From: Aestuariivirga sp. | GTDB taxonomy: Bacteria; Pseudomonadota; Alphaproteobacteria; Rhizobiales; Aestuariivirgaceae | Length of the DNA stretch: 64,000 nt | Reading direction: 5' to 3' | NCBI GenBank assembly: GCA_030680855.1 | Contig: JAUXUN010000082.1 | Span: 1 to 64,000 of the forward strand | In this document: positions 1-64,000 of the stretch, one piece after another | Layout: each line of letters opens with the position of its first letter | Numbering within the stretch: position 1 is the stretch's first letter | Made by a program: the position numbers and the translations under genes | The notes under the pieces: model-generated | Databases searched by the model: none | The model's input: the letters and a program-made list of their open reading frames with translations, nothing else | What the model was told of the DNA's origin: nothing

Positions 1-337
1 CGAGTTCAAGCGCGATGCGGCTGGTAATCTGGTCGCGCAAGCCGCCATTTGGGTCAGCGTTGGAAAATTCCATCAGCAAATTGGACAGCAGCCTGCCCGC
101 AGCGCTTTTGCCGTTGGGCTGCTTGATGCCGGCGCGAAAGCGCTGCAGGAACTTGCGGTCGGCCCGCCCTGCCCACCACAAGGACAGGGTTTTTTCAAGG
201 ATGATGGCCCAGCAGATGACGGAGGCCAGCATGAGGCCAATCATCACCGTTTTGACGACGGGGCCCGATTGCACAAAAAGCGAGATAAAATCTATCTCGC
301 TTCCCTGCATGAGCTGGACCGGCTCGGCTGGCTCCAT
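1..337 (-). CDS. exbB: ExbB/TolQ-type proton channel subunit, C-terminus beyond window
   Basis: The first 112 residues of an ExbB/TolQ/MotA-family inner-membrane protein, which uses proton motive force to energise TonB or TolA. Visible: a short N-terminal periplasmic stretch, then a transmembrane segment around residues 25-50 (KTVMIGLMLASVICWAIILE), followed by a basic cytoplasmic region (WWAGRADRKFLQRF). This is the ExbB/TolQ pattern of one TM followed by a long cytoplasmic loop. The ATG lies 6 bp after the stop of the receptor gene and a GGGAGG ribosome site sits about 10 bases before it, inside the end of the receptor gene, so the two are co-transcribed. ExbB is preferred over TolQ because of the heme-receptor neighbour; exbD and tonB should follow to the left of the window. 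Confidence 0.82.
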   Translation of the reverse strand, partial: MEPAEPVQLMQGSEIDFISLFVQSGPVVKTVMIGLMLASVICWAIILEKTLSLWWAGRADRKFLQRFRAGIKQPNGKSAAGRLLSNLLMEFSNADPNGGLRDQITSRIALEL

Positions 338-343
338 GCCCTG

Positions 344-2386
344 CTAGCCTCCCAGACGTCCGGTGACGGTGAACATGAAGGAACGCCCCGGTGAATCGGT
401 GCCGTTCATGTAGGCCCGGTAATCCTCATTGAACACATTGTCGGCATTCACCGCAAAAGACAGGTTCTCGTTCAACTCATAGGAACCGAAGAGATTGACG
501 AGGTCGTAGGCCTCACTGGTGGGCGTGCCGGCGGGAACCCGGTCCTGCTCGGCAACGGCGAACCAGCGTGCTCCGATTGTTGCCTTCTGATCGAGGAAGC
601 GGAAACCAAGGGTGGTCACCAGTTTATCGGCAGGCACTGTGGCCAGCGGCGTATCGGCTGTTTCGTCGTCACCGCGGATGTGGCTTCCTGCGACGCTGGC
701 AAACACCCGGCCCGCGTCATAGCCCGCTTCGAGCTCCACGCCCCAGAGAAGGGCACGGGATATATTCACATACTGGTAGGTGTCATCGCTATAGTCAAAA
801 GTCGGCGCGCCACTGTCGCCATCAGGATCAATAAACGCCGCGCCGATGTAATCCTTCACCTTGTTGCGGAAAGCGCCGGCGCGGAAGGTGAGCCTGTCTT
901 CATCCTGCAAGACATTCTCAAATGCGCCCGTCAGGCCAGCTTCGAAGTTCTGGGCCGTTTCGGGAATGAGATCGGGATTTGGCAGGAACTCGAAATTTGC
1001 CGGAAACGGATGGAATCCGCCAATCATAGTTTCGGTGACGGAAGGGGCGCGGTAACCTTCGGCGTAGGTTCCGTAAAACTTCAAACCGCTCAGGCTCGTT
1101 TCAGCAAAAGGCTTCAATACCACTGTTGCCTTAGGCGAGAAGTTTGTGCCGTCGCTGTCAACCGTGTCGCCCTTAAGCTCATAGGCATCAAAGCGGCCGG
1201 CAATGATCAGTTCCAGCAGGGAGCCGAACTCAATCTGGTCCTGCACGAAGGCGCCGCCGGCTGTGCGTTCACCCGATGGCGTGAACAGGTCGGCGGTGCT
1301 GATCGGATCCACGACCTTTACGTTGTCCTGGAAGATATCGGCGCCAATGGTCAAGCTGTGCCTGAGGCCGCCGGTTTCAAAACGCGATGTATTGAAAACA
1401 TTGGTGCCATAGGTGTCGATTTGGAAGGTGCGGTGCAGGCCGATAAAGACCGGATTGGTGGCAGTCAGGCGCTCCTGGTCCTGGTGTGTTCCGGTCCAAT
1501 AGGCGCTCGCGGTCAGTTCAATGAGATCAGTGCCGGGCGCGTCGATCTGGTATTTTGCGGCAAGGGTCTCGGCTTTCACTTCATTGCCATAGCGGGCGGT
1601 GGCCGTGCCGTTTGCAAAGTCGTCATTGTTCACGAGATAGCTTACATCGAGGCGCTGGCCTTCGGCGGGGGTAAGGGTTGCCTTTACAAGCCCTGCAAGA
1701 ATTTCGCGGTTGCTGTCGGCGACAGTATTGCCGTCGCCATCATCATAATCATCGGAGTCACGATAGACGAAGCTGCCAAGCAGCCCGCCAAATTCGCCAA
1801 GACGAACCGCGCCGGTGGTGCCCGACAACAAGCCGTCGCCATTGGTGCTGTAGCGAAGCCTTTCCTGCACGGCGAAATTCTCATCTTCCTTGAGGAAGGA
1901 GAGGGAATCGATGGTCTCAAAGGATACCACGCCGCCAATGGCGCCGGAGCCATAGACGTTGGCCACGGGGCCGCGGGTGACGGTCACCTGCTGCATCATT
2001 TCCGGCTCGAAGTAGAACATGCCATCGGCGTTATGGCCGGTGCGCTGGAAGTTCTGGCGTGCGCCATCGATGGTGACGGCCACGCGGCCGAAATCCTGAA
2101 GGCCGCGGACGTTCACCGCCTGGGCGGGATCATTGGCGTTTTCTTCGGTGCTGACACCCGGCATGGGAGCCAAAACATCGCTGACACTTGAACTGCCGTG
2201 CTGCTCAAGGTCTTTGCGCGTGGCAACGCTCACGCCGCCGACGGCATCTTGCAGCGATTGCTTCACCTTGGAGATGATGACGGTGATGAGATCGAGTTTG
2301 GTTTCTTCCTGGGCGATCGCGGCAGATGAAAGTGCCAGGAGTGCGAAGCCTGCAAGCAGGGTCCGTAGAATTGAATGATAACGCAT
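344..2386 (-). CDS. hmuR: TonB-dependent heme/hemoglobin receptor
   Basis: Outer-membrane receptor of 680 residues that imports heme with TonB energy. A Sec signal peptide (cleavage near residue 26, after SSAAIAQ) is followed by a TonB-box-like LDLITVI, a plug domain at about residues 45-160 (ATRKDLEQHGSSSVSDVL, VNVRGLQDFGRVAVTIDGAR, RGPVANVYGSGAIGGVV) and a beta barrel. The plug motifs and length match the rhizobial HmuR/ShmR/BhuR hemin receptors. The protein ends GRLGG rather than with the usual terminal Phe or Trp of barrel proteins, which is mildly unusual. Head-to-head with hmuPTUV and directly upstream of exbB. The substrate call (heme rather than siderophore) rests largely on this context. 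Confidence 0.88.
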   Translation of the reverse strand: MRYHSILRTLLAGFALLALSSAAIAQEETKLDLITVIISKVKQSLQDAVGGVSVATRKDLEQHGSSSVSDVLAPMPGVSTEENANDPAQAVNVRGLQDFGRVAVTIDGARQNFQRTGHNADGMFYFEPEMMQQVTVTRGPVANVYGSGAIGGVVSFETIDSLSFLKEDENFAVQERLRYSTNGDGLLSGTTGAVRLGEFGGLLGSFVYRDSDDYDDGDGNTVADSNREILAGLVKATLTPAEGQRLDVSYLVNNDDFANGTATARYGNEVKAETLAAKYQIDAPGTDLIELTASAYWTGTHQDQERLTATNPVFIGLHRTFQIDTYGTNVFNTSRFETGGLRHSLTIGADIFQDNVKVVDPISTADLFTPSGERTAGGAFVQDQIEFGSLLELIIAGRFDAYELKGDTVDSDGTNFSPKATVVLKPFAETSLSGLKFYGTYAEGYRAPSVTETMIGGFHPFPANFEFLPNPDLIPETAQNFEAGLTGAFENVLQDEDRLTFRAGAFRNKVKDYIGAAFIDPDGDSGAPTFDYSDDTYQYVNISRALLWGVELEAGYDAGRVFASVAGSHIRGDDETADTPLATVPADKLVTTLGFRFLDQKATIGARWFAVAEQDRVPAGTPTSEAYDLVNLFGSYELNENLSFAVNADNVFNEDYRAYMNGTDSPGRSFMFTVTGRLGG

Positions 2387-2495
2387 AGTGCCAGCCCTCT
2401 TTTTTTATTGGTTGTGGGCTGGCGGGCGAAAGCGATTGGATCGCATTCCGCGTAGCTGGCTGGCCTTCACGATCGCTCAAGACTCGTGAAGCTGC

Positions 2496-2527
2496 TTGAC
2501 ACTTAGTGATAACCGACTTAATTAGTC
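2496..2527 (+). promoter_or_regulatory. Putative hmuP promoter with short palindrome over the -10
   Basis: In the 206-bp gap between the divergent receptor and hmuP genes, TTGACA at 2496-2501 is followed after 17 bp by TAATTA at 2519-2524. The inverted repeat GACT-N5-AGTC at 2515-2527 covers the -10. Iron-responsive control (Irr, RirA or Fur/HmuP) is expected for such loci, but I do not recognise a canonical box, so the regulator is left open. Confidence 0.4.
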
Positions 2528-2592
2528 AACTATTAAATCAAGCAATATCATACATTTGAATCATTCAAATCTGAGGGGACTAGCTGATCGCC

Positions 2593-2826
2593 ATGTTCCG
2601 TACTCTCACGGAATTCGGGATAATGACGAACAAAACTACTGGCATTTCAGACCTTCCCCCGCCCAAGGAGCGCGAACTCCTTCGGCTCACGCCCAAGGCC
2701 CAGCCCGCCTCGCATTATACCAGCAACGACCTGTTCAAGGGCCAAAGTGAAATCCTGATTGAGCACCAGGGTGCCGAATATCGCCTGCGGATCACGCGCT
2801 CAGGCGGATTGATTCTCAACAAATAG
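2593..2826 (+). CDS. hmuP: Hemin uptake protein HmuP
   Basis: Small protein of the HmuP family, whose C-terminal core LIEHQGAEYRLRITRSGG followed by LILNK is well conserved. In Bradyrhizobium HmuP is known to co-activate heme uptake gene expression under iron limitation. As annotated it has 77 residues; the ATG at 2623 (MTNKTTG) would give a more typical 67-residue protein, but the better purine-rich stretch (GAGGGGA at 2571) favours the upstream ATG. It is the first gene of hmuPTUV, 19 bp ahead of hmuT and divergent from the receptor. Confidence 0.85.
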   Translation: MFRTLTEFGIMTNKTTGISDLPPPKERELLRLTPKAQPASHYTSNDLFKGQSEILIEHQGAEYRLRITRSGGLILNK

Positions 2827-2845
2827 CAGAAGGTTTATAATTCAG

Positions 2846-3766
2846 ATGCGCAACGCGGCCGTTTTGAAACTGTCACGCCGGACTACAATTTTGGGTTCGC
2901 TGGTGCTTCTTGGCGGTCTCAGCAAGGCTTCCCTTGCGGGAACAATCACCGATGCGGGAAAAGTTTCAGTTTCCGTCACGGCGCCCAAGCGCATCGTGAC
3001 CATCGGCAGCGCTGTAACGGAGATCGTCATTGCCCTGGGCGAACGGAAGAACATGATCGCAATCGATCTCACCAGCATTTACGCGGCGGGGGCGGAAGGG
3101 CTCACCAATGTGGGGTACATGCGGGCCCTTTCTACCGAAGGGGTGCTTTCCCAGTCTCCCGATCTCATGTGCGTTTCAAGTGACTCCGGCCCGCCGGAAG
3201 TTCTCGATGCGCTGCGCGGGTCCGGCATTCCCTTTGCCCTCATCCCGCATGTGCCAAGCACGGCAGGCGTCAAGGAGAAGGTCACACTCCTTGGCATCCT
3301 TCTTGATAAACCTGCCGAAGCCGAAAAGCTCAACGCGGAAATTGAGGCGGAGTTCGCGGCCCTTGCGGCCAAGGTCAGTGCCGTAACCAGACATCCAAAG
3401 GTTCTCTTTGTCCTGAGCCTCGCCGACAACCGTATCATGGCGGGAGGCCACGACACGGCTGCCGACATGGTCATCAATTTGGCCGGTGGTGAAAATATTG
3501 CCGAGTCATTTACAGGCTACAAACCGATGAGCGCGGAAGCCATTCTGGAAAATCCCCCCGATGCGGTTTTGATGATGACAGGTGGACCATCATCGCATGC
3601 AACTACTGCCAATATTTTTTCACAAGCTGCCTTTGCAAACTCGCCTGCCGCAAAAAATGATGCACTCATCAGGATGGACAGCGGTTATCTGCTTGGCGTC
3701 GGCCCCTATACGGCGCGCGCTGCGACGGATCTGGCCCGCAGGCTTCATCCGGACCTTGCACTGTGA
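2846..3766 (+). CDS. hmuT: Periplasmic heme-binding protein HmuT
   Basis: Substrate-binding protein (306 residues) of the heme ABC transporter, taking heme from the receptor to the HmuUV permease. N-terminal export signal with an RR pair (SRRTTILGSLVLLGG) ending near residue 32, then the cluster A-9/BtuF-like fold: RIVTIGSAVTEIVIALG at the start, and IMAGGHDTAADMVINLAGG introducing the second lobe. The C-terminus YTARAATDLARRLHPDLAL is typical of HmuT. Its stop overlaps the GTG start of hmuU by 4 bp. Confidence 0.9.
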   Translation: MRNAAVLKLSRRTTILGSLVLLGGLSKASLAGTITDAGKVSVSVTAPKRIVTIGSAVTEIVIALGERKNMIAIDLTSIYAAGAEGLTNVGYMRALSTEGVLSQSPDLMCVSSDSGPPEVLDALRGSGIPFALIPHVPSTAGVKEKVTLLGILLDKPAEAEKLNAEIEAEFAALAAKVSAVTRHPKVLFVLSLADNRIMAGGHDTAADMVINLAGGENIAESFTGYKPMSAEAILENPPDAVLMMTGGPSSHATTANIFSQAAFANSPAAKNDALIRMDSGYLLGVGPYTARAATDLARRLHPDLAL

Positions 3767-4821
3767 CGGCGATCACCACGGGCTGGAGCGGACTCAAGAT
3801 GGGGCCGCGCGAGCAACACCTTTTGATTATTCCGCTGCTCACCGCAACCCTGGTCGTCATGGCAGTGGTCTCCGTTGCCACGGGTGCGGTCGCAATCGAT
3901 CTTGCATCGCTGCCTGGCATTCTGATGGGCAACGCGGATGCTGCGGCGCGAGACAGCGTCATTGTCTGGTCGGTGCGCCTGCCGCGCACCCTGCTTGCCA
4001 TGCTTGTGGGAGCAGCTCTTGCGTCAAGCGGCGCTATCTTGCAGGGTCTGTTTCGCAATCCTTTGGCGGATCCGGGCCTTGTCGGCGTTTCATCGGGATC
4101 GGTTCTTGCTGCCGTCGCCACCATCGTGCTCGGGCAGAATTATTTCGGGGAAACTGCAACGCGGCTTTTACCGGTGACGGCCTTTATTGGCGGGCTGCTG
4201 ACCACCATTCTTCTCTACAGCATCGCCACCCGCGACGGCCGCACCTATACGGCCACCATGCTGCTCGGCGGCATTGCCATCGGCGCCATTGCCATGGCGC
4301 TCACCGGCGTTCTGATTTTCATGAGCACGGAGCAGCAATTGCGCGAGTTCACCTTCTGGAGCCTTGGCAGCCTTGGCGGCGCCACCTGGGCGAAGGCTGC
4401 AAGTGTTGGCCTCTTCATGTTGTTTGCGTTGTGCCTTTGGCCCATTCTGGCACGGGGCCTGGACCGGCTGGCACTTGGCGAAGCGGAAGCCGGGCACATG
4501 GGGATCAATATCCAAATCCTGAAGCGGGCGGCCATCGTGGCCACCGCCCTGCTTACCGGTGCTGCCGTTGCGGTGAGCGGGGCCATCGGTTTCATCGGCC
4601 TTGTCGTGCCGCATCTGTTACGGCTCATTATGAGTCCGCGCCACCGGTTTCTGATTCCAGCGGCGGCGCTTCTGGGGGCCATTCTTTTGCTGGCTGCCGA
4701 CATGATTGCGCGCACGATTGTCGCGCCAGCTGAGCTTCCCATTGGCATTGTCACGGCCTGTCTGGGCGGACCGGTATTCCTCTGGATGCTGCTCACAAAT
4801 GTCCGGCAGATCGAGACCTGA
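3763..4821 (+). CDS. hmuU: Heme ABC transporter permease HmuU
   Basis: FecCD-family inner-membrane permease of 352 residues with about nine hydrophobic segments. Family motifs: VRLPRTLLAMLVGAALASSG near residue 70, LFRNPLADPGLVGVSSG near 105, and the coupling region GHMGINIQILKR near 245, followed by FIGLVVPHLLRL. The GTG start shares 4 bases with the hmuT stop, indicating translational coupling. Together with HmuT and HmuV it forms the heme importer. Confidence 0.92.
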   Translation: MTAITTGWSGLKMGPREQHLLIIPLLTATLVVMAVVSVATGAVAIDLASLPGILMGNADAAARDSVIVWSVRLPRTLLAMLVGAALASSGAILQGLFRNPLADPGLVGVSSGSVLAAVATIVLGQNYFGETATRLLPVTAFIGGLLTTILLYSIATRDGRTYTATMLLGGIAIGAIAMALTGVLIFMSTEQQLREFTFWSLGSLGGATWAKAASVGLFMLFALCLWPILARGLDRLALGEAEAGHMGINIQILKRAAIVATALLTGAAVAVSGAIGFIGLVVPHLLRLIMSPRHRFLIPAAALLGAILLLAADMIARTIVAPAELPIGIVTACLGGPVFLWMLLTNVRQIET

Positions 4822-4822
4822 G

Positions 4823-5596
4823 ATGTTTCACGCCTTCGATGTGAGTTTCGCGCGCGGCAGAAGGCAAGTGATTGCCGACATGAACCTCGAGCTTCGCACG
4901 GATGAGCTCACGGTAGTTATTGGCCCCAACGGGGCCGGTAAAAGCACCCTGCTCAAATTGCTGACGGGCGTTCTCAAGCCATCGGCTGGGACAATCTGGT
5001 TTGACGGGCGCAGCCTGCAACAGTGGAACGCCCGCGAGCTTGCGGGCCGCCGCGCCGTGCTTTCGCAATCCACCAGCCTGGTGTTTCCGTTCACGGTTCA
5101 CGAGGTGATTTCGCTGGGGCTTGCCGAGGGCATCTCTGTGCAGGACAAGCGCACCATCATCCATGAGGTGCTCCATGTCTTCGATCTGAATGGTTTTGAA
5201 CACCGGTTGTTTCAGGAATTGTCGGGCGGTGAGAAGCAGCGGGTGCATCTGGCGCGCGTGGTGTGCCAGCTGAAGTGCGGCGAGGCGGAAAAACCGAAAT
5301 TCCTGTTCCTCGATGAGCCGGTTTCAAATCTGGATATCAAGCACCAGATCAATGTGCTGTCGGCGGTGCGCAAGCTGCTTTCGCCACAACTCGGGGCCTT
5401 TGTCATTCTCCATGACCTGAATCTCGCCGCGGCCTATGCGGACCGCGTTGTCATTGTCCACGAGGGTCGCATCGTGTCCAATGACGTGATGGCGCGGGCG
5501 CTCAACGGTAAAACGCTGAGCGTCGTATTCGGTGTGGATATGCATGTCTCGAAAGCCGGGATGTGGCGGCGGATTTCCTACAACACGCGCGGATAA
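4823..5596 (+). CDS. hmuV: Heme ABC transporter ATP-binding protein HmuV
   Basis: ATPase of 257 residues driving heme import. Walker A GPNGAGKST near residue 37, Q-loop LSQST, ABC signature ELSGGEKQRVHLARV, Walker B FLFLDEPVSNLD and H-loop ILHDLNLAAAYADR are all intact. The start is the ATG one base after the hmuU TGA; the open frame extends further upstream inside hmuU, but that part reads as hmuU in another frame. It closes the hmuPTUV operon; no heme-degrading hmuS/hmuO gene follows here. Confidence 0.92.
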   Translation: MFHAFDVSFARGRRQVIADMNLELRTDELTVVIGPNGAGKSTLLKLLTGVLKPSAGTIWFDGRSLQQWNARELAGRRAVLSQSTSLVFPFTVHEVISLGLAEGISVQDKRTIIHEVLHVFDLNGFEHRLFQELSGGEKQRVHLARVVCQLKCGEAEKPKFLFLDEPVSNLDIKHQINVLSAVRKLLSPQLGAFVILHDLNLAAAYADRVVIVHEGRIVSNDVMARALNGKTLSVVFGVDMHVSKAGMWRRISYNTRG

Positions 5597-6070
5597 AGCT
5601 AATGGAAATCCACTTCAGAACGTATTTGCCAAACGATCGATTCGGCGCATAGATTTTGGCAATATGCCATGTCCATAGCGTCTGCGTGGCCTGCACCGGT
5701 TTGATGAGTTGGATCTCATTGGTATGCATTCGTGACTGTTTGTATTTCTCTCACTAGCGAGCGCTGGCATTCACGCAACTTCACGCAACACTTCTTCCCT
5801 CACTGCACACGTTGCGCACACGACGGTTTCCAACCTATTTATTTCTTTGGATTGTCATTCCTATCCATCAAGGCCGCACAACAAGATCTATGCGCAGAAA
5901 ACTGTGCTTTCGCGGTCATCAAGCCTATTTTCTTCGGTTCACTGCACACATAACGCACACGAAACGGGTCACTGCACACGTTCCCTATAGTCCGAGTCCT
6001 CCTCGCTTCTCAATTGGAAAAGCCGTGAACATGCTGAATCGGGAATCTGGCAACTACCATTGATTACGAG
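5597..6070. other. Gene-poor interval after hmuV
   Basis: About 470 bp with no convincing gene. It is visibly richer in A and T than the neighbours, contains a tandem TCACGCAAC/TTCACGCAAC near 5770-5790 and the repeated CACTGCACAC motif listed separately. Short open frames here have no recognisable protein features. Confidence 0.6.
5801..5982 (+). repeat. Three direct repeats with core CACTGCACAC
   Basis: Copies start at 5801, 5940 and 5970. The first two share the core plus a second half CGCACACG and span 22 bp each (5801-5822 and 5940-5961); the third (5970-5982) keeps the core plus GTT. All have the same orientation. Read on the minus strand each unit contains TGTG...GTGTGCAGTG, which resembles the multiple transposase-binding repeats at ends of IS21- or Tn7/Tn552-like elements. 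No transposase gene is present, so this would be a solo end; that origin is inference. Confidence 0.5.
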
Positions 6071-6214
6071 ATGTCCGTTCAACCAACAGAAGCAGAAAAA
6101 ATATCATTCTCAAGTTTTGCATCGGGAACCGGTTTAACTGAAGGAGTCGATGCTTTCCTCACAAAACGTGCACCAAAACTCACGGACTCAGAATTCAACA
6201 CAAAGTACGCATGA
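6038..6214 (+). pseudogene. C-terminal remnant of an enoyl-CoA hydratase-like gene
   Basis: An open frame of about 58 codons (ATG at 6071, stop TGA at 6212-6214). Its last part reads FASGTGLTEGVDAFLTKRAP before KLTDSEFNTKYA. The pattern of a short helix, then EGxxAFLxKRxPxF near the terminus, is the C-terminus of crotonase-fold enoyl-CoA hydratases. Everything upstream (about 200 residues, including the oxyanion-hole region) is missing, so this is called a truncated remnant. It lies right after the CACTGCACAC repeats and 16 bp from the end of the convergent acyltransferase gene, in a fatty-acid-oxidation neighbourhood. Confidence 0.45.
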
Positions 6215-6230
6215 TAACTCCTGAACGGCT

Positions 6231-8639
6231 TTAGGGTGATCCCGCCGTGCCAGTCGACCGGCCCTGGACTGGACCTGTCTTGTGGATGCCTTGACCGTGG
6301 CGGCGCAGCAGCGGTGCGAAAACACCCCTCACTGTCGCGCCGATCCTTGGAAGGATGGTGGTACGGGGAGGCGTTGCTGGAGTCAGCGGGGAGGCCAAGG
6401 CGCTAAGCAGGGAGACGACCAGCGCCTGGGTTCCAACAATATCCTCATGCAGAATGCCGTGGCGCTGCGATCGGATCATATGCAGTGACTTCTCCGCCGA
6501 CCCGATTCGATCATGGATAAGCCTGGCGCTGGCGGGATCGACAATTGGATCATCTGTGCCCTGAATAATGGTAACGGGGCAGACGACCTGCGGTAGGCAG
6601 CGACCTAGTTCATCCGCCACCTTGCGCAGCTCGACCAGGCCGCGCACCGGCATGTTGCGGTAGTCGATGTCAGGATGCTCGGGATCCCGCGGCAGGAACG
6701 GCTTGACACCATCCTGGACATAGACCCACTCGCTGAGCTTGTTGAGGCCATGAATCAGCGAAGCAAACGCCACGCTGCGCGGCCGGAAGTTGAGGGGCGC
6801 CGAAACCGATACGACACCTACGAGACCCGGCGGGCGACTGGTTGCGAGATGAAGCGCCAACGAGGCGCCAGTGGCGAAGCCAACGACGAGCACCTCCTCC
6901 GTCAGGTGCAACATGATCTCGTAGCCCCGCCGCACCGAGGCGAGCCAGTCCTGCCAGCGGCGATCACGCAAATCCCAGGGCGAAGTGCCGTGGCCAGTTA
7001 ACCTGACGCCCAGAACCGGGTGACCGAGAGCCGCAAGCCGTTGTCCCATGTCTTTAAGTTCGGCAGGCGAGGCCAGAAGGCCATGGACCAGAACGACCCC
7101 GGGTTTTGAGGGCCTGTCCGGGACGATGAAATAGGGTTCGCCGGATTGGCTTGCGGTTTCTTGACAGTTGACGGCAGCATAGCGAAGTGCTGCGAATTTT
7201 TCCTTGCACCTGGCGAAGCTGCGCACTTCATCATCAAAGAGTAGGTGCGCCAGAACTGCACCTTCTGCTGGAACGGCGTGCTCGACGATCTTTGTGACAC
7301 CCTCGAGCGCCGCGATTTCATTGGCATAGACGCGGACGGCATTCTCGAGGCGTGGGTCGCGGGTGCCATTGCTGCCACGCAAAGCCGGCAGCAGCCGGTA
7401 GTGGCCGACGGTGATTTCGATCAATGACGATGCCTTAGCGATTTCGAAAAACTGTGCAAGCGACTTACTCTTACCGTCACGAATGCCATCATAGGCTTCA
7501 GGGTCGGTCAGCGTCCGGTGCAGATGGAGGCCCGGCTGCTGCTGCACCTGCTTGACAATCGCATAGAGAAGTCCGTGGAAGCGGCTTTTCTCCACCTCTG
7601 TTTCGCCCTGTTCCAAAAGGCGCATGATGAGCCGCGATGCAACGTGACTGAGGTTGACGGTGACCCGGGCATACATTTCAATCATGCAAAGATCACGCAA
7701 ACGTTGCGTGGTGCGCCGCATGGTCAGCGCCGCCATGCGCTCGATCCAGCGGCTTGCCGTATTCTTGAGGCCAAAGAGCTCATCAAGGCTATCAATCTGT
7801 TCGAAGATGCGGCTCAGTACCATGCGGTCAGCCAGGTTCCAGGCAACATCGGGATGAAACGACCGGCCGAAGCGGATGTCCATATCGGTATTGCGTAGAA
7901 GCAGGTTGCCTTCGACCTGGAATTCTTCCCTGGCCTTTTCGCCAACTTTGAAAAAGAATTCCGCTGCCTTGCGCAGAATATTGTCGCCGGTGTGGATGGG
8001 GTGGAAGGTAATGTTGGAAGGAACAATAAGCGAGGGTTTGCGCGCTGCCGCGATCAATGCTGTCTGATCGGCAAGTCCAAGAGCCGCCACCCAGCGGTCA
8101 AGCCGCTGCAGGTCACCTGCCTCATGGACGGAGAGGATGCGTTTCTTGAAGATTTCAAGAACCACGGCCAGCGCTGCGGCGCCATTGCGGTGCCCGTATT
8201 CGGGGCGCAGTGTTTCCAGGAAGGGCAATGCCGGAGCGTCGGCGATCCGCCGCTCCTTGTTCATGCCCCCCTCCGGAAAAATGATCACCTTGCGGCCGCG
8301 CAGGATTTCGGCGGCGAGGAAGGCCAGCAACCCCGGGTGATTGTTGGGCACGGCGCCGACACCCCAGAGCAATTTGGCGAAGCGGTCATTGCCCGCGAAA
8401 AGTTCATGGGTCGCAACACAGCGGCAATAGGCGCCGGTGGCCTGGTAAATAAAGTATTGCGGAATAATGGTTTCAAAACGGGCGAAGTGGTTGAACTGGA
8501 AAATCTGACCACTTTCGATCAACCCGTCCTCAGCATGGACCGATATGCTCATGCCAACACGGCGGCGCAACAGCGTGAAACCCCTTACACACCATTGGTA
8601 AAACGGCTCATTAATATTCATTTCGGGGCTGCCGCTCAT
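6231..8639 (-). CDS. GPAT/PlsB-like acyltransferase fused to alpha/beta-hydrolase domain
   Basis: Large protein (802 residues) with two parts. The N-terminal third resembles glycerol-3-phosphate acyltransferases: NHFARFE (an HX4E form of the HX4D catalytic motif) near residue 51 and FPEGG near 120. The C-terminal part from about residue 500 is an alpha/beta hydrolase: VVLVHGLLASPAELKDMG (oxyanion region), VVGFATGASLAL (elbow), QGTDDPIVDP (acid) and QRHGILHED (His). At the elbow the expected nucleophile Ser of GxSxG is Ala (GFATG; codon GCC), so hydrolysis by the usual mechanism looks impossible. AGGAGG lies 8 bp before the ATG. It is the last gene on the strand of the fatty-acid-oxidation operon, 118 bp downstream of the acyl-CoA dehydrogenase. 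A lipid-acylating role is inferred; the substrate is unknown. Confidence 0.75.
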   Translation of the reverse strand: MSGSPEMNINEPFYQWCVRGFTLLRRRVGMSISVHAEDGLIESGQIFQFNHFARFETIIPQYFIYQATGAYCRCVATHELFAGNDRFAKLLWGVGAVPNNHPGLLAFLAAEILRGRKVIIFPEGGMNKERRIADAPALPFLETLRPEYGHRNGAAALAVVLEIFKKRILSVHEAGDLQRLDRWVAALGLADQTALIAAARKPSLIVPSNITFHPIHTGDNILRKAAEFFFKVGEKAREEFQVEGNLLLRNTDMDIRFGRSFHPDVAWNLADRMVLSRIFEQIDSLDELFGLKNTASRWIERMAALTMRRTTQRLRDLCMIEMYARVTVNLSHVASRLIMRLLEQGETEVEKSRFHGLLYAIVKQVQQQPGLHLHRTLTDPEAYDGIRDGKSKSLAQFFEIAKASSLIEITVGHYRLLPALRGSNGTRDPRLENAVRVYANEIAALEGVTKIVEHAVPAEGAVLAHLLFDDEVRSFARCKEKFAALRYAAVNCQETASQSGEPYFIVPDRPSKPGVVLVHGLLASPAELKDMGQRLAALGHPVLGVRLTGHGTSPWDLRDRRWQDWLASVRRGYEIMLHLTEEVLVVGFATGASLALHLATSRPPGLVGVVSVSAPLNFRPRSVAFASLIHGLNKLSEWVYVQDGVKPFLPRDPEHPDIDYRNMPVRGLVELRKVADELGRCLPQVVCPVTIIQGTDDPIVDPASARLIHDRIGSAEKSLHMIRSQRHGILHEDIVGTQALVVSLLSALASPLTPATPPRTTILPRIGATVRGVFAPLLRRHGQGIHKTGPVQGRSTGTAGSP

Positions 8640-8757
8640 CGCGTCGACCTCCTGCCCAGATAGCCCGGAGCACGGCTCAGTTTTCCCCAGTAACCTAGGG
8701 CAATTGTGCTAAAAGTTCATTTAAATTTCTTATAGGTTTTTGGCAGGAAATGGCGCA

Positions 8758-10536
8758 TCAAAAGGCCTCTTCGCCCAGGGCCATGAGTGATGCCGAGCCG
8801 GCTGTAATGCTTGATAAAAGACTGCCGGTTTCGGGGATTATCTTGGCCATGTAGAACCGGGCGCATTCGAGCTTGGCACCATAGAAACTGTCGGACTTGC
8901 TGGCCAAAGCGGTTTCCGCCATCCGGCACCACATATGGCCAATGGCGACAAGTCCGAACATGCGAAGATAGTCCGTCGCCGCAGCGCCTGCATCATCGGG
9001 ATTTGCTGTCCCGGCTTTGCCCAGCCAGAGCGTGGCCTGCTGCAACCTGCCAAAGGCCTTGGCCATGGGCATGATGAAATCCATCATGCCCGGCACACCG
9101 GCCATGCGTTCGAGATCGGCCGCCACCGGATGGAAGAACCGGCGCGCCAGACGCCCGGTGCCCATGGGCAGCTTCCGGCCCACGAGATCGAGCGCCTGAA
9201 TGCCGTTGGTGCCTTCATAGATCTGGGTGATGCGCGCATCGCGCGCGAGCTGCTCCATGCCGTTTTCCCGGATATAGCCATGGCCGCCAAAAACCTGCAT
9301 GCCGTCGTTGGCGGCGCTGAAGCCATGGTCGGTGAGCATGGATTTCACAATAGGCGTCATGAGGGCCACGAGATCGTCGGCGGCCTCGCGCCTATCGGGG
9401 TCCGAATGGCTTGCTGCAATATCGAATTCGTGGCCAATCCACAGCGCCAGGGCGCGGCATCCTTCGGTCATGACTTTCATCTTCATCAGCAGCCGCCGGA
9501 TATCCGGGTGAACGATGATGGGGTCGGCGGGTTGATCGGGGAATTTGGCGCCAGTTGCCGCGCGCATCTGCATCCGGCTTTTGGCGTATGTTACGGCACC
9601 TTGATAGGCCGCCTCTGCAACGCCCAATCCCTGAATTCCCACCATGAGGCGCGCGGCATTCATCATGGTGAACATGGCAGCGAGACCCTTATGCGGTGTG
9701 CCCACGAGCCAGGCCTGGGCGCCATCGAAGTTCATCACGCAAGTCGGCGAAGCCTTGATTCCCATCTTCTTTTCAAGGGCGCCACAGGCGAGCGCATTTC
9801 TCTTGCCCGCCGTGCCATCGGGATTCGGCAAGAATTTGGGGCAGACAAAAAGCGAGATGCCACGCACGCCGGACGGCGCATCAGGCAACCGCGCCAGCAC
9901 GAGATGAATAATGTTCTCAGTCAGGTCATGATCGCCCGCAGAAATGAAAATCTTGGTGCCGTGAATTTTGAAGGAGCCGTCGCCTGCGGGCTCGGCGCGC
10001 GTCTTGATGAGGCCGAGGTCGGTGCCGCACTGGGGCTCGGTCAGGCACATGGTGCCGGACCATTGGCCGGATACCATTTTCGGCAGATAGGTTTGCTTCA
10101 GCGTATCGGTGGCATGGACGCGCAGCGCGTTGTAGGCGCCATGCGTCAAGCCCGGGAAAAGCCCAAAGGAAAGATTGGCGGAGCAGATCATTTCCTCAAC
10201 CGCGAAGTTCACGGGCGAGGTAAGCCCCTGCCCGCCGAATTGGGGATCGCAGGCAAGGCCGGTCCAGCCGCCTTCAACGTATCTGTTGTAAGCCTCCTTG
10301 AAGCCCTTGGGAGTCGTTACCGTTCCTTGCTCGAAGTGGCAGCCTTCCTCATCGCCGCTGCGGTTGATAGGTTGCAACACGTTTTCGCAGAAGCGGCCCG
10401 CCTCCTCCAGGATTGCGGTCACAACATCGGGGGCTGCTTCGGCATAGGAGGCCATGGCGTTTCCAGAGTCCTGCACTTTCAGAACTTCGAAGAGGATGAA
10501 CTGCATGTCGCGGAGGGGCGCTTTGTAGCTGGGCAT
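8758..10536 (-). CDS. Acyl-CoA dehydrogenase (long form with AcdC-type C-terminal domain)
   Basis: FAD-dependent dehydrogenase of 592 residues catalysing the first step of beta-oxidation. Features: N-terminal helical stretch MPSYKAPLRDMQFILFEVLK typical of the long FadE-like group, CLTEPQCGTDLG (FAD/substrate loop) near residue 160, and QIYEGTNGIQALDLVGRK near 430, which carries the catalytic Glu. The last ~130 residues form the extra C-terminal domain of this subgroup. The start is placed at the ATG at 10536, preceded by TTGAGGTAACG; the longer frame upstream overlaps the preceding gene. It begins 7 bp after the HAD/crotonase stop, so it belongs to the same operon. Confidence 0.9.
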   Translation of the reverse strand: MPSYKAPLRDMQFILFEVLKVQDSGNAMASYAEAAPDVVTAILEEAGRFCENVLQPINRSGDEEGCHFEQGTVTTPKGFKEAYNRYVEGGWTGLACDPQFGGQGLTSPVNFAVEEMICSANLSFGLFPGLTHGAYNALRVHATDTLKQTYLPKMVSGQWSGTMCLTEPQCGTDLGLIKTRAEPAGDGSFKIHGTKIFISAGDHDLTENIIHLVLARLPDAPSGVRGISLFVCPKFLPNPDGTAGKRNALACGALEKKMGIKASPTCVMNFDGAQAWLVGTPHKGLAAMFTMMNAARLMVGIQGLGVAEAAYQGAVTYAKSRMQMRAATGAKFPDQPADPIIVHPDIRRLLMKMKVMTEGCRALALWIGHEFDIAASHSDPDRREAADDLVALMTPIVKSMLTDHGFSAANDGMQVFGGHGYIRENGMEQLARDARITQIYEGTNGIQALDLVGRKLPMGTGRLARRFFHPVAADLERMAGVPGMMDFIMPMAKAFGRLQQATLWLGKAGTANPDDAGAAATDYLRMFGLVAIGHMWCRMAETALASKSDSFYGAKLECARFYMAKIIPETGSLLSSITAGSASLMALGEEAF

Positions 10537-10543
10537 CGTTACC

Positions 10544-12871
10544 TCAATTCCGCAATGGCTTTCCGTCTGCCAGCATGGCTTCCATTCTCGCCAGGGTTGG
10601 TTCGGTCTTAACAAGCGCCATGAAGGCCCGCTTCTCGAGCTTCATCACGCGGTCCTCATCAACCGTATCCATCACATCCGTATCGCCACCGGAGAGCACA
10701 TTGGCAAGGTGGCCCGCGACAATGATGTCATGGGGAAACGCCAGTCCCTGCAGCGCGTAGCCATCGACAGCAAGCTTCAGCGCCGCACGGGCCGTGGCTC
10801 CGGGCAGGCGAAATTCAATGGGATCGGGCGACTTGTAGCCATCGGCCACCATCTTTAGCGCCAGGGCCTTGGCATCGGCCAGCAACCTGTCGCGGTTCAT
10901 GGTGATGCCATCGGTCTTGCGCAGAAGTTTCATCTCCTTGGCATCGGCGGCGGATTTAGAAACCTTGGCCAGGGAAATCTGCTCGAAGGCCGCCATCACA
11001 GCGGGCATGGGTCCCTTGGGATCGTGCGGGCCGGGCTGGTTACGGATCAGCATTTCCTTGCAGCCGCCCCAGGCGGGAATGATGCCGACGCCCACTTCAA
11101 CGAGGCCCATGTAGGTTTCCGCATGGGCCTGCACGGCAGAACAATGCAAAAGAATTTCGCAGCCGCCGCCAAGGGCCATGCCGCTGGGCGCTCCCACCAC
11201 GGGAAACTTTGCATATTTGAGCGCGCGCATCACCGACTGGCCCTGGACGATCAACTGGTCCAGGGTTGGCCACACGGCAAGGTTTGCGGCAAAGAGGGCG
11301 AGACCAATGTTGGCGCCGGCGGAAAAATTCTCGGCCTCATTGTGAATGACGAGGGCGCGCATGCCCTCACCAACAATGTCCACGGCCTGCTGCACCATGG
11401 CGAGGCTGTCGGGATCAAGCGTGTTCATCTTGCTGTGGAATTCAAGGCAGGCGACGCCGTCGCCCAAGTCCCAGACACTGGCCGAACCGTTCCTTGCGAG
11501 GGGCTTGGTTCCCCGCTTGCAGTCGGAAAGTTGCAACGCGCCGGACTGGCGCGGCACCGGTTTGTAGGAGCCGTCAACGCCCAACTGCTGCGGGCCCGAT
11601 TCCGCCGATTTGTAGTATCCGCCCTTCATCACTGCTGCCATCAGCAGGGGTGGCACGGGAATGCCATCAGCCGTCAGCCTTGCCATGAACCAGTCGCAGC
11701 CCAGCGCATCGATCATCTCGAAGGGGCCGTGCTTCCAGTTGAAGCCCGCCTTCATGGCGCGGTCAACATCCACAATGTCATCGGCGATCTGGGGCACAAG
11801 CGATGCCGCATAGGCCAGCATTTTGGACAGTACGGCCCAGGCGAATAGCCCGCCCCTGTCCTTGTGAGTGACGAGCGCGCGAAGCCCCGCCTTTGCCGCA
11901 TCGACGGATTCCAGCTTGGCTGCCACTGAGGCCGCGTATTCGCCGGTCTTGAGACTGATCGATTCCTTCAACCTTTTCCCGCCAGCCGTGTTCAGGCGGT
12001 AGAATCCGCCCTTGCCCTTGCGGCCGGTGTAACCATCGGCAATCATTTTTGTGAGCAGCGGGAAGTCGGATGGTATCGCCCGGTAAGCATCGTCCTTCAG
12101 CAATGCCGTGCGGAATGAGGCATCGACAAGGGGCTGGAGATCAAGGCCCACCAAATCCATGAGGCCGAAAACGCCGGACTTGGGCGCGCCGATTGGCCGG
12201 CTCATCACGGCGTCAGCCTCTTCCACGGTGAGCCCAAGCTCGCGCGCCGCAGAAACAGCAGCCTGAATCCAGAATACTCCGATGCGGTTGGCAATAAATC
12301 CCGGTGTGTCCTTGGCCTTCACCACTGCCTTCCCAAGCCTCTCGTCGGCGAAGGCCGTTATGGCACTGATGACTTCGGGCCTTGTCGCGCTGCCACCTAC
12401 AACTTCAAGCAACCGCATGTAGCGGGGCGGATTGAAGAAGTGGGTGATGCAAAAATCCCGGGCGATGCTTTCAGGCATTCCTGCCATCAGCATTTTCATG
12501 GGAAGGGTCGAGGTATTTGAGGAGAGGATTGATCCCGGTTTGCGCGAGCTCTCAATCTTGCGATACAGCCCCTGCTTGATATCCGGTCTTTCAGCCACGG
12601 CTTCAATGATCCAATCCACATCGGCGAGCTGCTTGAGATCATCTTCGATATTTCCCGGCGTGATCATCTTGGAGGCTGACTTCGACATCAAGGGTGCGGG
12701 ATCAGCCTTGGCCAGACGTTCCAGCGCTGTCTTCGCGATGCTGCTGCGGTCGGTGGCATTTGGCGGCACGATATCGAGCAGAAGGACAGGCACTCCGGCA
12801 TTGGCGATGTGGGCGGCAATTCCGCTGCCCATGACGCCCGCGCCAATCACGCAAGCTTTGACGATGCTCAC
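10544..12871 (-). CDS. fadB: Bifunctional 3-hydroxyacyl-CoA dehydrogenase / enoyl-CoA hydratase (HAD first, crotonase last)
   Basis: 775 residues combining the second and third steps of beta-oxidation. The NAD-binding Rossmann domain comes first (CVIGAGVMGSGIAAHIANAG, residues 5-24), followed by the HAD C-terminal domains with HFFNPPRYMRLLEVVGG near residue 145; the crotonase domain is at the C-terminus (NFSAGANIGLAL, then SGMALGGGCEILLHC). This order is the reverse of E. coli FadB/FadJ and matches FadN/YusL-type proteins. The GTG start at 12871 overlaps the thiolase stop by 4 bp (GTGA), which decides the start over longer in-frame options inside the thiolase gene. Second gene of the operon. 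Confidence 0.9.
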   Translation of the reverse strand: MSIVKACVIGAGVMGSGIAAHIANAGVPVLLLDIVPPNATDRSSIAKTALERLAKADPAPLMSKSASKMITPGNIEDDLKQLADVDWIIEAVAERPDIKQGLYRKIESSRKPGSILSSNTSTLPMKMLMAGMPESIARDFCITHFFNPPRYMRLLEVVGGSATRPEVISAITAFADERLGKAVVKAKDTPGFIANRIGVFWIQAAVSAARELGLTVEEADAVMSRPIGAPKSGVFGLMDLVGLDLQPLVDASFRTALLKDDAYRAIPSDFPLLTKMIADGYTGRKGKGGFYRLNTAGGKRLKESISLKTGEYAASVAAKLESVDAAKAGLRALVTHKDRGGLFAWAVLSKMLAYAASLVPQIADDIVDVDRAMKAGFNWKHGPFEMIDALGCDWFMARLTADGIPVPPLLMAAVMKGGYYKSAESGPQQLGVDGSYKPVPRQSGALQLSDCKRGTKPLARNGSASVWDLGDGVACLEFHSKMNTLDPDSLAMVQQAVDIVGEGMRALVIHNEAENFSAGANIGLALFAANLAVWPTLDQLIVQGQSVMRALKYAKFPVVGAPSGMALGGGCEILLHCSAVQAHAETYMGLVEVGVGIIPAWGGCKEMLIRNQPGPHDPKGPMPAVMAAFEQISLAKVSKSAADAKEMKLLRKTDGITMNRDRLLADAKALALKMVADGYKSPDPIEFRLPGATARAALKLAVDGYALQGLAFPHDIIVAGHLANVLSGGDTDVMDTVDEDRVMKLEKRAFMALVKTEPTLARMEAMLADGKPLRN

Positions 12872-13995
12872 GATACGGCCTCGAGGATCGTTGCAATGCC
12901 CTGGCCGCCGCCGATGCATTGGGTTGCCAGCGCATAGCGCTTGCCTTCGCGCTTCAGCAGGGACGCAGCCTTGCCGGTAATCCGCGCGCCAGTGGCGCCG
13001 AGAGGATGGCCCAACGCCAAAGCGCCGCCATCGAGGTTCACCTTGTTCACGTCGATCTTGAGGTCGCGGATACAGGCAATGGCCTGTGACGCAAACGCCT
13101 CGTTCAGTTCGATGATGTCGATATCATTGATGGACAGCCCTGCCCGCTGCAGCGCTTTCCGCGTGGCCACCACCGGCCCGATGCCCATCAGCTCCGGACT
13201 GCAACCCGCGACCGCAACACTTTTGATCCGTGCGAGGATTGGAAGCTTGTGGGCCTTCGCGTAAGCCTCCGAGGTGACGAGGCAGGCTGCCGCGCCATCG
13301 GTAAGCGGCGATGATGTTCCCGCCGTCACAACACCTGCCTGGTCGAAGGCAGGCTTCAGGCTGGCCAGGGCCTGCATCGAAGTATCGGCGCGGATGCAGC
13401 CGTCTTCCGCTCCCGCCGACATGGCAATGATTTCGTCTTTCAGCTTGCCCAGTTGTTGCGCCTTGGCGGCCTTCGCATGGCTGGCAACGGCGAATTCCTC
13501 CTGCTCCTGGCGCGAGATTGCATACTTCCTCGCAACATTTTCGGCGGTTATTCCCATGGACACATAGGCGGCGGGCATGTTTTCCGCCAAGGCAGGATTA
13601 GGCATCGGATTGAAACCCATCATGGGAATCCGGCTCATGCTCTCTATTCCGGCGCAGACAAAAACCTCGCCGGCGCCCAAGGCAATGGCACCTGCTGCCG
13701 AATGAATTCCCTGCATGGACGAGCCGCAAAAGCGGTTGATGGTGGTGGCGCCCACGGACTGCGGCAGACCGGCTATGAAGGAAATCAGCCGCGCCACGTT
13801 GAGCCCCTGTTCGCCCTCGGGAAAGGCGCAACCCAGAAGCAGATCCTCAATGTCTTTCGGATCAACCCCTGTTTTCCCGACAAGCCCCTTGACCACCGCC
13901 GCCGCCAAATCGTCGGGCCGGGTTCTGGCCAGTGCGCCCTTGCTGGCAAAATGAAATGGCGAGCGGACATAGCCTGCAATAACCGCGTCACTCAT
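12868..13995 (-). CDS. fadA: Acetyl-CoA acyltransferase (thiolase)
   Basis: Thiolase of 375 residues catalysing the last, thiolytic step of beta-oxidation. The acylated Cys is in TTINRFCGSSMQGIHSAAGA near residue 90; the C-terminal GGALALGHPLGATGAR and CIGGGQGIATILE carry the active-site His and second Cys. It is slightly short for the family but all catalytic elements are present. AGGAGAAG precedes the ATG. First gene of a four-gene set (thiolase, HAD/crotonase, acyl-CoA dehydrogenase, acyltransferase fusion), divergent from the truncated acyl-CoA synthetase gene. Confidence 0.92.
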   Translation of the reverse strand: MSDAVIAGYVRSPFHFASKGALARTRPDDLAAAVVKGLVGKTGVDPKDIEDLLLGCAFPEGEQGLNVARLISFIAGLPQSVGATTINRFCGSSMQGIHSAAGAIALGAGEVFVCAGIESMSRIPMMGFNPMPNPALAENMPAAYVSMGITAENVARKYAISRQEQEEFAVASHAKAAKAQQLGKLKDEIIAMSAGAEDGCIRADTSMQALASLKPAFDQAGVVTAGTSSPLTDGAAACLVTSEAYAKAHKLPILARIKSVAVAGCSPELMGIGPVVATRKALQRAGLSINDIDIIELNEAFASQAIACIRDLKIDVNKVNLDGGALALGHPLGATGARITGKAASLLKREGKRYALATQCIGGGQGIATILEAVS

Positions 13996-14303
13996 AGCGA
14001 CTTCTCCTGTAAGGCAAATTGCTGCCCTGATTGTCTGGAAGCATACGCACCGGGTTCCTCGATGCTGTGAGTCTCTGCCCGCAGCCTAATACCACTGAAG
14101 CAGTGTTGTCACGTAAACACTGACATGAGCCTGCCATGGGGTGTCAAAGCAAAAATGGGAGAGCAATTGGGTGGGGCTCGCCGCAAAATCTGGCGCAGAA
14201 GTTACTTGCCAGCGGGGTGCTGTCCGGACATGATCTCGCAACTAATCTGCCAGTCTCGCCGTAACTACAAGAGCGAGAAATAGCGCGGACACGGGAGGAA
14301 GAC
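13996..14303. promoter_or_regulatory. Divergent promoter region of thiolase operon and acyl-CoA synthetase gene
   Basis: 308 bp between two divergent gene starts, without an open frame of note. It should hold promoters for both directions. The clearest element is the 7-bp inverted repeat at 14101-14122. No confident -35/-10 pair was identified. Confidence 0.6.
14101..14122. promoter_or_regulatory. Perfect inverted repeat CAGTGTT-N8-AACACTG, likely operator
   Basis: Two perfect 7-bp arms (14101-14107 and 14116-14122) about 105 bp upstream of the thiolase start and 180 bp upstream of the acyl-CoA synthetase start. A 22-bp dyad between divergent fatty-acid genes is what a TetR- or GntR-type fatty-acid regulator (FadR/PsrA-like) would bind; which regulator is not shown by the sequence. 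Confidence 0.45.
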
Positions 14304-14720
14304 ATGAAGGGTCTCATGCAGGACTGGCCTTTGCTGGTGCACCGTGTGCTTGATCATGCCGCGCGCTGGCACGGCGAGCAGGAAATCGTATCGCGGTCCG
14401 TCGAAGGCCCGATCCATCGCCAGACCTACCGCGACCTTGACCGCCGCGCGCGCGCCCTTGCAAGTGCCGCCAAGAAACACCTTAAGGCCAAGAAGGGCTC
14501 GGTCATCGCGACCATGGCGTGGAACGGCTATCGCCACATGGAAATCTGGTATGGCCTCATGGGCCTGGGTGCCGTGGTTCACACGCTGAATCCGCGCCTC
14601 TTTGCCGAGCAGCTGATCTACATAATCAACCACGCCGAAGATCAGTGGATATTCACGGACCTCAGCTTCGTGCCGATCTTCGAAAAGCTGCAGGATAAAT
14701 TGCCGAAGGTGAAAGGTTGA
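14304..14720 (+). pseudogene. Long-chain acyl-CoA synthetase, truncated by IS after 138 codons
   Basis: N-terminus of an ANL-superfamily fatty-acyl-CoA ligase, which would activate fatty acids for the adjacent beta-oxidation operon. Visible: QEIVSRSVEGPIHRQTYRDL, then VIATMAWNGYRHMEIWYGLM and GAVVHTLNPRLFAEQLIYII, all typical of the first 140 of about 540 residues. The ATP-binding P-loop and adenylation core are absent. The stop TGA (14718-14720) is the first three bases of the IS terminal repeat, so the IS itself ends the frame. GGAGGAAGAC before the ATG is a good ribosome site. The missing 3' part is not found on the other side of the IS. Confidence 0.85.
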
Positions 14721-14733
14721 CCTGCCATTGAAG
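14718..14733 (+). repeat. Left terminal inverted repeat of the IS
   Basis: TGACCTGCCATTGAAG, exactly complementary to 15971-15986. Its leading TGA terminates the truncated acyl-CoA synthetase frame. Confidence 0.93.
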
Positions 14734-14781
14734 ATTTCCTCCACGTAGATTTAGAGTCCGGCCCCGAAGAGGAGGCGGACG

Positions 14782-15048
14782 ATGAAGAGGAAGCGGTTCA
14801 CGGAAGAGCAGATCATCGGGATCCTGCGGGAGCATGAGGCGGGTGCCAAAACCGCTGACCTGGCCAGGAAGCACGGTCTTTCGGAAGCCACGCTGTATAA
14901 CTGGAAAGCCAAGTTTGGCGGCATGGACGTGTCGGACGCCAGGAAGCTGCGGGCTCTGGAGGAGGAGAACGGCAAGCTGAAGCGACTGCTTGCTGATGCC
15001 ATGCTGGATGCCTCGGCTCTGCGGGAACTTCTGGCAAAAAAATGGTAG
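14782..15048 (+). CDS. IS3-family transposase OrfA
   Basis: 88-residue DNA-binding subunit of the transposase. Helix-turn-helix of the transposase_8 type in residues 5-45 (FTEEQIIGILREHEAG, ADLARKHGLSEATLYNWK) followed by a leucine-rich coiled coil (RKLRALEEENGKLKRLLADA) used for multimerisation. It ends at TAG 15046-15048, overlapping the orfB start by 7 bp at the A7 tract, so an OrfAB fusion by -1 frameshift is expected. Confidence 0.92.
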   Translation: MKRKRFTEEQIIGILREHEAGAKTADLARKHGLSEATLYNWKAKFGGMDVSDARKLRALEEENGKLKRLLADAMLDASALRELLAKKW

Positions 15049-15968
15049 GGCCCGCCGCCAAGCGTGAGGCTGTCGCCTGTCTGAAGGAACAGTTCCAGAT
15101 GAGCGAGCGCCGGGCCTGTGAAGTGGTTGCTGCCGACCGCAAGATGGTTCGCTACCAATCACGACGGCCACCCGAGACAGAACTGCGGGCCAGATTGCGG
15201 GAACTTGCCAATGAGCGTCGAAGGTTCGGCTACCGCCGCCTGTTCATCATGCTGCGGCGTGAAGGCGAGCCGTCTGGTATCACCCGCATCTACCGGCTCT
15301 ACCGGGAAGAAGGCCTAGGTGTGCGAAGGCGCAAGGGTCGCAAACGGGCGATCGGCGTACGGGCACCCATTCTTGTCGAAGTAAGGCCCAATGCCCGCTG
15401 GTCACTCGACTTTGTGCATGACCAGATGGCCAATGGCCGGAGGTTCCGGGTTCTGAACATCACGGATGACGTCACCCATGAATGCCTGGGCGCCATTCCC
15501 GACACATCGATCTCGGGTCACCGGGTGACGCGGGAGCTGACAGCCCTTATCGAACGCAGAGGCAAACCCGGGATGATTGTTTCAGATAACGGCACGGAGC
15601 TCACCTCCCACGCCATCTTCGCATGGGCCAGGGATTACGGGATTGACTGGCATTACATTGCTCCCGGCAGGCCCATGCAGAACGGCTATGTCGAAAGCTT
15701 CAATGGCAAGATGCGCGACGAGCTCCTCAATGAGACCCTGTTCTTCAGTCTCGACCAGGCCAGGACAGTCATTGCCGAATGGGTTGAAGACTACAATACC
15801 ACACGGCCACACTCGGCCCTGGCCTACCAAACACCGGCAGCCTTTGCTGCCAAGCTCACCGCAACAGGCCTGCACGCTGCGCTCACTGACGGCTCCGCGC
15901 TCCGGCCTGTTGCTCAACCTGCCCAAACGGGCATAAAACTGCCGGAGGCTCTAAAAGCTACTGGATGA
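15042..15968 (+). CDS. IS3-family transposase OrfB (DDE integrase domain)
   Basis: 308-residue catalytic subunit with the rve integrase core. DDE triad visible: Asp in RWSLDFVHDQM near residue 125, Asp in IVSDNGTEL near 185, and Glu in GYVESFNGKMRDELLNE near 220. N-terminal HTH_21-like region (RRRFGYRRLFIML). The frame is full-length and no residue of the triad is lost, so the element may still be mobile. It can start at the ATG inside the A7 tract or be made as an OrfAB fusion. Confidence 0.93.
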   Translation: MVGPAAKREAVACLKEQFQMSERRACEVVAADRKMVRYQSRRPPETELRARLRELANERRRFGYRRLFIMLRREGEPSGITRIYRLYREEGLGVRRRKGRKRAIGVRAPILVEVRPNARWSLDFVHDQMANGRRFRVLNITDDVTHECLGAIPDTSISGHRVTRELTALIERRGKPGMIVSDNGTELTSHAIFAWARDYGIDWHYIAPGRPMQNGYVESFNGKMRDELLNETLFFSLDQARTVIAEWVEDYNTTRPHSALAYQTPAAFAAKLTATGLHAALTDGSALRPVAQPAQTGIKLPEALKATG

Positions 15969-17149
15969 AACTTCAATGGCAGGTCAGCACCAATGGGATT
16001 CAAGCATTTCGCCAAGCGCTCGGAAATCTGGTCAGCAACTTTAATCGCTGGATCCGCATCAAGGTGAGCGTATCTGGCAGTCGTTTGGGGTTGGGAGTGC
16101 CCTAGCAGTTTTCCAATGATGGGCAGCCCCTGCCCCATGGCAACTCCGTGGGAGGCAAAAGTATGCCGAAGATCATGAATACGGACGTCTTCTAAATCAG
16201 CATCTTTCCGTATGCGGTGCCAGGGCTTTTGCATCTCGATCAGGTACTGGCCATCAATCTGTCCGGTTACGACATAGGGGTTGTTGTTGACTTTGATTGT
16301 GCGTCGGAACTCGTCCACTGCGGCTTGGCCGAGATAGATCGTCTTCTTTCCAGACTTTGAATCCGGCAAGTGGATCAACTTCGACTTGAGATCGACATAA
16401 GCCCATTTGAGTTTTTGGATTTCACTGAGGCGACAGCCGGTGAGAATGAGCAACCGGATGCAGGTTACCGCAGATGGCGTATCTAATTCAGCGATCCGTA
16501 ACGCCTCGCCAAGTCGGTCAAGTTCTTGGTGGGACAAGAAGCGTTCGCGTTTTTGCTCCTTGAACTTCTTTACACCCCGGCAGGGATTTGTATTGGCCTC
16601 CCGCAAGTTCCACGCTTCGGCTTGGGCAAACATGACGGAGAGAACCCCAAGTGTCCTATTGGCCTGATACGGAATATTTCGTAGCCGATGGTGAAGTGCG
16701 GTGATATCGGTGCGCTCGACAGATATGACTTTTGTTGTTCCAATTTCGGGAACAATGAATATATCCACACAGCGCTTGTATTCTTTGGCCGTGCTGGCCT
16801 TGCAGTGAAACGGCACATATTCAGCCATAAAGCGATCAGCCAATGCCCTGACTGAAACAGACTGCCGGATTGCATCCTTGGCCTCATTTGGATTGTTGCC
16901 AATAGCAAGTTGGGCAATGATCTCCTTGGCCTTGGTCCTGGCAAGTTCTGGCGACACAGCTCCATGCGGACCAATCGTAAACCGCCGCAACACACCGCGA
17001 TGCCGCATCATGACAAAATAGGTTTTTCGGCCCGATGTTCGAACCCGGACACCAAATCCTTTGAGATCGTCATCAAAGAAGTCGAGGTCTTTTTCAGCTG
17101 GCATAAGGGCATCAACTTGCCGCTTTGATATGTGTAGTATGCGTTTCAC
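15914..17149 (-). CDS. int: Tyrosine recombinase/integrase, C-terminal tail replaced by IS sequence
   Basis: P4-like integrase of 411 residues: N-terminal DUF4102-type domain (FFDDDLKGFGVRVRTSGRKT), SAM-like core-binding domain, then the catalytic domain with Arg in LTGCRLSEIQKLKW near residue 240, HDLRHTFASHG near 325, LLGHSQPQTTARYAHLD (His and the nucleophile Tyr) near 350. All catalytic residues are present. The last ~23 residues are encoded by the right end of the IS, so the native C-terminus after LAKCLNP has been lost. It starts about 180 bp from the tRNA-fMet fragment, the expected arrangement for an island integrase beside its attachment site. It may still be active. Confidence 0.88.
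   Translation of the reverse strand: MKRILHISKRQVDALMPAEKDLDFFDDDLKGFGVRVRTSGRKTYFVMMRHRGVLRRFTIGPHGAVSPELARTKAKEIIAQLAIGNNPNEAKDAIRQSVSVRALADRFMAEYVPFHCKASTAKEYKRCVDIFIVPEIGTTKVISVERTDITALHHRLRNIPYQANRTLGVLSVMFAQAEAWNLREANTNPCRGVKKFKEQKRERFLSHQELDRLGEALRIAELDTPSAVTCIRLLILTGCRLSEIQKLKWAYVDLKSKLIHLPDSKSGKKTIYLGQAAVDEFRRTIKVNNNPYVVTGQIDGQYLIEMQKPWHRIRKDADLEDVRIHDLRHTFASHGVAMGQGLPIIGKLLGHSQPQTTARYAHLDADPAIKVADQISERLAKCLNPIGADLPLKFHPVAFRASGSFMPVWAG
15971..15986 (-). repeat. Right terminal inverted repeat of the IS
   Basis: CTTCAATGGCAGGTCA, the exact reverse complement of 14718-14733. The integrase frame on the minus strand reads through this end into the IS. Confidence 0.93.
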
Positions 17150-17181
17150 GGGATTTCACTCGTTTCACTGAAGTTTGTTCC

Positions 17182-17200
17182 GGGTAACATATGGGTAACA
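17182..17200 (+). repeat. Two direct GGGTAACA repeats upstream of the integrase
   Basis: GGGTAACA at 17182-17189 and again at 17193-17200, 11 bp apart and thus one helical turn. Short direct repeats between an integrase gene and its attachment site are often Int arm-type or Xis sites; this role is inferred from position only. Confidence 0.45.
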
Positions 17201-17332
17201 GTTGGGCGTGAAAACCCCAGCACCCGAGTGCAAGAAACCGCTTCATGAAATCCATTTTACCCCAAAGAAATCATATTGTTAGAGCAAAGCGGGGGAAAAC
17301 GCAGGAGCACCGCAGATGGGGTATCGAACGTT

Positions 17333-17377
17333 CTCATAACCTGAAGGTCGTCAGTTCAAATCTGGCTCCCGCAACCA
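17333..17377 (+). other. attR-like fragment: 3' part of tRNA-fMet from the anticodon loop to CCA
   Basis: 45 bp beginning CTCATAACCTGAAGGTCG and ending CCCGCAACCA match the 3' portion of bacterial initiator tRNA (anticodon CAT, T-loop TTCAAAT, encoded CCA). The 5' side does not pair: the five bases before the loop (ACGTT) cannot form an anticodon stem with CCTGA, and no acceptor 5' strand GCGGGA follows the right spacing. So this is not a functional tRNA gene but the reconstituted 3' end left by site-specific integration into tRNA-fMet. Confidence 0.8.
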
Positions 17378-17381
17378 TAAA

Positions 17382-17413
17382 AAACCCGTTATCTCAATGA
17401 GATAGCGGGGTTT
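17382..17413 (+). terminator. Rho-independent terminator of the former tRNA-fMet gene
   Basis: Hairpin with arms AAACCCGTTATCTC (17382-17395) and GAGATAGCGGGGTTT (17399-17413), loop AAT, one bulge and one G-T pair, then TTCCTT. It begins a few bases after the CCA end and presumably belonged to the tRNA gene whose 3' end is here. Confidence 0.75.
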
Positions 17414-17511
17414 CCTTATGCGTTTCGTGTTTGTAGCAAACCTGCCAAGCCATTGCCACCGGAAATCTGCTTCAAGGTCTCAGGCCCATTTGTCCATCAA
17501 GAGCAACGAAG

Positions 17512-20301
17512 TCACTTTGGCTGCAACTTGATTGCAGGCTTGGAACCGCTGAGTATGTAGAGAATAGCCTCAAGAATGATGCCATTGGTGTTGACATCAG
17601 TGTGATCCGTTGCCTTGAATGAGCTCTCATAAATCCCGGAAGCAAAGCCAATGCCGTTCGTGAGCCCGACAGTGCGTGCAGTGTCATAAAGTTTTCTGGA
17701 ATACTGGCCAGGACGCGCCGCCAGCCAGAGAAAGCAGCCTTTGGTGCTGATGGTCCTAAAGCTTTGCTTTCGTTTTTCACCAAGTGACTCCGAGTCAGGA
17801 GGCAAGTCAACCTCCCACGACCCACCATCCGGTTTCAACTGGTAGCCCTGATAGGTGAACCACGGAGCACGGTCAGCCGGCCCTTCCGAGGCGCAAGTCA
17901 ATATGCCCGTTTCCTTGTGACGCGCAATCTGGGCCGCGAGGAGAAGGTCAGCCGCCAGCGTACCATGATCTGTTGAGCCAACTTCAATCTGTTCCGTCGT
18001 GATCGGTTCGGTGGCGATTCGACCATATTCTTGCAATTCTTCAATAAAGCGGAGAGTGGCGTCCATGTTCGCCAGTGGATTGGCCTCTGTATAAATCGGC
18101 AGGACCGGATATCCCCACAGCCGATACCCCTGTGCGGCGTATTGCGCATATGAGCTCTTGTGGACCGAGGTCGCCTTGCGGCCAAGGAGATCGTGCATTC
18201 TTCCTTCAATTATTGAAGCCCCCAAGTCCCAAGAGTTGACGATTTTTGAAATCCTGAATTCCTGGTTTGTCACCTGGTCGAGTACCTTGAGCGCAATCAA
18301 GAGGCGTCCGGTGTCTGCCGAGTCAAATCCTCCCCTCGCACCACCGGTGCCCTTGAGCGGATGTTCGGTCGCCGGCAAGAATGATGACCGCCTCTTATAC
18401 CGTGCGGTTCTGACAAAGCGCAGGATACTCGTGATTGCTTCTTCAAACCGCTGTTGAGAGATGAACCCCAGCCGTTGGGCGGAGATCGTTGCCATGATCA
18501 TCGACGCGACGTCCCACATTGTCGCAAATGGGTAACCCTTTATCTGGTTGCCTTCCAGCCAGCCTGTGGCGGGGGCCAGACCCTTGTATTTTTTCTGCCA
18601 CCTGTCGAAATACTGCCACGCCACTGCGGCAGCCTTCACAAGCTCATCATGGCTGGGCAGGCTGCTTTCTCCCTCCAGCCGGTCGTTTACGCCGACCTCG
18701 TATCGTGCGGTCTGCACCCGTTCCAAAGCTGGGATTACCGGCATCACCTTATCGTAATACTGCCGAAAGTTGGTTAGTTGTGTTTTGCGCTCCTGGGACA
18801 AGAGGTCAAGGGTATCAAACACCGCACGAAATTTGCTGGCGCTATTCATTGTTTGCGGATGGAGCATCAACACGGCATCGTTGCGCGAACCTATGAAACG
18901 CGCGATGTCGGCCGGTTCGTGGTATGCAATATCATTGCCCCAACTCTTTTCCGGACCAATGGTATGAGAGGCATGAAGGATGCCAAATTCATCAAGCCCC
19001 CAAAACCAGTTGAAATTTCCATGCTCGGAACTAAACACTTTCCCGCCGTACTGCTGATAGGCCCTCAGCGTGGCGGCATCGTAGACGTTGTTGGGCGGGA
19101 TGTAGGTCAAAGGCTCGCGGCCGGAAACATCTTGCAGGCTCGTTATGCCATACCCGATGACTTCTCTATTGAAGTCATCAGTCTGGCCAAGGAGCTCATT
19201 TGGCAAATGGGCTTGTCCATGTGTGGCAAAGTCGTAGATTGGGTTTTCCGACAGCTTGCGCAAATAATTCTTGCTGAGGTCATCATTGGCCAGTGGAACC
19301 ACACCACCCGGAATCACAGCTTGGGAGATTGGTATTCCCCGCGACAGCAGTTCAGCCACCACCAGCTTGTGATTGGAATCGGTGGCATTGGAGAGCCGGA
19401 AGTCATCCACGCGAACGATGACGTAACGCGCTGGGCCCGGCATGGACAGTTTGTACAGTTCATAAGGCAAGATCGAATAAACGGTTTGGGCGGCCCATAG
19501 GGATGCCAGATGCCGCGCCAGCTGCGTTGCGTAGGAGGCGATGTCGGCGCTGCGACTGGACCCAAGGTCGGAAAGTGAAAATGTTACGACGATCGGTTCG
19601 GGTGATCGGCTTTCGAATTGTATTGCAGCGGCAATTTTCGCCGGTGAGCGAGGCGATGATGTCAGCGTGCCGGCAAATGTCTTGGCAAGGCCGCTTGAGG
19701 TCTTCCAATAGCCGCGACTGGCCGGCACGGTTTCATTGGCTGTTTGCGGTAAGTGAATGACCGTACGGATACCGGCGGCGCGCAGGCCCGACAGGTCTTC
19801 AAGCGACCCCACGAGCGTGCGCGTGGTAAGCGTGGACGCCATGACGACCGGCTGCACATAACAGTCCCCCATCGCGTTGATTGCCTTCGTCAGGGCGGCT
19901 TGGCTGTTGCTCGCCTGACGTAATTGCCCATAGGGGGACAATGCAGGCAAATCGCGAACATCGACCGCCAATTCGAGCTGCGCTGGAAATTTGTCCAGCG
20001 CATCACGCAACGACCTTGATATCGCATCCAGGGGCGACATAGCCGTGCCATTGGCGAGAAACGGATTGACGCTGAGCACCACGGCGAGGCCGGCTCTAAC
20101 AAAAGGTTCGGTAACCGAGGTCAGCAGGGCGGGCGATGTAGCCGGGTCAATGCCAGTGATTACCAAGAGCAGGGCGGGCGCTGACTCCCCCGCCCGGCCG
20201 GGTGAAGCCGCAAATCCACTGGCAAGAACTGGCAGGGCGAGGCCGCCAAGCAAAACCGACCGGCGCGAGAGCCCATTATGGGAACCTGACCTTCCACTCA
20301 T
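17512..20301 (-). CDS. Exported DUF2334-type deacetylase-like / DUF3131 multidomain protein
   Basis: 929 residues. N-terminus has a Tat-type signal (SRRSVLLGGLALPVLASG). The middle (about residues 310-500) resembles polysaccharide deacetylases of the DUF2334/NodB-like type: YVIVRVDDFRL (metal Asp pair), DFATHGQAHLP (metal His) and LMLHPQTMN. The last third (from about 545) resembles DUF3131: VAWQYFDRWQKKYKGLAP, then ARGGFDSADTGRLLIALKVL, a helical glycosidase-like module. The ATG overlaps the stop of the GT2 gene by 4 bp (ATGA), so synthesis and processing are coupled. I infer periplasmic trimming or deacetylation of the polymer made by the GT2; enzymatic activity is not proven by the sequence. 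Confidence 0.72.
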   Translation of the reverse strand: MSGRSGSHNGLSRRSVLLGGLALPVLASGFAASPGRAGESAPALLLVITGIDPATSPALLTSVTEPFVRAGLAVVLSVNPFLANGTAMSPLDAISRSLRDALDKFPAQLELAVDVRDLPALSPYGQLRQASNSQAALTKAINAMGDCYVQPVVMASTLTTRTLVGSLEDLSGLRAAGIRTVIHLPQTANETVPASRGYWKTSSGLAKTFAGTLTSSPRSPAKIAAAIQFESRSPEPIVVTFSLSDLGSSRSADIASYATQLARHLASLWAAQTVYSILPYELYKLSMPGPARYVIVRVDDFRLSNATDSNHKLVVAELLSRGIPISQAVIPGGVVPLANDDLSKNYLRKLSENPIYDFATHGQAHLPNELLGQTDDFNREVIGYGITSLQDVSGREPLTYIPPNNVYDAATLRAYQQYGGKVFSSEHGNFNWFWGLDEFGILHASHTIGPEKSWGNDIAYHEPADIARFIGSRNDAVLMLHPQTMNSASKFRAVFDTLDLLSQERKTQLTNFRQYYDKVMPVIPALERVQTARYEVGVNDRLEGESSLPSHDELVKAAAVAWQYFDRWQKKYKGLAPATGWLEGNQIKGYPFATMWDVASMIMATISAQRLGFISQQRFEEAITSILRFVRTARYKRRSSFLPATEHPLKGTGGARGGFDSADTGRLLIALKVLDQVTNQEFRISKIVNSWDLGASIIEGRMHDLLGRKATSVHKSSYAQYAAQGYRLWGYPVLPIYTEANPLANMDATLRFIEELQEYGRIATEPITTEQIEVGSTDHGTLAADLLLAAQIARHKETGILTCASEGPADRAPWFTYQGYQLKPDGGSWEVDLPPDSESLGEKRKQSFRTISTKGCFLWLAARPGQYSRKLYDTARTVGLTNGIGFASGIYESSFKATDHTDVNTNGIILEAILYILSGSKPAIKLQPK

Positions 20302-21572
20302 GCCGATGGTTCCTTGTGAAGGCTATCGAAGCGGCGCTCAGGGCTGATCCAACGACCGTCCGACTTGGCCGAAAAGGATTTTATGAAGGCGGCCATGAAA
20401 AGAGAGGCATCCAGAATACGGATAAACGGAAATACCGGTGCGTAGAGAAACAACGATAGCCGCCGCTCGATTATGGCCGTGACCGCCGTCAAAGCGAAGT
20501 CGATTGCGATAAAGGCAAGAAAAACATCAACAGGCGACACCTGGCGAATTGCCAGATCTGACATCGAAAACGCAACACTCTCCCACCCCGTCAAAAGGTA
20601 GGCAAGAACGAAAAATGGCAAGGCAATCAGGTAGGCGCTGAAAAGGGCAAGTTCGAGGAGCAGAGGCAAGAGTGCAAGCCAAAACCGGCTGGGCCAGAAT
20701 CCGTTACGCAAAACGGTTTGCCAGAAGCCAAGATACCACCGCATTACCTGCTTTCTGTAGTCGCCAAGCCCAGCAGGATCTTCCGAAGTGCACCTCACTT
20801 TAGGTGAATAGGCAATGCGCCCGAGGCGTTTGCGGTGGACCTCAAAAGTCATGTTGAAATCTTCGATGACGAGTCCTGGGGCAGCAATGTCGATCTCCCG
20901 TAAGGCCGTTGTGCGGTATATGCTGGCAAAGCCCGGTGCGATATAGCTTACGTTAACGACGCGCCAACTGTGGCCATACTGAAATGCGGCCTGGAGCAAC
21001 CGATAAAGGCGGGTGCGATAGGCGGTGAAAATCAGACTTGGCGTCAGCCAGCGCTGCGCGGGCCAACGTGACAGAACATGACCCGCAATGGCCGCGACCT
21101 TAGGGTCTCGCAACATAGGCAGGGAGTGCCTGAAGTATCCAGGGTCAATCTCCGAGTCGGCGTCGAGAATGAGAACCGCTTTAAAGCGATTGCAAAGGTC
21201 ATTGGCGCGAATGGCATGGGTAATTGCGTTGGCCTTTCCGCCGTTTGGCCAAATGTCATCGACATGGCAGCCAGCAGCTCGGGCTATGGCAACTGTCTGA
21301 TCACGCGAACCATCGCTTGCAACATAGACCTGACTGAGGGGAATGACCACCTGCAGCGCGCGCAGGCACTTCGGCAGGGCCGTCTCCTCATTGTGCGCGG
21401 GAATGACAACTGCCACATTCGCCAGAGTTACTGGATCATGAACAGAGATCACGCCCAAACGGCACTCGCTTATATAACGGAGCAGCCCGACAAAGCCCCA
21501 GAACAGGACATTCACTCCGATAGCTGAACCCATCGCGAGAAGCATCAGGTTGTTGATGGTTTGATCGTGCAT
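20298..21572 (-). CDS. Membrane glycosyltransferase family 2 (polysaccharide synthase)
   Basis: 424 residues. TM helix at residues 8-30, cytosolic GT-A domain with VVIPAHNEETALPKCL, SDGSRDQT, ILDADSEIDPG (metal-binding DxD), VIEDFNMTFE (catalytic Asp region) and QVMRW (the Q/RxxRW motif of processive synthases), then three or more C-terminal TM segments between about 290 and 400. This is the plan of processive synthases such as PgaC, HasA and cellulose synthase. Gene order places it between a UDP-sugar epimerase/decarboxylase and a deacetylase-like protein. The sugar is unknown. Confidence 0.85.
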   Translation of the reverse strand: MHDQTINNLMLLAMGSAIGVNVLFWGFVGLLRYISECRLGVISVHDPVTLANVAVVIPAHNEETALPKCLRALQVVIPLSQVYVASDGSRDQTVAIARAAGCHVDDIWPNGGKANAITHAIRANDLCNRFKAVLILDADSEIDPGYFRHSLPMLRDPKVAAIAGHVLSRWPAQRWLTPSLIFTAYRTRLYRLLQAAFQYGHSWRVVNVSYIAPGFASIYRTTALREIDIAAPGLVIEDFNMTFEVHRKRLGRIAYSPKVRCTSEDPAGLGDYRKQVMRWYLGFWQTVLRNGFWPSRFWLALLPLLLELALFSAYLIALPFFVLAYLLTGWESVAFSMSDLAIRQVSPVDVFLAFIAIDFALTAVTAIIERRLSLFLYAPVFPFIRILDASLFMAAFIKSFSAKSDGRWISPERRFDSLHKEPSA

Positions 21573-21624
21573 GCAGAGCTATCTCCAGGACCAAATTTAG
21601 CTTTTGGAGAGGGTCAAGCAATTT

Positions 21625-22656
21625 TCATGCCGCGACAGAGTGGTCTGTCCGCGTAGTTGCCGGATTCTGTCCGTTTTGCCGCGCCACAGAATACCCAGGC
21701 GTCATCTGCATATGTTTGATGCTCTGTTTCAGACCAGTTGCAAGTGATGTTTTTGGTGCCCAACCCAGTGCCCTGATTTTTCGCGTATCTGGCAAACGGC
21801 GATCATGATCAGCAATAAAGTGTGGTTTGCGGACCACCTCGGACCTGCTTCCCGTAGCCCGCAGGATCTCTGCGGCGAGTTCGGCGATGGTGATTTCGGT
21901 TTCACCGCCAATGTTATAAACTTCTCCCTCGCAATGTTGATTCATAACCAGTGCGAAGCCATCGATGAGATCGCGCACATTAAGGAAGGAACGAGTCTGC
22001 GACCCGTCGCCATACATTGTTAAAGGGAGCTGGTTTAGAGCACGCGTCAGCATCTGTGGTATGACCCTCTGGTCATTTTTCGACATAAAGGGGCCGTAGG
22101 TATTGAAGATTCGGACGATGCGCGCATCGACGCCGTAACGCCGGGCATAATAGGCAGTAGCCGCCTCGCCAAATCTTTTGCCCTCCTCGTATGGGCTGCG
22201 CAAACCTACTGGGTCCACGTTCCCTGAATAATCCTCAGACTGCGGAAATTTCTCTGGATTGCCATAAACCTCGGCGGTGCTTGCAAATAAATATCGGGCC
22301 CGTGACTGCTCTGCCACGCGCAGCAGGTTGAGCGTCCCGGTGGAAGAGGCAATCATCATCTCCTCGCCTAGCACCGCTATGTTGGGAACGCCGGTGGGAC
22401 ATGCGAGATTGTAAATTTCGCTGTAGCGCTCGCGCTGCAATCGTGATGCAATGCCGGTATCCGCGATGTCGCCGTGGATGAACCTGAAGTCCTGGTTCGT
22501 GAGCAGCGGAGCAAGATTGGCCGATTCTCCGGTTATGAGTGAATCAACACAGTCGACTTTGTGCCCTTGGGTCAGGCATTCCCGCACGAGGTTGCTGCCG
22601 ACGAAGCCTGCCCCGCCTGCAATCAAGATCTTCTTACGACGCGATGTATTGCGCAT
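21625..22656 (-). CDS. NAD-dependent epimerase/dehydratase, UDP-glucuronate decarboxylase-like
   Basis: Extended SDR of 343 residues that would interconvert a nucleotide sugar. NAD motif ILIAGGAGFVGSNLVRE at residues 10-26, catalytic Ser/Thr region FASTAEVYGNPE, catalytic YxxxK in SPYEEGKR near 160, and RIFNTYGPFM. VCGDI-like HGDIAD and the NTYGP pattern are closest to UDP-xylose synthase/UDP-glucuronate decarboxylases. The start at 22656 (MRNTSRR) lacks a clear ribosome site; an ATG 15 codons upstream is also possible. Paired with a divergent nucleotide-sugar dehydrogenase that could supply its UDP-uronic acid substrate. Confidence 0.8.
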   Translation of the reverse strand: MRNTSRRKKILIAGGAGFVGSNLVRECLTQGHKVDCVDSLITGESANLAPLLTNQDFRFIHGDIADTGIASRLQRERYSEIYNLACPTGVPNIAVLGEEMMIASSTGTLNLLRVAEQSRARYLFASTAEVYGNPEKFPQSEDYSGNVDPVGLRSPYEEGKRFGEAATAYYARRYGVDARIVRIFNTYGPFMSKNDQRVIPQMLTRALNQLPLTMYGDGSQTRSFLNVRDLIDGFALVMNQHCEGEVYNIGGETEITIAELAAEILRATGSRSEVVRKPHFIADHDRRLPDTRKIRALGWAPKTSLATGLKQSIKHMQMTPGYSVARQNGQNPATTRTDHSVAA

Positions 22657-22925
22657 TTTTTTACCATCGTTAGCCGGGAGAGGGCCATATCCCGGGCACA
22701 AGTCGCATCTGCCTGCCAGTTATCCAATTTGGTAAATGCAAGTCAATTTTTAACTACCGGATTAGTGAATCATTAAGGTTAATCGAGCGTCCGCCTGATG
22801 TATGCCGCGCCTCCTCCGGCCCCGGTGCGGATATTGCATGTTTTTCGCCGAGCCACGGCGCCAGGGCCATACCAGGGCACCGGGCTGTATTGGAATGGGC
22901 CACGGGGGTCGAAGGAGAAACATTG

Positions 22926-24263
22926 ATGCTGGCGCTCGCAGAATTTACCAAACTCAAGCAACTGATTGAATCCCGCAAAGCTACGATTGGCGTATGCGGT
23001 TTGGGTTATGTTGGTTTGCCACTCGCCGTTGCGACCAGCCAGGCCGGATTCAAGGTTTTGGGCTTTGACATCGATGAATCCAAAATGATTCAGGTAAACA
23101 TGGGACAGTCCTATCTTGGTTCGGTTTCTTCGGATGCCCTTGTGCCGCTGGTCAAAACGAAAAGGCTTCGTGTCACCAACAACTTCAAGAAGCTTGCCGC
23201 CTGTGACGTCATTATCATATGTGTCCCCACGCCTCTCACCGTGAACCGCGAGCCGGATCTGTCCTATGTTCAACGGACAGCCAAGGCGATTGCAGGCTGT
23301 CTTCGTTTGGGACAGTTGGTGGTGTTGGAGTCCACTTCATACCCAGGGACAACCAGCCATGTTGTGAAACCCATTTTGCTGCAGACCGGGCTTATTGCCG
23401 GGCAAGACTTCTTCCTGGGGTTCTCGCCCGAACGCGAGGATCCTGGCAACATTGACTTTGCCACGGCCACCATTCCAAAAATTGTAGCCGGTGAGGGTGC
23501 GGAGGCAGGCGAGTTGACAGCCCTGTTCTACAAGTCGGTTGTTGACCGGGTTGTCGTCGTTAGTTCTAACGAAACTGCCGAGGCCGTTAAGATTACCGAG
23601 AATGTGTTCCGCGCGGTCAACATTGCCTTGGTGAATGAGCTAAAAGTCATTTTCGCTGCAATGGATATCGACATTTGGGAAGTCATTGAGGCGGCCAAAA
23701 CGAAGCCTTTTGGGTTTATGCCTTTCTATCCCGGTCCAGGTCTTGGAGGCCATTGTATTCCCATTGACCCATTCTATCTCGCTTGGAAGGCCAGAGAGTT
23801 TGGAGTTCCTACCCGCTTCATCGAATTGGCTGGAGAAATCAACACGGCAATGCCGCACTATGTGATAAATCGCCTGGTCGAAACACTCGATGGCAGATGC
23901 GCGAAGACTTTGAGTGCTGCACGTATCCTGATCCTGGGTGTGGCCTACAAGAAAAACGTCTCCGATATTCGGGAAAGCCCTGCCCTCAAGTTGATGGAAC
24001 TCTTGGAAAAGCGGGGAGCGAAGGTCGATTTTCACGATCCTCACGTCGATGAGATGCCCAAGACACGCGAGCATCCTGATTTTACAGGGCGGAGATCGGT
24101 GCCATTTGGCTCCCGCAGCATTCGTGCTTACGATGCGGTGGTAGTTGTGACTGATCATGACTGCATTGAGTATCAGTATCTGGAAAAGGCCAAGATTGTT
24201 GTCGACACGCGCAATGCATGTGCCAAGCGAGGCTTGAGTCTGGCTAATGTCGTTAAGGCCTGA
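22926..24263 (+). CDS. UDP-glucose/GDP-mannose-family nucleotide-sugar 6-dehydrogenase
   Basis: 445 residues; oxidises the C6 alcohol of a nucleotide sugar to a uronic acid with two NAD+. N-terminal GVCGLGYVGLPLAVATSQAG, middle LESTSYPGTT and GFSPEREDPGN, dimer helix AVKITENVFRAVNIALVNEL, catalytic Cys in PGPGLGGHCIPIDPFYL near residue 280, and C-terminal domain ILILGVAYKKNVSDIRESP. The GHCIPIDP variant is typical of the UDP-HexNAc dehydrogenases (WbpA/TviB/WecC side). GAAGGAGA sits 7 bp before the chosen ATG. It is divergent from the epimerase gene across a 269-bp gap. Confidence 0.88.
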   Translation: MLALAEFTKLKQLIESRKATIGVCGLGYVGLPLAVATSQAGFKVLGFDIDESKMIQVNMGQSYLGSVSSDALVPLVKTKRLRVTNNFKKLAACDVIIICVPTPLTVNREPDLSYVQRTAKAIAGCLRLGQLVVLESTSYPGTTSHVVKPILLQTGLIAGQDFFLGFSPEREDPGNIDFATATIPKIVAGEGAEAGELTALFYKSVVDRVVVVSSNETAEAVKITENVFRAVNIALVNELKVIFAAMDIDIWEVIEAAKTKPFGFMPFYPGPGLGGHCIPIDPFYLAWKAREFGVPTRFIELAGEINTAMPHYVINRLVETLDGRCAKTLSAARILILGVAYKKNVSDIRESPALKLMELLEKRGAKVDFHDPHVDEMPKTREHPDFTGRRSVPFGSRSIRAYDAVVVVTDHDCIEYQYLEKAKIVVDTRNACAKRGLSLANVVKA

Positions 24264-24392
24264 CCCTGAAATCGGAACCAAATGTGTGCATCTCGAAGCG
24301 TTTTAACACTGGTCTTGTTTAAACCCCCTATTACGAACTAACCTCCAAACCTGCGTGATCACGATTGGCCTGAAGGGGATGAGCCAAGGCTC

Positions 24393-26516
24393 ATGAAGCT
24401 GCGACCTGCATTGAAGGCCATTCTGTTTGGCGTGACTATCGTTGCCGTGCTGGTGGCGTTGCGCTGGACGGATTTCAGCACCTTGCGATCCGTCCGTGAT
24501 TTCGCCTTCGACCAGTTCCAGCGCCTGGCGCCCCGCGCTTACGAACCCACGCCCGTCCGTATCATCGATATTGACGAGCGCTCCCTCAAGATCCTTGGCC
24601 AATGGCCCTGGCCGCGCACCCTGGTTGCAAAGCTGTCATCCCGCCTGAACGAGCTCGGCGCGGCGGTGGTAGCCTTCGACGTACTCTTTGCCGAACCCGA
24701 CCGCCTCTCGCCGAAAAACATCATGGCCGGACAGGACAGCGTGGATCCAGCCATCATTGCGGGCCTGCGAGACAATGATGCCGTCCTCGCGACCCAATTC
24801 GCCCTGCAGCCGGTGGTCCTCGGCTTTGCCACCAACGTGAATTCGCCCACCATGCCCAAGGTCAAGGCAGGCTTCGCATTCACCGGCGAAAGCCCGCTGC
24901 TTGCGCCACCGCCGCTTGCCGGGGCAACACCGCCCTTGCCCATCCTGGAAGATGCCGCCGCGGGTATTGGCGACATCAGCATGAACGCCAACGCTGACTC
25001 AACCATTGTCCGTACCATTTCACTGTTTCGCTCCGATGGAAAACAACTCTATCCGTCACTCGTCATGGAGGCCCTGCGTGTGGCCCAAGGCGCCTCCACC
25101 TACATCATCGCCAATGCTCCCGAACGTGAGGGCTCCATTGCCACGGCGCGGGTCGGTGACTTCGAAGTGCCGACGACATCCGCCGGCGAATTGCAAATTT
25201 ATACCAGTCCGGAAAGGGCCGACCGCTATGTCTCCGCCGGCGACGTGCTGTCGGGCGATGACGCCAAATTGCGGCCTCTCATTGAAGGCAATATCGTGCT
25301 GGTCGGCACATCTTCGGCAGGCCTCCTCGATATCCGCACCACCACGCTCGGACAGAATGTGCCGGGGGTCTCGCTTCATGCCCAGGCCATTGAACAAATT
25401 CTCACCAAAAATTTCCTCACCCGGCCCGATTGGGCCGACGGGCTTGAAATCATCGCCATCGCATTGCTGGGCCTGGCCGTGGTGCTGCTCACCGCCCTCG
25501 TGTCGCCATGGATCGCCGTCACCACGGGAATTGCAATGTCCGGCGCGGCACTTCTCGCGTCGTGGCTGGCCTTCCGCAACGGCGGGCTGCTGATTGATCC
25601 GACCTATCCTGTGGCAACCGCACTTGCGTCGCAATTCGCCGTCATGGGTTTCCGCTTCCTTACAACCGACCAGGAGCGGCGTCACATCCGCAAGGCCTTC
25701 GGCCAGCATGTGTCGCCGGCCGTTCTGGCCCGCGCGGAAAATCAGCCGGAAGCCATGCTCCTCGGCGGCGTGGACCGGGAAATAACCCTGATGTTCATGG
25801 ATATCCGCGATTTCACCACAATCAGCGAAGGCATGCCGCCGACCGATCTTGTGAGCTTCCTCAACAAGCTGCTCACTGGCCTGAGCCGCCATGTCATGGC
25901 CAGCGAGGGCACCCTCGACAAGTTCATCGGCGATTCAATCATGGCGTTCTGGAACGCCCCGGTCGATGTCGCAGAACATCCGGTGCGAGCAGCTCTTTGT
26001 GCGCTGGCCATGCGCGACACGTTGCGGGAAATGAACGAGCAGGATGCCTTGGGCCTCAACCGGCCCCTTGCTATTGGCATCGGCCTCAATACCGGCATCG
26101 CCTGCGTCGGCAACATGGGGGCCGAGAGCAGGTTCAACTATTCAGCGGTTGGCGATGCCGTGAACACGACGGCCCGCATCGAAGCCGCATCAAAAGAACT
26201 GGCCTTCGATATTCTTGTGTCCGCTTCAACTGCGGAGAGCCTGAAGGGCTTCGCCCTGCTCGACGCCGGCTCCCACGCGTTAAAGGGAAAATCGGAACGC
26301 ATCAGGCTGTTCCTGCTTTTGGGCGATGCGAAACTTGCGCAAACGCCTGAATTTCTGAAGTTGCACGAAGTCCACGCAAATATCCTAAAGGCGTTGCCCG
26401 GTGCGCCTGCGGCAAAGGCCAAAATACTTCGCGCCGAGGCAATCGAAGCGGCAAGTTCCATTAAGCCGGACCTGAAAAAGTTTTATGATCGGCTGGCGGC
26501 AAGCAACCTGCTTTGA
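24393..26516 (+). CDS. CHASE2-domain class III adenylate/guanylate cyclase
   Basis: 707 residues. N-terminal TM anchor (ILFGVTIVAVLVALRW), extracytoplasmic CHASE2 sensor domain to about residue 330 (FDVLFAEPDR, then TTTLGQNVPGVSLHAQAI), three TM segments at about 345-430, and a class III cyclase domain from about 460. Cyclase residues look complete: metal Asp in FMDIRDFT and FIGDSIMAFWN, base-specifying Lys in DKFIGD and Asp in SAVGDAVN (the adenine-type pair), and the transition-state Asn/Arg in VNTTARIE. So cAMP synthesis is the likely activity. It opens a block with a STAS protein, an RsbW-like kinase and a cNMP-binding PP2C on the same strand. Confidence 0.9.
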   Translation: MKLRPALKAILFGVTIVAVLVALRWTDFSTLRSVRDFAFDQFQRLAPRAYEPTPVRIIDIDERSLKILGQWPWPRTLVAKLSSRLNELGAAVVAFDVLFAEPDRLSPKNIMAGQDSVDPAIIAGLRDNDAVLATQFALQPVVLGFATNVNSPTMPKVKAGFAFTGESPLLAPPPLAGATPPLPILEDAAAGIGDISMNANADSTIVRTISLFRSDGKQLYPSLVMEALRVAQGASTYIIANAPEREGSIATARVGDFEVPTTSAGELQIYTSPERADRYVSAGDVLSGDDAKLRPLIEGNIVLVGTSSAGLLDIRTTTLGQNVPGVSLHAQAIEQILTKNFLTRPDWADGLEIIAIALLGLAVVLLTALVSPWIAVTTGIAMSGAALLASWLAFRNGGLLIDPTYPVATALASQFAVMGFRFLTTDQERRHIRKAFGQHVSPAVLARAENQPEAMLLGGVDREITLMFMDIRDFTTISEGMPPTDLVSFLNKLLTGLSRHVMASEGTLDKFIGDSIMAFWNAPVDVAEHPVRAALCALAMRDTLREMNEQDALGLNRPLAIGIGLNTGIACVGNMGAESRFNYSAVGDAVNTTARIEAASKELAFDILVSASTAESLKGFALLDAGSHALKGKSERIRLFLLLGDAKLAQTPEFLKLHEVHANILKALPGAPAAKAKILRAEAIEAASSIKPDLKKFYDRLAASNLL

Positions 26517-26532
26517 CGAGTTGAAGCTCCTG

Positions 26533-26925
26533 TCAGGCCGAGCTGACTACGATCGCGGCGATGGCAAGATAGGTGAGGTGGTGCAGGAACTGATCCGTTG
26601 CAAGGGCCCACCAGAACTCCCGCACGGCGATCGTCCAGCCCTTGATCTTGACGATGTTCTCCTTGGTGAAATCAATATGGTAGTGAACCACCATGTCGGC
26701 AACGGCGAGGGCAAGAACCAGCGTCCAGTCAAGCCCGAACCACGCCAGGGCGGCAATCGTCCCCAACCCATGAATCCCGGCATGCAGCAGGCCCAGGCGG
26801 TTGCCGTAGACCGACTTGCCGTCGACCATGGCCTTGGTCTGCAGGGGTCCGTCACAGATAAAATGCTTGATTTGCAGCAAAAGAATCAGAAAAAGCACGT
26901 CATTATTTGTCATCATGGCATCCAT
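26533..26925 (-). CDS. DUF3307-family membrane protein
   Basis: 130 residues with four hydrophobic segments. The pattern LLLQIKHFICDGPLQTKAMV, LHAGIHGLGTIAAL and DMVVHYHIDFTKENI, with conserved His and Asp near membrane faces, is typical of DUF3307 proteins, whose function is unknown. It is convergent with the cyclase gene (17 bp between stops). Neither ATG near the start has a strong ribosome site; the first is used. Confidence 0.7.
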   Translation of the reverse strand: MDAMMTNNDVLFLILLLQIKHFICDGPLQTKAMVDGKSVYGNRLGLLHAGIHGLGTIAALAWFGLDWTLVLALAVADMVVHYHIDFTKENIVKIKGWTIAVREFWWALATDQFLHHLTYLAIAAIVVSSA

Positions 26926-27103
26926 GGTTAGGCAAACTTGCAGGCGAGATCAATGCGTCCGAATGTGCTATCCCCGTTGCCTCCCAAAGGCTGCATGGCT
27001 GATGCCGGGCAGCAATGCGGACCTTCAAGGAGCCCTTCACGCTATTGTCATATATCTTCGATCTGGTATCCTTTCCAATGTCAATGTTCGATCTTGGCCG
27101 GGA

Positions 27104-27125
27104 TGAAACCTCGGGCGGGGTTTCA
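27104..27125. promoter_or_regulatory. Inverted repeat TGAAACC-N8-GGTTTCA before the STAS gene
   Basis: Perfect 7-bp arms (27104-27110 and 27119-27125) 36 bp before the STAS start codon used here. It may be an operator or a leader hairpin; nothing else identifies a binding protein. Confidence 0.35.
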
Positions 27126-27160
27126 ACGCGGGGTGGGTGCGCAAAGTGGCCGAAGAAGTA

Positions 27161-27499
27161 ATGAATGTCGATATCGTTGACTTGGACAATGGGATCACAA
27201 ATGTCCTGCTGTCCGGGCGTATGGATGTGCAGGGGGCCCTCGCTGTTGACAGGAATTTCAGCGCGATCGCCGATGCGAAGAAAAAAGTCGTGATCGACCT
27301 GTCCCAGGTCACATTCCTGGCCTCATTGGGAATCCGCACCCTGATCATGAGCTGCAAGACGCTGGCCAGCAAGGGTGGCAACATGGTGCTTCTTAATCCC
27401 CAGCCCAATGTGGAAAAAGTCCTGCGGACGAGTGGTGTGGATACGGTTATCCAGATCGTCCGGGACATGAATGCGGCGGCGGCAATTTTCAGCAAGTGA
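27161..27499 (+). CDS. STAS-domain anti-sigma factor antagonist (SpoIIAA/RsbV-like)
   Basis: Single STAS domain of 112 residues. The phosphorylation loop is in VVIDLSQVTFLASLGIRTLI near residue 58, with Ser at the position phosphorylated in RsbV/SpoIIAA. Family members bind the kinase RsbW when unphosphorylated, freeing the kinase's other partner. A GTG at 27137 in the same frame would add eight residues; the ATG is preferred because the domain begins immediately after it. Its stop overlaps the GTG start of the kinase gene by 3 bp. Confidence 0.85.
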   Translation: MNVDIVDLDNGITNVLLSGRMDVQGALAVDRNFSAIADAKKKVVIDLSQVTFLASLGIRTLIMSCKTLASKGGNMVLLNPQPNVEKVLRTSGVDTVIQIVRDMNAAAAIFSK

Positions 27500-27966
27500 A
27501 TGCTGCCCAAAAGGAGCACGCGCCTCAATCCAATACCTGGCGCAAGGCATTTGCCGGCACCGTTGCCGGCATCTCCGCTGCCGCGCAATGGGTAGATACG
27601 ATAGCGGCCGACCGGCAACTGCCAGAACAGCTGGTATTTGCGCTGCAGGTTTGTCTTGAGGAATTGCTGAGCAATATTGTCCGACATGGGGGAAGCGAAA
27701 GCAGCGGCGGTCTTTCCCGGGGAGCGATTCCCCCCGTGAATGTGGAAATCACGATCAGCCTCAGCAACCAGGGCATAAGCATGGCGGTTGAAGACGACGG
27801 AAAGCCGTTCGACATTGCAAGTGCCCCGGCGCACCGCATCGACCAGCCATTGAACGCGGTCGAGCCGGGCGGACTGGGCATTCAGCTCATCAGGAATTTC
27901 GCCAGTACGATTGCATATGAACGGGCAGGCCTTGGCAACCGCGTCGTCGTCGAATTTTTGCTATAA
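27496..27966 (+). CDS. RsbW/SpoIIAB-like serine kinase (GHKL ATPase)
   Basis: 156-residue HATPase_c_2 protein. N-box CLEELLSNIVRHGG near residue 54, G1-box MAVEDDGKPFD near 96, and G2-like GGLGIQLIRN near 127. Such kinases phosphorylate their STAS partner and sequester an anti-anti-sigma target or other output. The GTG start lies in the GTGA overlap with the STAS gene, so equal translation is likely. No sigma factor gene is adjacent, so the output could be something else. Confidence 0.85.
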   Translation: MNAAQKEHAPQSNTWRKAFAGTVAGISAAAQWVDTIAADRQLPEQLVFALQVCLEELLSNIVRHGGSESSGGLSRGAIPPVNVEITISLSNQGISMAVEDDGKPFDIASAPAHRIDQPLNAVEPGGLGIQLIRNFASTIAYERAGLGNRVVVEFLL

Positions 27967-27996
27967 TCAAAATGACCGACTAAGCTTAACTCCGCG

Positions 27997-29298
27997 ATGA
28001 GTAACACTGCTGAATTTGGCGCCTCCAAGCCGGACTACTTCCATGCTGAAGCTCTGGAAGTGGTGCTGAAATCGCTCCCTAAAATCCATCTCAACCCGGG
28101 CGAAATTCTGGTACAGCAGGGCGAGGCCAGCGAAGCTGCGTACTTTCTTGATCAGGGAACCGTGAGTGTCAATGCCGAAACACTCTTTGGTTCGGTGCCG
28201 TTGGCGACGGTTCACGCCCCCCAGCTTGTCGGTGAAATTGGCGTCCTTGCCGATCTCCCCCGCACTGCAACAATCAAGGCCGTAACGTCCTCGACTGTGT
28301 ATCGCATCAGCCGCTCCGAGCTTCATGAAATTGCCCGGAAAGCCCCGGATTTGCTGCTGTTCATCATTGGCCAGTTGGGACGCCAGCTCGATGCCGTGAA
28401 CCGCGCCGTCAGCCTCTACACCAACGCGCTGGCGGCCCTTGAGAAGCGCGAATTTGATTCGCGAATTCTGGAGCAGTTGGAAAATCCGCCGCCCCAGCTG
28501 GCGGAATTTTCCGCCGCCTTCCACCGTTTCTCCAGTCAGATTCTGGACAAGCGGCCCCAGCACGATGAACTGGCAAGTGCCGCCATCATCCAGCAGTCGT
28601 TCCTTCCGAAAGCCTCGAACCTGGCGGCAATCGAAGGGGTTCTTGAACTCCACGCCGAAATGCGCCCCGCACGCGAAGTGGGCGGCGATTTCTACGACTT
28701 CTTCATGCTGGACGCGGACCATCTCGCGATTGCAATCGGCGATATCTGCGGCAAGGGCATTGCGGCGAGCCTGTTCATGGCTGTGGTGGTCACCGTCCTG
28801 CGCACCGCCGCCCATGAGGAAAAGGACGTGGCCTCCACAATCGCACGGGCCAATGCCATTCTCTGCCGGAACAACGCGTCATCAATGTTCGCCACAACCT
28901 TTTATGCCGCCTTGAACTTGCGCAGCGGGGTTCTTGAATATTGCAACTGCGGCCACAACGCTCCCTTCCAAATTCTCTCCTCAGGAGAAACCCGCAGCTT
29001 CCCGGCCACCGGATTGCCGCTGGCGCTTTATGCGGACCGAATCCCGGCCATGGCCCGTATAACGCTCAACCATTCCGATACCCTTGTTCTCTTCACCGAT
29101 GGCGTTACCGAAGCCATGAATCTCTCCCAGGAAGAGCTTGGCGAGGTTGCATTCATCGAAACACTCGTCAGCTCACATGACAGGCCCGTGGCCGAAATTG
29201 TTTCACGGATTTTCTCGACCGTCGATTCCTTCGCCCAAGGAGCGGAGCAGACCGATGACATCACCTGCATCGCGATCCGGCGCCGGCCTTCCATTTGA
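27997..29298 (+). CDS. Cyclic-nucleotide-binding domain fused to PP2C/SpoIIE phosphatase
   Basis: 433 residues. Residues 15-130 form a cNMP-binding fold with a well-kept phosphate-binding cassette, VGEIGVLADLPRTAT, including the Arg that contacts cyclic phosphate. A helical linker (to about 200) is followed by a SpoIIE/RsbU phosphatase: MRPAREVGGDFYDFFMLD, AIAIGDICGKGIAASLFM, and VLFTDGVTEAMN with the metal Asp residues present, then EQTDDITCIAI. RsbU-type phosphatases dephosphorylate STAS antagonists. With the cyclase upstream this predicts cAMP-gated dephosphorylation of the STAS protein. Starts 30 bp after the kinase gene. Confidence 0.9.
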   Translation: MSNTAEFGASKPDYFHAEALEVVLKSLPKIHLNPGEILVQQGEASEAAYFLDQGTVSVNAETLFGSVPLATVHAPQLVGEIGVLADLPRTATIKAVTSSTVYRISRSELHEIARKAPDLLLFIIGQLGRQLDAVNRAVSLYTNALAALEKREFDSRILEQLENPPPQLAEFSAAFHRFSSQILDKRPQHDELASAAIIQQSFLPKASNLAAIEGVLELHAEMRPAREVGGDFYDFFMLDADHLAIAIGDICGKGIAASLFMAVVVTVLRTAAHEEKDVASTIARANAILCRNNASSMFATTFYAALNLRSGVLEYCNCGHNAPFQILSSGETRSFPATGLPLALYADRIPAMARITLNHSDTLVLFTDGVTEAMNLSQEELGEVAFIETLVSSHDRPVAEIVSRIFSTVDSFAQGAEQTDDITCIAIRRRPSI

Positions 29299-29370
29299 CG
29301 GTGCCCGGAGAAGTATGATTATGTTTGGCCGGACCCGCGCAGACCGCAACGTAAATCAGGGAATATTGAC

Positions 29371-30177
29371 ATGAGATGCCTCGTCGTTGCCGACCTGCAC
29401 TATTCCCTGCCCCAGTTTGACTGGGTGCTGAATGTGGCCGGGGACTATGATCTGGTCATCATCGCCGGTGACCATCTTGATTTGAGTTCGCTGGTCGATG
29501 GCCGGGCCCAGACCGTTGTCATTCGCAAATACATTGAGCTTATGCGCGAAAGGACGAAGGTTGTGGTTTGCTCGGGAAATCATGACCTCGATTCGCGGGA
29601 CCTGTCCGGCGAAAAAGTGGCGAAATGGCTCATTGACCTCAGCCAAAATGACGTTCCTTCAGATGGGGCATCATTCGTCTTTGAAAATACGCTTTTTAGT
29701 GTCTGCCCGTGGTGGGATGGCCCGCTTTCCCGCGACAGAATTGGCGCGCAACTGGCAGCCGATGCCCTGAAGCGCACCGGCCGCTGGTTCTGGGTGCACC
29801 ATGCGCCATCTGACAAATCTCCCACAAGCTGGACCGGAAGCAGGTTTTTAGGCGACAGTTCGCTTCTGGAGTGGGTCAACGAATACAAGCCGGACATGGT
29901 TTTCTCCGGCCACGTTCACCAGTCACCCTTCGTCAAGGACGGCTCATGGGTGGACCGGATTGGCGATACCTGGGTGTTTAATGTCGGATTCCAGTTTGGA
30001 GCACCCCCCGCCCACATCATTTTCGACACGGAGAAAGACGAGGCGGTTTGGCTTTCGGCCGCGGGATTTCAATCCATCCAGTTCAGCCAGCCGCTCGAGC
30101 GGCCCTTGCGGCGTCTTGCAACCCCTCCAGCCTGGGTCACATCGCAGGGTCCGGCAAGCGGTCCGAACCCGGCGTGA
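29371..30177 (+). CDS. Metallophosphoesterase, possible class III cyclic-nucleotide phosphodiesterase
   Basis: 268 residues with the calcineurin-like metal motifs: DLH (VADLHYS), GDH (IIAGDHLD), GNHD (VCSGNHDLD), a His in WVHHAP and GHVH (FSGHVH). The DxH-GD-GNHD-H-GHxH set is the class III PDE (CpdA/Icc) pattern, though many calcineurin-like enzymes with other substrates share it. Its place directly after a cyclase and a cNMP-binding phosphatase makes cAMP hydrolysis a reasonable guess. Its 3' end overlaps the convergent solo cNMP-like gene by 41 bp. Confidence 0.75.
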   Translation: MRCLVVADLHYSLPQFDWVLNVAGDYDLVIIAGDHLDLSSLVDGRAQTVVIRKYIELMRERTKVVVCSGNHDLDSRDLSGEKVAKWLIDLSQNDVPSDGASFVFENTLFSVCPWWDGPLSRDRIGAQLAADALKRTGRWFWVHHAPSDKSPTSWTGSRFLGDSSLLEWVNEYKPDMVFSGHVHQSPFVKDGSWVDRIGDTWVFNVGFQFGAPPAHIIFDTEKDEAVWLSAAGFQSIQFSQPLERPLRRLATPPAWVTSQGPASGPNPA

Positions 30178-30622
30178 ATTCCGCCTCCTGCTGGTGAATG
30201 AGGCTGGCAAGCACGTCGCTCACCATGCCCAGGTGATTGCCCTGCCCGGCATACTGGCGCTTCAAGTCAACAAGATAGGTTGTCGCTGAATTCAACCGCT
30301 GGGCCAGCAGGCGGGCGATGACGAAGGCGATCTGCGGGTCGGACCGCATAAACCCCGCCGCATCGGCATAGGCATAGACCGTTGCCTCCGTAAGGGCCCG
30401 GACCGTAGCCGTATGAGGCGAACCAAGAAGTACCGACATTTCACCAAAGACCGACCCCGGCTCGCTGACGACTGCCACCTGCGTATTGCCGCGAAGCACT
30501 TCGATCCGTCCCTCCGCAAGAACATAAATATAGCCAGACGTCTTTCCTTCGGGGAGGAGCACCGTTCCCGCCGGAACTTCTTTTCTTTTGGCGGGATCGC
30601 AAATTTCCAGAATCGATTGCAT
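30137..30622 (-). CDS. Solo cyclic-nucleotide-binding-fold protein with altered cassette
   Basis: 161 residues: one cNMP-binding fold (EVPAGTVLLPEGKTSGYIYV, then GSVFGEMSVLLGSPHTATVR) and a helical tail, with no DNA-binding or enzymatic domain. The cassette reads GEMSVLLGSPHTAT: the Arg that normally binds the cyclic phosphate is His, so classical cAMP binding is doubtful. AAAGGAT precedes the ATG, and a hairpin ACCCCG/CGGGGT lies in the leader (30634-30658). It faces the phosphodiesterase-like gene tail to tail with a 41-bp overlap. Confidence 0.8.
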   Translation of the reverse strand: MQSILEICDPAKRKEVPAGTVLLPEGKTSGYIYVLAEGRIEVLRGNTQVAVVSEPGSVFGEMSVLLGSPHTATVRALTEATVYAYADAAGFMRSDPQIAFVIARLLAQRLNSATTYLVDLKRQYAGQGNHLGMVSDVLASLIHQQEAEFTPGSDRLPDPAM

Positions 30623-30740
30623 TATATCCTTTCACCCCGCTTCACCGATGCACGGGGTTTAAAACAATAAGGATATCGAAAGCTTGCCTGACTTCAACCG
30701 TTAATTAGGCTTGTTACGAAACTGCACAAAAATTCAGCAT

Positions 30741-31055
30741 TCACTTCCTGAGAAGCTTGCTGGCAGTGCTTTCGGAAACTTCCCCCAAGCTGACCAGAAC
30801 ACGGGCTGCGAGTCTGCGGGCGTTTCTTGAATCTGCCGCGTAAACGATTTGCCGGCCCTGACGGTGTCCGTCTACCAGGCCGCAACGTGTCAGGGCGGCG
30901 ATATGCGACGACAGTGTATTCTGCCGCACCTGCAGGGCCTCTGCGATATCACCCGCCGCCATGCCATGCTGCCTGCTCGCAAGCAAACGCATCACTTTCC
31001 AGCGCGTTGGCTCGCCAAGGGCCCGAAGCGCCGAGACAGTCTCAAACTCATCCAT
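30741..31055 (-). CDS. ArsR-family transcriptional regulator
   Basis: 104-residue winged-helix repressor: LRALGEPTRWKVMRLLASRQ at the start, then DIAEALQVRQNTLSSHIAAL (recognition helix) and a wing with HRQGRQIVYAADS. No Cys pair of the ArsR metal site is visible (no ELCVCDL), so it is a non-metal or unknown-signal member. Divergent from the small gene at 31145 and thus a candidate regulator of it. Confidence 0.85.
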   Translation of the reverse strand: MDEFETVSALRALGEPTRWKVMRLLASRQHGMAAGDIAEALQVRQNTLSSHIAALTRCGLVDGHRQGRQIVYAADSRNARRLAARVLVSLGEVSESTASKLLRK

Positions 31056-31144
31056 GCATCGGGATTAATCGATATGAATGACAGCCGTGTGACAATTCAC
31101 TAAGTTTCCCGGTTTCTGAAAAATAAAATGGAGAGGGGACTAAT

Positions 31145-31507
31145 ATGGACGACAAGAAGCCTGCAAAAAAGGCGAATTCCACGGAATTCTCGGGGCGGCT
31201 CGACAGCATCAACGTGAGCGGCTCCGGAAACCACTTCCAATTTGAACTTGTGGGCAAGAGCGGCAGCAAGTCCTATCTGCTGGATTCCGCCAATCCATCC
31301 GGTTTTGCCACGTTGGCAGCCTTCGTCACGTCCGCCTACATGGCCGGCAAGAAGATCCACGTGCAAGGCACGGCAAATGGCGAGGGAATGCCCTTTGCAA
31401 GCAGCATCCGGATCGGCGCGAAGCCGAAGGCTCCCAAGGTCAAGAAGGCCAAGCCCGTAAAACGCGTCAAAGGGCCCGTGATTGAGGCGCAGCCGGCCGC
31501 CGCCTGA
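31145..31507 (+). CDS. Hypothetical small protein with lysine-rich C-terminal tail
   Basis: 120 residues, not recognised. The first 90 residues look like a small beta-rich fold (STEFSGRLDSINVSGSGN, then KIHVQGTANGEGMPFASSIR); the last 30 are a Lys/Pro/Ala-rich tail (KPKAPKVKKAKPVKR) as seen in nucleic-acid-binding or histone-like tails. GAGAGGGGAC precedes the ATG. Its 3' end overlaps the convergent btaB gene by 41 bp. Function unknown. Confidence 0.6.
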   Translation: MDDKKPAKKANSTEFSGRLDSINVSGSGNHFQFELVGKSGSKSYLLDSANPSGFATLAAFVTSAYMAGKKIHVQGTANGEGMPFASSIRIGAKPKAPKVKKAKPVKRVKGPVIEAQPAAA

Positions 31508-32156
31508 TCGTGGCAAGCCACGCGTACCCGCGGTAGGGCATTTCAAAATGAACAGACGCGCCAGGTATTTTGGCGAGTTCGCTTTTCAGTCCTGCGCGCG
31601 GCGACACGTGAAAAAGGCCAAGCCAGCGAAACAACAGGGCGCGAAAGCTCCGCGGCAAGCCTTCGCATTGGCCAAAGTCGACAATGTGGAGTTCGCCTTC
31701 GGCCGATAGCAGGCTGAAGGCATGGCGCAAGGCCATCTGCCATTCGGGAACCATCGACAGGGTGTAGGAAAAATAGATGCGGTCAAACCGGTTCTGGCCA
31801 AGGCTTGCCATGGGATCGAACGACGTTGCATCGGCACAGGCAACACACACCCGTTTTTCGAATCCCATGCGGCTCATGCTGCCAAGCGCCGTCTTCAGCA
31901 TCTCCTGTGAGATGTCGATGCCAAAAAGCTTCGCATCGCCATAGCGCTGCGCCGCCCCTATCAGGTTCCGGCCCGTGCCGCAGCCAATTTCCAGGATGGA
32001 CCCGCCAGAGGGCGGGGCCAGCCGGTCAAGCAACTGGTCCCGGCCCAACAGGTAATAGCGCCGGCTGGCATCATAGAAATGCCGCTGGAACCGGTACATC
32101 CGGTCCATGGCTTCGCCATGGCCGGGCAGGCTCTCAATGCGTGCGTTCATAGACAT
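31467..32156 (-). CDS. btaB: BtaB-type methyltransferase of betaine lipid (DGTS) synthesis
   Basis: SAM-dependent methyltransferase of 229 residues that would methylate diacylglyceryl-homoserine three times to DGTS. Motif I ILEIGCGTGRNLIGAAQRYG near residue 55, acidic LFGIDISQEM, and FDRIYFSYTLSMVPEW after motif II. The call over a generic methyltransferase rests on its overlap with btaA: btaB starts 23 bp inside the end of btaA (ATG at 32156, with ATG 32150 as an alternative). Betaine lipids replace phospholipids in phosphate-starved bacteria such as Rhodobacter and rhizobia. Confidence 0.85.
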   Translation of the reverse strand: MSMNARIESLPGHGEAMDRMYRFQRHFYDASRRYYLLGRDQLLDRLAPPSGGSILEIGCGTGRNLIGAAQRYGDAKLFGIDISQEMLKTALGSMSRMGFEKRVCVACADATSFDPMASLGQNRFDRIYFSYTLSMVPEWQMALRHAFSLLSAEGELHIVDFGQCEGLPRSFRALLFRWLGLFHVSPRAGLKSELAKIPGASVHFEMPYRGYAWLATIRRRPAAPQSRAL

Positions 32157-33372
32157 GAAAGCCGCCATAAATGGAAGACCGGTCGCGTTCCCCAAGCTCG
32201 CGCGAGCGCCCCTCGAGATAGTGCCAATGCTGCAAAACCTCAGCATGCACCCGGCCGGGAAGAATGGTCTCGGTTCCCGCCGTCCGGAAAATCACCCGGG
32301 CATCGGGCGTGGCCGCCCGCGATATGGCGCGCCACAGGGCGTTGAGTTGAATGTCGGTCATCCAGTCCTGCGCGTCGAGCAGCACAAACCGGTCAACGCT
32401 TCTGGCAGGCATGGCCTCGAGCGCATCAGTGAGCGATATCCGGTTGACTGAAACGCGGGCCCCGTTGGCCCGAAGCTGTGCAAAATTATCTTCACTCAGG
32501 TAAGGCGGCAAAGGTCCCGAAGCGCCCGGCGCATAGCTGCGGCCAAAGGCCTGCCAGGTAAAGTAATTCTCCCGGAGCGAAAATCCGCAGGTCAGCCTCT
32601 CAAGCCGTTTATGCAACACGTCCGCCATGCGCCCGCCGCCAGCCAGCGCTTCATACTGCGCCGGCGGAATACCAAGCCCGTACAGTGAAACCTTCTGGTT
32701 GGTGAGCCATTTGACCAAAGGTCTTTGGAACAACGGCGCTATTTGCGTGTCAAAGAATTGCCTCTGCTGCTCCAGCGAGCGGCAGGCAAGCAGCGCCTTG
32801 AGATCGCAGCCGTAAAGCTTCGCCATGACATGGCCCACACCGATAAAGCGGCCAAGCAAGCCTTTGCGGTAAATATTGTTCTGGAAATGCTTGACCCGCT
32901 TCCGCCCCAGCCAGCTTCGCCCTTCCCAGTATTTGCGCGTCTCGCCGTCGATCGTGGGGCGTAGATAGCGCCGGTAATCGCGGGTATTCTGCCGGTCATC
33001 CGCTTCGCCGAAAAACCGGTAGAATTCTTCCCAGCCGGGAAGCGCGGCCAACCCCGCAAGCTTGAGGCGCGTCAGCGCCACATGCGTGCGGTTGAGATCA
33101 ACGGCCGTAATGCGCGCCGGCGAGGCCGTGAGATAGCTCAACACATTGCATCCGCCCGAAGCAATCGTCACCACGTGATGATGCGGCCTGATCTCCATGG
33201 CGGCCATGTCAACCACAGGGTCTTCCCAGATCTGCGGATAGACAAGGCCCCGGAAGGCCAGGCTGAAAATCCGTTCCAAAACGCCTTCGAAGCTCAGCAT
33301 CCGGTTCCGGTGGACCGCATGGCCCACCAAATTGCCGCCGCGCGGGGTTTCCATGACCGTGTCGAATGCCAT
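32134..33372 (-). CDS. btaA: BtaA, SAM:diacylglycerol 3-amino-3-carboxypropyl transferase
   Basis: 412 residues; transfers the aminocarboxypropyl group of SAM to diacylglycerol, the first step of DGTS synthesis. Family features: LVYPQIWEDPVVDMAAM near residue 45, the nucleotide-binding IASGGCNVLSYL and ITAVDLNRTH, and the C-terminal RFVLLDAQDWM and VIFRTAGTE. AAAGGA lies 6 bp before the ATG at 33372, which decides this start over the upstream ATG at 33387. A Pho-box-like sequence in the right orientation lies at 33430-33447, predicting induction by phosphate starvation through PhoB. Confidence 0.92.
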   Translation of the reverse strand: MAFDTVMETPRGGNLVGHAVHRNRMLSFEGVLERIFSLAFRGLVYPQIWEDPVVDMAAMEIRPHHHVVTIASGGCNVLSYLTASPARITAVDLNRTHVALTRLKLAGLAALPGWEEFYRFFGEADDRQNTRDYRRYLRPTIDGETRKYWEGRSWLGRKRVKHFQNNIYRKGLLGRFIGVGHVMAKLYGCDLKALLACRSLEQQRQFFDTQIAPLFQRPLVKWLTNQKVSLYGLGIPPAQYEALAGGGRMADVLHKRLERLTCGFSLRENYFTWQAFGRSYAPGASGPLPPYLSEDNFAQLRANGARVSVNRISLTDALEAMPARSVDRFVLLDAQDWMTDIQLNALWRAISRAATPDARVIFRTAGTETILPGRVHAEVLQHWHYLEGRSRELGERDRSSIYGGFHVYERTH

Positions 33373-33429
33373 TGCGAATCCTTTCATGACCAGTCCGTCA
33401 AATTTTGACGACGTTCCTAGGCACGCTTT

Positions 33430-33447
33430 GTGACAGCCGTGTCACAG
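33430..33447 (-). promoter_or_regulatory. Pho box for btaAB
   Basis: On the minus strand CTGTGAC-ACGG-CTGTCAC: two 7-bp direct repeats 11 bp apart, close to the PhoB consensus CTGTCAT-N4-CTGTCAT. It ends about 57 bp upstream of the btaA start. Confidence 0.7.
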
Positions 33448-33461
33448 GGCCCATCCGCCAA

Positions 33462-33479
33462 CCGTCACACAGCCTTCAT
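33462..33479 (+). promoter_or_regulatory. Pho box for plcP
   Basis: On the plus strand CCGTCAC-ACAG-CCTTCAT, again the 7-4-7 PhoB pattern, 45 bp upstream of the plcP start and in the orientation of plcP. Weaker than the btaA copy, but the second half ends with TTCAT, as common in rhizobial Pho boxes. Confidence 0.6.
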
Positions 33480-33524
33480 CAATCTCGGAAAATAGAGACG
33501 TAACAATGCTGCACGGGTGAGTCG

Positions 33525-34358
33525 ATGAAAGCTGACGTGTTAACCATACGCCACTACCGGGCGATTTTTATCTCGGATGTCCACCTCGGCACGCGCCGCG
33601 CCCAAGCCGCGGCGCTGCTCGATTTTCTGCGTGAAACTGAGAGCAAAAGGCTCTATCTCGTAGGCGACATGATCGACGGCTGGTCCCTGCGCCAGAAATG
33701 GTATTGGGACCAGTTGCACAACGACGTGATCCAGAAAATCATGCGCAAGGCACGCAAGGGCACAAAGGTCATTTTCATTCCCGGAAACCACGACGAAAAT
33801 TTCCGTGATTTCACCGGGCATCGCTTTGGCCATGTCGCCGTGATGCGCGAGGCGGTTTACAAAAGCGCCTCCGGCCTCAGCTATCTCATTCTCCATGGCG
33901 ACAAGTTCGACAACGTCATCTACTTCGCTCCCTGGCTCGCCAAGCTTGGCGACTGGGCCTACGAGCGCCTGATGGACATGAATGGCGTGGTGAATGGCCT
34001 GCGCCGCCTGCTGGGCTTCGGCAAATGGTCGCTGTCCGCCTATATCAAGCACAAGGTCAAGAAGGCCGTGGAGTTCATTTCACGCTTTGAGGAAGCCGTG
34101 GTCCGTGAGGCCCATGCCCGCGGCTGCCAGGGCGTGATTTGCGGGCATATCCATACCCCGGACAACCGGATGATCGACGGCATCCACTATCTCAACGACG
34201 GCGACTGGGTAGAAAGCTGCACTGCCCTTGTCGAGCACTTCGACGGCCGTTTCGAGATTATTGATTGGAAAAAGAATAGGCCCGAAATAGTCAAGGAATT
34301 GGTGGAGGTGAACGCCATGCCGAAGCTTGAATCACCAGCTTTCATTCACCTTCGCTAG
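33525..34358 (+). CDS. plcP: PlcP-type phospholipase C (metallophosphoesterase)
   Basis: 277 residues of the metallophosphoesterase family often labelled UDP-2,3-diacylglucosamine diphosphatase. Metal motifs: [46 protein letters not shown] and ICGHIHTP. In Sinorhizobium PlcP cleaves phosphatidylcholine to diacylglycerol under phosphate starvation; diacylglycerol is then the acceptor for BtaA. Divergence from btaAB and the paired Pho boxes strongly favour PlcP over LpxH/LpxI roles. It overlaps the end of convergent ureG by 27 bp. Confidence 0.85.
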
Positions 34359-34976
34359 CGCAGGCTTCTCCAGCCCGCCGGCCGCCTCGATAAAACTGAT
34401 GACTTCGGAAAGCCCCTTGCGGCGAAGCGTATCGGTGAAGACATAGGGTTTTCCGCTCCGAACCTTTTTCGTATCCTCCTCCATGACATCGAGCCGCGCG
34501 TTCACATGGGGCGCCAAATCCATCTTGTTGATGATGAGAAGATCAGAGCGGCTGATCGCCGGGCCGCCCTTGCGCGGAATTTTTTCGCCCTGGCACACGC
34601 TGATGACATAAAGCGTGATGTCGGCCAGATCCGGCGAGAACGTCGCCGCAAGATTGTCGCCTCCCGACTCGATGAAGATGATGTCGAGGTCCCGGTGCCG
34701 GGCGTTCATCTCGGCGATGGCCGAAAGATTGATCGAGGCATCCTCGCGGATGGCCGTGTGCGGGCAGCCCCCGGTTTCAACTCCCATGATGCGGTCTTCC
34801 GGCAGTGCCTGGACCCGGTTGAGGATCAACGCATCTTCCTTGGTGTAGATGTCATTGGTGATGACCGCCACCGAGTAGCTCTCGCGCATCGCCTTGCACA
34901 GCATCTCAATCAGCGTCGTCTTGCCGGACCCCACCGGCCCGCCAATGCCAATGCGCAGAGGTCCATGCCGGCTCAT
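34332..34976 (-). CDS. ureG: Urease accessory GTPase UreG
   Basis: 214 residues; GTP-dependent delivery of nickel to the urease active site. P-loop [20 protein letters not shown] near residue 8, the CPH metal motif in [17 protein letters not shown], and G-motifs NKMDLAPHV. The ATG overlaps the ureF stop by 4 bp. Last gene of ureDABCEFG. Confidence 0.95.
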
Positions 34977-35629
34977 GAGCGGAACACCCGCGAATACTGG
35001 GTCTCATGCTGCATCGACGCAATGTCCAAGAGCAACGTTGAACTGCCGAGATCATCAAGGCTTGCCGCCGAGGCCCGTTCCGATGTCGTAAAAATGACCG
35101 GCATCAGGTCGCGCATGACTTCAAGTCCTTTGGTTTGCCCGAGAGGGATAAGCCGTACCGCCACGGCAATCAGATTGTTCGAGAAAGCCTGCAAATAGGC
35201 AAGCAGGCCCGCATACTTGTCTATACAGGCTTTCTGACACGCGGCAGCAACGGCTATGGGATAGGTTTGAAAATTCATGTCTTCGGTAACTGACATGGTC
35301 GCCACCGCCATTGAGAACGACCGGCCAAGATCAGAAGTCTCCAGCGCTCGCTCACGCGATGCGGCGAGCCCCAGCGCCAGTTCATCAATCTCCAACCGCG
35401 CCGCCGCGTCTGCATCATAGGCCCGTGCAAACAGCACCGCATCATTCCAACCGCTGCCATGAACCAGCAGGGACTCTATCCATTCCCTTACCGCATCGGC
35501 CGATCTTACCGTGCCGTCGTCAATGGCCCGTTCCAGTCCATGCGAATAGGCAAAACCGCCCACCGGAAAGGCCGGCGACATGAAGGCCAGCAAGCGCAGA
35601 AGCTGCTGCGGCTCAGTGGTGATGGCCAT
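34973..35629 (-). CDS. ureF: Urease accessory protein UreF
   Basis: 218-residue all-helical chaperone that bridges apo-urease (with UreD) and UreG. Characteristic N-terminus [27 protein letters not shown] (conserved [16 protein letters not shown]) and, near the end, [18 protein letters not shown]. The start at 35629 (MAITTEPQQ) is within the last 17 bp of ureE, consistent with tight coupling; longer in-frame starts read as ureE in another frame. Confidence 0.93.
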
Positions 35630-36050
35630 AGGCGCCCGCTTCCGGTTCAAATATTTCTTCGATGTCGGCGACACTGGCGCCAAGGCCCTTGAGCATGTCC
35701 AAGATCACATGGTCCCGGCGGATCACGATGCGATCCTTCTCGATCTGCGCTTCCAGATGGCGGTTGCCGATCTGATAGGCCAATGAAATGAGATGAGCGG
35801 AATCCCGGCCACGAACCTCGGTCAAAGGCTCCGGCAAGGCCAGCACCTTGATGACGCGGCCATCCTCCAGCACCAGGCCGTCGCCGTGGCGCAAAGCTTG
35901 GGCCTTCTCAAGATCAAGCAGGAAGGAAAGCCCGCCATCGGCCTTCATCACCATGCGGCGGCGGTGCCGCGCCGTATGATCCAGTGTAATGGTTTCATAA
36001 GGCCCGTTCATCTGTGGGCCGGCGGGGCGAACTTGCGTTGCGCGCAGCAT
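35613..36050 (-). CDS. ureE: Urease nickel metallochaperone UreE
   Basis: 145 residues. N-terminal peptide-binding-like domain (RRRMVMKADGGLSFLLDLEKA) and C-terminal metal domain (LAYQIGNRHLEAQI with the dimer-interface His, and the terminal GAYGHHH). The His tail is short compared with Klebsiella UreE. The start at 36050 follows the ureC stop by one base. Confidence 0.92.
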   Translation of the reverse strand: MLRATQVRPAGPQMNGPYETITLDHTARHRRRMVMKADGGLSFLLDLEKAQALRHGDGLVLEDGRVIKVLALPEPLTEVRGRDSAHLISLAYQIGNRHLEAQIEKDRIVIRRDHVILDMLKGLGASVADIEEIFEPEAGAYGHHH

Positions 36051-36051
36051 A

Positions 36052-37764
36052 TCAGAACAGGAAATAGCGCTGCGCCATTGGCAGCACGGTTGCAGGTTCA
36101 CAGGTGAGAAGCTCGCCATCGGCGCGCACTTCATAGGTTTCCGGATTCACCTCTATCTTCGGCATCTCGCCGTTATGCACCATGGAGGATTTCGAAATGG
36201 TGCCCCGCGTGTTGAGAACCGCAACCAGGCTCTTGTCCACGTCGAGTTTTTTCTCCAGCCCCTTGGCCAGCGAAGCCGCCGACACAAAGGTCACGGCCGA
36301 GCGAGCCAGGGATTTTCCAAAGCTCGCAAACATCGGGCGGTAATGCACCGGCTGCGGCGTCGGGATCGATGCATTGGGATCGCCCATGGGAGCCGCCGCA
36401 ATTGAACCGCCAAGCAGGACCAGATCTGGCTTCACGCCGAAAAAGGCAGGCGACCACAACACCAGATCGGCCCGCTTGCCCGCTTCAATGGAACCCACAT
36501 GATGCGCAATGCCCTGGGCGATAGCCGGATTGATCGTGTATTTTGCAATGTAGCGCTTCACCCGGAAGTTGTCATTCTGGCTTTTATCTTCAGCGAGCCG
36601 CCCGCGCTGCACCCGCATCTTGTGCGCAGTCTGCCAGGTGCGGATGATCACCTCGCCCACCCGCCCCATGGCCTGGCTGTCCGACGACATCATGGAGAAC
36701 ACCCCAAGATCATGGAGAATGTCTTCCGCCGCAATGGTTTCCTTCCGGATGCGGCTTTCGGCGAAGGCGATATCTTCAGGAATGCGCGGATTGAGATGGT
36801 GGCACACCATCAGCATGTCGAGATGTTCAGCCACCGTGTTGACCGTGTAAGGCCGCGTGGGGTTTGTTGATGACGGCAGCACATTGGGCAGGCCAGCGAT
36901 GCGGATGATGTCCGGCGCATGGCCGCCGCCCGCCCCTTCCGTATGGAAGGCGTGAATGGTGCGGCCCTTGAAGGCGGCAATCGTGGCTTCCACAAAGCCG
37001 GATTCATTCAGTGTGTCCGTATGCAGCCCCACCTGCACATCAAAGCGGTCCGCCACCGCAAGGCAGCAATCGATGGTGGCCGGCGTCGTGCCCCAATCCT
37101 CATGCAGCTTGAGCCCGCAGGCCCCGGCGAGAATTTGCTCCTCAAGCGCGGCGGGAAGTGAAGCATTGCCCTTGCCCATGAAACCAAGGTTCATCGGGAA
37201 GGCGTCCGCCGCTTCAATCATCCGCGCCAGATGCCAGGGGCCGGGCGTGCAGGTCGTGGCTTTCGTGCCCGTTGCCGGTCCCGTGCCGCCGCCAATCATG
37301 GTGGTGATGCCCGAGTTCAGCGCCTCGTCGATCTGCTGGGGTGCTACGAAATGGATATGGACATCCAGGCCGCCGGCGGTAAGGATTTTGCCTTCCCCGG
37401 CAATGATCTCCGTGCCCGGCCCGATGATGATGCTGACACCCGTTTGCGTGTCGGGGTTGCCCGCCTTGCCTATGCCGGCGATGCGCCCGTCCTTCAGGCC
37501 CAAATCCGCCTTCACAATGCCCCAATGATCGATGATGAGCGCATTGGTGATCACCGTATCAACCGCCCCCGCCGCCCGCGTGACCTGGCTTTGCCCCATC
37601 CCATCCCTGATGACCTTGCCGCCGCCGAAAGTCACTTCCTCGCCATGCACCGTGAAATCGCGCTCGACTTCAACGAAGAGTTCCGTATCCGCCAGACGCA
37701 CCTTGTCGCCCACCGTGGGGCCGAACATGGCGGCATAGCTGGCGCGCGGCTGTTTGGTCGCCAT
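36052..37764 (-). CDS. ureC: Urease alpha subunit UreC
   Basis: 570 residues; catalytic subunit hydrolysing urea to ammonia and carbamate at a dinuclear nickel site. Recognisable are [12 protein letters not shown] (nickel His pair), GLKLHEDWG (carbamylated Lys), AGGGHAPDI and [20 protein letters not shown] (mobile flap with the catalytic His). All expected residues appear. ATG shares one base with the ureB stop (TGATG). Confidence 0.97.
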
Positions 37765-38069
37765 CAGATGTCTCCCATGATTTTCTGCTGAAAACCATAG
37801 ATCTTCCGCAGGCCTCCGAACGGCACCAGGGTCACCTCGCGCCGTTGCCCCGGTTCAAATCGCACCGCCGTGCCCGATGGAATATCAAGGCGCTGGCCCC
37901 GCGCCTTCGCCCGGTCAAAGCGCAGCGCTTCGTTGGTTTCAAAGAAATGATAATGCGACCCCACCTGAATGGGCCGGTCGCCCGCATTGGCCACCTCGAT
38001 GGTGGTGCGCGCCGCACCCACATTGATCTCAATGTCGCCGGAAGCTGGAATGATTTCACCTGGAATCAC
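37764..38069 (-). CDS. ureB: Urease beta subunit UreB
   Basis: 101 residues, the usual UreB length. Conserved [18 protein letters not shown] and [13 protein letters not shown]. The start is the GTG ([11 protein letters not shown]) preceded by GGAGAG; the longer frame upstream lacks family features and overlaps ureA's end region. Confidence 0.94.
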
Positions 38070-38079
38070 GTCTCTCTCC

Positions 38080-38382
38080 TCAGCGCACGGGGCTATGAAC
38101 GGTGACAAGTTTGGTGCCATCGGGAAAGGTGGCTTCCACCTGAATATCATGGATCATCTCGGCGATGCCTTCCATCACTTGGGCGCGCGACACAACGCGA
38201 GCCCCCGCCTCCATCAGATCGGCAACGCTGCGGCCATCGCGCGCTCCCTCCACGACAAAATCCGTGATGAGCACAACGGTCTCCGGATGATTGAGCTTTA
38301 CCCCGCGCTCCAGCCGGCGCCTTGCAACCATCGCCGCCGTGGCTATCAGCAGCTTGTCCTTTTCCCGGGGCGTAAGATGCAT
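38080..38382 (-). CDS. ureA: Urease gamma subunit UreA
   Basis: 100 residues, full length for UreA. Conserved [20 protein letters not shown] at the N-terminus, [21 protein letters not shown] (written in two parts in the family signature) and [20 protein letters not shown] at the C-terminus. Ten bp separate it from ureB. Confidence 0.95.
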
Positions 38383-38391
38383 AGTATTTCC

Positions 38392-39192
38392 TCAGAGAGT
38401 CCAAATTTTAGGCAGTTCGTTTGGCGCAGCAAGCAACGTCAAGGCCGGAATCAAGGCCTTTCTCAAATCGAAGCCATCCACACCCGTAAGCCTTGCAACG
38501 AGCTTGCCATCCCAGGCGCTTACCCCACCCCGGTCAGTAAATATTTCGCGCAGCGGCTCAAGGAAACGCTCCACGTCCGTCGCCACAAAAACTACCGTGG
38601 CAAAAGCCCTCGCTCCATCGAGCGCCGCAGCGCCCAGGACCCGCGCGGGATCAAAGCGCAAATCATCCGCGTAAACCAGCCGCCCACTGCGCCGGATGCG
38701 CCACCGGTCATGGAAGGAAAAGTCCGTCAGACTTTCGCCCATGGCCTTGCGGCCCAGAACAACAGATTCAACCGCAAGCAAGCCAGCATTTTCCTGCAAA
38801 TCAACATCAAGCGATCTCTCCAGCCTGGCCCCATCAAACAGAATGGTTTCCTGCGGCAACCACAGCAGCCGCGCCCCGTCTTGAGCAGAAAGCCTTGTGG
38901 ATATGCGCGTTTCACTGCTCAGCGACCGGTAAACCTTCTCGGCCGCCTGCGTTGTGAGGCAAAGGTCGCTTGCCGTCTGGACGTTGATTTCGAGACGGTC
39001 ACCGCCAGCCAATCCGCCAGACGTATTGATGATGATCGCTTCCGGAGTCTGGCCCACAGACAATGTTGGCATGCGCAGCTTCGCGCACCCCTCTTCGCGC
39101 CTGCGCAGCACCATGCCGTTCGCCGCGATCTCAAGGGCAAGCTTGCCCACGCTGCGCTGCAGGTCCGAATCCAGGGTTTGAAGCATCGTCAT
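38392..39192 (-). CDS. ureD: Urease accessory protein UreD
   Basis: 266 residues; scaffold that binds apo-urease and UreF and channels nickel. Family marks: IINTSGGLAGGDRLEINV near residue 60, TTQAAEKVYRS, LLWLPQETILFDGARLERSL and FHDRWRIRRSGRLVYAD. It opens ureDABCEFG, 9 bp ahead of ureA. ureJ/hupE or urea transporter genes are not adjacent. Confidence 0.93.
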   Translation of the reverse strand: MTMLQTLDSDLQRSVGKLALEIAANGMVLRRREEGCAKLRMPTLSVGQTPEAIIINTSGGLAGGDRLEINVQTASDLCLTTQAAEKVYRSLSSETRISTRLSAQDGARLLWLPQETILFDGARLERSLDVDLQENAGLLAVESVVLGRKAMGESLTDFSFHDRWRIRRSGRLVYADDLRFDPARVLGAAALDGARAFATVVFVATDVERFLEPLREIFTDRGGVSAWDGKLVARLTGVDGFDLRKALIPALTLLAAPNELPKIWTL

Positions 39193-39207
39193 CAGGCTAA
39201 CTACAGC

Positions 39208-40251
39208 CTAGTCGGCCCAGCCTTGCAACTCCTGCCGCACAAGTATTTCCAGCATATCGATTGAGGCGGGGCCATCATTCAGGCAGGGCACCGCGGAGAA
39301 ATTGGCGCCGCCCGCGTGCTTGAATGTTTCGTCAAGACCAATGGCCACCTCCTCCAGCGTCTCGACGCAATCGGCCGAAAATCCCGGCATGATCATCACC
39401 AGGTTTTTGACCCCCTTGCCAGGCAGGCCTTCAACCGTGCCCTGGGCATAGGGCTGCAGCCACTCGGCCCGGCCAAAGCGCGATTGAAACACCACCTGCA
39501 ATTGCTCAGGTGAAAGTTTCATCTTTTCCCGCAGCAGCCGCGCCGTTTTCATGCAGTGGCAATAGTAGGGATCGCCCTTGGTCAGATAGTCCTGCGGCAA
39601 GCCGTGAAATGACGCGAGTATCTTGTCCGGCTTCCACGGCAATTCCTTGATATGCCGCTTCAGGCTTTTTGCCAGCGCCTCAATATATGCGGGATGATCG
39701 AAATAGGGCGGCACACTGCGGATAGCGGGTTGCCAGCGCATGGCCTTCAGGGCATCGAAGCATTTATCCAGCGCCGTTGCCGCGGTGGCAGCGCTGTATT
39801 GCGGATAGAGCGGCACAAGCAGGATCCGGTCGCAGCCCTGCACCTTGAGGGCTTCGATGCGGGCGGCCACCGGCGGCAGGCCATAGCGCATGGCCCAGTC
39901 GAAAACAATTTCCGGCCTGTCCTTGAGCGCTTCCTGAAGCTTTTCGCTTTGCCCGCGCGTAATGGTCTTCAATGGCGATTCATTGAGGGACTTGTTCCAG
40001 ATCTTTTCGTAGGCCTTGCCGCTCTTCTGCGGACGGAGCGTCAGGATAATCCCGTTCAGGATGAACCACCATAAAACCGGATTGGCCTCGATGACGCGCC
40101 GGTCCGAAAGGAATTCCTTGAGATAGCGCCGCATCGGCCAATAGGACGTGGCTTCCGGCGTTCCCAAATTCATCAATAAAACGCCAATTTTACCCCTGTT
40201 AACTTTTGGATGACCGGAAGGCCGAAAGGCCTGCGAGGGATCGCGTTTCAT
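39208..40251 (-). CDS. hemH: Ferrochelatase HemH
   Basis: 347 residues; inserts Fe2+ into protoporphyrin IX, the last step of heme synthesis. Motifs: KIGVLLMNLGTPEA near residue 21, ILLVPLYPQYSAATAA, ILASFHGLPQDYLTKGDPY (catalytic His) near 213, and MPGFSADCVETLEE with the essential Glu near 290. It lies directly upstream of ureD on the same strand (15 bp), so read-through into urease is possible. Confidence 0.95.
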   Translation of the reverse strand: MKRDPSQAFRPSGHPKVNRGKIGVLLMNLGTPEATSYWPMRRYLKEFLSDRRVIEANPVLWWFILNGIILTLRPQKSGKAYEKIWNKSLNESPLKTITRGQSEKLQEALKDRPEIVFDWAMRYGLPPVAARIEALKVQGCDRILLVPLYPQYSAATAATALDKCFDALKAMRWQPAIRSVPPYFDHPAYIEALAKSLKRHIKELPWKPDKILASFHGLPQDYLTKGDPYYCHCMKTARLLREKMKLSPEQLQVVFQSRFGRAEWLQPYAQGTVEGLPGKGVKNLVMIMPGFSADCVETLEEVAIGLDETFKHAGGANFSAVPCLNDGPASIDMLEILVRQELQGWAD

Positions 40252-40370
40252 GGGGCCCGGCCAACCTTAGACGGACTTGCAGAATCAACCATGCCGGAAG
40301 GCGTTAACATATTGCAAACTCTGATTGAATATCGTCTTTTAACAGATAATTGTGCAAGGCGCATATCGCA

Positions 40371-42212
40371 ATGGATAGTGTGGAAACCGGGCGAAGTCCA
40401 TTCTTCTCCCAGCTCCAGAACGAAGGTCAGCGGGCCGCTGATCTTGCTTTCGCCGATCTTGACACAACTTCGATGACCTCGAACATCGAACCAGGGCTTT
40501 TCAGGACTTCACAGATAAACACCCTTCATGGAACTCTGCCGCTGTTTGTTCTGTCCCATATCATAGTCGTTCCAACTTTTGCCTCGGTGATATCGGACCA
40601 GTTTCAAAGCGCCATGACCACCTGGTGGATCGCTTTTTCAATCGTGCCCGTGGTGTTGGTGCTTATTCTTTGGAACCATCATGCGCGAAGGCGTTCCCCT
40701 GGTGCCAGCGTTGCGGAAATCCGCTGGGTCGAACTGCTTGGTATCCTCTTTGGCCTGTCCTGGGCCCTGTTCCCAGCGGCATTTTTTGCTCCCGCCGGCG
40801 GCGACTTGCGTATTCTGATTGTCGGCGGAACGCTTGCTGCTTCAGCGGTGGGAACTTTCGCGCTGTCGCGCGTGCCTGTCGCCGCAATTGTTTTTTGCGC
40901 CCTGATCACCGGTTCGCTTTCGTTGTCGGTAATCAAGCTCGAAGGGTCCATCGGCCTTACCTCAACGATTTTTACAATTGTATACGGTCTTATTCTCGCC
41001 GGCATGGTCCTCAATCAACACCGCGATCAGTTGCAGAAAGCCGTGGATGCACAGGAAATGCACCACCAGAAAGACATTATCGCGCTGCTGCTCAATGATT
41101 TTCAGCTGGGCACCAGCGACTGGCTGTTCGAATGCGACGCCAATGGTTCTCTCACCTACGTCTCTGCAAGGCTTGGCGAAATTGTTGGCAAGTCACCGCA
41201 GAATATCAAAGGACAGACACTTCTGGAAGCAGCCCAGGCCGATCCATCGCAGATGGGCTGGGCCGAGCTGGACGAGACAATGCACGCAAGAAAGCCAATC
41301 GTGGCCCTGCAACTTGAGGTGAAGCGGGCATGGCAAACCGCCTATTGGCAAATCAGCGCCCGGCCGCTCTTTGCCGAGGATGATGTTTTTAGGGGTTATC
41401 GCGGCGTGGGCCGTGACATCACCGTGGAATGGGAAACCGACCGCAAGCTGATTGAAGCCAAGGAGGCCGCCGAGGCCGCAAAATCGCAATTCCTCGCCGT
41501 CATGAGCCACGAGCTGCGCACTCCTCTCAATTCCATTGTTGGATTTTCGGAAATTCTCTCTTCGCGCAGCGAGGAAACCCTCGATACCGAGGTCAGGCTG
41601 GATTATGCCAAAACCATTCTGAACAGCAGCAAGCACCTGCAAACCCTGATCACCGATATTCTGGATGCAACCCGCATCGAAAATGGCACCATTGCCCTCG
41701 TCGAACAGGACATTGACGCCGCCGAACTCATCGAAATCGCCGTAAAAATGTGCCGGGACCAGGCCGAAAAGACCGATGTGACGCTTGTGGCAAAGCTGAC
41801 CGATGGCATTGAAATCCGGGCCGACATAACCCGCACCAAACAGGTCATTCTCAACCTCCTGACCAATGCCATCAAGTTTTCATTGGCCGGCGGTGTCGTG
41901 AACATTGAACTGGTGCGCATGCGCGATGATGGGCTTGCCGTTGTCATTCGCGACGGCGGCATTGGCATAAAGTCCGAAGATGTGAACCGTATTTTTGAAC
42001 CCTTCGTGCAGGCCGAGGAAGAAATGTCGCGGCGCTTCTCCGGCATTGGCCTTGGCCTGTCCATAGCCCGCAAGATTGCCCGCCTCCATGGCGGTGACGT
42101 GACCATGGAAAGCCAGTTCGGGGTCGGCACCATGGCACGGTTTGAATTGCCGCCGTCACGGGTCACCTGGCCCGCCGCGCCATCAAAGCCAGAGCCGGGT
42201 GTTGCGGCGTAG
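40371..42212 (+). CDS. Membrane PAS-domain sensor histidine kinase
   Basis: 613 residues. Six or so hydrophobic segments between about residues 50 and 210 form a membrane sensor region; a PAS domain follows (SDWLFECDANGSLTYVSARL near 255), then HisKA with SHELRTPLNSIVGFSEIL near 385 and HATPase_c with LLTNAIKFSLAGG, IRDGGIGIKSED and RFSGIGLGLSIARKIA. No receiver domain and no adjacent response regulator, so the partner is encoded elsewhere. The ATG at 40371 is used; a TTG seven codons upstream is in frame. Confidence 0.87.
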   Translation: MDSVETGRSPFFSQLQNEGQRAADLAFADLDTTSMTSNIEPGLFRTSQINTLHGTLPLFVLSHIIVVPTFASVISDQFQSAMTTWWIAFSIVPVVLVLILWNHHARRRSPGASVAEIRWVELLGILFGLSWALFPAAFFAPAGGDLRILIVGGTLAASAVGTFALSRVPVAAIVFCALITGSLSLSVIKLEGSIGLTSTIFTIVYGLILAGMVLNQHRDQLQKAVDAQEMHHQKDIIALLLNDFQLGTSDWLFECDANGSLTYVSARLGEIVGKSPQNIKGQTLLEAAQADPSQMGWAELDETMHARKPIVALQLEVKRAWQTAYWQISARPLFAEDDVFRGYRGVGRDITVEWETDRKLIEAKEAAEAAKSQFLAVMSHELRTPLNSIVGFSEILSSRSEETLDTEVRLDYAKTILNSSKHLQTLITDILDATRIENGTIALVEQDIDAAELIEIAVKMCRDQAEKTDVTLVAKLTDGIEIRADITRTKQVILNLLTNAIKFSLAGGVVNIELVRMRDDGLAVVIRDGGIGIKSEDVNRIFEPFVQAEEEMSRRFSGIGLGLSIARKIARLHGGDVTMESQFGVGTMARFELPPSRVTWPAAPSKPEPGVAA

Positions 42213-42236
42213 GGCGATTCACGCCATCTTGGCGCC

Positions 42237-43154
42237 ATGACAAAGGCCGCCCGCGTCCCCCCATTCATTGGAACCACCCGCTCACGCACGCCGACAGGTT
42301 TCCATGCCGCGGTTTTTGGCGCACCGCACGGCACGCCTTACCCGGGCATTGACAATCGCATCCACGCCACGGCTCCCGATGCTTTCCGTCTTGCCCTTGA
42401 AGCCGACGGTGAATGGCTGGATCATTGGGATTTCGATTTGGGTGGCCCGCTGCTGGCTGATGGCGCCTGCCGCATTGCCGATCTCGGCAATCTGCCGACC
42501 AAGAGCAAGGACGGCAAAGGCAACCGCAAGCTCATTGAAACGCAAACCCGCAAAATTCTCAGCGCAGGCGCCGTGCCGCTCATGTTCGGCGGCGATGATT
42601 CAACGCCAATTCCCTTTGTCGCCGGGTTTTCCGGAAGCGCGCCGCTCACCATCCTGCAGATCGACGCCCACATCGACTGGCGCGAGGAACGCTATGGTGA
42701 AAGGCTGGGCTTTTCCAGCACCATGCGCCGGGCCTCGGAACAGGCCCATGTCTGGCGCATCGTGCAGGCAGGAGCCAGGGGCCTTGGCAGCGCCCGGGAA
42801 GCCGAAGTGCGCGACGCCAAGCAATGGGGTGCCCGAATTTTTACTTCCCGGCAAATTCATCATGATGGACTTGGTGCTGTCCTTGAAACCATTTCCCCGG
42901 ATGCCGATTGCCTGATCTGCCTGGATTGCGACGCCCTGGACATCTCCCAAATGCCGGCCGTGGCCTATCCCACTCCCGGCGGCCTGAGCTTTGTGCAGGT
43001 CACCGACCTCATCGCCGGGGTTGCAGACAAAGCCCGCATTGCCGGTTTTGCCATGGTTGAATTTGTCCCCAAAAAGGATTTGGACGGCACCTCCGCCTTC
43101 ACCGCCGCGCGGATTGCCGCAAACGTCATCGGCCATATCGCACGGCAGATTTGA
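42237..43154 (+). CDS. Agmatinase/arginase-family ureohydrolase
   Basis: 305 residues of the Mn-dependent ureohydrolase fold, which releases urea from guanidino compounds. Metal motifs: LMFGGDDSTP near residue 119 (family usually GGDHS; the ligand His is Asp here), LQIDAHIDW near 142 (DAHxD) and LDCDALDISQMP near 225 (DxDxxD). The substrate cannot be fixed: agmatine, guanidinobutyrate or similar. Product urea could feed the urease encoded 3 kb away. Confidence 0.8.
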   Translation: MTKAARVPPFIGTTRSRTPTGFHAAVFGAPHGTPYPGIDNRIHATAPDAFRLALEADGEWLDHWDFDLGGPLLADGACRIADLGNLPTKSKDGKGNRKLIETQTRKILSAGAVPLMFGGDDSTPIPFVAGFSGSAPLTILQIDAHIDWREERYGERLGFSSTMRRASEQAHVWRIVQAGARGLGSAREAEVRDAKQWGARIFTSRQIHHDGLGAVLETISPDADCLICLDCDALDISQMPAVAYPTPGGLSFVQVTDLIAGVADKARIAGFAMVEFVPKKDLDGTSAFTAARIAANVIGHIARQI

Positions 43155-43258
43155 CTTCTGCGAATTTTCCGCTATTGATCGCCGCAGGGGAAAGCGATCT
43201 CCCCTCAAGGCGACATGCCCAAGAATCGCGTCCCATTAACATTTAAGAGGGCGCAAGC

Positions 43259-44077
43259 ATGTCCACACCATACTCGATCAAATCCGATAAACTCGCACGT
43301 CTCATTGGCACTCCTTCAGCACCCGTCATCGTCGATGTCCGCACACCGGAAGACTTTGACGCCGATCCCCGCCTCATTCCCGGCGCTTTGAAGACAAGTC
43401 ACCAGACAGTTTCCGAATGGGGCAAGGCCCTTGCCGGAAAATCCGTCATTGCTGTCTGCCATCACGGGGCAAAGCTGAGCGAAGGAACCACCGCGTGGCT
43501 GCGCCAGCTCGGGGCCGATGCCGTGGCGCTCGAAGGCGGTTTCGTGGAGTGGGAGGCGGCAAAGCTGCCGCTTGTTCCCGTGGCTAAACTCCCCGAGCGT
43601 GATGCCGGGGGCCGCACCGTTTGGGTGACCCGCGCCCGGCCCAAGATCGACCGCATCGCCTGCCCCTGGCTCATCCGGCGCTTTGTTGATCCTGCCGCCG
43701 TATTTCTCTTCGTGGCTCCGCAGGAGGTGGCGGCCGTCGCCGACCGATTCAATGCCACGGCCTTCGACATCGAGAACACCCACTGGAGCCACCGGGGCGA
43801 ACTCTGCACCTTCGATGTGATGGTGGAGGAGTTTGGCCTCGGCACCGAAGCGCTGCGGCGTCTGGCAACGATCGTCCGCGGCGCCGATACGGCGCGGCCC
43901 GATTTGGCGCCGGAAGCGGCAGGCCTTCTCGCCGCCTCGCTTGGACTCTCGCGCATGTATGCCGATGACCTCGAGCAGCTTGAAGCCGGCATGCTGCTCT
44001 ATGACGCCTTCTACCGCTGGTGCCGGGATGCAACGGAGGAAACCCACAATTGGCCCACCAACAAGGTGAAGCCGTGA
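43259..44077 (+). CDS. chrB: Rhodanese - ChrB (chromate resistance) fusion protein
   Basis: 272 residues. N-terminal rhodanese domain: VIVDVRTPEDFDADPRLIPG, then VIAVCHHGAKLSEGTTAWLR with the active-site Cys, and LEGGFVEWEAAKLP. From about residue 120 a ChrB C-terminal domain (TVWVTRARPKIDRIACPWLI, then FDIENTHWSHRGELCTFDVM). ChrB proteins sense or help reduce chromate. The stop overlaps the GTG start of chrA by 4 bp, so the two act together. Confidence 0.87.
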   Translation: MSTPYSIKSDKLARLIGTPSAPVIVDVRTPEDFDADPRLIPGALKTSHQTVSEWGKALAGKSVIAVCHHGAKLSEGTTAWLRQLGADAVALEGGFVEWEAAKLPLVPVAKLPERDAGGRTVWVTRARPKIDRIACPWLIRRFVDPAAVFLFVAPQEVAAVADRFNATAFDIENTHWSHRGELCTFDVMVEEFGLGTEALRRLATIVRGADTARPDLAPEAAGLLAASLGLSRMYADDLEQLEAGMLLYDAFYRWCRDATEETHNWPTNKVKP

Positions 44078-45348
44078 GCCCGTCTCCGACGTTCGCGGAC
44101 GCCACCAAAGTCTGGGCCCGCATCGGCTGCTTCTCCTTTGGCGGGCCGGCGGGCCAGATCGCCCTCATGCACCGCGAAATCGTCGATGAACGCAAATGGC
44201 TCAGCGAACGGCAATTTCTTTCGGCCCTCAATTTCTGCATGCTCTTGCCGGGACCGGAAGCCATGCAACTCGCCACCTACGCCGGCTGGCGGCTGCATGG
44301 TGTCAGGGGCGGGTTGATGGCGGGCCTGCTGTTCGTGCTGCCCGGCGCACTCGTCGTGCTCGCACTTTCCATGCTCTATGCCGCCTTCGGCAACCTGCCG
44401 TGGATTGAAGCCATTTTCTTCGGCGTGAAAGCCGCTGTCCTCGCGATTGTCATCGAGGCTCTCCTGCGCGTGGCGCGCCGCGCACTCAAAGGCAATATCG
44501 ATTGGCTCATCGCCGGCGTGGCTTTCCTCGCCCTCTATTGTTTTGATGCCCCCTTCCCGCTCATCATCATTGCTGCTGGCCTTGTCGGTTTCTTCCGCAG
44601 CAACCCGGCAAACACCTTGCCATCAGCCGCACGGCCAAGCTTCACCGCATTGTTTTCCACTGCAGTCACCTGGGCGGCCATCTGGCTCGTGCCGCTTGCG
44701 CTGCTCGCAATCACTTTGGGCACCGGCCATGTGCTCACCAAGATCGGCATCTTCTTTTCGCAGCTCGCCGTGGTGACATTCGGTGGCGCCTATGCGGTTC
44801 TCTCCTACATGGCCCAGGCCGCCGTGCAGAGCCACGGCTGGCTGACAGCACCCGAAATGATTGATGGCCTGGCGCTGGCCGAAACCACGCCCGGTCCCCT
44901 CATTCTCGTCACCCAGTTCGTGGGTTACCTCGCCGCCCTTCGCGGCATGGGCAGCATCTGGGGTGGGCTTGCCGGTGCGGCGGTTACCCTGTGGATGACC
45001 TTTGCCCCCTGCTTCCTCTGGGTGCTCGCGGGCGCCCCCTACATCGAGCATATCAGCCGGATGCCCCGCCTTTCCGGCGCCCTGGCCGCAATCACCGCCG
45101 CGGTGGTGGGCGTCATTCTTAACCTTTCCCTTTGGTTTGGCCTGCACGTGCTGTTTGCCAGGGTTAACCGTCTGGACGGCGTCTTCAAGCCATGGCTGCC
45201 GGACTGGCCAACGCTGGACTTTGCCGCCCTGGCGATCACCATCGTCGCCGCTTTTGCCCTGCTGCGCTTGCATCTCGGCATTCCAAAAACGCTGGCCCTG
45301 TGCGCCGCACTTGGCGTATTCTGGAAGCTTGCGATTCAAGGACTTTAG
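44074..45348 (+). CDS. chrA: Chromate efflux transporter ChrA
   Basis: 424 residues, two homologous halves of a CHR transporter with about 10-12 TM segments; exports chromate. First half: WARIGCFSFGGPAGQIALMH and LLPGPEAMQLATYAGWRLHG; second half: FSQLAVVTFGGAYAVLSYMA and LALAETTPGPLILVTQFVGY. These pairs are the CHR signature. The GTG start at 44074 lies in the GTGA overlap with chrB. Confidence 0.93.
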   Translation: MSPSPTFADATKVWARIGCFSFGGPAGQIALMHREIVDERKWLSERQFLSALNFCMLLPGPEAMQLATYAGWRLHGVRGGLMAGLLFVLPGALVVLALSMLYAAFGNLPWIEAIFFGVKAAVLAIVIEALLRVARRALKGNIDWLIAGVAFLALYCFDAPFPLIIIAAGLVGFFRSNPANTLPSAARPSFTALFSTAVTWAAIWLVPLALLAITLGTGHVLTKIGIFFSQLAVVTFGGAYAVLSYMAQAAVQSHGWLTAPEMIDGLALAETTPGPLILVTQFVGYLAALRGMGSIWGGLAGAAVTLWMTFAPCFLWVLAGAPYIEHISRMPRLSGALAAITAAVVGVILNLSLWFGLHVLFARVNRLDGVFKPWLPDWPTLDFAALAITIVAAFALLRLHLGIPKTLALCAALGVFWKLAIQGL

Positions 45349-45352
45349 CGAC

Positions 45353-46141
45353 ATGACATCCGCCTTCCCCCTCGTGGGCCTGCCCGCCGACACCTACGAA
45401 AATCACGGCTTCCTGTTTCATTCGCTGGGCGACAAATATGTCCGCGCCGTCGCCGAAGTCTCGAAATGCACGCCGCTGATGATTCCCGCCATCATCGACG
45501 CGGTCCAGCTCGATCACCTGCTTGATCCCTTTGACGGAATCCTGATGACCGGCGCCATCTCGAACGTGCATCCGCCGCACTATGGCGAAGAGCCGACGGC
45601 CGAACATGAACCCTACGACCATGCCAGGGACGCCATGACCCTGAAGCTCATCCGCGCCGTGGTTGACCGGGGCATTCCGCTGTTCTGCATCTGCCGCGGC
45701 TTTCAGGAACTGAATGTGGTTCTCGGCGGCAGCCTGGAGACTGAGCTGCAAAAAGTTGAGGGCCGGCTCGATCACCGCGCCCCGAAGTCCGAGGACACCG
45801 ATGTGCGCTACGGCCCCAGGCACGCGATCAGGATCACGAAGGGCGGCATGCTCGAAAGCATCATCGGCAAAAGCGAAACCATGGTGAACTCGATCCATCG
45901 CCAGGGAGTTAAAAAACTCGCTCCGGGCCTGAACGCCGAAGCCGTGGCCCCCGACGGCATCATCGAAGCCGTCTCGGTCAAGGGAGCCAAGGCCTTTGCC
46001 TTCGGCACCCAATGGCACCCGGAATACAAGGCCGCGAACAATCCGGATTCGGTGAAACTCTTCACCGCCTTCGGCGACGCGGTGCGCGCCCACAACCGCG
46101 ACCGCGCCAGCACGACGTTCAACAGGCAGCGCTACGCCTGA
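45353..46141 (+). CDS. Peptidase C26 / class I amidotransferase-like hydrolase (PuuD-type)
   Basis: 262 residues. Nucleophile elbow PLFCICRGFQELNVVLGG (Cys near residue 109), catalytic His-Glu in FGTQWHPEYKA near 225, and DGILMTGAISNVHPPHYGE near 62, all as in gamma-glutamyl-GABA hydrolase (PuuD). The start is the ATG 4 bp after the chrA stop. It could take part in putrescine breakdown alongside the agmatinase-like gene, but no other puu genes are close. Confidence 0.85.
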   Translation: MTSAFPLVGLPADTYENHGFLFHSLGDKYVRAVAEVSKCTPLMIPAIIDAVQLDHLLDPFDGILMTGAISNVHPPHYGEEPTAEHEPYDHARDAMTLKLIRAVVDRGIPLFCICRGFQELNVVLGGSLETELQKVEGRLDHRAPKSEDTDVRYGPRHAIRITKGGMLESIIGKSETMVNSIHRQGVKKLAPGLNAEAVAPDGIIEAVSVKGAKAFAFGTQWHPEYKAANNPDSVKLFTAFGDAVRAHNRDRASTTFNRQRYA

Positions 46142-46184
46142 TTCCGCCAACATTCGTCATTCCGGCGAGAGCTCACACCATTTC

Positions 46185-46267
46185 TGTCACCCCGACGCAA
46201 GTCGGGGCCCAGACTTCAGAATGTGTATTGGCCATGAGTCTGGGTCCCGGCTTTCGCCGGGATGACA
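46185..46267. repeat. Imperfect intergenic palindrome, mobile-repeat type
   Basis: The left part (TGTCACCCCGAC...GGGGCCCAGACT) and the right part (AGTCTGGGTCCCGG...CGGGATGACA) are near reverse complements, each itself a hairpin. This is the short palindromic element common between alphaproteobacterial genes. It sits between two converging genes and may also act as a terminator. Confidence 0.7.
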
Positions 46268-46308
46268 GATGTGGAGTCATATTAATCCGTACACTGACGA
46301 TTTACGCT

Positions 46309-47013
46309 TCAGCTTGTGTCGTGCCTCGTTGCCTCATGGGCAAGCCAGCTGCATTCGCTGAGCAGCTCGTCGACCTCGTGCGTGTCCCGCTTGCGGTGGC
46401 CGGGCGGGCGGCCGGGGCGGAGCGGCGACCTGAAGCTGGGATTTTCTGACCTCTCCTGCCGCATGCGCCAGCGGGCAAGGCGCATGGCCTGGCGCGGAAG
46501 GTCCGCAAGGGCCGCCTCGAGGGCCTCGAGCCGGCGGATAAGGCGGCGGGCATTGACCAGGCCATCAGGGGAGGCAGGCCTTGCGGGAGGTGCGGGCTTT
46601 GCCGGCCGGGGCGGCGGCCATATGGTCACCAGTTCGCCATCGGCGTTGAACATGTGGATGCGCGGACCGGACCGCGGGCGATGTTTCCGGCGCGGCGGCA
46701 TGATGCGCGGCTGCGGGTCGAAGAGCTGGAACGAGGCGACGCGCGGGGATCCGCCCTTCCCTGGTTTTACGGGCACCACAGGCCTGAGACGGGAGGCAGC
46801 GGGCTTCACCGCAAGGCCCCGCGCCGCGACGACGATCAGGCGGCGCACGGCGCTTTCGGCGGGCCGGAGCACCCGCAGCACCGCCCGGTAGGTCGGCCAC
46901 GGCAGCCGTGACACCGTATCCGTCAGGGCCACAAGCCCCAGCATGGCGAACAGGTCCGCGACGATCTCGATGAGCGCTGCGCTGTTGCGTTTGATGGCCA
47001 GGTCCCAGTCCAT
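46309..47013 (-). CDS. Hypothetical protein, conserved N-terminus and basic Pro/Arg-rich body
   Basis: 234 residues. The first 40 residues (MDWDLAIKRNSAALIEIVAD, then a hydrophobic LFAMLGLVAL) resemble a hypothetical-protein family I have seen in alphaproteobacteria. The rest is rich in Arg and Pro (PPRRKHRPRSGPRIHMF, PPPRPAKPAPPARPAS), with a short helical region around LIRRLEALEAALADLPRQAM. AGGAAACACC precedes the ATG at 47013. One TM segment is likely at residues 22-42. Function unknown. Confidence 0.65.
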   Translation of the reverse strand: MDWDLAIKRNSAALIEIVADLFAMLGLVALTDTVSRLPWPTYRAVLRVLRPAESAVRRLIVVAARGLAVKPAASRLRPVVPVKPGKGGSPRVASFQLFDPQPRIMPPRRKHRPRSGPRIHMFNADGELVTIWPPPRPAKPAPPARPASPDGLVNARRLIRRLEALEAALADLPRQAMRLARWRMRQERSENPSFRSPLRPGRPPGHRKRDTHEVDELLSECSWLAHEATRHDTS

Positions 47014-47239
47014 GGTGTTTCCTATCCCGAAAAGAACAAAACAGGAACACATATGGCGTAGTAGGAATATAGGTGTCAAGGGCGACAGGCACATTTTCTT
47101 CTCCCTCTTCCCGCATTAGCGGGGCGAGGCAGCAGGGCAATCTCGGCAGGCCGATATTATGATCCCCGCATCAAAATGCGGGATGCTCCAGCATTCGTGC
47201 CACATGGCGATTGTCCCGGCCGGTTCAGCCCGAACCCGG

Positions 47240-47677
47240 CTATTTTACCGTAATCGCCAACCCGCTCAGGTCGACGTTCGCGATCAGTCCGGTCTGCCGC
47301 CCCGAGAGTTCCAGAACCGCGCCCTTCTGGTTGGTGAGAATGATCGCGCGCGCGCCGCGGCCGACCGCAAGCCCCGCGCCGGCGGCGCCGTAGACGCCCT
47401 CAACGTCCGACGCGCGCCGGATGTGGCTCACCCGGCCATGCAGCGTCGTCTTCGACCCGCCGAACACCAGGCCGTAGTCCACGCCGCCGACCCCAAGCCG
47501 ATAGGTGCGGCCATGGAAGGTAAGCGTGCCGCTGCCGCCTGAACCGCCGATAATCCAGCCCGCCTTATAGACCTTAAGCGTAATTTTGCCGCTATCGGCA
47601 TAGGCGCTCTGGAGACCGACGCCAAACACGGTGATCACCGCGGCCAAAGCACCAAGAAGCCGGATTGGAATTCGCAT
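47240..47677 (-). CDS. Exported glycine-rich hypothetical protein
   Basis: 145 residues with a signal peptide (MRIPIRLLGALAAVITVFGV, cleavage near ADS). The mature part is beta-rich and Gly-rich: GSGTLTFHGRTYRLGVGGVD, GAAGAGLAVGRGARAIILTN, VDLSGLAITVK. The pattern resembles small exported alphaproteobacterial proteins of the EipA/SYLF-like kind, but I do not assign a family. GGGAG lies 9 bp before the ATG. No operon partners. Confidence 0.6.
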   Translation of the reverse strand: MRIPIRLLGALAAVITVFGVGLQSAYADSGKITLKVYKAGWIIGGSGGSGTLTFHGRTYRLGVGGVDYGLVFGGSKTTLHGRVSHIRRASDVEGVYGAAGAGLAVGRGARAIILTNQKGAVLELSGRQTGLIANVDLSGLAITVK

Positions 47678-47833
47678 GTCTTGATCTCCCTTTTTAAGTC
47701 GCCGGAGCATCGATGTGGACGATTCCCCACCATCGCTTTATCTTGCGGACAAAGGTGCCATGAGTCAATTCACAAGGCGTTCGTTTTGGGCCAGAAGCTT
47801 AATTTCAACAGAAGGCACTGCACTCATTTTCGC

Positions 47834-48106
47834 TCAAACCAGCGCCGCAAGTTCTGAAAGCGATGGAATGGTGGCACTCACCTTCCCCGGAATCCTGTCG
47901 TCCTGCCCGCCGCTGCGTGCCAGCTTCACAACCTGGAAGCCGAACTGGGCGGCGGCCTGCGCGTCCCAGCTGTTGGCCGAGACAAAGCAGATGGCGGGCG
48001 CGTCCTGGATTTGCAGTTTATGCATGGCGTGGCGGTAGACGCGCCGGCTCGGCTTGTAGATTCCCACATCCTCCACCGACAGAATCATGTCGAAGAATTT
48101 TTCCAA
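47834..48106 (-). pseudogene. Truncated copy of the haloacid dehalogenase gene (C-terminal 90 codons)
   Basis: Reads as residues ~137-225 of the dehalogenase at 50147-50827 with few substitutions (EKFFDMILSVEDVGIYKPSR against EKYFDMVLSVEDVGIYKPSR). The N-terminal half with the nucleophile Asp (FDAYGT) is missing, so it cannot be active. Similarity at DNA level starts just outside the stop (ACCAGCGCCGCAAGTTC) and fades near 48112, inside the end of the TPR regulator gene. Confidence 0.85.
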
Positions 48107-49650
48107 CCCGGCGGCACGGCCAGCTCCGGCAGGCCGGCCTTGTGGAGATTCTTGCGGAAATGCTCATGGGAAACGGCATCACCATAGGGCGCGAGCTTCG
48201 GATCGGTCCATTTTTCCAGTGTGGCGCCGGCATCAAGTTCGAGAGCGCGTTTCACAGATTTCTGGGCCTGCTGCTGGTTCCCGGCGGCAGCGAAGCTGGC
48301 GGCCTGATAGATGCGCATGATGGCGCTGTCCAGCGAACGCAAGCTGGCAAAAGTGGCGATGGCCTGGTCATTTTGGCGCGCATCGAAACAGATCTGGCCC
48401 AGTTGAGAAGTGTACCATTCATAGTGATACGGATTGAGGCGCATGGCTTTCCGCGCATACTCGATGCCCTCTTCCGCCCTGCCCGCGTAGCTCAGGCAAA
48501 GCCCGTAATCGGCGGTTACATCGGCATCGTTGGGATTGCAGTCAAGGGCTTTCCGGAAAGCCTCAAGTGCCACACCATGATTCGATGTATACAAATGATA
48601 GTTGGCGAAGGCCCAATGGGACCAGGAATCGCCATCATCGCAGGCGATCGCCTTCACCGCCCATTGGCGGGCCAACTCCAACGAGGCGTCAAAGTCGCCG
48701 GACCAGCCGAGGCAGGCATCGGCCGTATGGCTCAAGGACATTTTGCTATAAGCCTTGGCAAGTCGCGGATCGCAGTCGATTGCCCTGGCCAGATGCTCCC
48801 TGGTGACGACCTCTCCCTCTTTGGTGAAACGACAGGTATCGAGAGCCCGCTGGAGATGGTCCAATGCGACGAAACTTTCGAGCCCTGCGGACCTGTTTCG
48901 GTCGCGCCATGCCTTGCCGAGCCTGCCGCCGTAACCTGACGCCAATGTGCCGATGATCGTCCCGGTGATTTCGTCCTGGACCGCGAAGATGTCGGTCAAT
49001 TGCCGGTCGTAGGTTTCAGTCCACAGCTGCCGGTTCTCGGCGCCGTCGACGAGTTGCACTGAGACGCGGACGCGGTCGCCCGCTTTCTGAACACTTCCCT
49101 CCAGTATGTAGCGAACAGCCAATTCACGCGCCGCCTTAGCCGATGTCACGGGACGGTTGCGGTAGGCCAGGGTCGAAAACCTGTCGATGACGAACAATTC
49201 GTGGTAACGCCCGAGGCTGGCGACGATGTTGAGCGCCAATCCTTCGCAGAAAATATCCTGCCCCGCATCGCCGCTCAAATTGGCAAAGGGAAGGACGGCG
49301 ATGGACGGTTTGGCCGGCGGCGACGCCTCATCTGCCATAGGCGCGACTGTAGACGCCGCGACTGGCCTCGGTCCCGCATATTTGTAGCCCCGACCATGCA
49401 CCGTCATGATCATACCGGGGTCAAGCGCTTTGCGCAGCGCCGATACATGCACCTGCAGCGTGTTTTCCTCCACCACCAGGCCGGGCCAGGCTGCATTGAA
49501 AAGTTCGGTCTTGCCGATCACGTCGTCCGGCCTTTCCAGCAGCATGGCGAGGATGTCGAAGGATCGCGCCGAAAGCTCCACCGGCCCCTCGGGTCCCAGT
49601 AGCAGCCGTTTGGCGCGTTTCAGGCCATACTTCCCAAACTCCAAGTCCAT
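48085..49650 (-). CDS. CadC-like winged-helix regulator with TolB-like and TPR domains
   Basis: 521 residues. An OmpR/PhoB-type winged helix comes first (LSARSFDILAMLLERPDDVI, then ENTLQVHVSALRKALDPG and VHGRGYKYAG). It is followed by a TolB-like/FlgO-like domain (SIAVLPFANLSGDAGQDIFC) and several TPRs to the end (DADVTADYGLCLSYAGRAEE, for example). There is no TM segment, so it is a cytosolic one-component regulator. The start at 49650 (MDLEFGKYG) has only a weak GGAACGGG upstream. Its last 22 bp overlap the dehalogenase fragment, and the final residues PPGWKNSST may be a novel tail made by that junction. Confidence 0.8.
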   Translation of the reverse strand: MDLEFGKYGLKRAKRLLLGPEGPVELSARSFDILAMLLERPDDVIGKTELFNAAWPGLVVEENTLQVHVSALRKALDPGMIMTVHGRGYKYAGPRPVAASTVAPMADEASPPAKPSIAVLPFANLSGDAGQDIFCEGLALNIVASLGRYHELFVIDRFSTLAYRNRPVTSAKAARELAVRYILEGSVQKAGDRVRVSVQLVDGAENRQLWTETYDRQLTDIFAVQDEITGTIIGTLASGYGGRLGKAWRDRNRSAGLESFVALDHLQRALDTCRFTKEGEVVTREHLARAIDCDPRLAKAYSKMSLSHTADACLGWSGDFDASLELARQWAVKAIACDDGDSWSHWAFANYHLYTSNHGVALEAFRKALDCNPNDADVTADYGLCLSYAGRAEEGIEYARKAMRLNPYHYEWYTSQLGQICFDARQNDQAIATFASLRSLDSAIMRIYQAASFAAAGNQQQAQKSVKRALELDAGATLEKWTDPKLAPYGDAVSHEHFRKNLHKAGLPELAVPPGWKNSST

Positions 49651-49795
49651 TTGCCAAGAACCCGTTCCGCAGGAGCAGGATAGCCGAAAACAGCCTGCCT
49701 TCAAAGCGAACTTCAGGACTATTCAGGACATTTCAGGTCCGAGCCAAGGACCTTAGCGGGAAGCGGTGTCAGTCTCTTGGCCACAGGAGGACGCC

Positions 49796-50023
49796 ATGCA
49801 ATCAATCAACGACCTCTATTCGAGCGTTTATCTCACCGCCACCGGCATGAACAGGCGGCCCCACCACGATAATCCGTTCGATGAGTGGGAGAGAGAGCCG
49901 CCAATCCCTAAATCGCTCTTTGCCCTCATCATGAGCCGTTTCTTCCTGGCCATATCCAGGATACGCAAACTCAGTTTGAAGCCAGAGCAAGACCTTTCGG
50001 TCGACCGGGAACTGCGGACCTAA
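49796..50023 (+). CDS. Small hypothetical protein
   Basis: 75 residues starting MQSINDLYSSVYLTATGMN with AGGAGG 5 bp before the ATG, a strong ribosome site that supports expression. The second half (FALIMSRFFLAISRIRKLSL) is basic and amphipathic, slightly like DUF1127 proteins, but the match is too weak to name. It lies divergent from the TPR regulator, which may control it. Confidence 0.55.
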   Translation: MQSINDLYSSVYLTATGMNRRPHHDNPFDEWEREPPIPKSLFALIMSRFFLAISRIRKLSLKPEQDLSVDRELRT

Positions 50024-50062
50024 CAGATGTGTCATTGGCCTTGCCGCCTTCCGCTCTCTTTT

Positions 50063-50135
50063 CATCTTGCCCGCACTTGATGCGGGCATCTTCTTGGCGG
50101 ATGAGAGGATGACCGGGTCAAGCCCGGTCAAGATG
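50063..50135. repeat. Imperfect intergenic palindrome
   Basis: CATCTTGCCCGC at the left and ACCGGG...CCCGGTCAAGATG at the right form an imperfect dyad with an internal CCCGCACTTGATGCGGG hairpin. Same class of element as at 46185-46267; a smaller hairpin ATCCCCGCAT/ATGCGGGAT is at 47162-47184. Confidence 0.65.
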
Positions 50136-50146
50136 AGAAATGTAAT

Positions 50147-50827
50147 TCAAGAAACCAGCGCCGCAAGTTCCGAAAGCGATTGTATGACAGCGCTCGGTTT
50201 CCCCGGAATCCTGTCATCCTGCCCGCCGCTGCGCGCCAGCCTCACGACCTGAAACCCGAACTGCGCCGCCGCCTGCGCGTCCCAGCTGTTGGCCGAGACA
50301 AAGCAGATGGCGGGCGCGTCCTGGATTTGCAGTTTATGCATGGCGTGGCGGTAGACGCGCCGGCTCGGCTTGTAAATTCCCACATCCTCCACCGACAGAA
50401 CCATGTCGAAGTATTTTTCCAGTCCCGCGGTGCGCACTGCGCTGTCGAGCATGGAAGGGCTGCCATTGGAAAGGATCGCCATGCGCTTGCCCTTTGCTTT
50501 CAAGGCCTTCAGGGCCTCGGCCACTTCCGGATAGGCATCGAGCTTCAGATAAAGCGTCATCAATTCATCACGCAGGCCAACGTCTTCAATCTTCAAGGCC
50601 TCCAGCGAAAAATCCAGCGCATCGCCCGTCACATGCCAGAAATCCGCATGCACCCCCATGAGGCTGCGCAGCCAGGTGTATTCCAGCTGCTTCTGCCTCC
50701 AAAGCGAAGCGAGGCCCGAGGCCTTCTCGCCAATCTCCGTGGCCAGCTTCTGCACCGGCGAACCCACATCAAACAGCGTGCCATAGGCATCAAAAACGCA
50801 GGCCCTTATGCCTTCAAGTCCAGCCAT
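50147..50827 (-). CDS. Haloacid dehalogenase, type II
   Basis: 226 residues of the HAD superfamily; (S)-2-haloacid dehalogenases hydrolyse the carbon-halogen bond. Nucleophile Asp in CVFDAYGTLFDVGS near residue 12, motif II AILSNGSPSMLD near 118, Lys in VGIYKPSRRVYRHA near 150 and FVSANSWDAQAAAQFGF (motif IV with the Asp) near 175. This intact copy is the source or sibling of the truncated copy at 47834-48106. Divergent from the nitrile hydratase operon. Confidence 0.88.
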   Translation of the reverse strand: MAGLEGIRACVFDAYGTLFDVGSPVQKLATEIGEKASGLASLWRQKQLEYTWLRSLMGVHADFWHVTGDALDFSLEALKIEDVGLRDELMTLYLKLDAYPEVAEALKALKAKGKRMAILSNGSPSMLDSAVRTAGLEKYFDMVLSVEDVGIYKPSRRVYRHAMHKLQIQDAPAICFVSANSWDAQAAAQFGFQVVRLARSGGQDDRIPGKPSAVIQSLSELAALVS

Positions 50828-50884
50828 TGCCCTTCTCCGTCCCGCAATTCCCGGCTATGCTAAACCAACAATTGGAAAAATAAC

Positions 50885-51493
50885 ATGCCACACGACGGCC
50901 ACGATGATCACTCTGAACTTTCGCCCATCGCCTTGCGGGTCAAGGCCTTGGAGTCGCTGCTTGTTGAAAAGGGCTACGTCGATCCGGCAGCGCTTGACGT
51001 TCTGATCGACACCTATGAAACCAGGATCGGCCCACGCAATGGCGCCAAGGTTGTGGCCAAGGCCTGGACCGATCCGGCTTACGCCAAATGGCTGAAGGAC
51101 GATGCAACCCAAGCCATCGCAAGCCTGGGCTTCACCGGCCGCCAGGGCGAGCACATGGTGGCGCTGTTCAACACGCCGGAAATCCACAACATGGTGGTCT
51201 GCACCCTGTGCTCCTGTTACCCGTGGCCGGTGCTTGGCCTGCCGCCCGTCTGGTACAAATCGCCGCCCTACCGCTCCCGCGCCGTCAGCGATCCGCGCGG
51301 CGTCCTCAAGGAATTTGGCGTCACACTTCCCGAAAAAACCAAAATCAGCGTCTGGGATTCAACCGCTGAAATCCGCTATCTCGTCGTGCCCCTCCGACCG
51401 GCCAACACCGAGAACTTGAGCGAGGAAGAACTGGCGGGCCTTGTGAACCGCGACTCGATGATCGGCACCAGGCTTGCAGGGCGCACGGCGTGA
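50885..51493 (+). CDS. nthA: Nitrile hydratase alpha subunit, cobalt type
   Basis: 202 residues; hydrates nitriles to amides with the beta subunit. The metal-binding claw is [11 protein letters not shown] near residue 106: the Thr in CTLCSC marks the cobalt type, while iron enzymes have [26 protein letters not shown] follows as expected. The stop overlaps the GTG start of nthB by 4 bp. Confidence 0.93.
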
Positions 51494-52110
51494 ACGGCCC
51501 GCAGGACATGGGCGGCATGACGGGCTTTGGCCCCATCGCCCTGGAAGCAAATGAGCCACTGTTCCACGCGCCGTGGGAACGCCGCGCCCTGGCGATTTCG
51601 CTGGCCATGGGCGGCACCCGCCAATGGAACATCGACATGTCGCGCCATGCGCGCGAAAAAATTCCGCCCGCGCAGTATTGGTCACTCAGCTACTACGAGA
51701 TCTGGATGGAAGGCCTGCAACGGCTCATGGCCGAACGCGGGCTTCTCGATGGGGCTGCCAAAAAACTCCCCGTTCTTGCAGCCGCAAACGTGGCGCCCGC
51801 TCTGGCCAAGGGCAGTCCCTACATTCGGGCAACAGATGCAAAACCGCTTTTCAAAATCGGCGACCGCGTGAAGGTGCGCGATCTTCATCCCGAGGGACAC
51901 ACGCGCCTGCCCGGTTACCTGCGCGGCAAAACGGGTGAAGTCATACTTTACCACAAGGCCCACGTGTTTCCCGATTCAAATTCGCAAGGCGCGGGAGAAA
52001 ATCCGCAGCATCTCTATGCCGTGCGCTTCAAGGCGCGCGATGTTTTTGGCGCGAAGAATGATGATGACCTGCAGGCCGATCTTTTTGAGCCCTATCTTGA
52101 ACCCGCCTGA
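51490..52110 (+). CDS. nthB: Nitrile hydratase beta subunit
   Basis: 206 residues with the N-terminal [20 protein letters not shown] typical of beta subunits and the C-terminal SH3-like barrel ([35 protein letters not shown]). Two Arg residues of the barrel that contact the claw are expected and Arg is present in both segments. The GTG start lies in the GTGA overlap with nthA. Confidence 0.92.
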
Positions 52111-52399
52111 TCTCAAGGACCCGGTCTTCAACGAGCCGTGGGAGGCGCAGGCCTTTGCCATGGTGGTGAAGCTGCATGAGCGTGGGCATTTCACCTGGAG
52201 CGAATGGGCTGAAACCCTGGGCGCTGAAATAAAATCTTGGGACGCGCCCTATTATGAACACTGGCTTGCGGCGCTGGAAAAAATCGTCGAGGCCAAGGGC
52301 CTGATGTCGCAGGTTGAACGCCTGAACCGGGTTGAGGCCTGGGACCGGGCCGCCCATGCCACGCCGCATGGCCAGCCCATAGAACTCAGCCGATCGTAG
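52097..52399 (+). CDS. Nitrile hydratase accessory protein (P14K/NthE-like)
   Basis: About 100 residues related to the N-terminal part of the beta subunit: DPVFNEPWEAQAFAMVVKLH, FTWSEWAETLGAEIKSW and YYEHWLAALEKIVEAKG. Such proteins help cobalt insertion by alpha-subunit exchange. The start is uncertain: a TTG at 52097 inside the nthB end is used, and ATG codons further upstream are in frame but would extend into nthB. It overlaps the convergent ccdA by 14 bp. Confidence 0.8.
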   Translation: MNPPDLKDPVFNEPWEAQAFAMVVKLHERGHFTWSEWAETLGAEIKSWDAPYYEHWLAALEKIVEAKGLMSQVERLNRVEAWDRAAHATPHGQPIELSRS

Positions 52400-53159
52400 C
52401 CAGCCACGGAAACTGTTCCAGAAACCAGTAAGCCATGGTTTGCATGGAGCCGGTGAGGAACATGATGCCCGTCAGCACCAGCAAGACGCCCATCAGGCGC
52501 TCGACCGTCACCAGATGCCGTTTGAAGTATCCGGAAAACCCGAGGAATGTTCCAACCCCGGCGGCCGCCAGCAGGAACGGAATGCCAAGGCCAAGCGAAT
52601 AGACCGCAAGCAGCCCGGCGCCGCGCGCCACATCCTGCTCGCTTGCGGCAATCGTCAGGATTGTTGCGAGGATAGGGCCGATGCAGGGTGTCCAGCCAAA
52701 GGCAAAGGCAAGGCCGATGCCATAGGCCCCCAGAAAGCCCACCGGCTGCGAGTGGTGATGATAGCGCGCTTCCCGGTGCAGGAAGCCGATCTTGAACAGC
52801 CCGATGAAATGAAAGCCCATCAGCATGATGGCAAGGCCCGAGACGGCCGTTGCCACATTCACATCATAACCGAAGACCGGAACCGTGAAGCTGATGAACT
52901 GCCGGAGCGTCTGGCCAAGCACTGACGCGCTGGCCCCCAGCGTGATGAACACCGTTGAAAATCCCAGCACGAAACACAAAGCCGCAAGCAGGGCGCGGCG
53001 CTGCTGGGAAACCGAAGCGCCGTCCCCATCGGACAGCTCATCGAGCGTGGCGCCGGTGATGAAGCAGAGATAGGACGGCACCAGCGGCAGAACGCAGGGG
53101 CTGAGAAAACTGATAGCGCCGGCCAGAAGTGCGGCCTGCAAGGGAACATGTAAGTCCAT
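52386..53159 (-). CDS. ccdA: Cytochrome c biogenesis protein CcdA
   Basis: 257 residues, six TM segments; passes electrons from cytoplasmic thioredoxin to periplasmic thiol proteins. Each half has its redox Cys in a Pro-rich context: FLSPCVLPLVPSYLCF near residue 21 and FGWTPCIGPILATILT near 155. A His-rich loop (REARYHHHSQP) precedes the second half. Monocistronic here; opposite to the nitrile hydratase operon. Confidence 0.92.
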   Translation of the reverse strand: MDLHVPLQAALLAGAISFLSPCVLPLVPSYLCFITGATLDELSDGDGASVSQQRRALLAALCFVLGFSTVFITLGASASVLGQTLRQFISFTVPVFGYDVNVATAVSGLAIMLMGFHFIGLFKIGFLHREARYHHHSQPVGFLGAYGIGLAFAFGWTPCIGPILATILTIAASEQDVARGAGLLAVYSLGLGIPFLLAAAGVGTFLGFSGYFKRHLVTVERLMGVLLVLTGIMFLTGSMQTMAYWFLEQFPWLATIG

Positions 53160-53256
53160 TCCCCCTAACTGACAGGCAAGACCGCCGACTTCAACTCAAT
53201 CCTTGCCGCATCCCCGTCACGTAAGCGTCAACGCTTGACATGCCGATCTGATTTGG

Positions 53257-53275
53257 TATGTTATAACATAACATA
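53257..53275. promoter_or_regulatory. Zur box upstream of znuA
   Basis: Perfect palindrome TATGTTAT-AAC-ATAACATA, matching the ATGTTAT...ATAACAT core of proteobacterial Zur boxes. It overlaps the likely -10 (TTGACA at 53235-53240 and TGTTAT at 53259-53264) and ends 14 bp before the znuA start, so zinc-loaded Zur should repress znuA. Confidence 0.8.
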
Positions 53276-53289
53276 TAGGGAAACAAACC

Positions 53290-54246
53290 ATGCGCCTTGC
53301 GATCTCCTGCCTCGCCACCCTCCTGATCTCGACCTCGGCCCTAGCCGCGCCAAAGGTCATTGCCTCCATCGTGCCGGTCCACAGCATCGTCGCCTCGGTC
53401 ATGGGCGATGTTGGCACTCCCGAACTGCTTCTCTCCGGCAGGAATTCTGAGCACACCGCCTCCCTCTCGCCGCAACAGCTCCAGGACCTCGGCAAGGCTG
53501 ACCTGGTGTTCATGATAGGCAGCGGCCTGGAGCATAAGCTCGGCCAGGTCAGCGGCAGCGAGGCCGTCGGCGGCAAGGCATTCACCGCCCTTTCCGAAGC
53601 CGCCGGAATCAAAACCCTGCCCGTGCGCCAGGGCGGCACCTGTGAAGCCCATGAAGAACATGAGGGTGAAGAGCATGAGGGTGAGGCACACGAAGGTGAG
53701 GAGCATGATGACCACGACGAGGCCATCCTGAAATTTGATCCCCATGTCTGGCTCGATCCTGAAAACGCCAAGGCCATGACCAATGCCGTCGCTGCCGACC
53801 TGGGCAAGATCGATCCCGAGAACGCCAAGACCTACGAGGCAAATGCCGCGGCCTATGTGGCCTCCCTCGACCAGCTCATGGCCGACATCAGCGCCGAAAC
53901 GAAATCGATTCAGGGCAAGCCCTTCGTAGTTTTCCATGATGCCTACCAGTATTTTGAAGCGCGCTTTGGCCTCACCGCTGTTGGCAGCATTTCGGATATC
54001 TCGGCCTCCGCCCCCTCCGCCAAGCGCCTGAACGAGATCAGGAGCAAGCTTGAGGAAACCAAAGCCCTATGCGTGTTTCGCGAGCCGCAGTTTGATGCGA
54101 AATATGTGACCGTTGTGCTGGAAGGCTCGAAAGCCAAATCGGGCATCCTTGATCCCATCGGCAGCGACATTACCCCGGGGCCAAAGGCCTATGCCGAATT
54201 GCTCAACCAACTGGCCAAAGGCGCTGGCGATTGCCTTATGAACTAG
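53290..54246 (+). CDS. znuA: Zinc ABC transporter substrate-binding protein ZnuA
   Basis: 318 residues; signal peptide to about residue 19 (ALA-APKVIAS). Zinc-binding features: HTASLSPQQLQDLGKADLVF (first His), a long His/Glu/Asp-rich loop (EAHEEHEGEEHEGEAHEG, then more) at about 118-145, DPHVWLDPENAK (second His) and VFHDAYQYFE (third). CVFREPQFD near the end holds a Cys typical of ZnuA. No znuB or znuC follows; they must be elsewhere. Controlled by the adjacent Zur box. Confidence 0.92.
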   Translation: MRLAISCLATLLISTSALAAPKVIASIVPVHSIVASVMGDVGTPELLLSGRNSEHTASLSPQQLQDLGKADLVFMIGSGLEHKLGQVSGSEAVGGKAFTALSEAAGIKTLPVRQGGTCEAHEEHEGEEHEGEAHEGEEHDDHDEAILKFDPHVWLDPENAKAMTNAVAADLGKIDPENAKTYEANAAAYVASLDQLMADISAETKSIQGKPFVVFHDAYQYFEARFGLTAVGSISDISASAPSAKRLNEIRSKLEETKALCVFREPQFDAKYVTVVLEGSKAKSGILDPIGSDITPGPKAYAELLNQLAKGAGDCLMN

Positions 54247-55153
54247 GCTTGCGGAACGCCAGCAGCCGCCCGTCGATTGCTGCAAGGCCCAGCGCGATAA
54301 GCCCCATGCCGGCGAAATGCCTGGGTTCCAGTTGCTCGCCGAGAAACAGGAAACCCAGAAGCACCGCGCTGACCGGGATCAGAAACGTGACCAGCATCAG
54401 GTTGGTTGCCCCCGATGAGGCAAGGACGCGGAAGAAAATCAGATAGGCCAGCGCCGTTGAAAGAATGGCAAGTCCGGCTATGGCCGCCCATGCCGCAAGG
54501 CTGGGCTGCGTCAGGCTCCAGGACTGGTCAACCAACAGGGCGACAGGCGTGAGCATCAATGTTGAGGCCGTCAATTGCCCCGTCGCCGTCATCATGGGCG
54601 TTACCCCCATTTCCTTGAAACGCCGCCCATAGACTCCGGAAACGCCATAAAAGACCGAAGCCAGGAGAATGGCCACTTGCGCCCAAACATTGCTTCCCAG
54701 CCCCTGCAGCGCCGCCGGGCCCACCATGACGGCCGCCCCGATAAATCCGACAATGACGCCGATAAGCTTCTTGCCCGTCATTTTCTCGTCGCTGGTGAAG
54801 AAATGCGCCACCAGAACGCCAAACAGCGGCGTGGTGGCATTCAGGATGGAGGCCAGGCCGCTGGGGATTTGCGTTTGCCCCCAGACGATCAGGGTTTGCG
54901 GAATGGCATTGTTGAGAAGCCCCATGCCGGCAAAGGCCAGCCACACCTTGGGATCGCGCGGCATCCACTGCCCCATCAGGCGGATGACCACATGCAGGAT
55001 CAGGGCGGCAATGCCCACCCGCAGCATCATTATGGTGAGCGGCGGCAATTCCTTAACGGCAACCCCAATGAAAAAGAACGATCCGCCCCAGAGAACCGAA
55101 AGAATGAGCAGCAGGGCCCATTCCTTCGCCCCCATGGTCTTTTGCAGTGCCAT
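54236..55153 (-). CDS. DMT-superfamily (EamA) transporter
   Basis: 305 residues with ten TM segments in two EamA repeats (SVLWGGSFFFIGVAVKELPP in the first, FGVSGVYGRR-like YGVSGVYGRRFKEMG in the second). Family members export amino acids, metabolites or drugs; the substrate is unknown. The ATG at 55153 (MALQKTMGAKEW) preceded by GGGATG is used; the frame extends 46 codons upstream without membrane features. It overlaps the end of znuA by 11 bp, tail to tail. Confidence 0.85.
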   Translation of the reverse strand: MALQKTMGAKEWALLLILSVLWGGSFFFIGVAVKELPPLTIMMLRVGIAALILHVVIRLMGQWMPRDPKVWLAFAGMGLLNNAIPQTLIVWGQTQIPSGLASILNATTPLFGVLVAHFFTSDEKMTGKKLIGVIVGFIGAAVMVGPAALQGLGSNVWAQVAILLASVFYGVSGVYGRRFKEMGVTPMMTATGQLTASTLMLTPVALLVDQSWSLTQPSLAAWAAIAGLAILSTALAYLIFFRVLASSGATNLMLVTFLIPVSAVLLGFLFLGEQLEPRHFAGMGLIALGLAAIDGRLLAFRKPSS

Positions 55154-55293
55154 ATCATCCCATTTCCGTTGCGCAACGGACCAAGCCTGTGGGACATTCC
55201 GCCGCCCACCCGATTCATGACCTTGCCAAAACTTAATTTCACTTTTTCGCCGCTTACGTTCACTATGCGGGCCCTGAAGCGGAGTTTTCACGG

Positions 55294-55962
55294 ATGGCGG
55301 CGCGCCGCAACATTTATCTTGTCATGGCTGCAATGATGGCCGGTTTCGCAGGCACGCCAGCCCGGGCGCACCCCCATGTCTGGATCGAGATGCAGTCTGA
55401 TGTGGTGTTCACCGAGGACGGCCTGATCAAGGGTGTCAATCTGGAATGGACCTTTGACGACGGCTATGCGCAGATGGCGCTGGAAGGCCTGGATGCCGAC
55501 GGCGACGGCCTTTACAGCCAGAGTGAACTGGCACCGCTCACCAAGGAAAATATCTCGTCGCTGAAAGACTATGAGTATTTCACCGTCATGCGGGCCGATG
55601 GCGAACAGCAGAAAATCGGCGAGGTGACAGACTTTGGGCAGATCTGGAGCAACAACAAGTTGACCCTCCACCTTCAGGTTCCCCTGGAGAAGCCCATTGA
55701 CCCCAAAACCCAGGAATTCGTGCTGAAGGTCTATGACCCGGAATTTTTTATCGCCATCGACTATGTCAAGGATGACCCCGTCGATGTCGTGGGCAAGTTG
55801 CCGGAAGCCTGCAAACTGGTGGTGAAGCCCGTGCCCACCGATGCCGAGCTGGACCAGACCCGCACCATGCTGTCCACCAAGGGCGCTGACTGGAAGCCGG
55901 AGAATGCCGAGGATTTCGGCGCCATGTTTGCCCAGGCCGTGTCCATCGCATGCAAAGCCTGA
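55294..55962 (+). CDS. DUF1007-family periplasmic protein
   Basis: 222 residues. Signal peptide to about residue 25 (PARA-HPHVWIEM); the mature protein begins HPHVWIE, the hallmark of DUF1007, whose N-terminal His could bind metal. An EF-hand-like acidic segment (DADGDGLYSQSEL) follows near residue 69. DUF1007 genes typically precede NicO-type transporters, as here, where the stop overlaps the next start by 13 bp. A metal-delivery role is inferred. Confidence 0.85.
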   Translation: MAARRNIYLVMAAMMAGFAGTPARAHPHVWIEMQSDVVFTEDGLIKGVNLEWTFDDGYAQMALEGLDADGDGLYSQSELAPLTKENISSLKDYEYFTVMRADGEQQKIGEVTDFGQIWSNNKLTLHLQVPLEKPIDPKTQEFVLKVYDPEFFIAIDYVKDDPVDVVGKLPEACKLVVKPVPTDAELDQTRTMLSTKGADWKPENAEDFGAMFAQAVSIACKA

Positions 55963-57005
55963 TGCAGCTGCTGCGCAATCTGCTGATGATTTTTGTGCTT
56001 GCCGGATTCTTGGTAGCGCCCGCCATGGCGCAAACCGCAAGCGAACCCGCCAGCGAAATCAAGATCGACAAGAAAAAATTGCTGGTCCAGCCGCGCAATG
56101 CCGATGGCTCGCCCATCATGGTGTCGTTCTGGGAAGATCCCGCGCTCTGGGTGCGCGAGAAACAGCAGGCCTATTATGGCTCCATGTCGGGCACCCTCCG
56201 GCAGATCAGGACAGAGAGTCCATATGCGGCCGCCTGGACACTCATGCTGTTGAGTTTCGGTTACGGCATTTTTCACGCCGCCGGTCCCGGCCATGGCAAG
56301 ACGGTGATTTCCGCCTGGCTGCTCGCCACGGAAAATGAATTGAAGCGTGGCGTTGTCATCGCCTTCCTCAGTTCCGTCATTCAGGCCCTCGTGGCCATTG
56401 TGCTGGTGAGCGTTTTGTTTTTCGTGGTGGCAAGCGCCAGCAGTGCGGCCCGCGATGTGGCAGGCGTCCTCGAAAGCGCCAGCTACGCCATGATCGGCGC
56501 CATGGGCCTTTATCTGATCTGGACCGCGCTTCGCCCCAAGACCCACCACGATCACCATGGGCACGCCCATCACGGCCACGACCATCATGATCATCACCAC
56601 AATGACCATGTCCACGACGAACATTGCGGCCATGCCCATGTGGCCGAGGCAAAGCAGGTGCGCGGTGAATGGTCCCTCACCAAGGCTTTCTCGCTGGCCT
56701 TTGCCGTCGGCATCAGGCCCTGCACCGGCGCCATTCTGGTGCTGATCCTCGCCAATGCCCTGGGGATTTACTGGGCGGGCGTAGCCTCAACCCTGGTCAT
56801 GGGCATCGGCACCTTCCTCACCGTCTCGGCCATTGCCGCCATCGCCGTCTATTCGCGGAAGTTCGCCCTGCGCCTGGCTTCCGCCGATGGCCGGGCGCTG
56901 GGCTGGCTTGCCTTCGCCCTTCGCCTCGGCGGCGGTGTGGTGATTTTCGCGCTTGGCGGTTTGTTGTTCTGGGGCTCGCTTGGCACTACAATGAGCATGA
57001 CTTGA
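55950..57005 (+). CDS. NicO-family nickel/cobalt transporter
   Basis: 351 residues, six to seven TM segments. Signature GYGIFHAAGPGHGKTVISAW near residue 105 and GIRPCTGAILVLILANAL near 255. Between them is a long His/Asp-rich cytoplasmic loop (THHDHHGHAHHGHDHHDH and on, residues 194-232). NicO/RcnA proteins move Ni2+ or Co2+. Co-translated with DUF1007. This system could serve the urease (Ni) and nitrile hydratase (Co) of this window. Confidence 0.87.
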   Translation: MQSLMQLLRNLLMIFVLAGFLVAPAMAQTASEPASEIKIDKKKLLVQPRNADGSPIMVSFWEDPALWVREKQQAYYGSMSGTLRQIRTESPYAAAWTLMLLSFGYGIFHAAGPGHGKTVISAWLLATENELKRGVVIAFLSSVIQALVAIVLVSVLFFVVASASSAARDVAGVLESASYAMIGAMGLYLIWTALRPKTHHDHHGHAHHGHDHHDHHHNDHVHDEHCGHAHVAEAKQVRGEWSLTKAFSLAFAVGIRPCTGAILVLILANALGIYWAGVASTLVMGIGTFLTVSAIAAIAVYSRKFALRLASADGRALGWLAFALRLGGGVVIFALGGLLFWGSLGTTMSMT

Positions 57006-57027
57006 TTTTCAGCAAAGGCCCCATCCC

Positions 57028-58209
57028 ATGAAAACCGACAGCATTGCCAAGCGCCGTTCCGACCGCACATGGATGACCGCTGAGAGCTGCAAGCTCGATG
57101 ACTTCGTGAAGATCATTTCGCGCGAAACCAGTCTGAGTGATTATCCGCTCGCCAGCGCCGTGCAATCCAACGTGCTGGTCTATGAGGGCGATGCGGTGCG
57201 CGCCGCGGCGAAGGACACGGACCAGCGCAAGGCGATCATGGCGGAATGGGCCGAGGCGATCTATTCCGGCCCCGGCATTCTCATGTTCAGGAATGCCTTT
57301 CCCGACAAGACGGTGCTTGATGCGGCAACAGACACGTTCAACGCCATGATCAGGGAGCAGCACGAAGCCAAGACCGGCGGCGGTGATCATTTCGCCAAGC
57401 CCGGCGCCAACGACCGCATCTGGAATGCTTTGGAAAAACTGTGCCTGCGCGATCCGGAACTTTTCGCCAAATACTATTCCAATGAAATTGTCGCCCTCAT
57501 CTCCGAAAGCTGGCTCGGCACCGGCTACCAGATCACCTCGCAGCTCAATGTGGTGAACCCCGGCGGCGAGGCCCAGTCCGTGCACCGCGATTACCACATG
57601 GGATTCCAGACCGCCGCCGAGATCGAGCGCTTCCCGCTCCACGCCCACCAGCTTTCGCCGGTTCTTACATTGCAAGGCGCCGTTGCCCATTGCGACATGG
57701 CCGTTGAAAGCGGCCCCACGCTCTACCTGCCCTACAGCCAGAATTTCGTGCCGGGCTACTTCGCCTGGCGCAAACCCGAATTCAAGGACTACTTCGACAA
57801 GAACTACATCCAATTGCCTTTGGCCAAGGGCGACGCGGTGTTCCTCAGCCCCGCCCTTTTCCACGCGGCAGGCCACAACCGCACCAAGGATGTGAAGCGC
57901 ATGGCAAACCTGCTGCAGGTATCCTCGGCCTATGGCCGCGCCATGGAAAGCATGGACCGCGCCGCCATGTCAGCCATTCTTTACCCCACACTCCGAAAAA
58001 TGAAATTGAGCCCCGGCGAAATTTCAAATGCCATCGCCGCCTGCGCCGAAGGCTATGCCTTCCCCACCAATCTCGACCGCGACCCGCCCATCGGCGGCCT
58101 GGCACCTCAAACCCAGCAACAGCTCATGGCCAAGGCCCTGGCCGAGAATTGGGAGACGGATGTGTTTACGGCAGCACTCAAGAAACATTCCTGGCGTAGG
58201 CTGACTTAA
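57028..58209 (+). CDS. Phytanoyl-CoA dioxygenase (PhyH) family oxygenase
   Basis: 393 residues of the Fe(II)/2-oxoglutarate-dependent PhyH family. Iron ligands: HRDYHMGFQ (HxD, near residue 189) and AAGHNRT (distal His near 288). 2-oxoglutarate-binding Arg is likely R in HNRTKDVKRMANLLQ. The substrate is unknown; PhyH members hydroxylate alkyl chains, amino acids or phosphonates. Starts 22 bp after the NicO gene and may be read through from it. Confidence 0.83.
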   Translation: MKTDSIAKRRSDRTWMTAESCKLDDFVKIISRETSLSDYPLASAVQSNVLVYEGDAVRAAAKDTDQRKAIMAEWAEAIYSGPGILMFRNAFPDKTVLDAATDTFNAMIREQHEAKTGGGDHFAKPGANDRIWNALEKLCLRDPELFAKYYSNEIVALISESWLGTGYQITSQLNVVNPGGEAQSVHRDYHMGFQTAAEIERFPLHAHQLSPVLTLQGAVAHCDMAVESGPTLYLPYSQNFVPGYFAWRKPEFKDYFDKNYIQLPLAKGDAVFLSPALFHAAGHNRTKDVKRMANLLQVSSAYGRAMESMDRAAMSAILYPTLRKMKLSPGEISNAIAACAEGYAFPTNLDRDPPIGGLAPQTQQQLMAKALAENWETDVFTAALKKHSWRRLT

Positions 58210-58218
58210 ATTTCTACG

Positions 58219-58737
58219 TCACGAGAACGACATTACGGTTGTTGGTCTTTTGATACACTTCTCGAAATGCTGTCCACCTGAACCAATACCGTAGCTAAAG
58301 TGAATAAAATTTGTTGATCTATCGGCTTGAATATAGGCAATCATAAATTCAAACTCTTCAACGATACCCAGACGAAGTCCCGAGTTCTTTTTATTTAGAT
58401 TCTCACGATCAGTTTCAGAAACAATTCCGCCATTCGCAATTATTGTTTTTATGGGATCGACGTAACCACCAATTGCGCAAACAGTTTCCCATTGGCCGCC
58501 GTTCAATTGAGAAAAATCAAGGGTTTGCTCTTTGGCGTCGCCTGCAACAAATGAAGCGCCAATATCCGTCAAGCGTTTATCAAGCCAAGAAAAATCGGCG
58601 TCCTGAGTATCGTATAAGATATCCTCAGCTAACCACGTAAAAATAAGAACTGTAACAGGGAATGCCAACCAAAGCGCGCCGATGATCGCAATCAAGGTTA
58701 TGAGCTTTCTGAAATCCTTGCGCGTGAATATTTTCAA
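58219..58737 (-). CDS. Hypothetical membrane-anchored protein, AT-rich
   Basis: 172 residues, not recognised. N-terminal basic patch and one TM segment (LITLIAIIGALWLAFPVTVL), then a soluble domain with DADFSWLDKRLTDIG and CAIGGYVDPIKTIIANGG. The DNA is clearly lower in GC than neighbours, suggesting recent transfer. The only plausible start is a TTG (58737-58735) overlapping the stop of the propeller gene by 4 bases; no ATG lies near the N-terminus. Confidence 0.55.
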   Translation of the reverse strand: MKIFTRKDFRKLITLIAIIGALWLAFPVTVLIFTWLAEDILYDTQDADFSWLDKRLTDIGASFVAGDAKEQTLDFSQLNGGQWETVCAIGGYVDPIKTIIANGGIVSETDRENLNKKNSGLRLGIVEEFEFMIAYIQADRSTNFIHFSYGIGSGGQHFEKCIKRPTTVMSFS

Positions 58738-59837
58738 GCAAAACGCACCGCGTAAACCGGTGGCAGGGAGTGGCTCACGTTCTGCCAGCTGTCGCCCTGA
58801 TCCTCGCTGACCCAGACGCCGCCGGTGGTCGAGCCCATCGCCAGGCGTTCACCCGGCCCGTCAATCGCCAGGCCATGCCGGAAGATCAGATCATAGGCGT
58901 GTTTCTGCGGCAGGCCTTTTTTCAGGCTCTTGAAGGTCTTGCCGCCGTCGCGCGTGCGCGTCACCACCAATGCGCCGTCAACCGGAATGCGCTTCTCGTC
59001 CTTGATGCCGGGCACGAACCATGCGGTGTCCGCATCATCGGGATGGACCGCCACGCCAAAGCCGAAGGATGACGGCTTGGCCTTCACCTCGGTCCAGCTC
59101 TTCGCATTGTCCGTCGATTTGAAAATTCCGCAATGATGCTGCACCCAGAATTTGTCGGGCTCGGCCTTGCATTGCACCATCATGTGCGGGTCCTGCGTAT
59201 GGGGATCGCCCGCCTGCTCCGGCGGCCCCTGGTCAAACTTCATGCCATGCGCCGTTTGCGCCCAGGTGGCTCCGCCATCATGGGTGACCCACACGCCGCC
59301 GCAGGATATGGCCACACGCACGGTTTTTGATGAGCGCGGATCGACACAGATGGAGTGAATGCCCGGAATATCCGCCCCGCCGCCCAACCACTTGTTGCGA
59401 TCCGGCATGTGCCAAAGACTTTCGATCAACTCCCAGGTAGCACCCCGGTCACGCGAACGGAACAAGCCCCCCGGCATGGTGCCGCACCAGATCACGCCCG
59501 GCTCGTCACGCCCGCCCGCCTCAAGCGCCCAGATCAGTTGCGTGGTCCAGTTCACGGGCTTCCCCCAGCCGTCAAGATCATTGAGGCCCTCGGGCTTTGC
59601 CGGATAGGCGGGCGTGGTGATTTCCTTCCAGGTCTTGCGGCCCTTGTCGCGGCGATGCAGCTTGATGCCGAAATGGCCGTGGTTGAGTGCTGCATAATCC
59701 GTGCCGTCACGCGGGTCGTGCAAAGTCAACGTCACGTTGTCGCCAACGAAGTCACCGTTGGAAACGCTCCAGCCACCCCGCCCACGCTTGACCGTGAACA
59801 GGCCCTTGCGGGTTGAAACCAGTATGGAATTACTCAT
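58734..59837 (-). CDS. BNR/sialidase-like beta-propeller protein
   Basis: 367 residues without signal peptide. Repeated propeller motifs: GGLFRSRDRGATWELIESLW, GVWVTHDGGATWAQTAHGM, GIFKSTDNAKSWTEVKAKP, TRTRDGGKTFKSLKKGLP and GGVWVSEDQGDSWQNVSHSL, i.e. Asp-box (SxDxGxxW) repeats. Sialidase catalytic residues are not evident, so a binding or scaffold role is as likely. AGGAGG 7 bp before the ATG lies in the end of the MoaD-like gene, so both are translated together. Confidence 0.82.
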   Translation of the reverse strand: MSNSILVSTRKGLFTVKRGRGGWSVSNGDFVGDNVTLTLHDPRDGTDYAALNHGHFGIKLHRRDKGRKTWKEITTPAYPAKPEGLNDLDGWGKPVNWTTQLIWALEAGGRDEPGVIWCGTMPGGLFRSRDRGATWELIESLWHMPDRNKWLGGGADIPGIHSICVDPRSSKTVRVAISCGGVWVTHDGGATWAQTAHGMKFDQGPPEQAGDPHTQDPHMMVQCKAEPDKFWVQHHCGIFKSTDNAKSWTEVKAKPSSFGFGVAVHPDDADTAWFVPGIKDEKRIPVDGALVVTRTRDGGKTFKSLKKGLPQKHAYDLIFRHGLAIDGPGERLAMGSTTGGVWVSEDQGDSWQNVSHSLPPVYAVRFA

Positions 59838-59840
59838 CAC

Positions 59841-60110
59841 CTAACCTCCTGAAAGTGCCTGCATCACGTAAACTTCGCTTTTGGGCTGGACCACATCGCT
59901 CAGGCCCGCAAGATCGCTCACCCGCTTGCCATCCACAAGAATGGTCATGTGCTTGCGCAGCGCCGCCTGGTCATCAAGAATATAGCTCCGCAGCCGGTCA
60001 TTGGATTCAAAGACATTGTTTAAAATTTCGCGCACCGTCTGGCCTTTGGCCTCAACGGTTGCGCAATCCACATGCCTGCGCAAATTGCTGGTAAAAGTCA
60101 CACGCGCCAT
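59841..60110 (-). CDS. MoaD/ThiS-family small sulfur-carrier-like protein
   Basis: 89 residues with a beta-grasp pattern (MARVTFTSNLRRHVDCATVE, then TVREILNNVF, ILVDGKRVSDL) and the terminal LSGG. The Gly-Gly end is the adenylated/thiocarboxylated terminus of MoaD, ThiS and related carriers. No moaE, moeB or thiG-like gene is adjacent; its partner by operon is the BNR propeller 3 bp downstream. Confidence 0.83.
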   Translation of the reverse strand: MARVTFTSNLRRHVDCATVEAKGQTVREILNNVFESNDRLRSYILDDQAALRKHMTILVDGKRVSDLAGLSDVVQPKSEVYVMQALSGG

Positions 60111-60162
60111 GGGGCAATACTGTCACATTCCCGAAAACCTGCCAAGGCGCTAGGATTTTCGG

Positions 60163-60585
60163 ATGTTAAGAAGAACCTTCCTGTTTGCCATTTTTTTGCC
60201 AACAATCGCCCAAGCCCACTCATTCCGCCATGGCAATATCGCTATCGGCCACGCTTGGGCCTTGCCCCGGCAGCTTGCCGACGGCCAGGTTTTTTTCCCA
60301 ATGGCGATCAAGGGAAAAGAGAGCGACGAACTGGTTGCGGCCCGTTCGGATGTCTGCACCTTTATCCAGCTCAGGGAAAACAACCACTATGACGATCCGC
60401 CCTTGCCATCCATCAAGCTTGAACCGGGCAAGCCCGTACCCATGCGCCCCACGGCAACTCACTTGCGGCTGGTTGGCATGAAACAGCCCCTGAAGCTTGG
60501 CGACCGCTTCAAGATCATTCTCGACTTCCTCAATGCGGGTGAGTTCGAAATCGAAGTCTTCGTCGAGGAAAAACCCGGCGACTGA
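60163..60585 (+). CDS. Degenerate PCuAC-type copper chaperone homologue
   Basis: 140 residues, signal peptide MLRRTFLFAIFLPTIAQA. The body matches the PCuAC (DUF461) fold: IAIGHAWALPRQLADGQVFF, then HLRLVGMKQPLKLGDRFKII and AGEFEIEVFVEE. The copper ligands H(M)X10MX21HXM are not kept: the C-terminal HxM is HLR and the central His/Met region reads DVCTFIQLRENN. So it may bind another ligand or be a structural relative. Divergent from the MoaD-like gene. Confidence 0.75.
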   Translation: MLRRTFLFAIFLPTIAQAHSFRHGNIAIGHAWALPRQLADGQVFFPMAIKGKESDELVAARSDVCTFIQLRENNHYDDPPLPSIKLEPGKPVPMRPTATHLRLVGMKQPLKLGDRFKIILDFLNAGEFEIEVFVEEKPGD

Positions 60586-60593
60586 ATTTTGCT

Positions 60594-61178
60594 CTAGGTC
60601 AGAAGCTGGCCCACCCGATCCTTGAGAACCGGCAGGATTTCTTCTTCAAACCACGGGTTTCTTCTGAGCCACATATTGTTGCGCGGACTGGGGTGGGGAA
60701 GTGCCAAGATGTCCGGCCAGTATTCCTTCCAGCTCTTCACCGTATCCGTGAGGCTGCCCTTCTGCCGCTCACCCAGATGCCATGCATGGGCATATCGCCC
60801 GATGACCAGCATCAGCGCGATGTTGGGCAGAAATGCCAGAAGCGGCTGGCGCCAGTGCGCAGCACACTCCGGACGCGGCGGAAGGTCGCCGGAATTTCCC
60901 GTTCCCGGATAACAGAAGCCCATGGGCAGAATGGCAATCCTCGCCGCATCGTAGAACACCCCGCGATCAACCCCCATCCAGTCCCGCAAACGGTCGCCGC
61001 TGGGGTCATTGAAGGTGATGCCGGTTTCATGCACGCGCCGGCCTGGTGCCTGGCCCACAATGAGGATGCGGGCCGTCCGGCCGATTTGAAAAACCGGTCG
61101 CGTCCCCAATGGCAAATGGGGTTTGCAGACTTCGCAGGCTCTTACAGCCGCGACCGTTGTTTCAAAGTCTCGCGTCAC
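60594..61178 (-). CDS. Uracil-DNA glycosylase family protein
   Basis: 194 residues of the UDG-like fold: LIVGQAPGRRVHETGITFND near residue 39 (the motif A region GQxPG) and ALPHPSPRNNMWLRRNPWF near 160 (motif B HPSP). A Cys pair (CEVCKP) near residue 16 lies at the N-terminus. Similar proteins in proteobacteria are annotated as UDG-like or family 4/6-related; activity on uracil is unproven. Only 8 bp from the convergent PCuAC-like gene. Confidence 0.8.
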   Translation of the reverse strand: MTRDFETTVAAVRACEVCKPHLPLGTRPVFQIGRTARILIVGQAPGRRVHETGITFNDPSGDRLRDWMGVDRGVFYDAARIAILPMGFCYPGTGNSGDLPPRPECAAHWRQPLLAFLPNIALMLVIGRYAHAWHLGERQKGSLTDTVKSWKEYWPDILALPHPSPRNNMWLRRNPWFEEEILPVLKDRVGQLLT

Positions 61179-61205
61179 AACCTGGTTATCGCACCAGGCA
61201 AGTTT

Positions 61206-61595
61206 TCAGGCCAGCCCCATCAGGTCGAGCACAGGGTGCCGCCCTGCAGGCGTCTTCACGTTCTCAAGCAATTGCTTCACGGCAAAGCCCACGCCTGGCG
61301 GGAACTTCTGCATCGATATTTCAGCGCCGTTGCTGAAACGTATGCCGTCCCTGTAGGTGCCAGCGTCCAGCCGGATGAAAACCGCGTCTTCATCAGGCTT
61401 GATGCCGAACTCACGGCACATGGAATCGGGAATGCCGCTGATTTCAAGCGCCGTATCGCAGTTGAGGCAAACCGCCGTCGAAGCACGCTCCGGCGAGGTG
61501 AGCCCAATCGTTCCACTCGGGAAACGGGAAGTGACATAGCGTTCGCCTTCGCGGGCCGGACGCGAGCCATAGACTTCAAGTGAGTAGTCGCACAT
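61206..61595 (-). CDS. Conserved hypothetical protein (MCDYSL family)
   Basis: 129 residues. The N-terminus MCDYSLEVYGSRPAREGERY resembles a family of short hypothetical proteins seen in Rhizobiales, named here only by that motif. Two Cys in STAVCLNCDTALEI form a CxxC. Function unknown. Its start is separated by 114 bp from the alcohol dehydrogenase stop; no operon link is evident beyond shared strand. Confidence 0.65.
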   Translation of the reverse strand: MCDYSLEVYGSRPAREGERYVTSRFPSGTIGLTSPERASTAVCLNCDTALEISGIPDSMCREFGIKPDEDAVFIRLDAGTYRDGIRFSNGAEISMQKFPPGVGFAVKQLLENVKTPAGRHPVLDLMGLA

Positions 61596-61709
61596 TTAAA
61601 CCTCCTATGAGGATTTGGATTGCGCCGCCCAGCCCATAGGTCGCTTAACGATATCTAAGATCGTCCAAGCCGTATTAAAGTAGAAAATGTGGTCGGAATT
61701 GCGGCTGCG

Positions 61710-62870
61710 TCAAAGATCGCCAACCACGCATTTTTTCGCCAAAGCCTTGTATTGCTTTTCCGTAAACTGGATGGGATTGCCGCCGGCCGAGGGATCCTTG
61801 ATCGCCATGGCGGCCACCTCGTCCAGGCGCTTGGTATCAATGCCGATATCCTTCAGCGTGTGCGGAATGCCGATCTCCTTGCGCAGCGCCAGAATCCATT
61901 TGAGGAAGCCATTGAAGCCGCCCTTGATGCCGAGATAGGCGGCGGCGCGTTCGATGTCCTTCTCGATTTTTTTGCGGTTGGCTTTCAACACATAGGGCAT
62001 CACAATGCCGTTGAGCAGCCCGTGGTGGGCGTCATACAAGCCGCCAAAGGGATGCGACAGCGCATGGATGGCGCCGAGCCCGCGCTGGAAGGCGGTGGCC
62101 CCCATGGTGGAAGCCATCAGCATGTTGCCCCGCGCATCAAGATCGGAACCTTTCTTCACCGCCTTCGCCAGGTTTTCCTTCACCAGGCGCATGCCCTCAA
62201 GTCCGACTCCGGCTGACAGCGGATGATAGAACGGCGCGCAATAGGCTTCCAGGCAATGGGCCAGGGCATCCATGCCCGTGGCCGCCGTCAGTTTTGCCGG
62301 CAGGCCAACCGTCAGTTGCGGATCGAGGATCGCCACCTTCGGCATGATCGCCGGATGGAAAATGATTTTCTTCTCATGGGTGAAGGGATGGGTGACCACC
62401 CCGGCGCGGCCCACTTCCGAGCCCGTGCCCGCCGTTGTCGGCACTGCAATGATCGGCGAAATTTTGGACGCATCGGCCCTGGTCCACCAGTCACCGATGT
62501 CCTCAAGCTCGAACACCGAAATGACCTGGCCGTGCATGAGGGCGATCATCTTGCCGATATCAAGGCCCGAGCCGCCGCCAAAGGCGATCACGCCATCGTG
62601 GCGCCCTGCCTGATAGGCCTTGACGCCTTCATTGATGTTGGCCTCGATCGGATTGGGCCGCACATCGGAGAATACCTCAATCGCAAGGCCGGCGTCCTTC
62701 ACATCAGCCACAATGGCCTTCACCATCGGCATTCCCGCCAGCCCCGGGTCGGTGACAAAGAGCGGCCGCATGATGCCATTGGCCTTGCACAGGTCGGCCA
62801 GCTCCTTGATGCGCCCCGCGCCATATTTGAGCGCCGTGGGATAACTGAAATTGCGGTTTGGTATGGTCAT
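61710..62870 (-). CDS. Iron-containing alcohol dehydrogenase
   Basis: 386 residues of the group III ADH family. NAD motif FGGGSGLDIGKMIALM near residue 90, VPTTAGTGSEVGRAGVV near 140, and metal ligands in ATGMDALAHCLEAY (Asp, His) and HALSHPFGGLYDAHHG (two His) near 260-275. The start at 62870 (MTIPNRNFSYP) follows AGGAAAATCC; the frame extends seven codons upstream. Substrate unknown. Confidence 0.9.
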   Translation of the reverse strand: MTIPNRNFSYPTALKYGAGRIKELADLCKANGIMRPLFVTDPGLAGMPMVKAIVADVKDAGLAIEVFSDVRPNPIEANINEGVKAYQAGRHDGVIAFGGGSGLDIGKMIALMHGQVISVFELEDIGDWWTRADASKISPIIAVPTTAGTGSEVGRAGVVTHPFTHEKKIIFHPAIMPKVAILDPQLTVGLPAKLTAATGMDALAHCLEAYCAPFYHPLSAGVGLEGMRLVKENLAKAVKKGSDLDARGNMLMASTMGATAFQRGLGAIHALSHPFGGLYDAHHGLLNGIVMPYVLKANRKKIEKDIERAAAYLGIKGGFNGFLKWILALRKEIGIPHTLKDIGIDTKRLDEVAAMAIKDPSAGGNPIQFTEKQYKALAKKCVVGDL

Positions 62871-62884
62871 GGATTTTCCTTTTT

Positions 62885-63292
62885 TTAACATGCAAGTGTT
62901 TTGACGTGGCCTTCCGCACCATAGGCGAGGATGGCGCGGTCATCGGTAACCAGAGTCAAGCCCAAGGCGCGGGCAGTGGCGATGAGAATTTGGTCCATCG
63001 GATCTTTGTGCACAAAATCTGGCAAAAACGATGACTTCACTAAAATTTCAGGCGTCAGCTCGCACAATTTGAACCCGGGTCTTGCGATAAGGCCGTTGAA
63101 AAACTGAAATGGTTCGTCGGTCAACCTGAGTCGGCCCCGCGAAACGAGCTTGCCAAGCTCCCAAGCGGTCACTGGGCTCGCCGCGACTTCATCCGCATCC
63201 AGCGCGGTTGCCACAGCTTCCACCGCTTCCGGCCGCATGGCCCCGCCAGTTGCAAGATAGATGAATGCGCAAGTATCGAGCAGCAGCCTCAT
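62885..63292 (-). CDS. PIN-domain toxin (VapC-like)
   Basis: 135 residues; PIN ribonucleases cleave RNA, often tRNA or rRNA. Acidic residues: Asp in LLLDTCAFIYLATGG, Glu in AWELGKLVSRG, Asp in DPMDQILIATAR and TDDRAI. All four are present, so it should be active. ATG overlaps the stop of the upstream partner by 4 bp (ATGA), a typical antitoxin-toxin junction. Confidence 0.88.
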   Translation of the reverse strand: MRLLLDTCAFIYLATGGAMRPEAVEAVATALDADEVAASPVTAWELGKLVSRGRLRLTDEPFQFFNGLIARPGFKLCELTPEILVKSSFLPDFVHKDPMDQILIATARALGLTLVTDDRAILAYGAEGHVKTLAC

Positions 63293-63714
63293 ACAGGTTT
63301 CCGGCGCATGAGCTCATCCCAGTTCCGCAGCCATTCCTGCTCAATCTCATCCCATTCCTCTGGGTTGAAGGCAGGCGATGTGGCATCATAGCCCGGGGCG
63401 AAAGTGACCATGCCCTTCATGCAACCGTAAACTGACTTCCAGCGTTCGCCCTTGCTTGGGGCGCCCGCCGGGACTGATTTGCGAAAGACCAAACGCTCCG
63501 CCGCCAGTTCAACCTCCTCAGTCTCGAAGCCTGCATCGAGCCATTCCTTGGTCATCACATTGTTCGTCGGATTGTTGCTCCACCAGGCTCTGTGTGACTT
63601 GGATGACTTTGGAAGTTTCGCACCAATCAAACTTTCGATTTCGGCAAAAGTCATCCTGACGCGGTCGCGTGTCTGCTTTTTCAGGAACTGACCGAATGGT
63701 TCATACTTGCCCAT
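63289..63714 (-). CDS. Putative antitoxin with N-terminal DUF7662-like domain
   Basis: 141 residues beginning MGKYEPFGQFLKKQTRDRVR, with FAEIESLIGAKLPKSSKSHR, AWWSNNP and AWLDAGF-like EWLDAGFETEEVELAAERLV, the pattern of a small domain (DUF7662-like) often found alone in bacteria. The C-terminal 45 residues (ATSPAFNPEEWDEIEQEWLR, then NWDELMRRKPV) are acidic and Trp-rich, as expected for a toxin-binding tail. This is not an AbrB- or RHH-type VapB. The antitoxin role is inferred from the 4-bp overlap with the PIN gene and the promoter palindrome. Confidence 0.65.
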   Translation of the reverse strand: MGKYEPFGQFLKKQTRDRVRMTFAEIESLIGAKLPKSSKSHRAWWSNNPTNNVMTKEWLDAGFETEEVELAAERLVFRKSVPAGAPSKGERWKSVYGCMKGMVTFAPGYDATSPAFNPEEWDEIEQEWLRNWDELMRRKPV

Positions 63715-63728
63715 GCAAAATCTCAAAT

Positions 63729-63767
63729 AAACACACACATAATACTGTGTGTGTTTGTGTGTGTCAA
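63729..63767 (-). promoter_or_regulatory. Promoter and CA/TG palindromic operator of the toxin-antitoxin operon
   Basis: On the minus strand TTGACA (63767-63762), a 17-bp spacer and TATTAT (63744-63739) form a near-consensus promoter. A perfect inverted repeat of 11-bp arms, AAACACACACA-N6-TGTGTGTGTTT (63729-63756), covers the -10. Such overlap is usual for autorepressed toxin-antitoxin operons. It also lies just after the stop of the upstream gene, so a terminator role cannot be excluded. Confidence 0.65.
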
Positions 63768-64000
63768 TACTGTTCAAAACCGCGCGCAAGGTCGAGATCG
63801 ACGACGCGCTTGTCATATTCGTGCTGTTCCCACTTCGCCGTGTGGACGTAATGGTCAATCACTTCGTCACCGAAAGCCGAACGCATGAATTTCGAGCCGT
63901 CAAGCAGCGACGTGGCATCGCGCAGGGTTTTTGGAATTTCACGCAGTGCCTTGGAAGTGTCGTAGGCGTCACCGGAAAAAACCGGCTCCAGCTTCATCTT
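63764..64000 (-). CDS. Glutamine synthetase-family protein, C-terminal part only
   Basis: The last ~78 residues of a longer gene entering from the right. KLEPVFSGDAYDTSKALREI, LRDATSLLDGSKFMRSAFGD and EVIDHYVHTAKWEQHEYDKR match the C-terminus of GlnA-like ligases, including glutamine synthetases and gamma-glutamylpolyamine synthetases (LxxAL..F.GD.VVxHY). Which ligase it is cannot be told from this part. It ends RGFEQY, directly upstream of the toxin-antitoxin promoter. Confidence 0.75.
   Translation of the reverse strand, partial: KMKLEPVFSGDAYDTSKALREIPKTLRDATSLLDGSKFMRSAFGDEVIDHYVHTAKWEQHEYDKRVVDLDLARGFEQY

Follow-up and report, generated by a model that had tools for sequence, protein, structure and literature searches.

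Separated attL and attR ends of an element integrated in tRNA-fMet in an Aestuariivirga genome, and an IS3-family element at one of the resulting joints

Genomic islands, ICEs and prophages are known at the 3′ ends of tRNA genes. A tripartite ICE is defined by three integrases with three att pairs, and the authors who described one in Mesorhizobium, in the portion of the article drawn on here (PMC5882170), model a split chromosome if one att pair whose attL and attR lie apart in the chromosome recombines first. IS copies that lack target duplications have been documented at large deletions and rearrangements. In the parts used here of the study by Ngan et al. 2024 (PMC11708052), all 14 deletion-linked IS movements from three LTEE populations were of IS150 and occurred without target duplications, and they could be explained as adjacent deletions. 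For other cases, those authors invoked recombination of one IS copy with another or proposed that an IS had inserted at a break. The locus described here, from a draft Aestuariivirga genome, resembles each of these systems in part.

The stretch analysed, hereafter the window, comprises 64 000 nucleotides (C66:1-64000) of a draft assembly of 3.73 Mb in 85 contigs. Its leftmost part encodes a TonB-dependent receptor together with an ABC transporter and looks like a haem-uptake locus (the substrate being a guess); the relative G023 shares it at 84 %, as expected of backbone. To its right lies a fatty-acid locus encoding an acyl-CoA dehydrogenase, a 3-hydroxyacyl-CoA dehydrogenase and a thiolase. 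Membership of this fatty-acid locus in the integrated island was considered and rejected, short of formal exclusion, since the relative G026 shares it at 82–86 %, in the manner of backbone. The next gene encodes an acyl-CoA synthetase, of which the 5′ part of 138 codons is present on the plus strand (14304..14717) before an IS interrupts it; the product of the resulting ORF (14304-14720, 138 aa) covers just positions 1–136 of the 544-position NF004674 model.

G026 carries a whole homologue of the synthetase (545 aa, 93 % identity across the 138 residues), followed by a P-type ATPase. A sequence-only reading of the window had suggested looking in close relatives for an intact synthetase followed by tRNA-fMet and an island; the intact gene was recovered, with a different gene next to it, and the tRNA-fMet locus is unbroken in G023, G009 and G026. 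The remainder of the synthetase was not found in its own assembly, where a profile search returned 13 matches, all to other ligases apart from the N-terminal piece itself, and a DNA search returned, within the missing part, a sole match of 66 bp at 77 % to a paralogue on C16. A ligase fragment on C37 was considered as the missing half and rejected at 28 % identity. In another relative (G034:C95:4062-14676), a synthetase gene that is intact and a 3′ fragment of tRNA-fMet share one orientation and are separated by 9 kb that include a serine recombinase gene and tRNA-Gln/tRNA-Pro, a proximity that may or may not be due to chance.

The interrupting element (14718..15986, plus strand, 1269 bp) is complete and is classed in the IS3 family on the basis of its proteins and ends. 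Its OrfA (14782..15048, plus strand) contains the helix–turn–helix domain HTH_Tnp_1 (PF01527), while OrfB (15042..15968, plus strand) contains the rve catalytic core, scores 231.5 bits against NF033516 (cut-off, 160) and has a DDE triad at D123, D182 and E218, with the D-35-E spacing seen in the IS3 family. The terminal inverted repeats are of the TG...CA type and identical over the first 16 terminal nucleotides, the extent to which their earlier description as perfect holds. The flanks, GGT and GCA, lack the short target duplication expected of a simple insertion, in agreement with that reading; such a duplication belongs to the insertion site and disappears once a joint arises at the IS. The recommended search for a second copy revealed no other full one in the assembly, but a partial, degenerate copy on C37, and recombination between IS copies is consequently not visible. 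With one full and one partial copy remaining, adjacent deletion, recombination between IS copies and insertion into a break are indistinguishable, and any of them may fit the window joint.

Immediately beyond the IS, on the minus strand, lies a tyrosine integrase gene (15987..17149) with Arm-DNA-bind_3 and Phage_integrase domains. Its reading frame continues for 24 residues into the IS, to 15914; the product lacks approximately nine C-terminal residues, the G003 homologue (79–80 % identical) being longer by that amount, and retains the catalytic motifs TGCR, HDLRH, LGHS and TARYAH. Between the integrase and the tRNA fragment that it adjoins there is a 16-nt site, GTAACATATGGGTAAC (17184..17199, plus strand), which recurs with one mismatch at C25:27642, approximately 310 nt past the tRNA core on that contig. 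This arrangement is what would be expected of arm-type sites, and we infer that function for it. A weaker match, with three mismatches, is also present at window position 18521, and the arms of the G003 element contain no match within three mismatches.

Related integrases were observed in two other settings. At G003:C23:213422-214842, on a 227-kb contig of another species, the integrase adjoins a tRNA-fMet core and a terminator of the type found on C25, while the tRNA-fMet gene of that genome, on C8, looks unoccupied; the G003:C23 site is attP-like and lies inside a large contig. On G036:C129, a 63 % identical integrase with one internal TAG is preceded by approximately 18 nt of tRNA-fMet core, as judged by eye, and then by different sequence, which perhaps represents a secondary-site insertion.

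The fragment next to the integrase (17333..17377, plus strand) is the 3′ part of tRNA-fMet from the anticodon loop to CCA, and it is followed by the terminator native to the tRNA-fMet locus (17378..17416, plus strand). Absence of an intact tRNA-fMet, as previously claimed, is correct for the window, in which ARAGORN found no tRNA, and incorrect for the genome. The Rfam tRNA model marked 45 places in the genome, 43 of them over the cut-off, and ARAGORN read a tRNA at 43 of the 45. Three of these tRNAs have a CAT anticodon; judged by eye from their sequences, one, C25:27253-27329, is an initiator, and the others look like elongator Met and Ile2. The proposed count of tRNA-fMet genes therefore yields one intact initiator on C25 and no second copy in the assembly. 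The fragment in the window is identical to the 3′ part of this gene (C25:27285-27329) at 45 of 45 positions. The C25 gene is followed by an element-side terminator and the arm-type site. C25 thus carries the attL, and the window fragment is the attR, of one insertion; the fragment previously called attR-like is a genuine attR.

The flanks of the two sites reconstitute one locus. Left of the tRNA, C25 matches G023 (88 %), G009 (83 %) and G026 (82 %), and the match ends at most 8 nt from the 3′ end of the tRNA. In these three relatives, the intact tRNA is followed by a terminator of the window type. Among 60 relatives, 54 had a tRNA-fMet match, and 29 loci with intact tRNAs were scored for their terminators. 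Two offered too little sequence beyond the tRNA and were set aside; of the other 27, 11 had the window type, defined by an identity of at least 0.8, and none had the C25 type. Elsewhere among the tRNA-fMet cores read, the C25 type was observed only on G003:C23, beside the 79 % identical integrase. Grafting the right side of the window onto the C25 tRNA raises the 40-nt identity to G023, G009 and G026 from 0.62–0.70 to 0.80–0.85. Further to the right, the window from 24336 onward (plus strand) is backbone common to the same three genomes, traced to 37300, the end of the searched stretch, and continuing beyond it. One contig of G023 contains the tRNA, the left flank and, at its end 5.8 kb away, the first 96 bp of this right-hand backbone, although close to the end of G023:C66 there is another copy of the 96 bp, similar but not identical; G023:C14 and G023:C66 likewise show similar, non-identical copies and no exact overlap.

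The two sites accordingly show an integrase next to one of them, a direct repeat over the tRNA 3′ end with the intact tRNA at the other, and native outer flanks (82–88 % on the left; on the right, the terminator and the sequence from 24336 onward, partly on the 96 bp). They do not bound one contiguous element, as C25 and C66 each run into backbone, and the att pair is that of a dismantled element rather than an intact island.

The segment between attR and the shared backbone (17512-24263) contains a polysaccharide-type cluster (DUF3131 protein, glycosyltransferase, epimerase and UDP-sugar dehydrogenase). The DUF3131 protein has no homologue in the 60 relatives at an E-value of 1e-50, and the cluster forms another variable segment at this site, in addition to the element. 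Rfam matches were also recorded further along the window. The 5_ureB_sRNA match (37323-37612, 103.9 bits) probably reflects coding similarity rather than an RNA gene, because it lies within the urease alpha-subunit gene (36052-37764, minus strand); a chrB-a RNA motif was found at 43182-43261 (70.1 bits).

The sequence-only reading had explained the window by one deletion between the synthetase and the integrase, which removed the synthetase 3′ end, the intact tRNA-fMet and nearly all of the element. Its anatomy of the window was confirmed (synthetase cut after codon 138, IS, truncated integrase, tRNA-fMet 3′ fragment and terminator), and the evidence supports its view that this IS-marked end has lost the 3′ half of the synthetase as well as almost the entire element. 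The tRNA, however, is not lost, since the sole initiator tRNA is intact on C25 and bears the matching attL. To retain a single deletion, the C25 gene would have to be a second copy; many relatives do have more than one tRNA-fMet match, although many of these are partial, and one contig of G034 has both a synthetase and a tRNA-fMet fragment. Against this, G023, G009 and G026 each have the C25 left flank and the window terminator on either side of a single locus, and the terminator and arm site of the element side are present on C25. This explanation is very improbable and is largely refuted by the attL on C25; one deletion cannot account for both ends, because the backbone around attL now differs from that around attR. 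The same reading held that recovery of the missing synthetase half and the intact tRNA at another IS copy would indicate translocation or inversion. The tRNA was indeed found elsewhere, although no IS copy accompanies it, and no search recovered the synthetase half.

The new neighbours of attL point to a second breakpoint. To the right of attL, C25 contains a region encoding MTTB, an FMN oxidoreductase and an S15 peptidase, which corresponds to G023:C2 backbone at 88 %. The homology begins in patches at C25:28050 and becomes continuous at 29171, which leaves at most about 0.7 kb of element at the attL end. No element body remains at either end, no IS was recognized at the C25 joint, and the sequence at this joint, C25:27667-28050, had no match among the sequences compared. 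In G023, the mttB region has other left neighbours, the counterparts of which are located on C34 of the present genome (88 %, with a 4.4-kb unmatched stretch). There they stop in a porin-like gene: on the reverse strand of C34 (11551-13524), a different IS3-type element with rve domains, flanked by AAT and CGC, cuts this gene 259 bp from its 3′ end, and 471 bp follow the IS to the contig end. Exact 30-mer overlaps of the C66 and C25 ends were sought in 830 kb of the genome, these two contigs included, and the only one connects the start of C25 to C12. Three ancestral connections that are kept in relatives, one at the tRNA locus, one in the synthetase and one in the C25 backbone, are all broken here.

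It is likely that at least two rearrangements dismantled the integrated element in this lineage and that the window joint represents one of them; a smaller number would not suffice, given that attL adjoins one foreign backbone and attR another. The evidence that would favour a single reciprocal exchange instead, such as an inversion between the element and a synthetase–mttB interval that made both joints together, comes from G028 and G001, in which approximately 10–15 kb separate the synthetase from the mttB block and the two are oriented as such an exchange requires; in the present genome, each of the two adjoins one end of the element. Yet G023 is closer by DNA identity here (88 % versus 71–72 %) and has other left neighbours at its mttB block, those neighbours lie on C34 with an IS-marked break of their own, and in G026 the synthetase is followed by the P-type ATPase. 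A single exchange is thus quite unlikely. That either joint, at the IS or on C25, is an assembly or binning chimera of two unrelated places is also unlikely: a draft of 85 contigs and repeat-type sequence at the joint would allow it, whereas the IS is the only full copy, no contig was shown to end in it, the other synthetase half would be expected on another contig and was not found, and the IS-free joint at attL independently reveals a broken element.

According to the account with at least two rearrangements, an integrase-bearing element would have inserted into the tRNA-fMet gene, generating attL (the intact tRNA with the element terminator and arm, on C25) and attR (window 17333-17416). 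In one rearrangement, the attL end would have been joined, within approximately 0.7 kb, to the mttB/transporter region from elsewhere; in the other, the attR end would have come to adjoin the truncated synthetase gene, with the IS3-family element between them. Both the 3′ half of that gene and the body of the element would have been lost from these places. The IS presumably took part, whether by adjacent deletion, recombination between its copies or insertion at a break, and the order of events is likewise a matter of inference. Inversion, translocation and stepwise deletion are indistinguishable, because the draft leaves the orientation and distance of C25, C66 and C34 unfixed. The parts are standard and the process is ordinary genome reshuffling, which calls for no new mechanism. 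If the integrase is active, recombination between attL and attR would excise a large piece of the chromosome or invert it, in line with the model for the tripartite ICE; we doubt strongly that, given such activity, the IS cut at the integrase C-terminus was selected because it disarmed the enzyme and did not arise by accident. The locus provides a worked case of an integrated element dismantled around an essential tRNA, in which attR seen alone can mislead and its partner attL shows that the tRNA was kept.

The locus shares with elements at tRNA 3′ ends an arm-binding tyrosine integrase, a core running from the anticodon loop to CCA, an intact tRNA at one end and a 3′ fragment at the other, and an exchanged terminator; unlike them, its two ends lie in unrelated backbone with almost no element body beside them. 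As in the cases of Ngan et al. covered by the portion of the paper used here (PMC11708052), a complete IS3-family element without target duplication joins non-adjacent sequences, although an ancestor is not available here and the steps cannot be traced. The tripartite ICE of Mesorhizobium ciceri, as presented in the part of the article considered (PMC5882170), likewise has the attL and attR of one integrase separated in the chromosome, such that their recombination would reshape it. This likeness would favour a parting of the present sites by site-specific recombination at other att sites; nevertheless, the window joint lies at an IS rather than an att site and no further att joint was recognized, which makes that origin extremely improbable. 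In contrast to the tripartite ICE, the separation observed here runs through an IS and an unmarked breakpoint.
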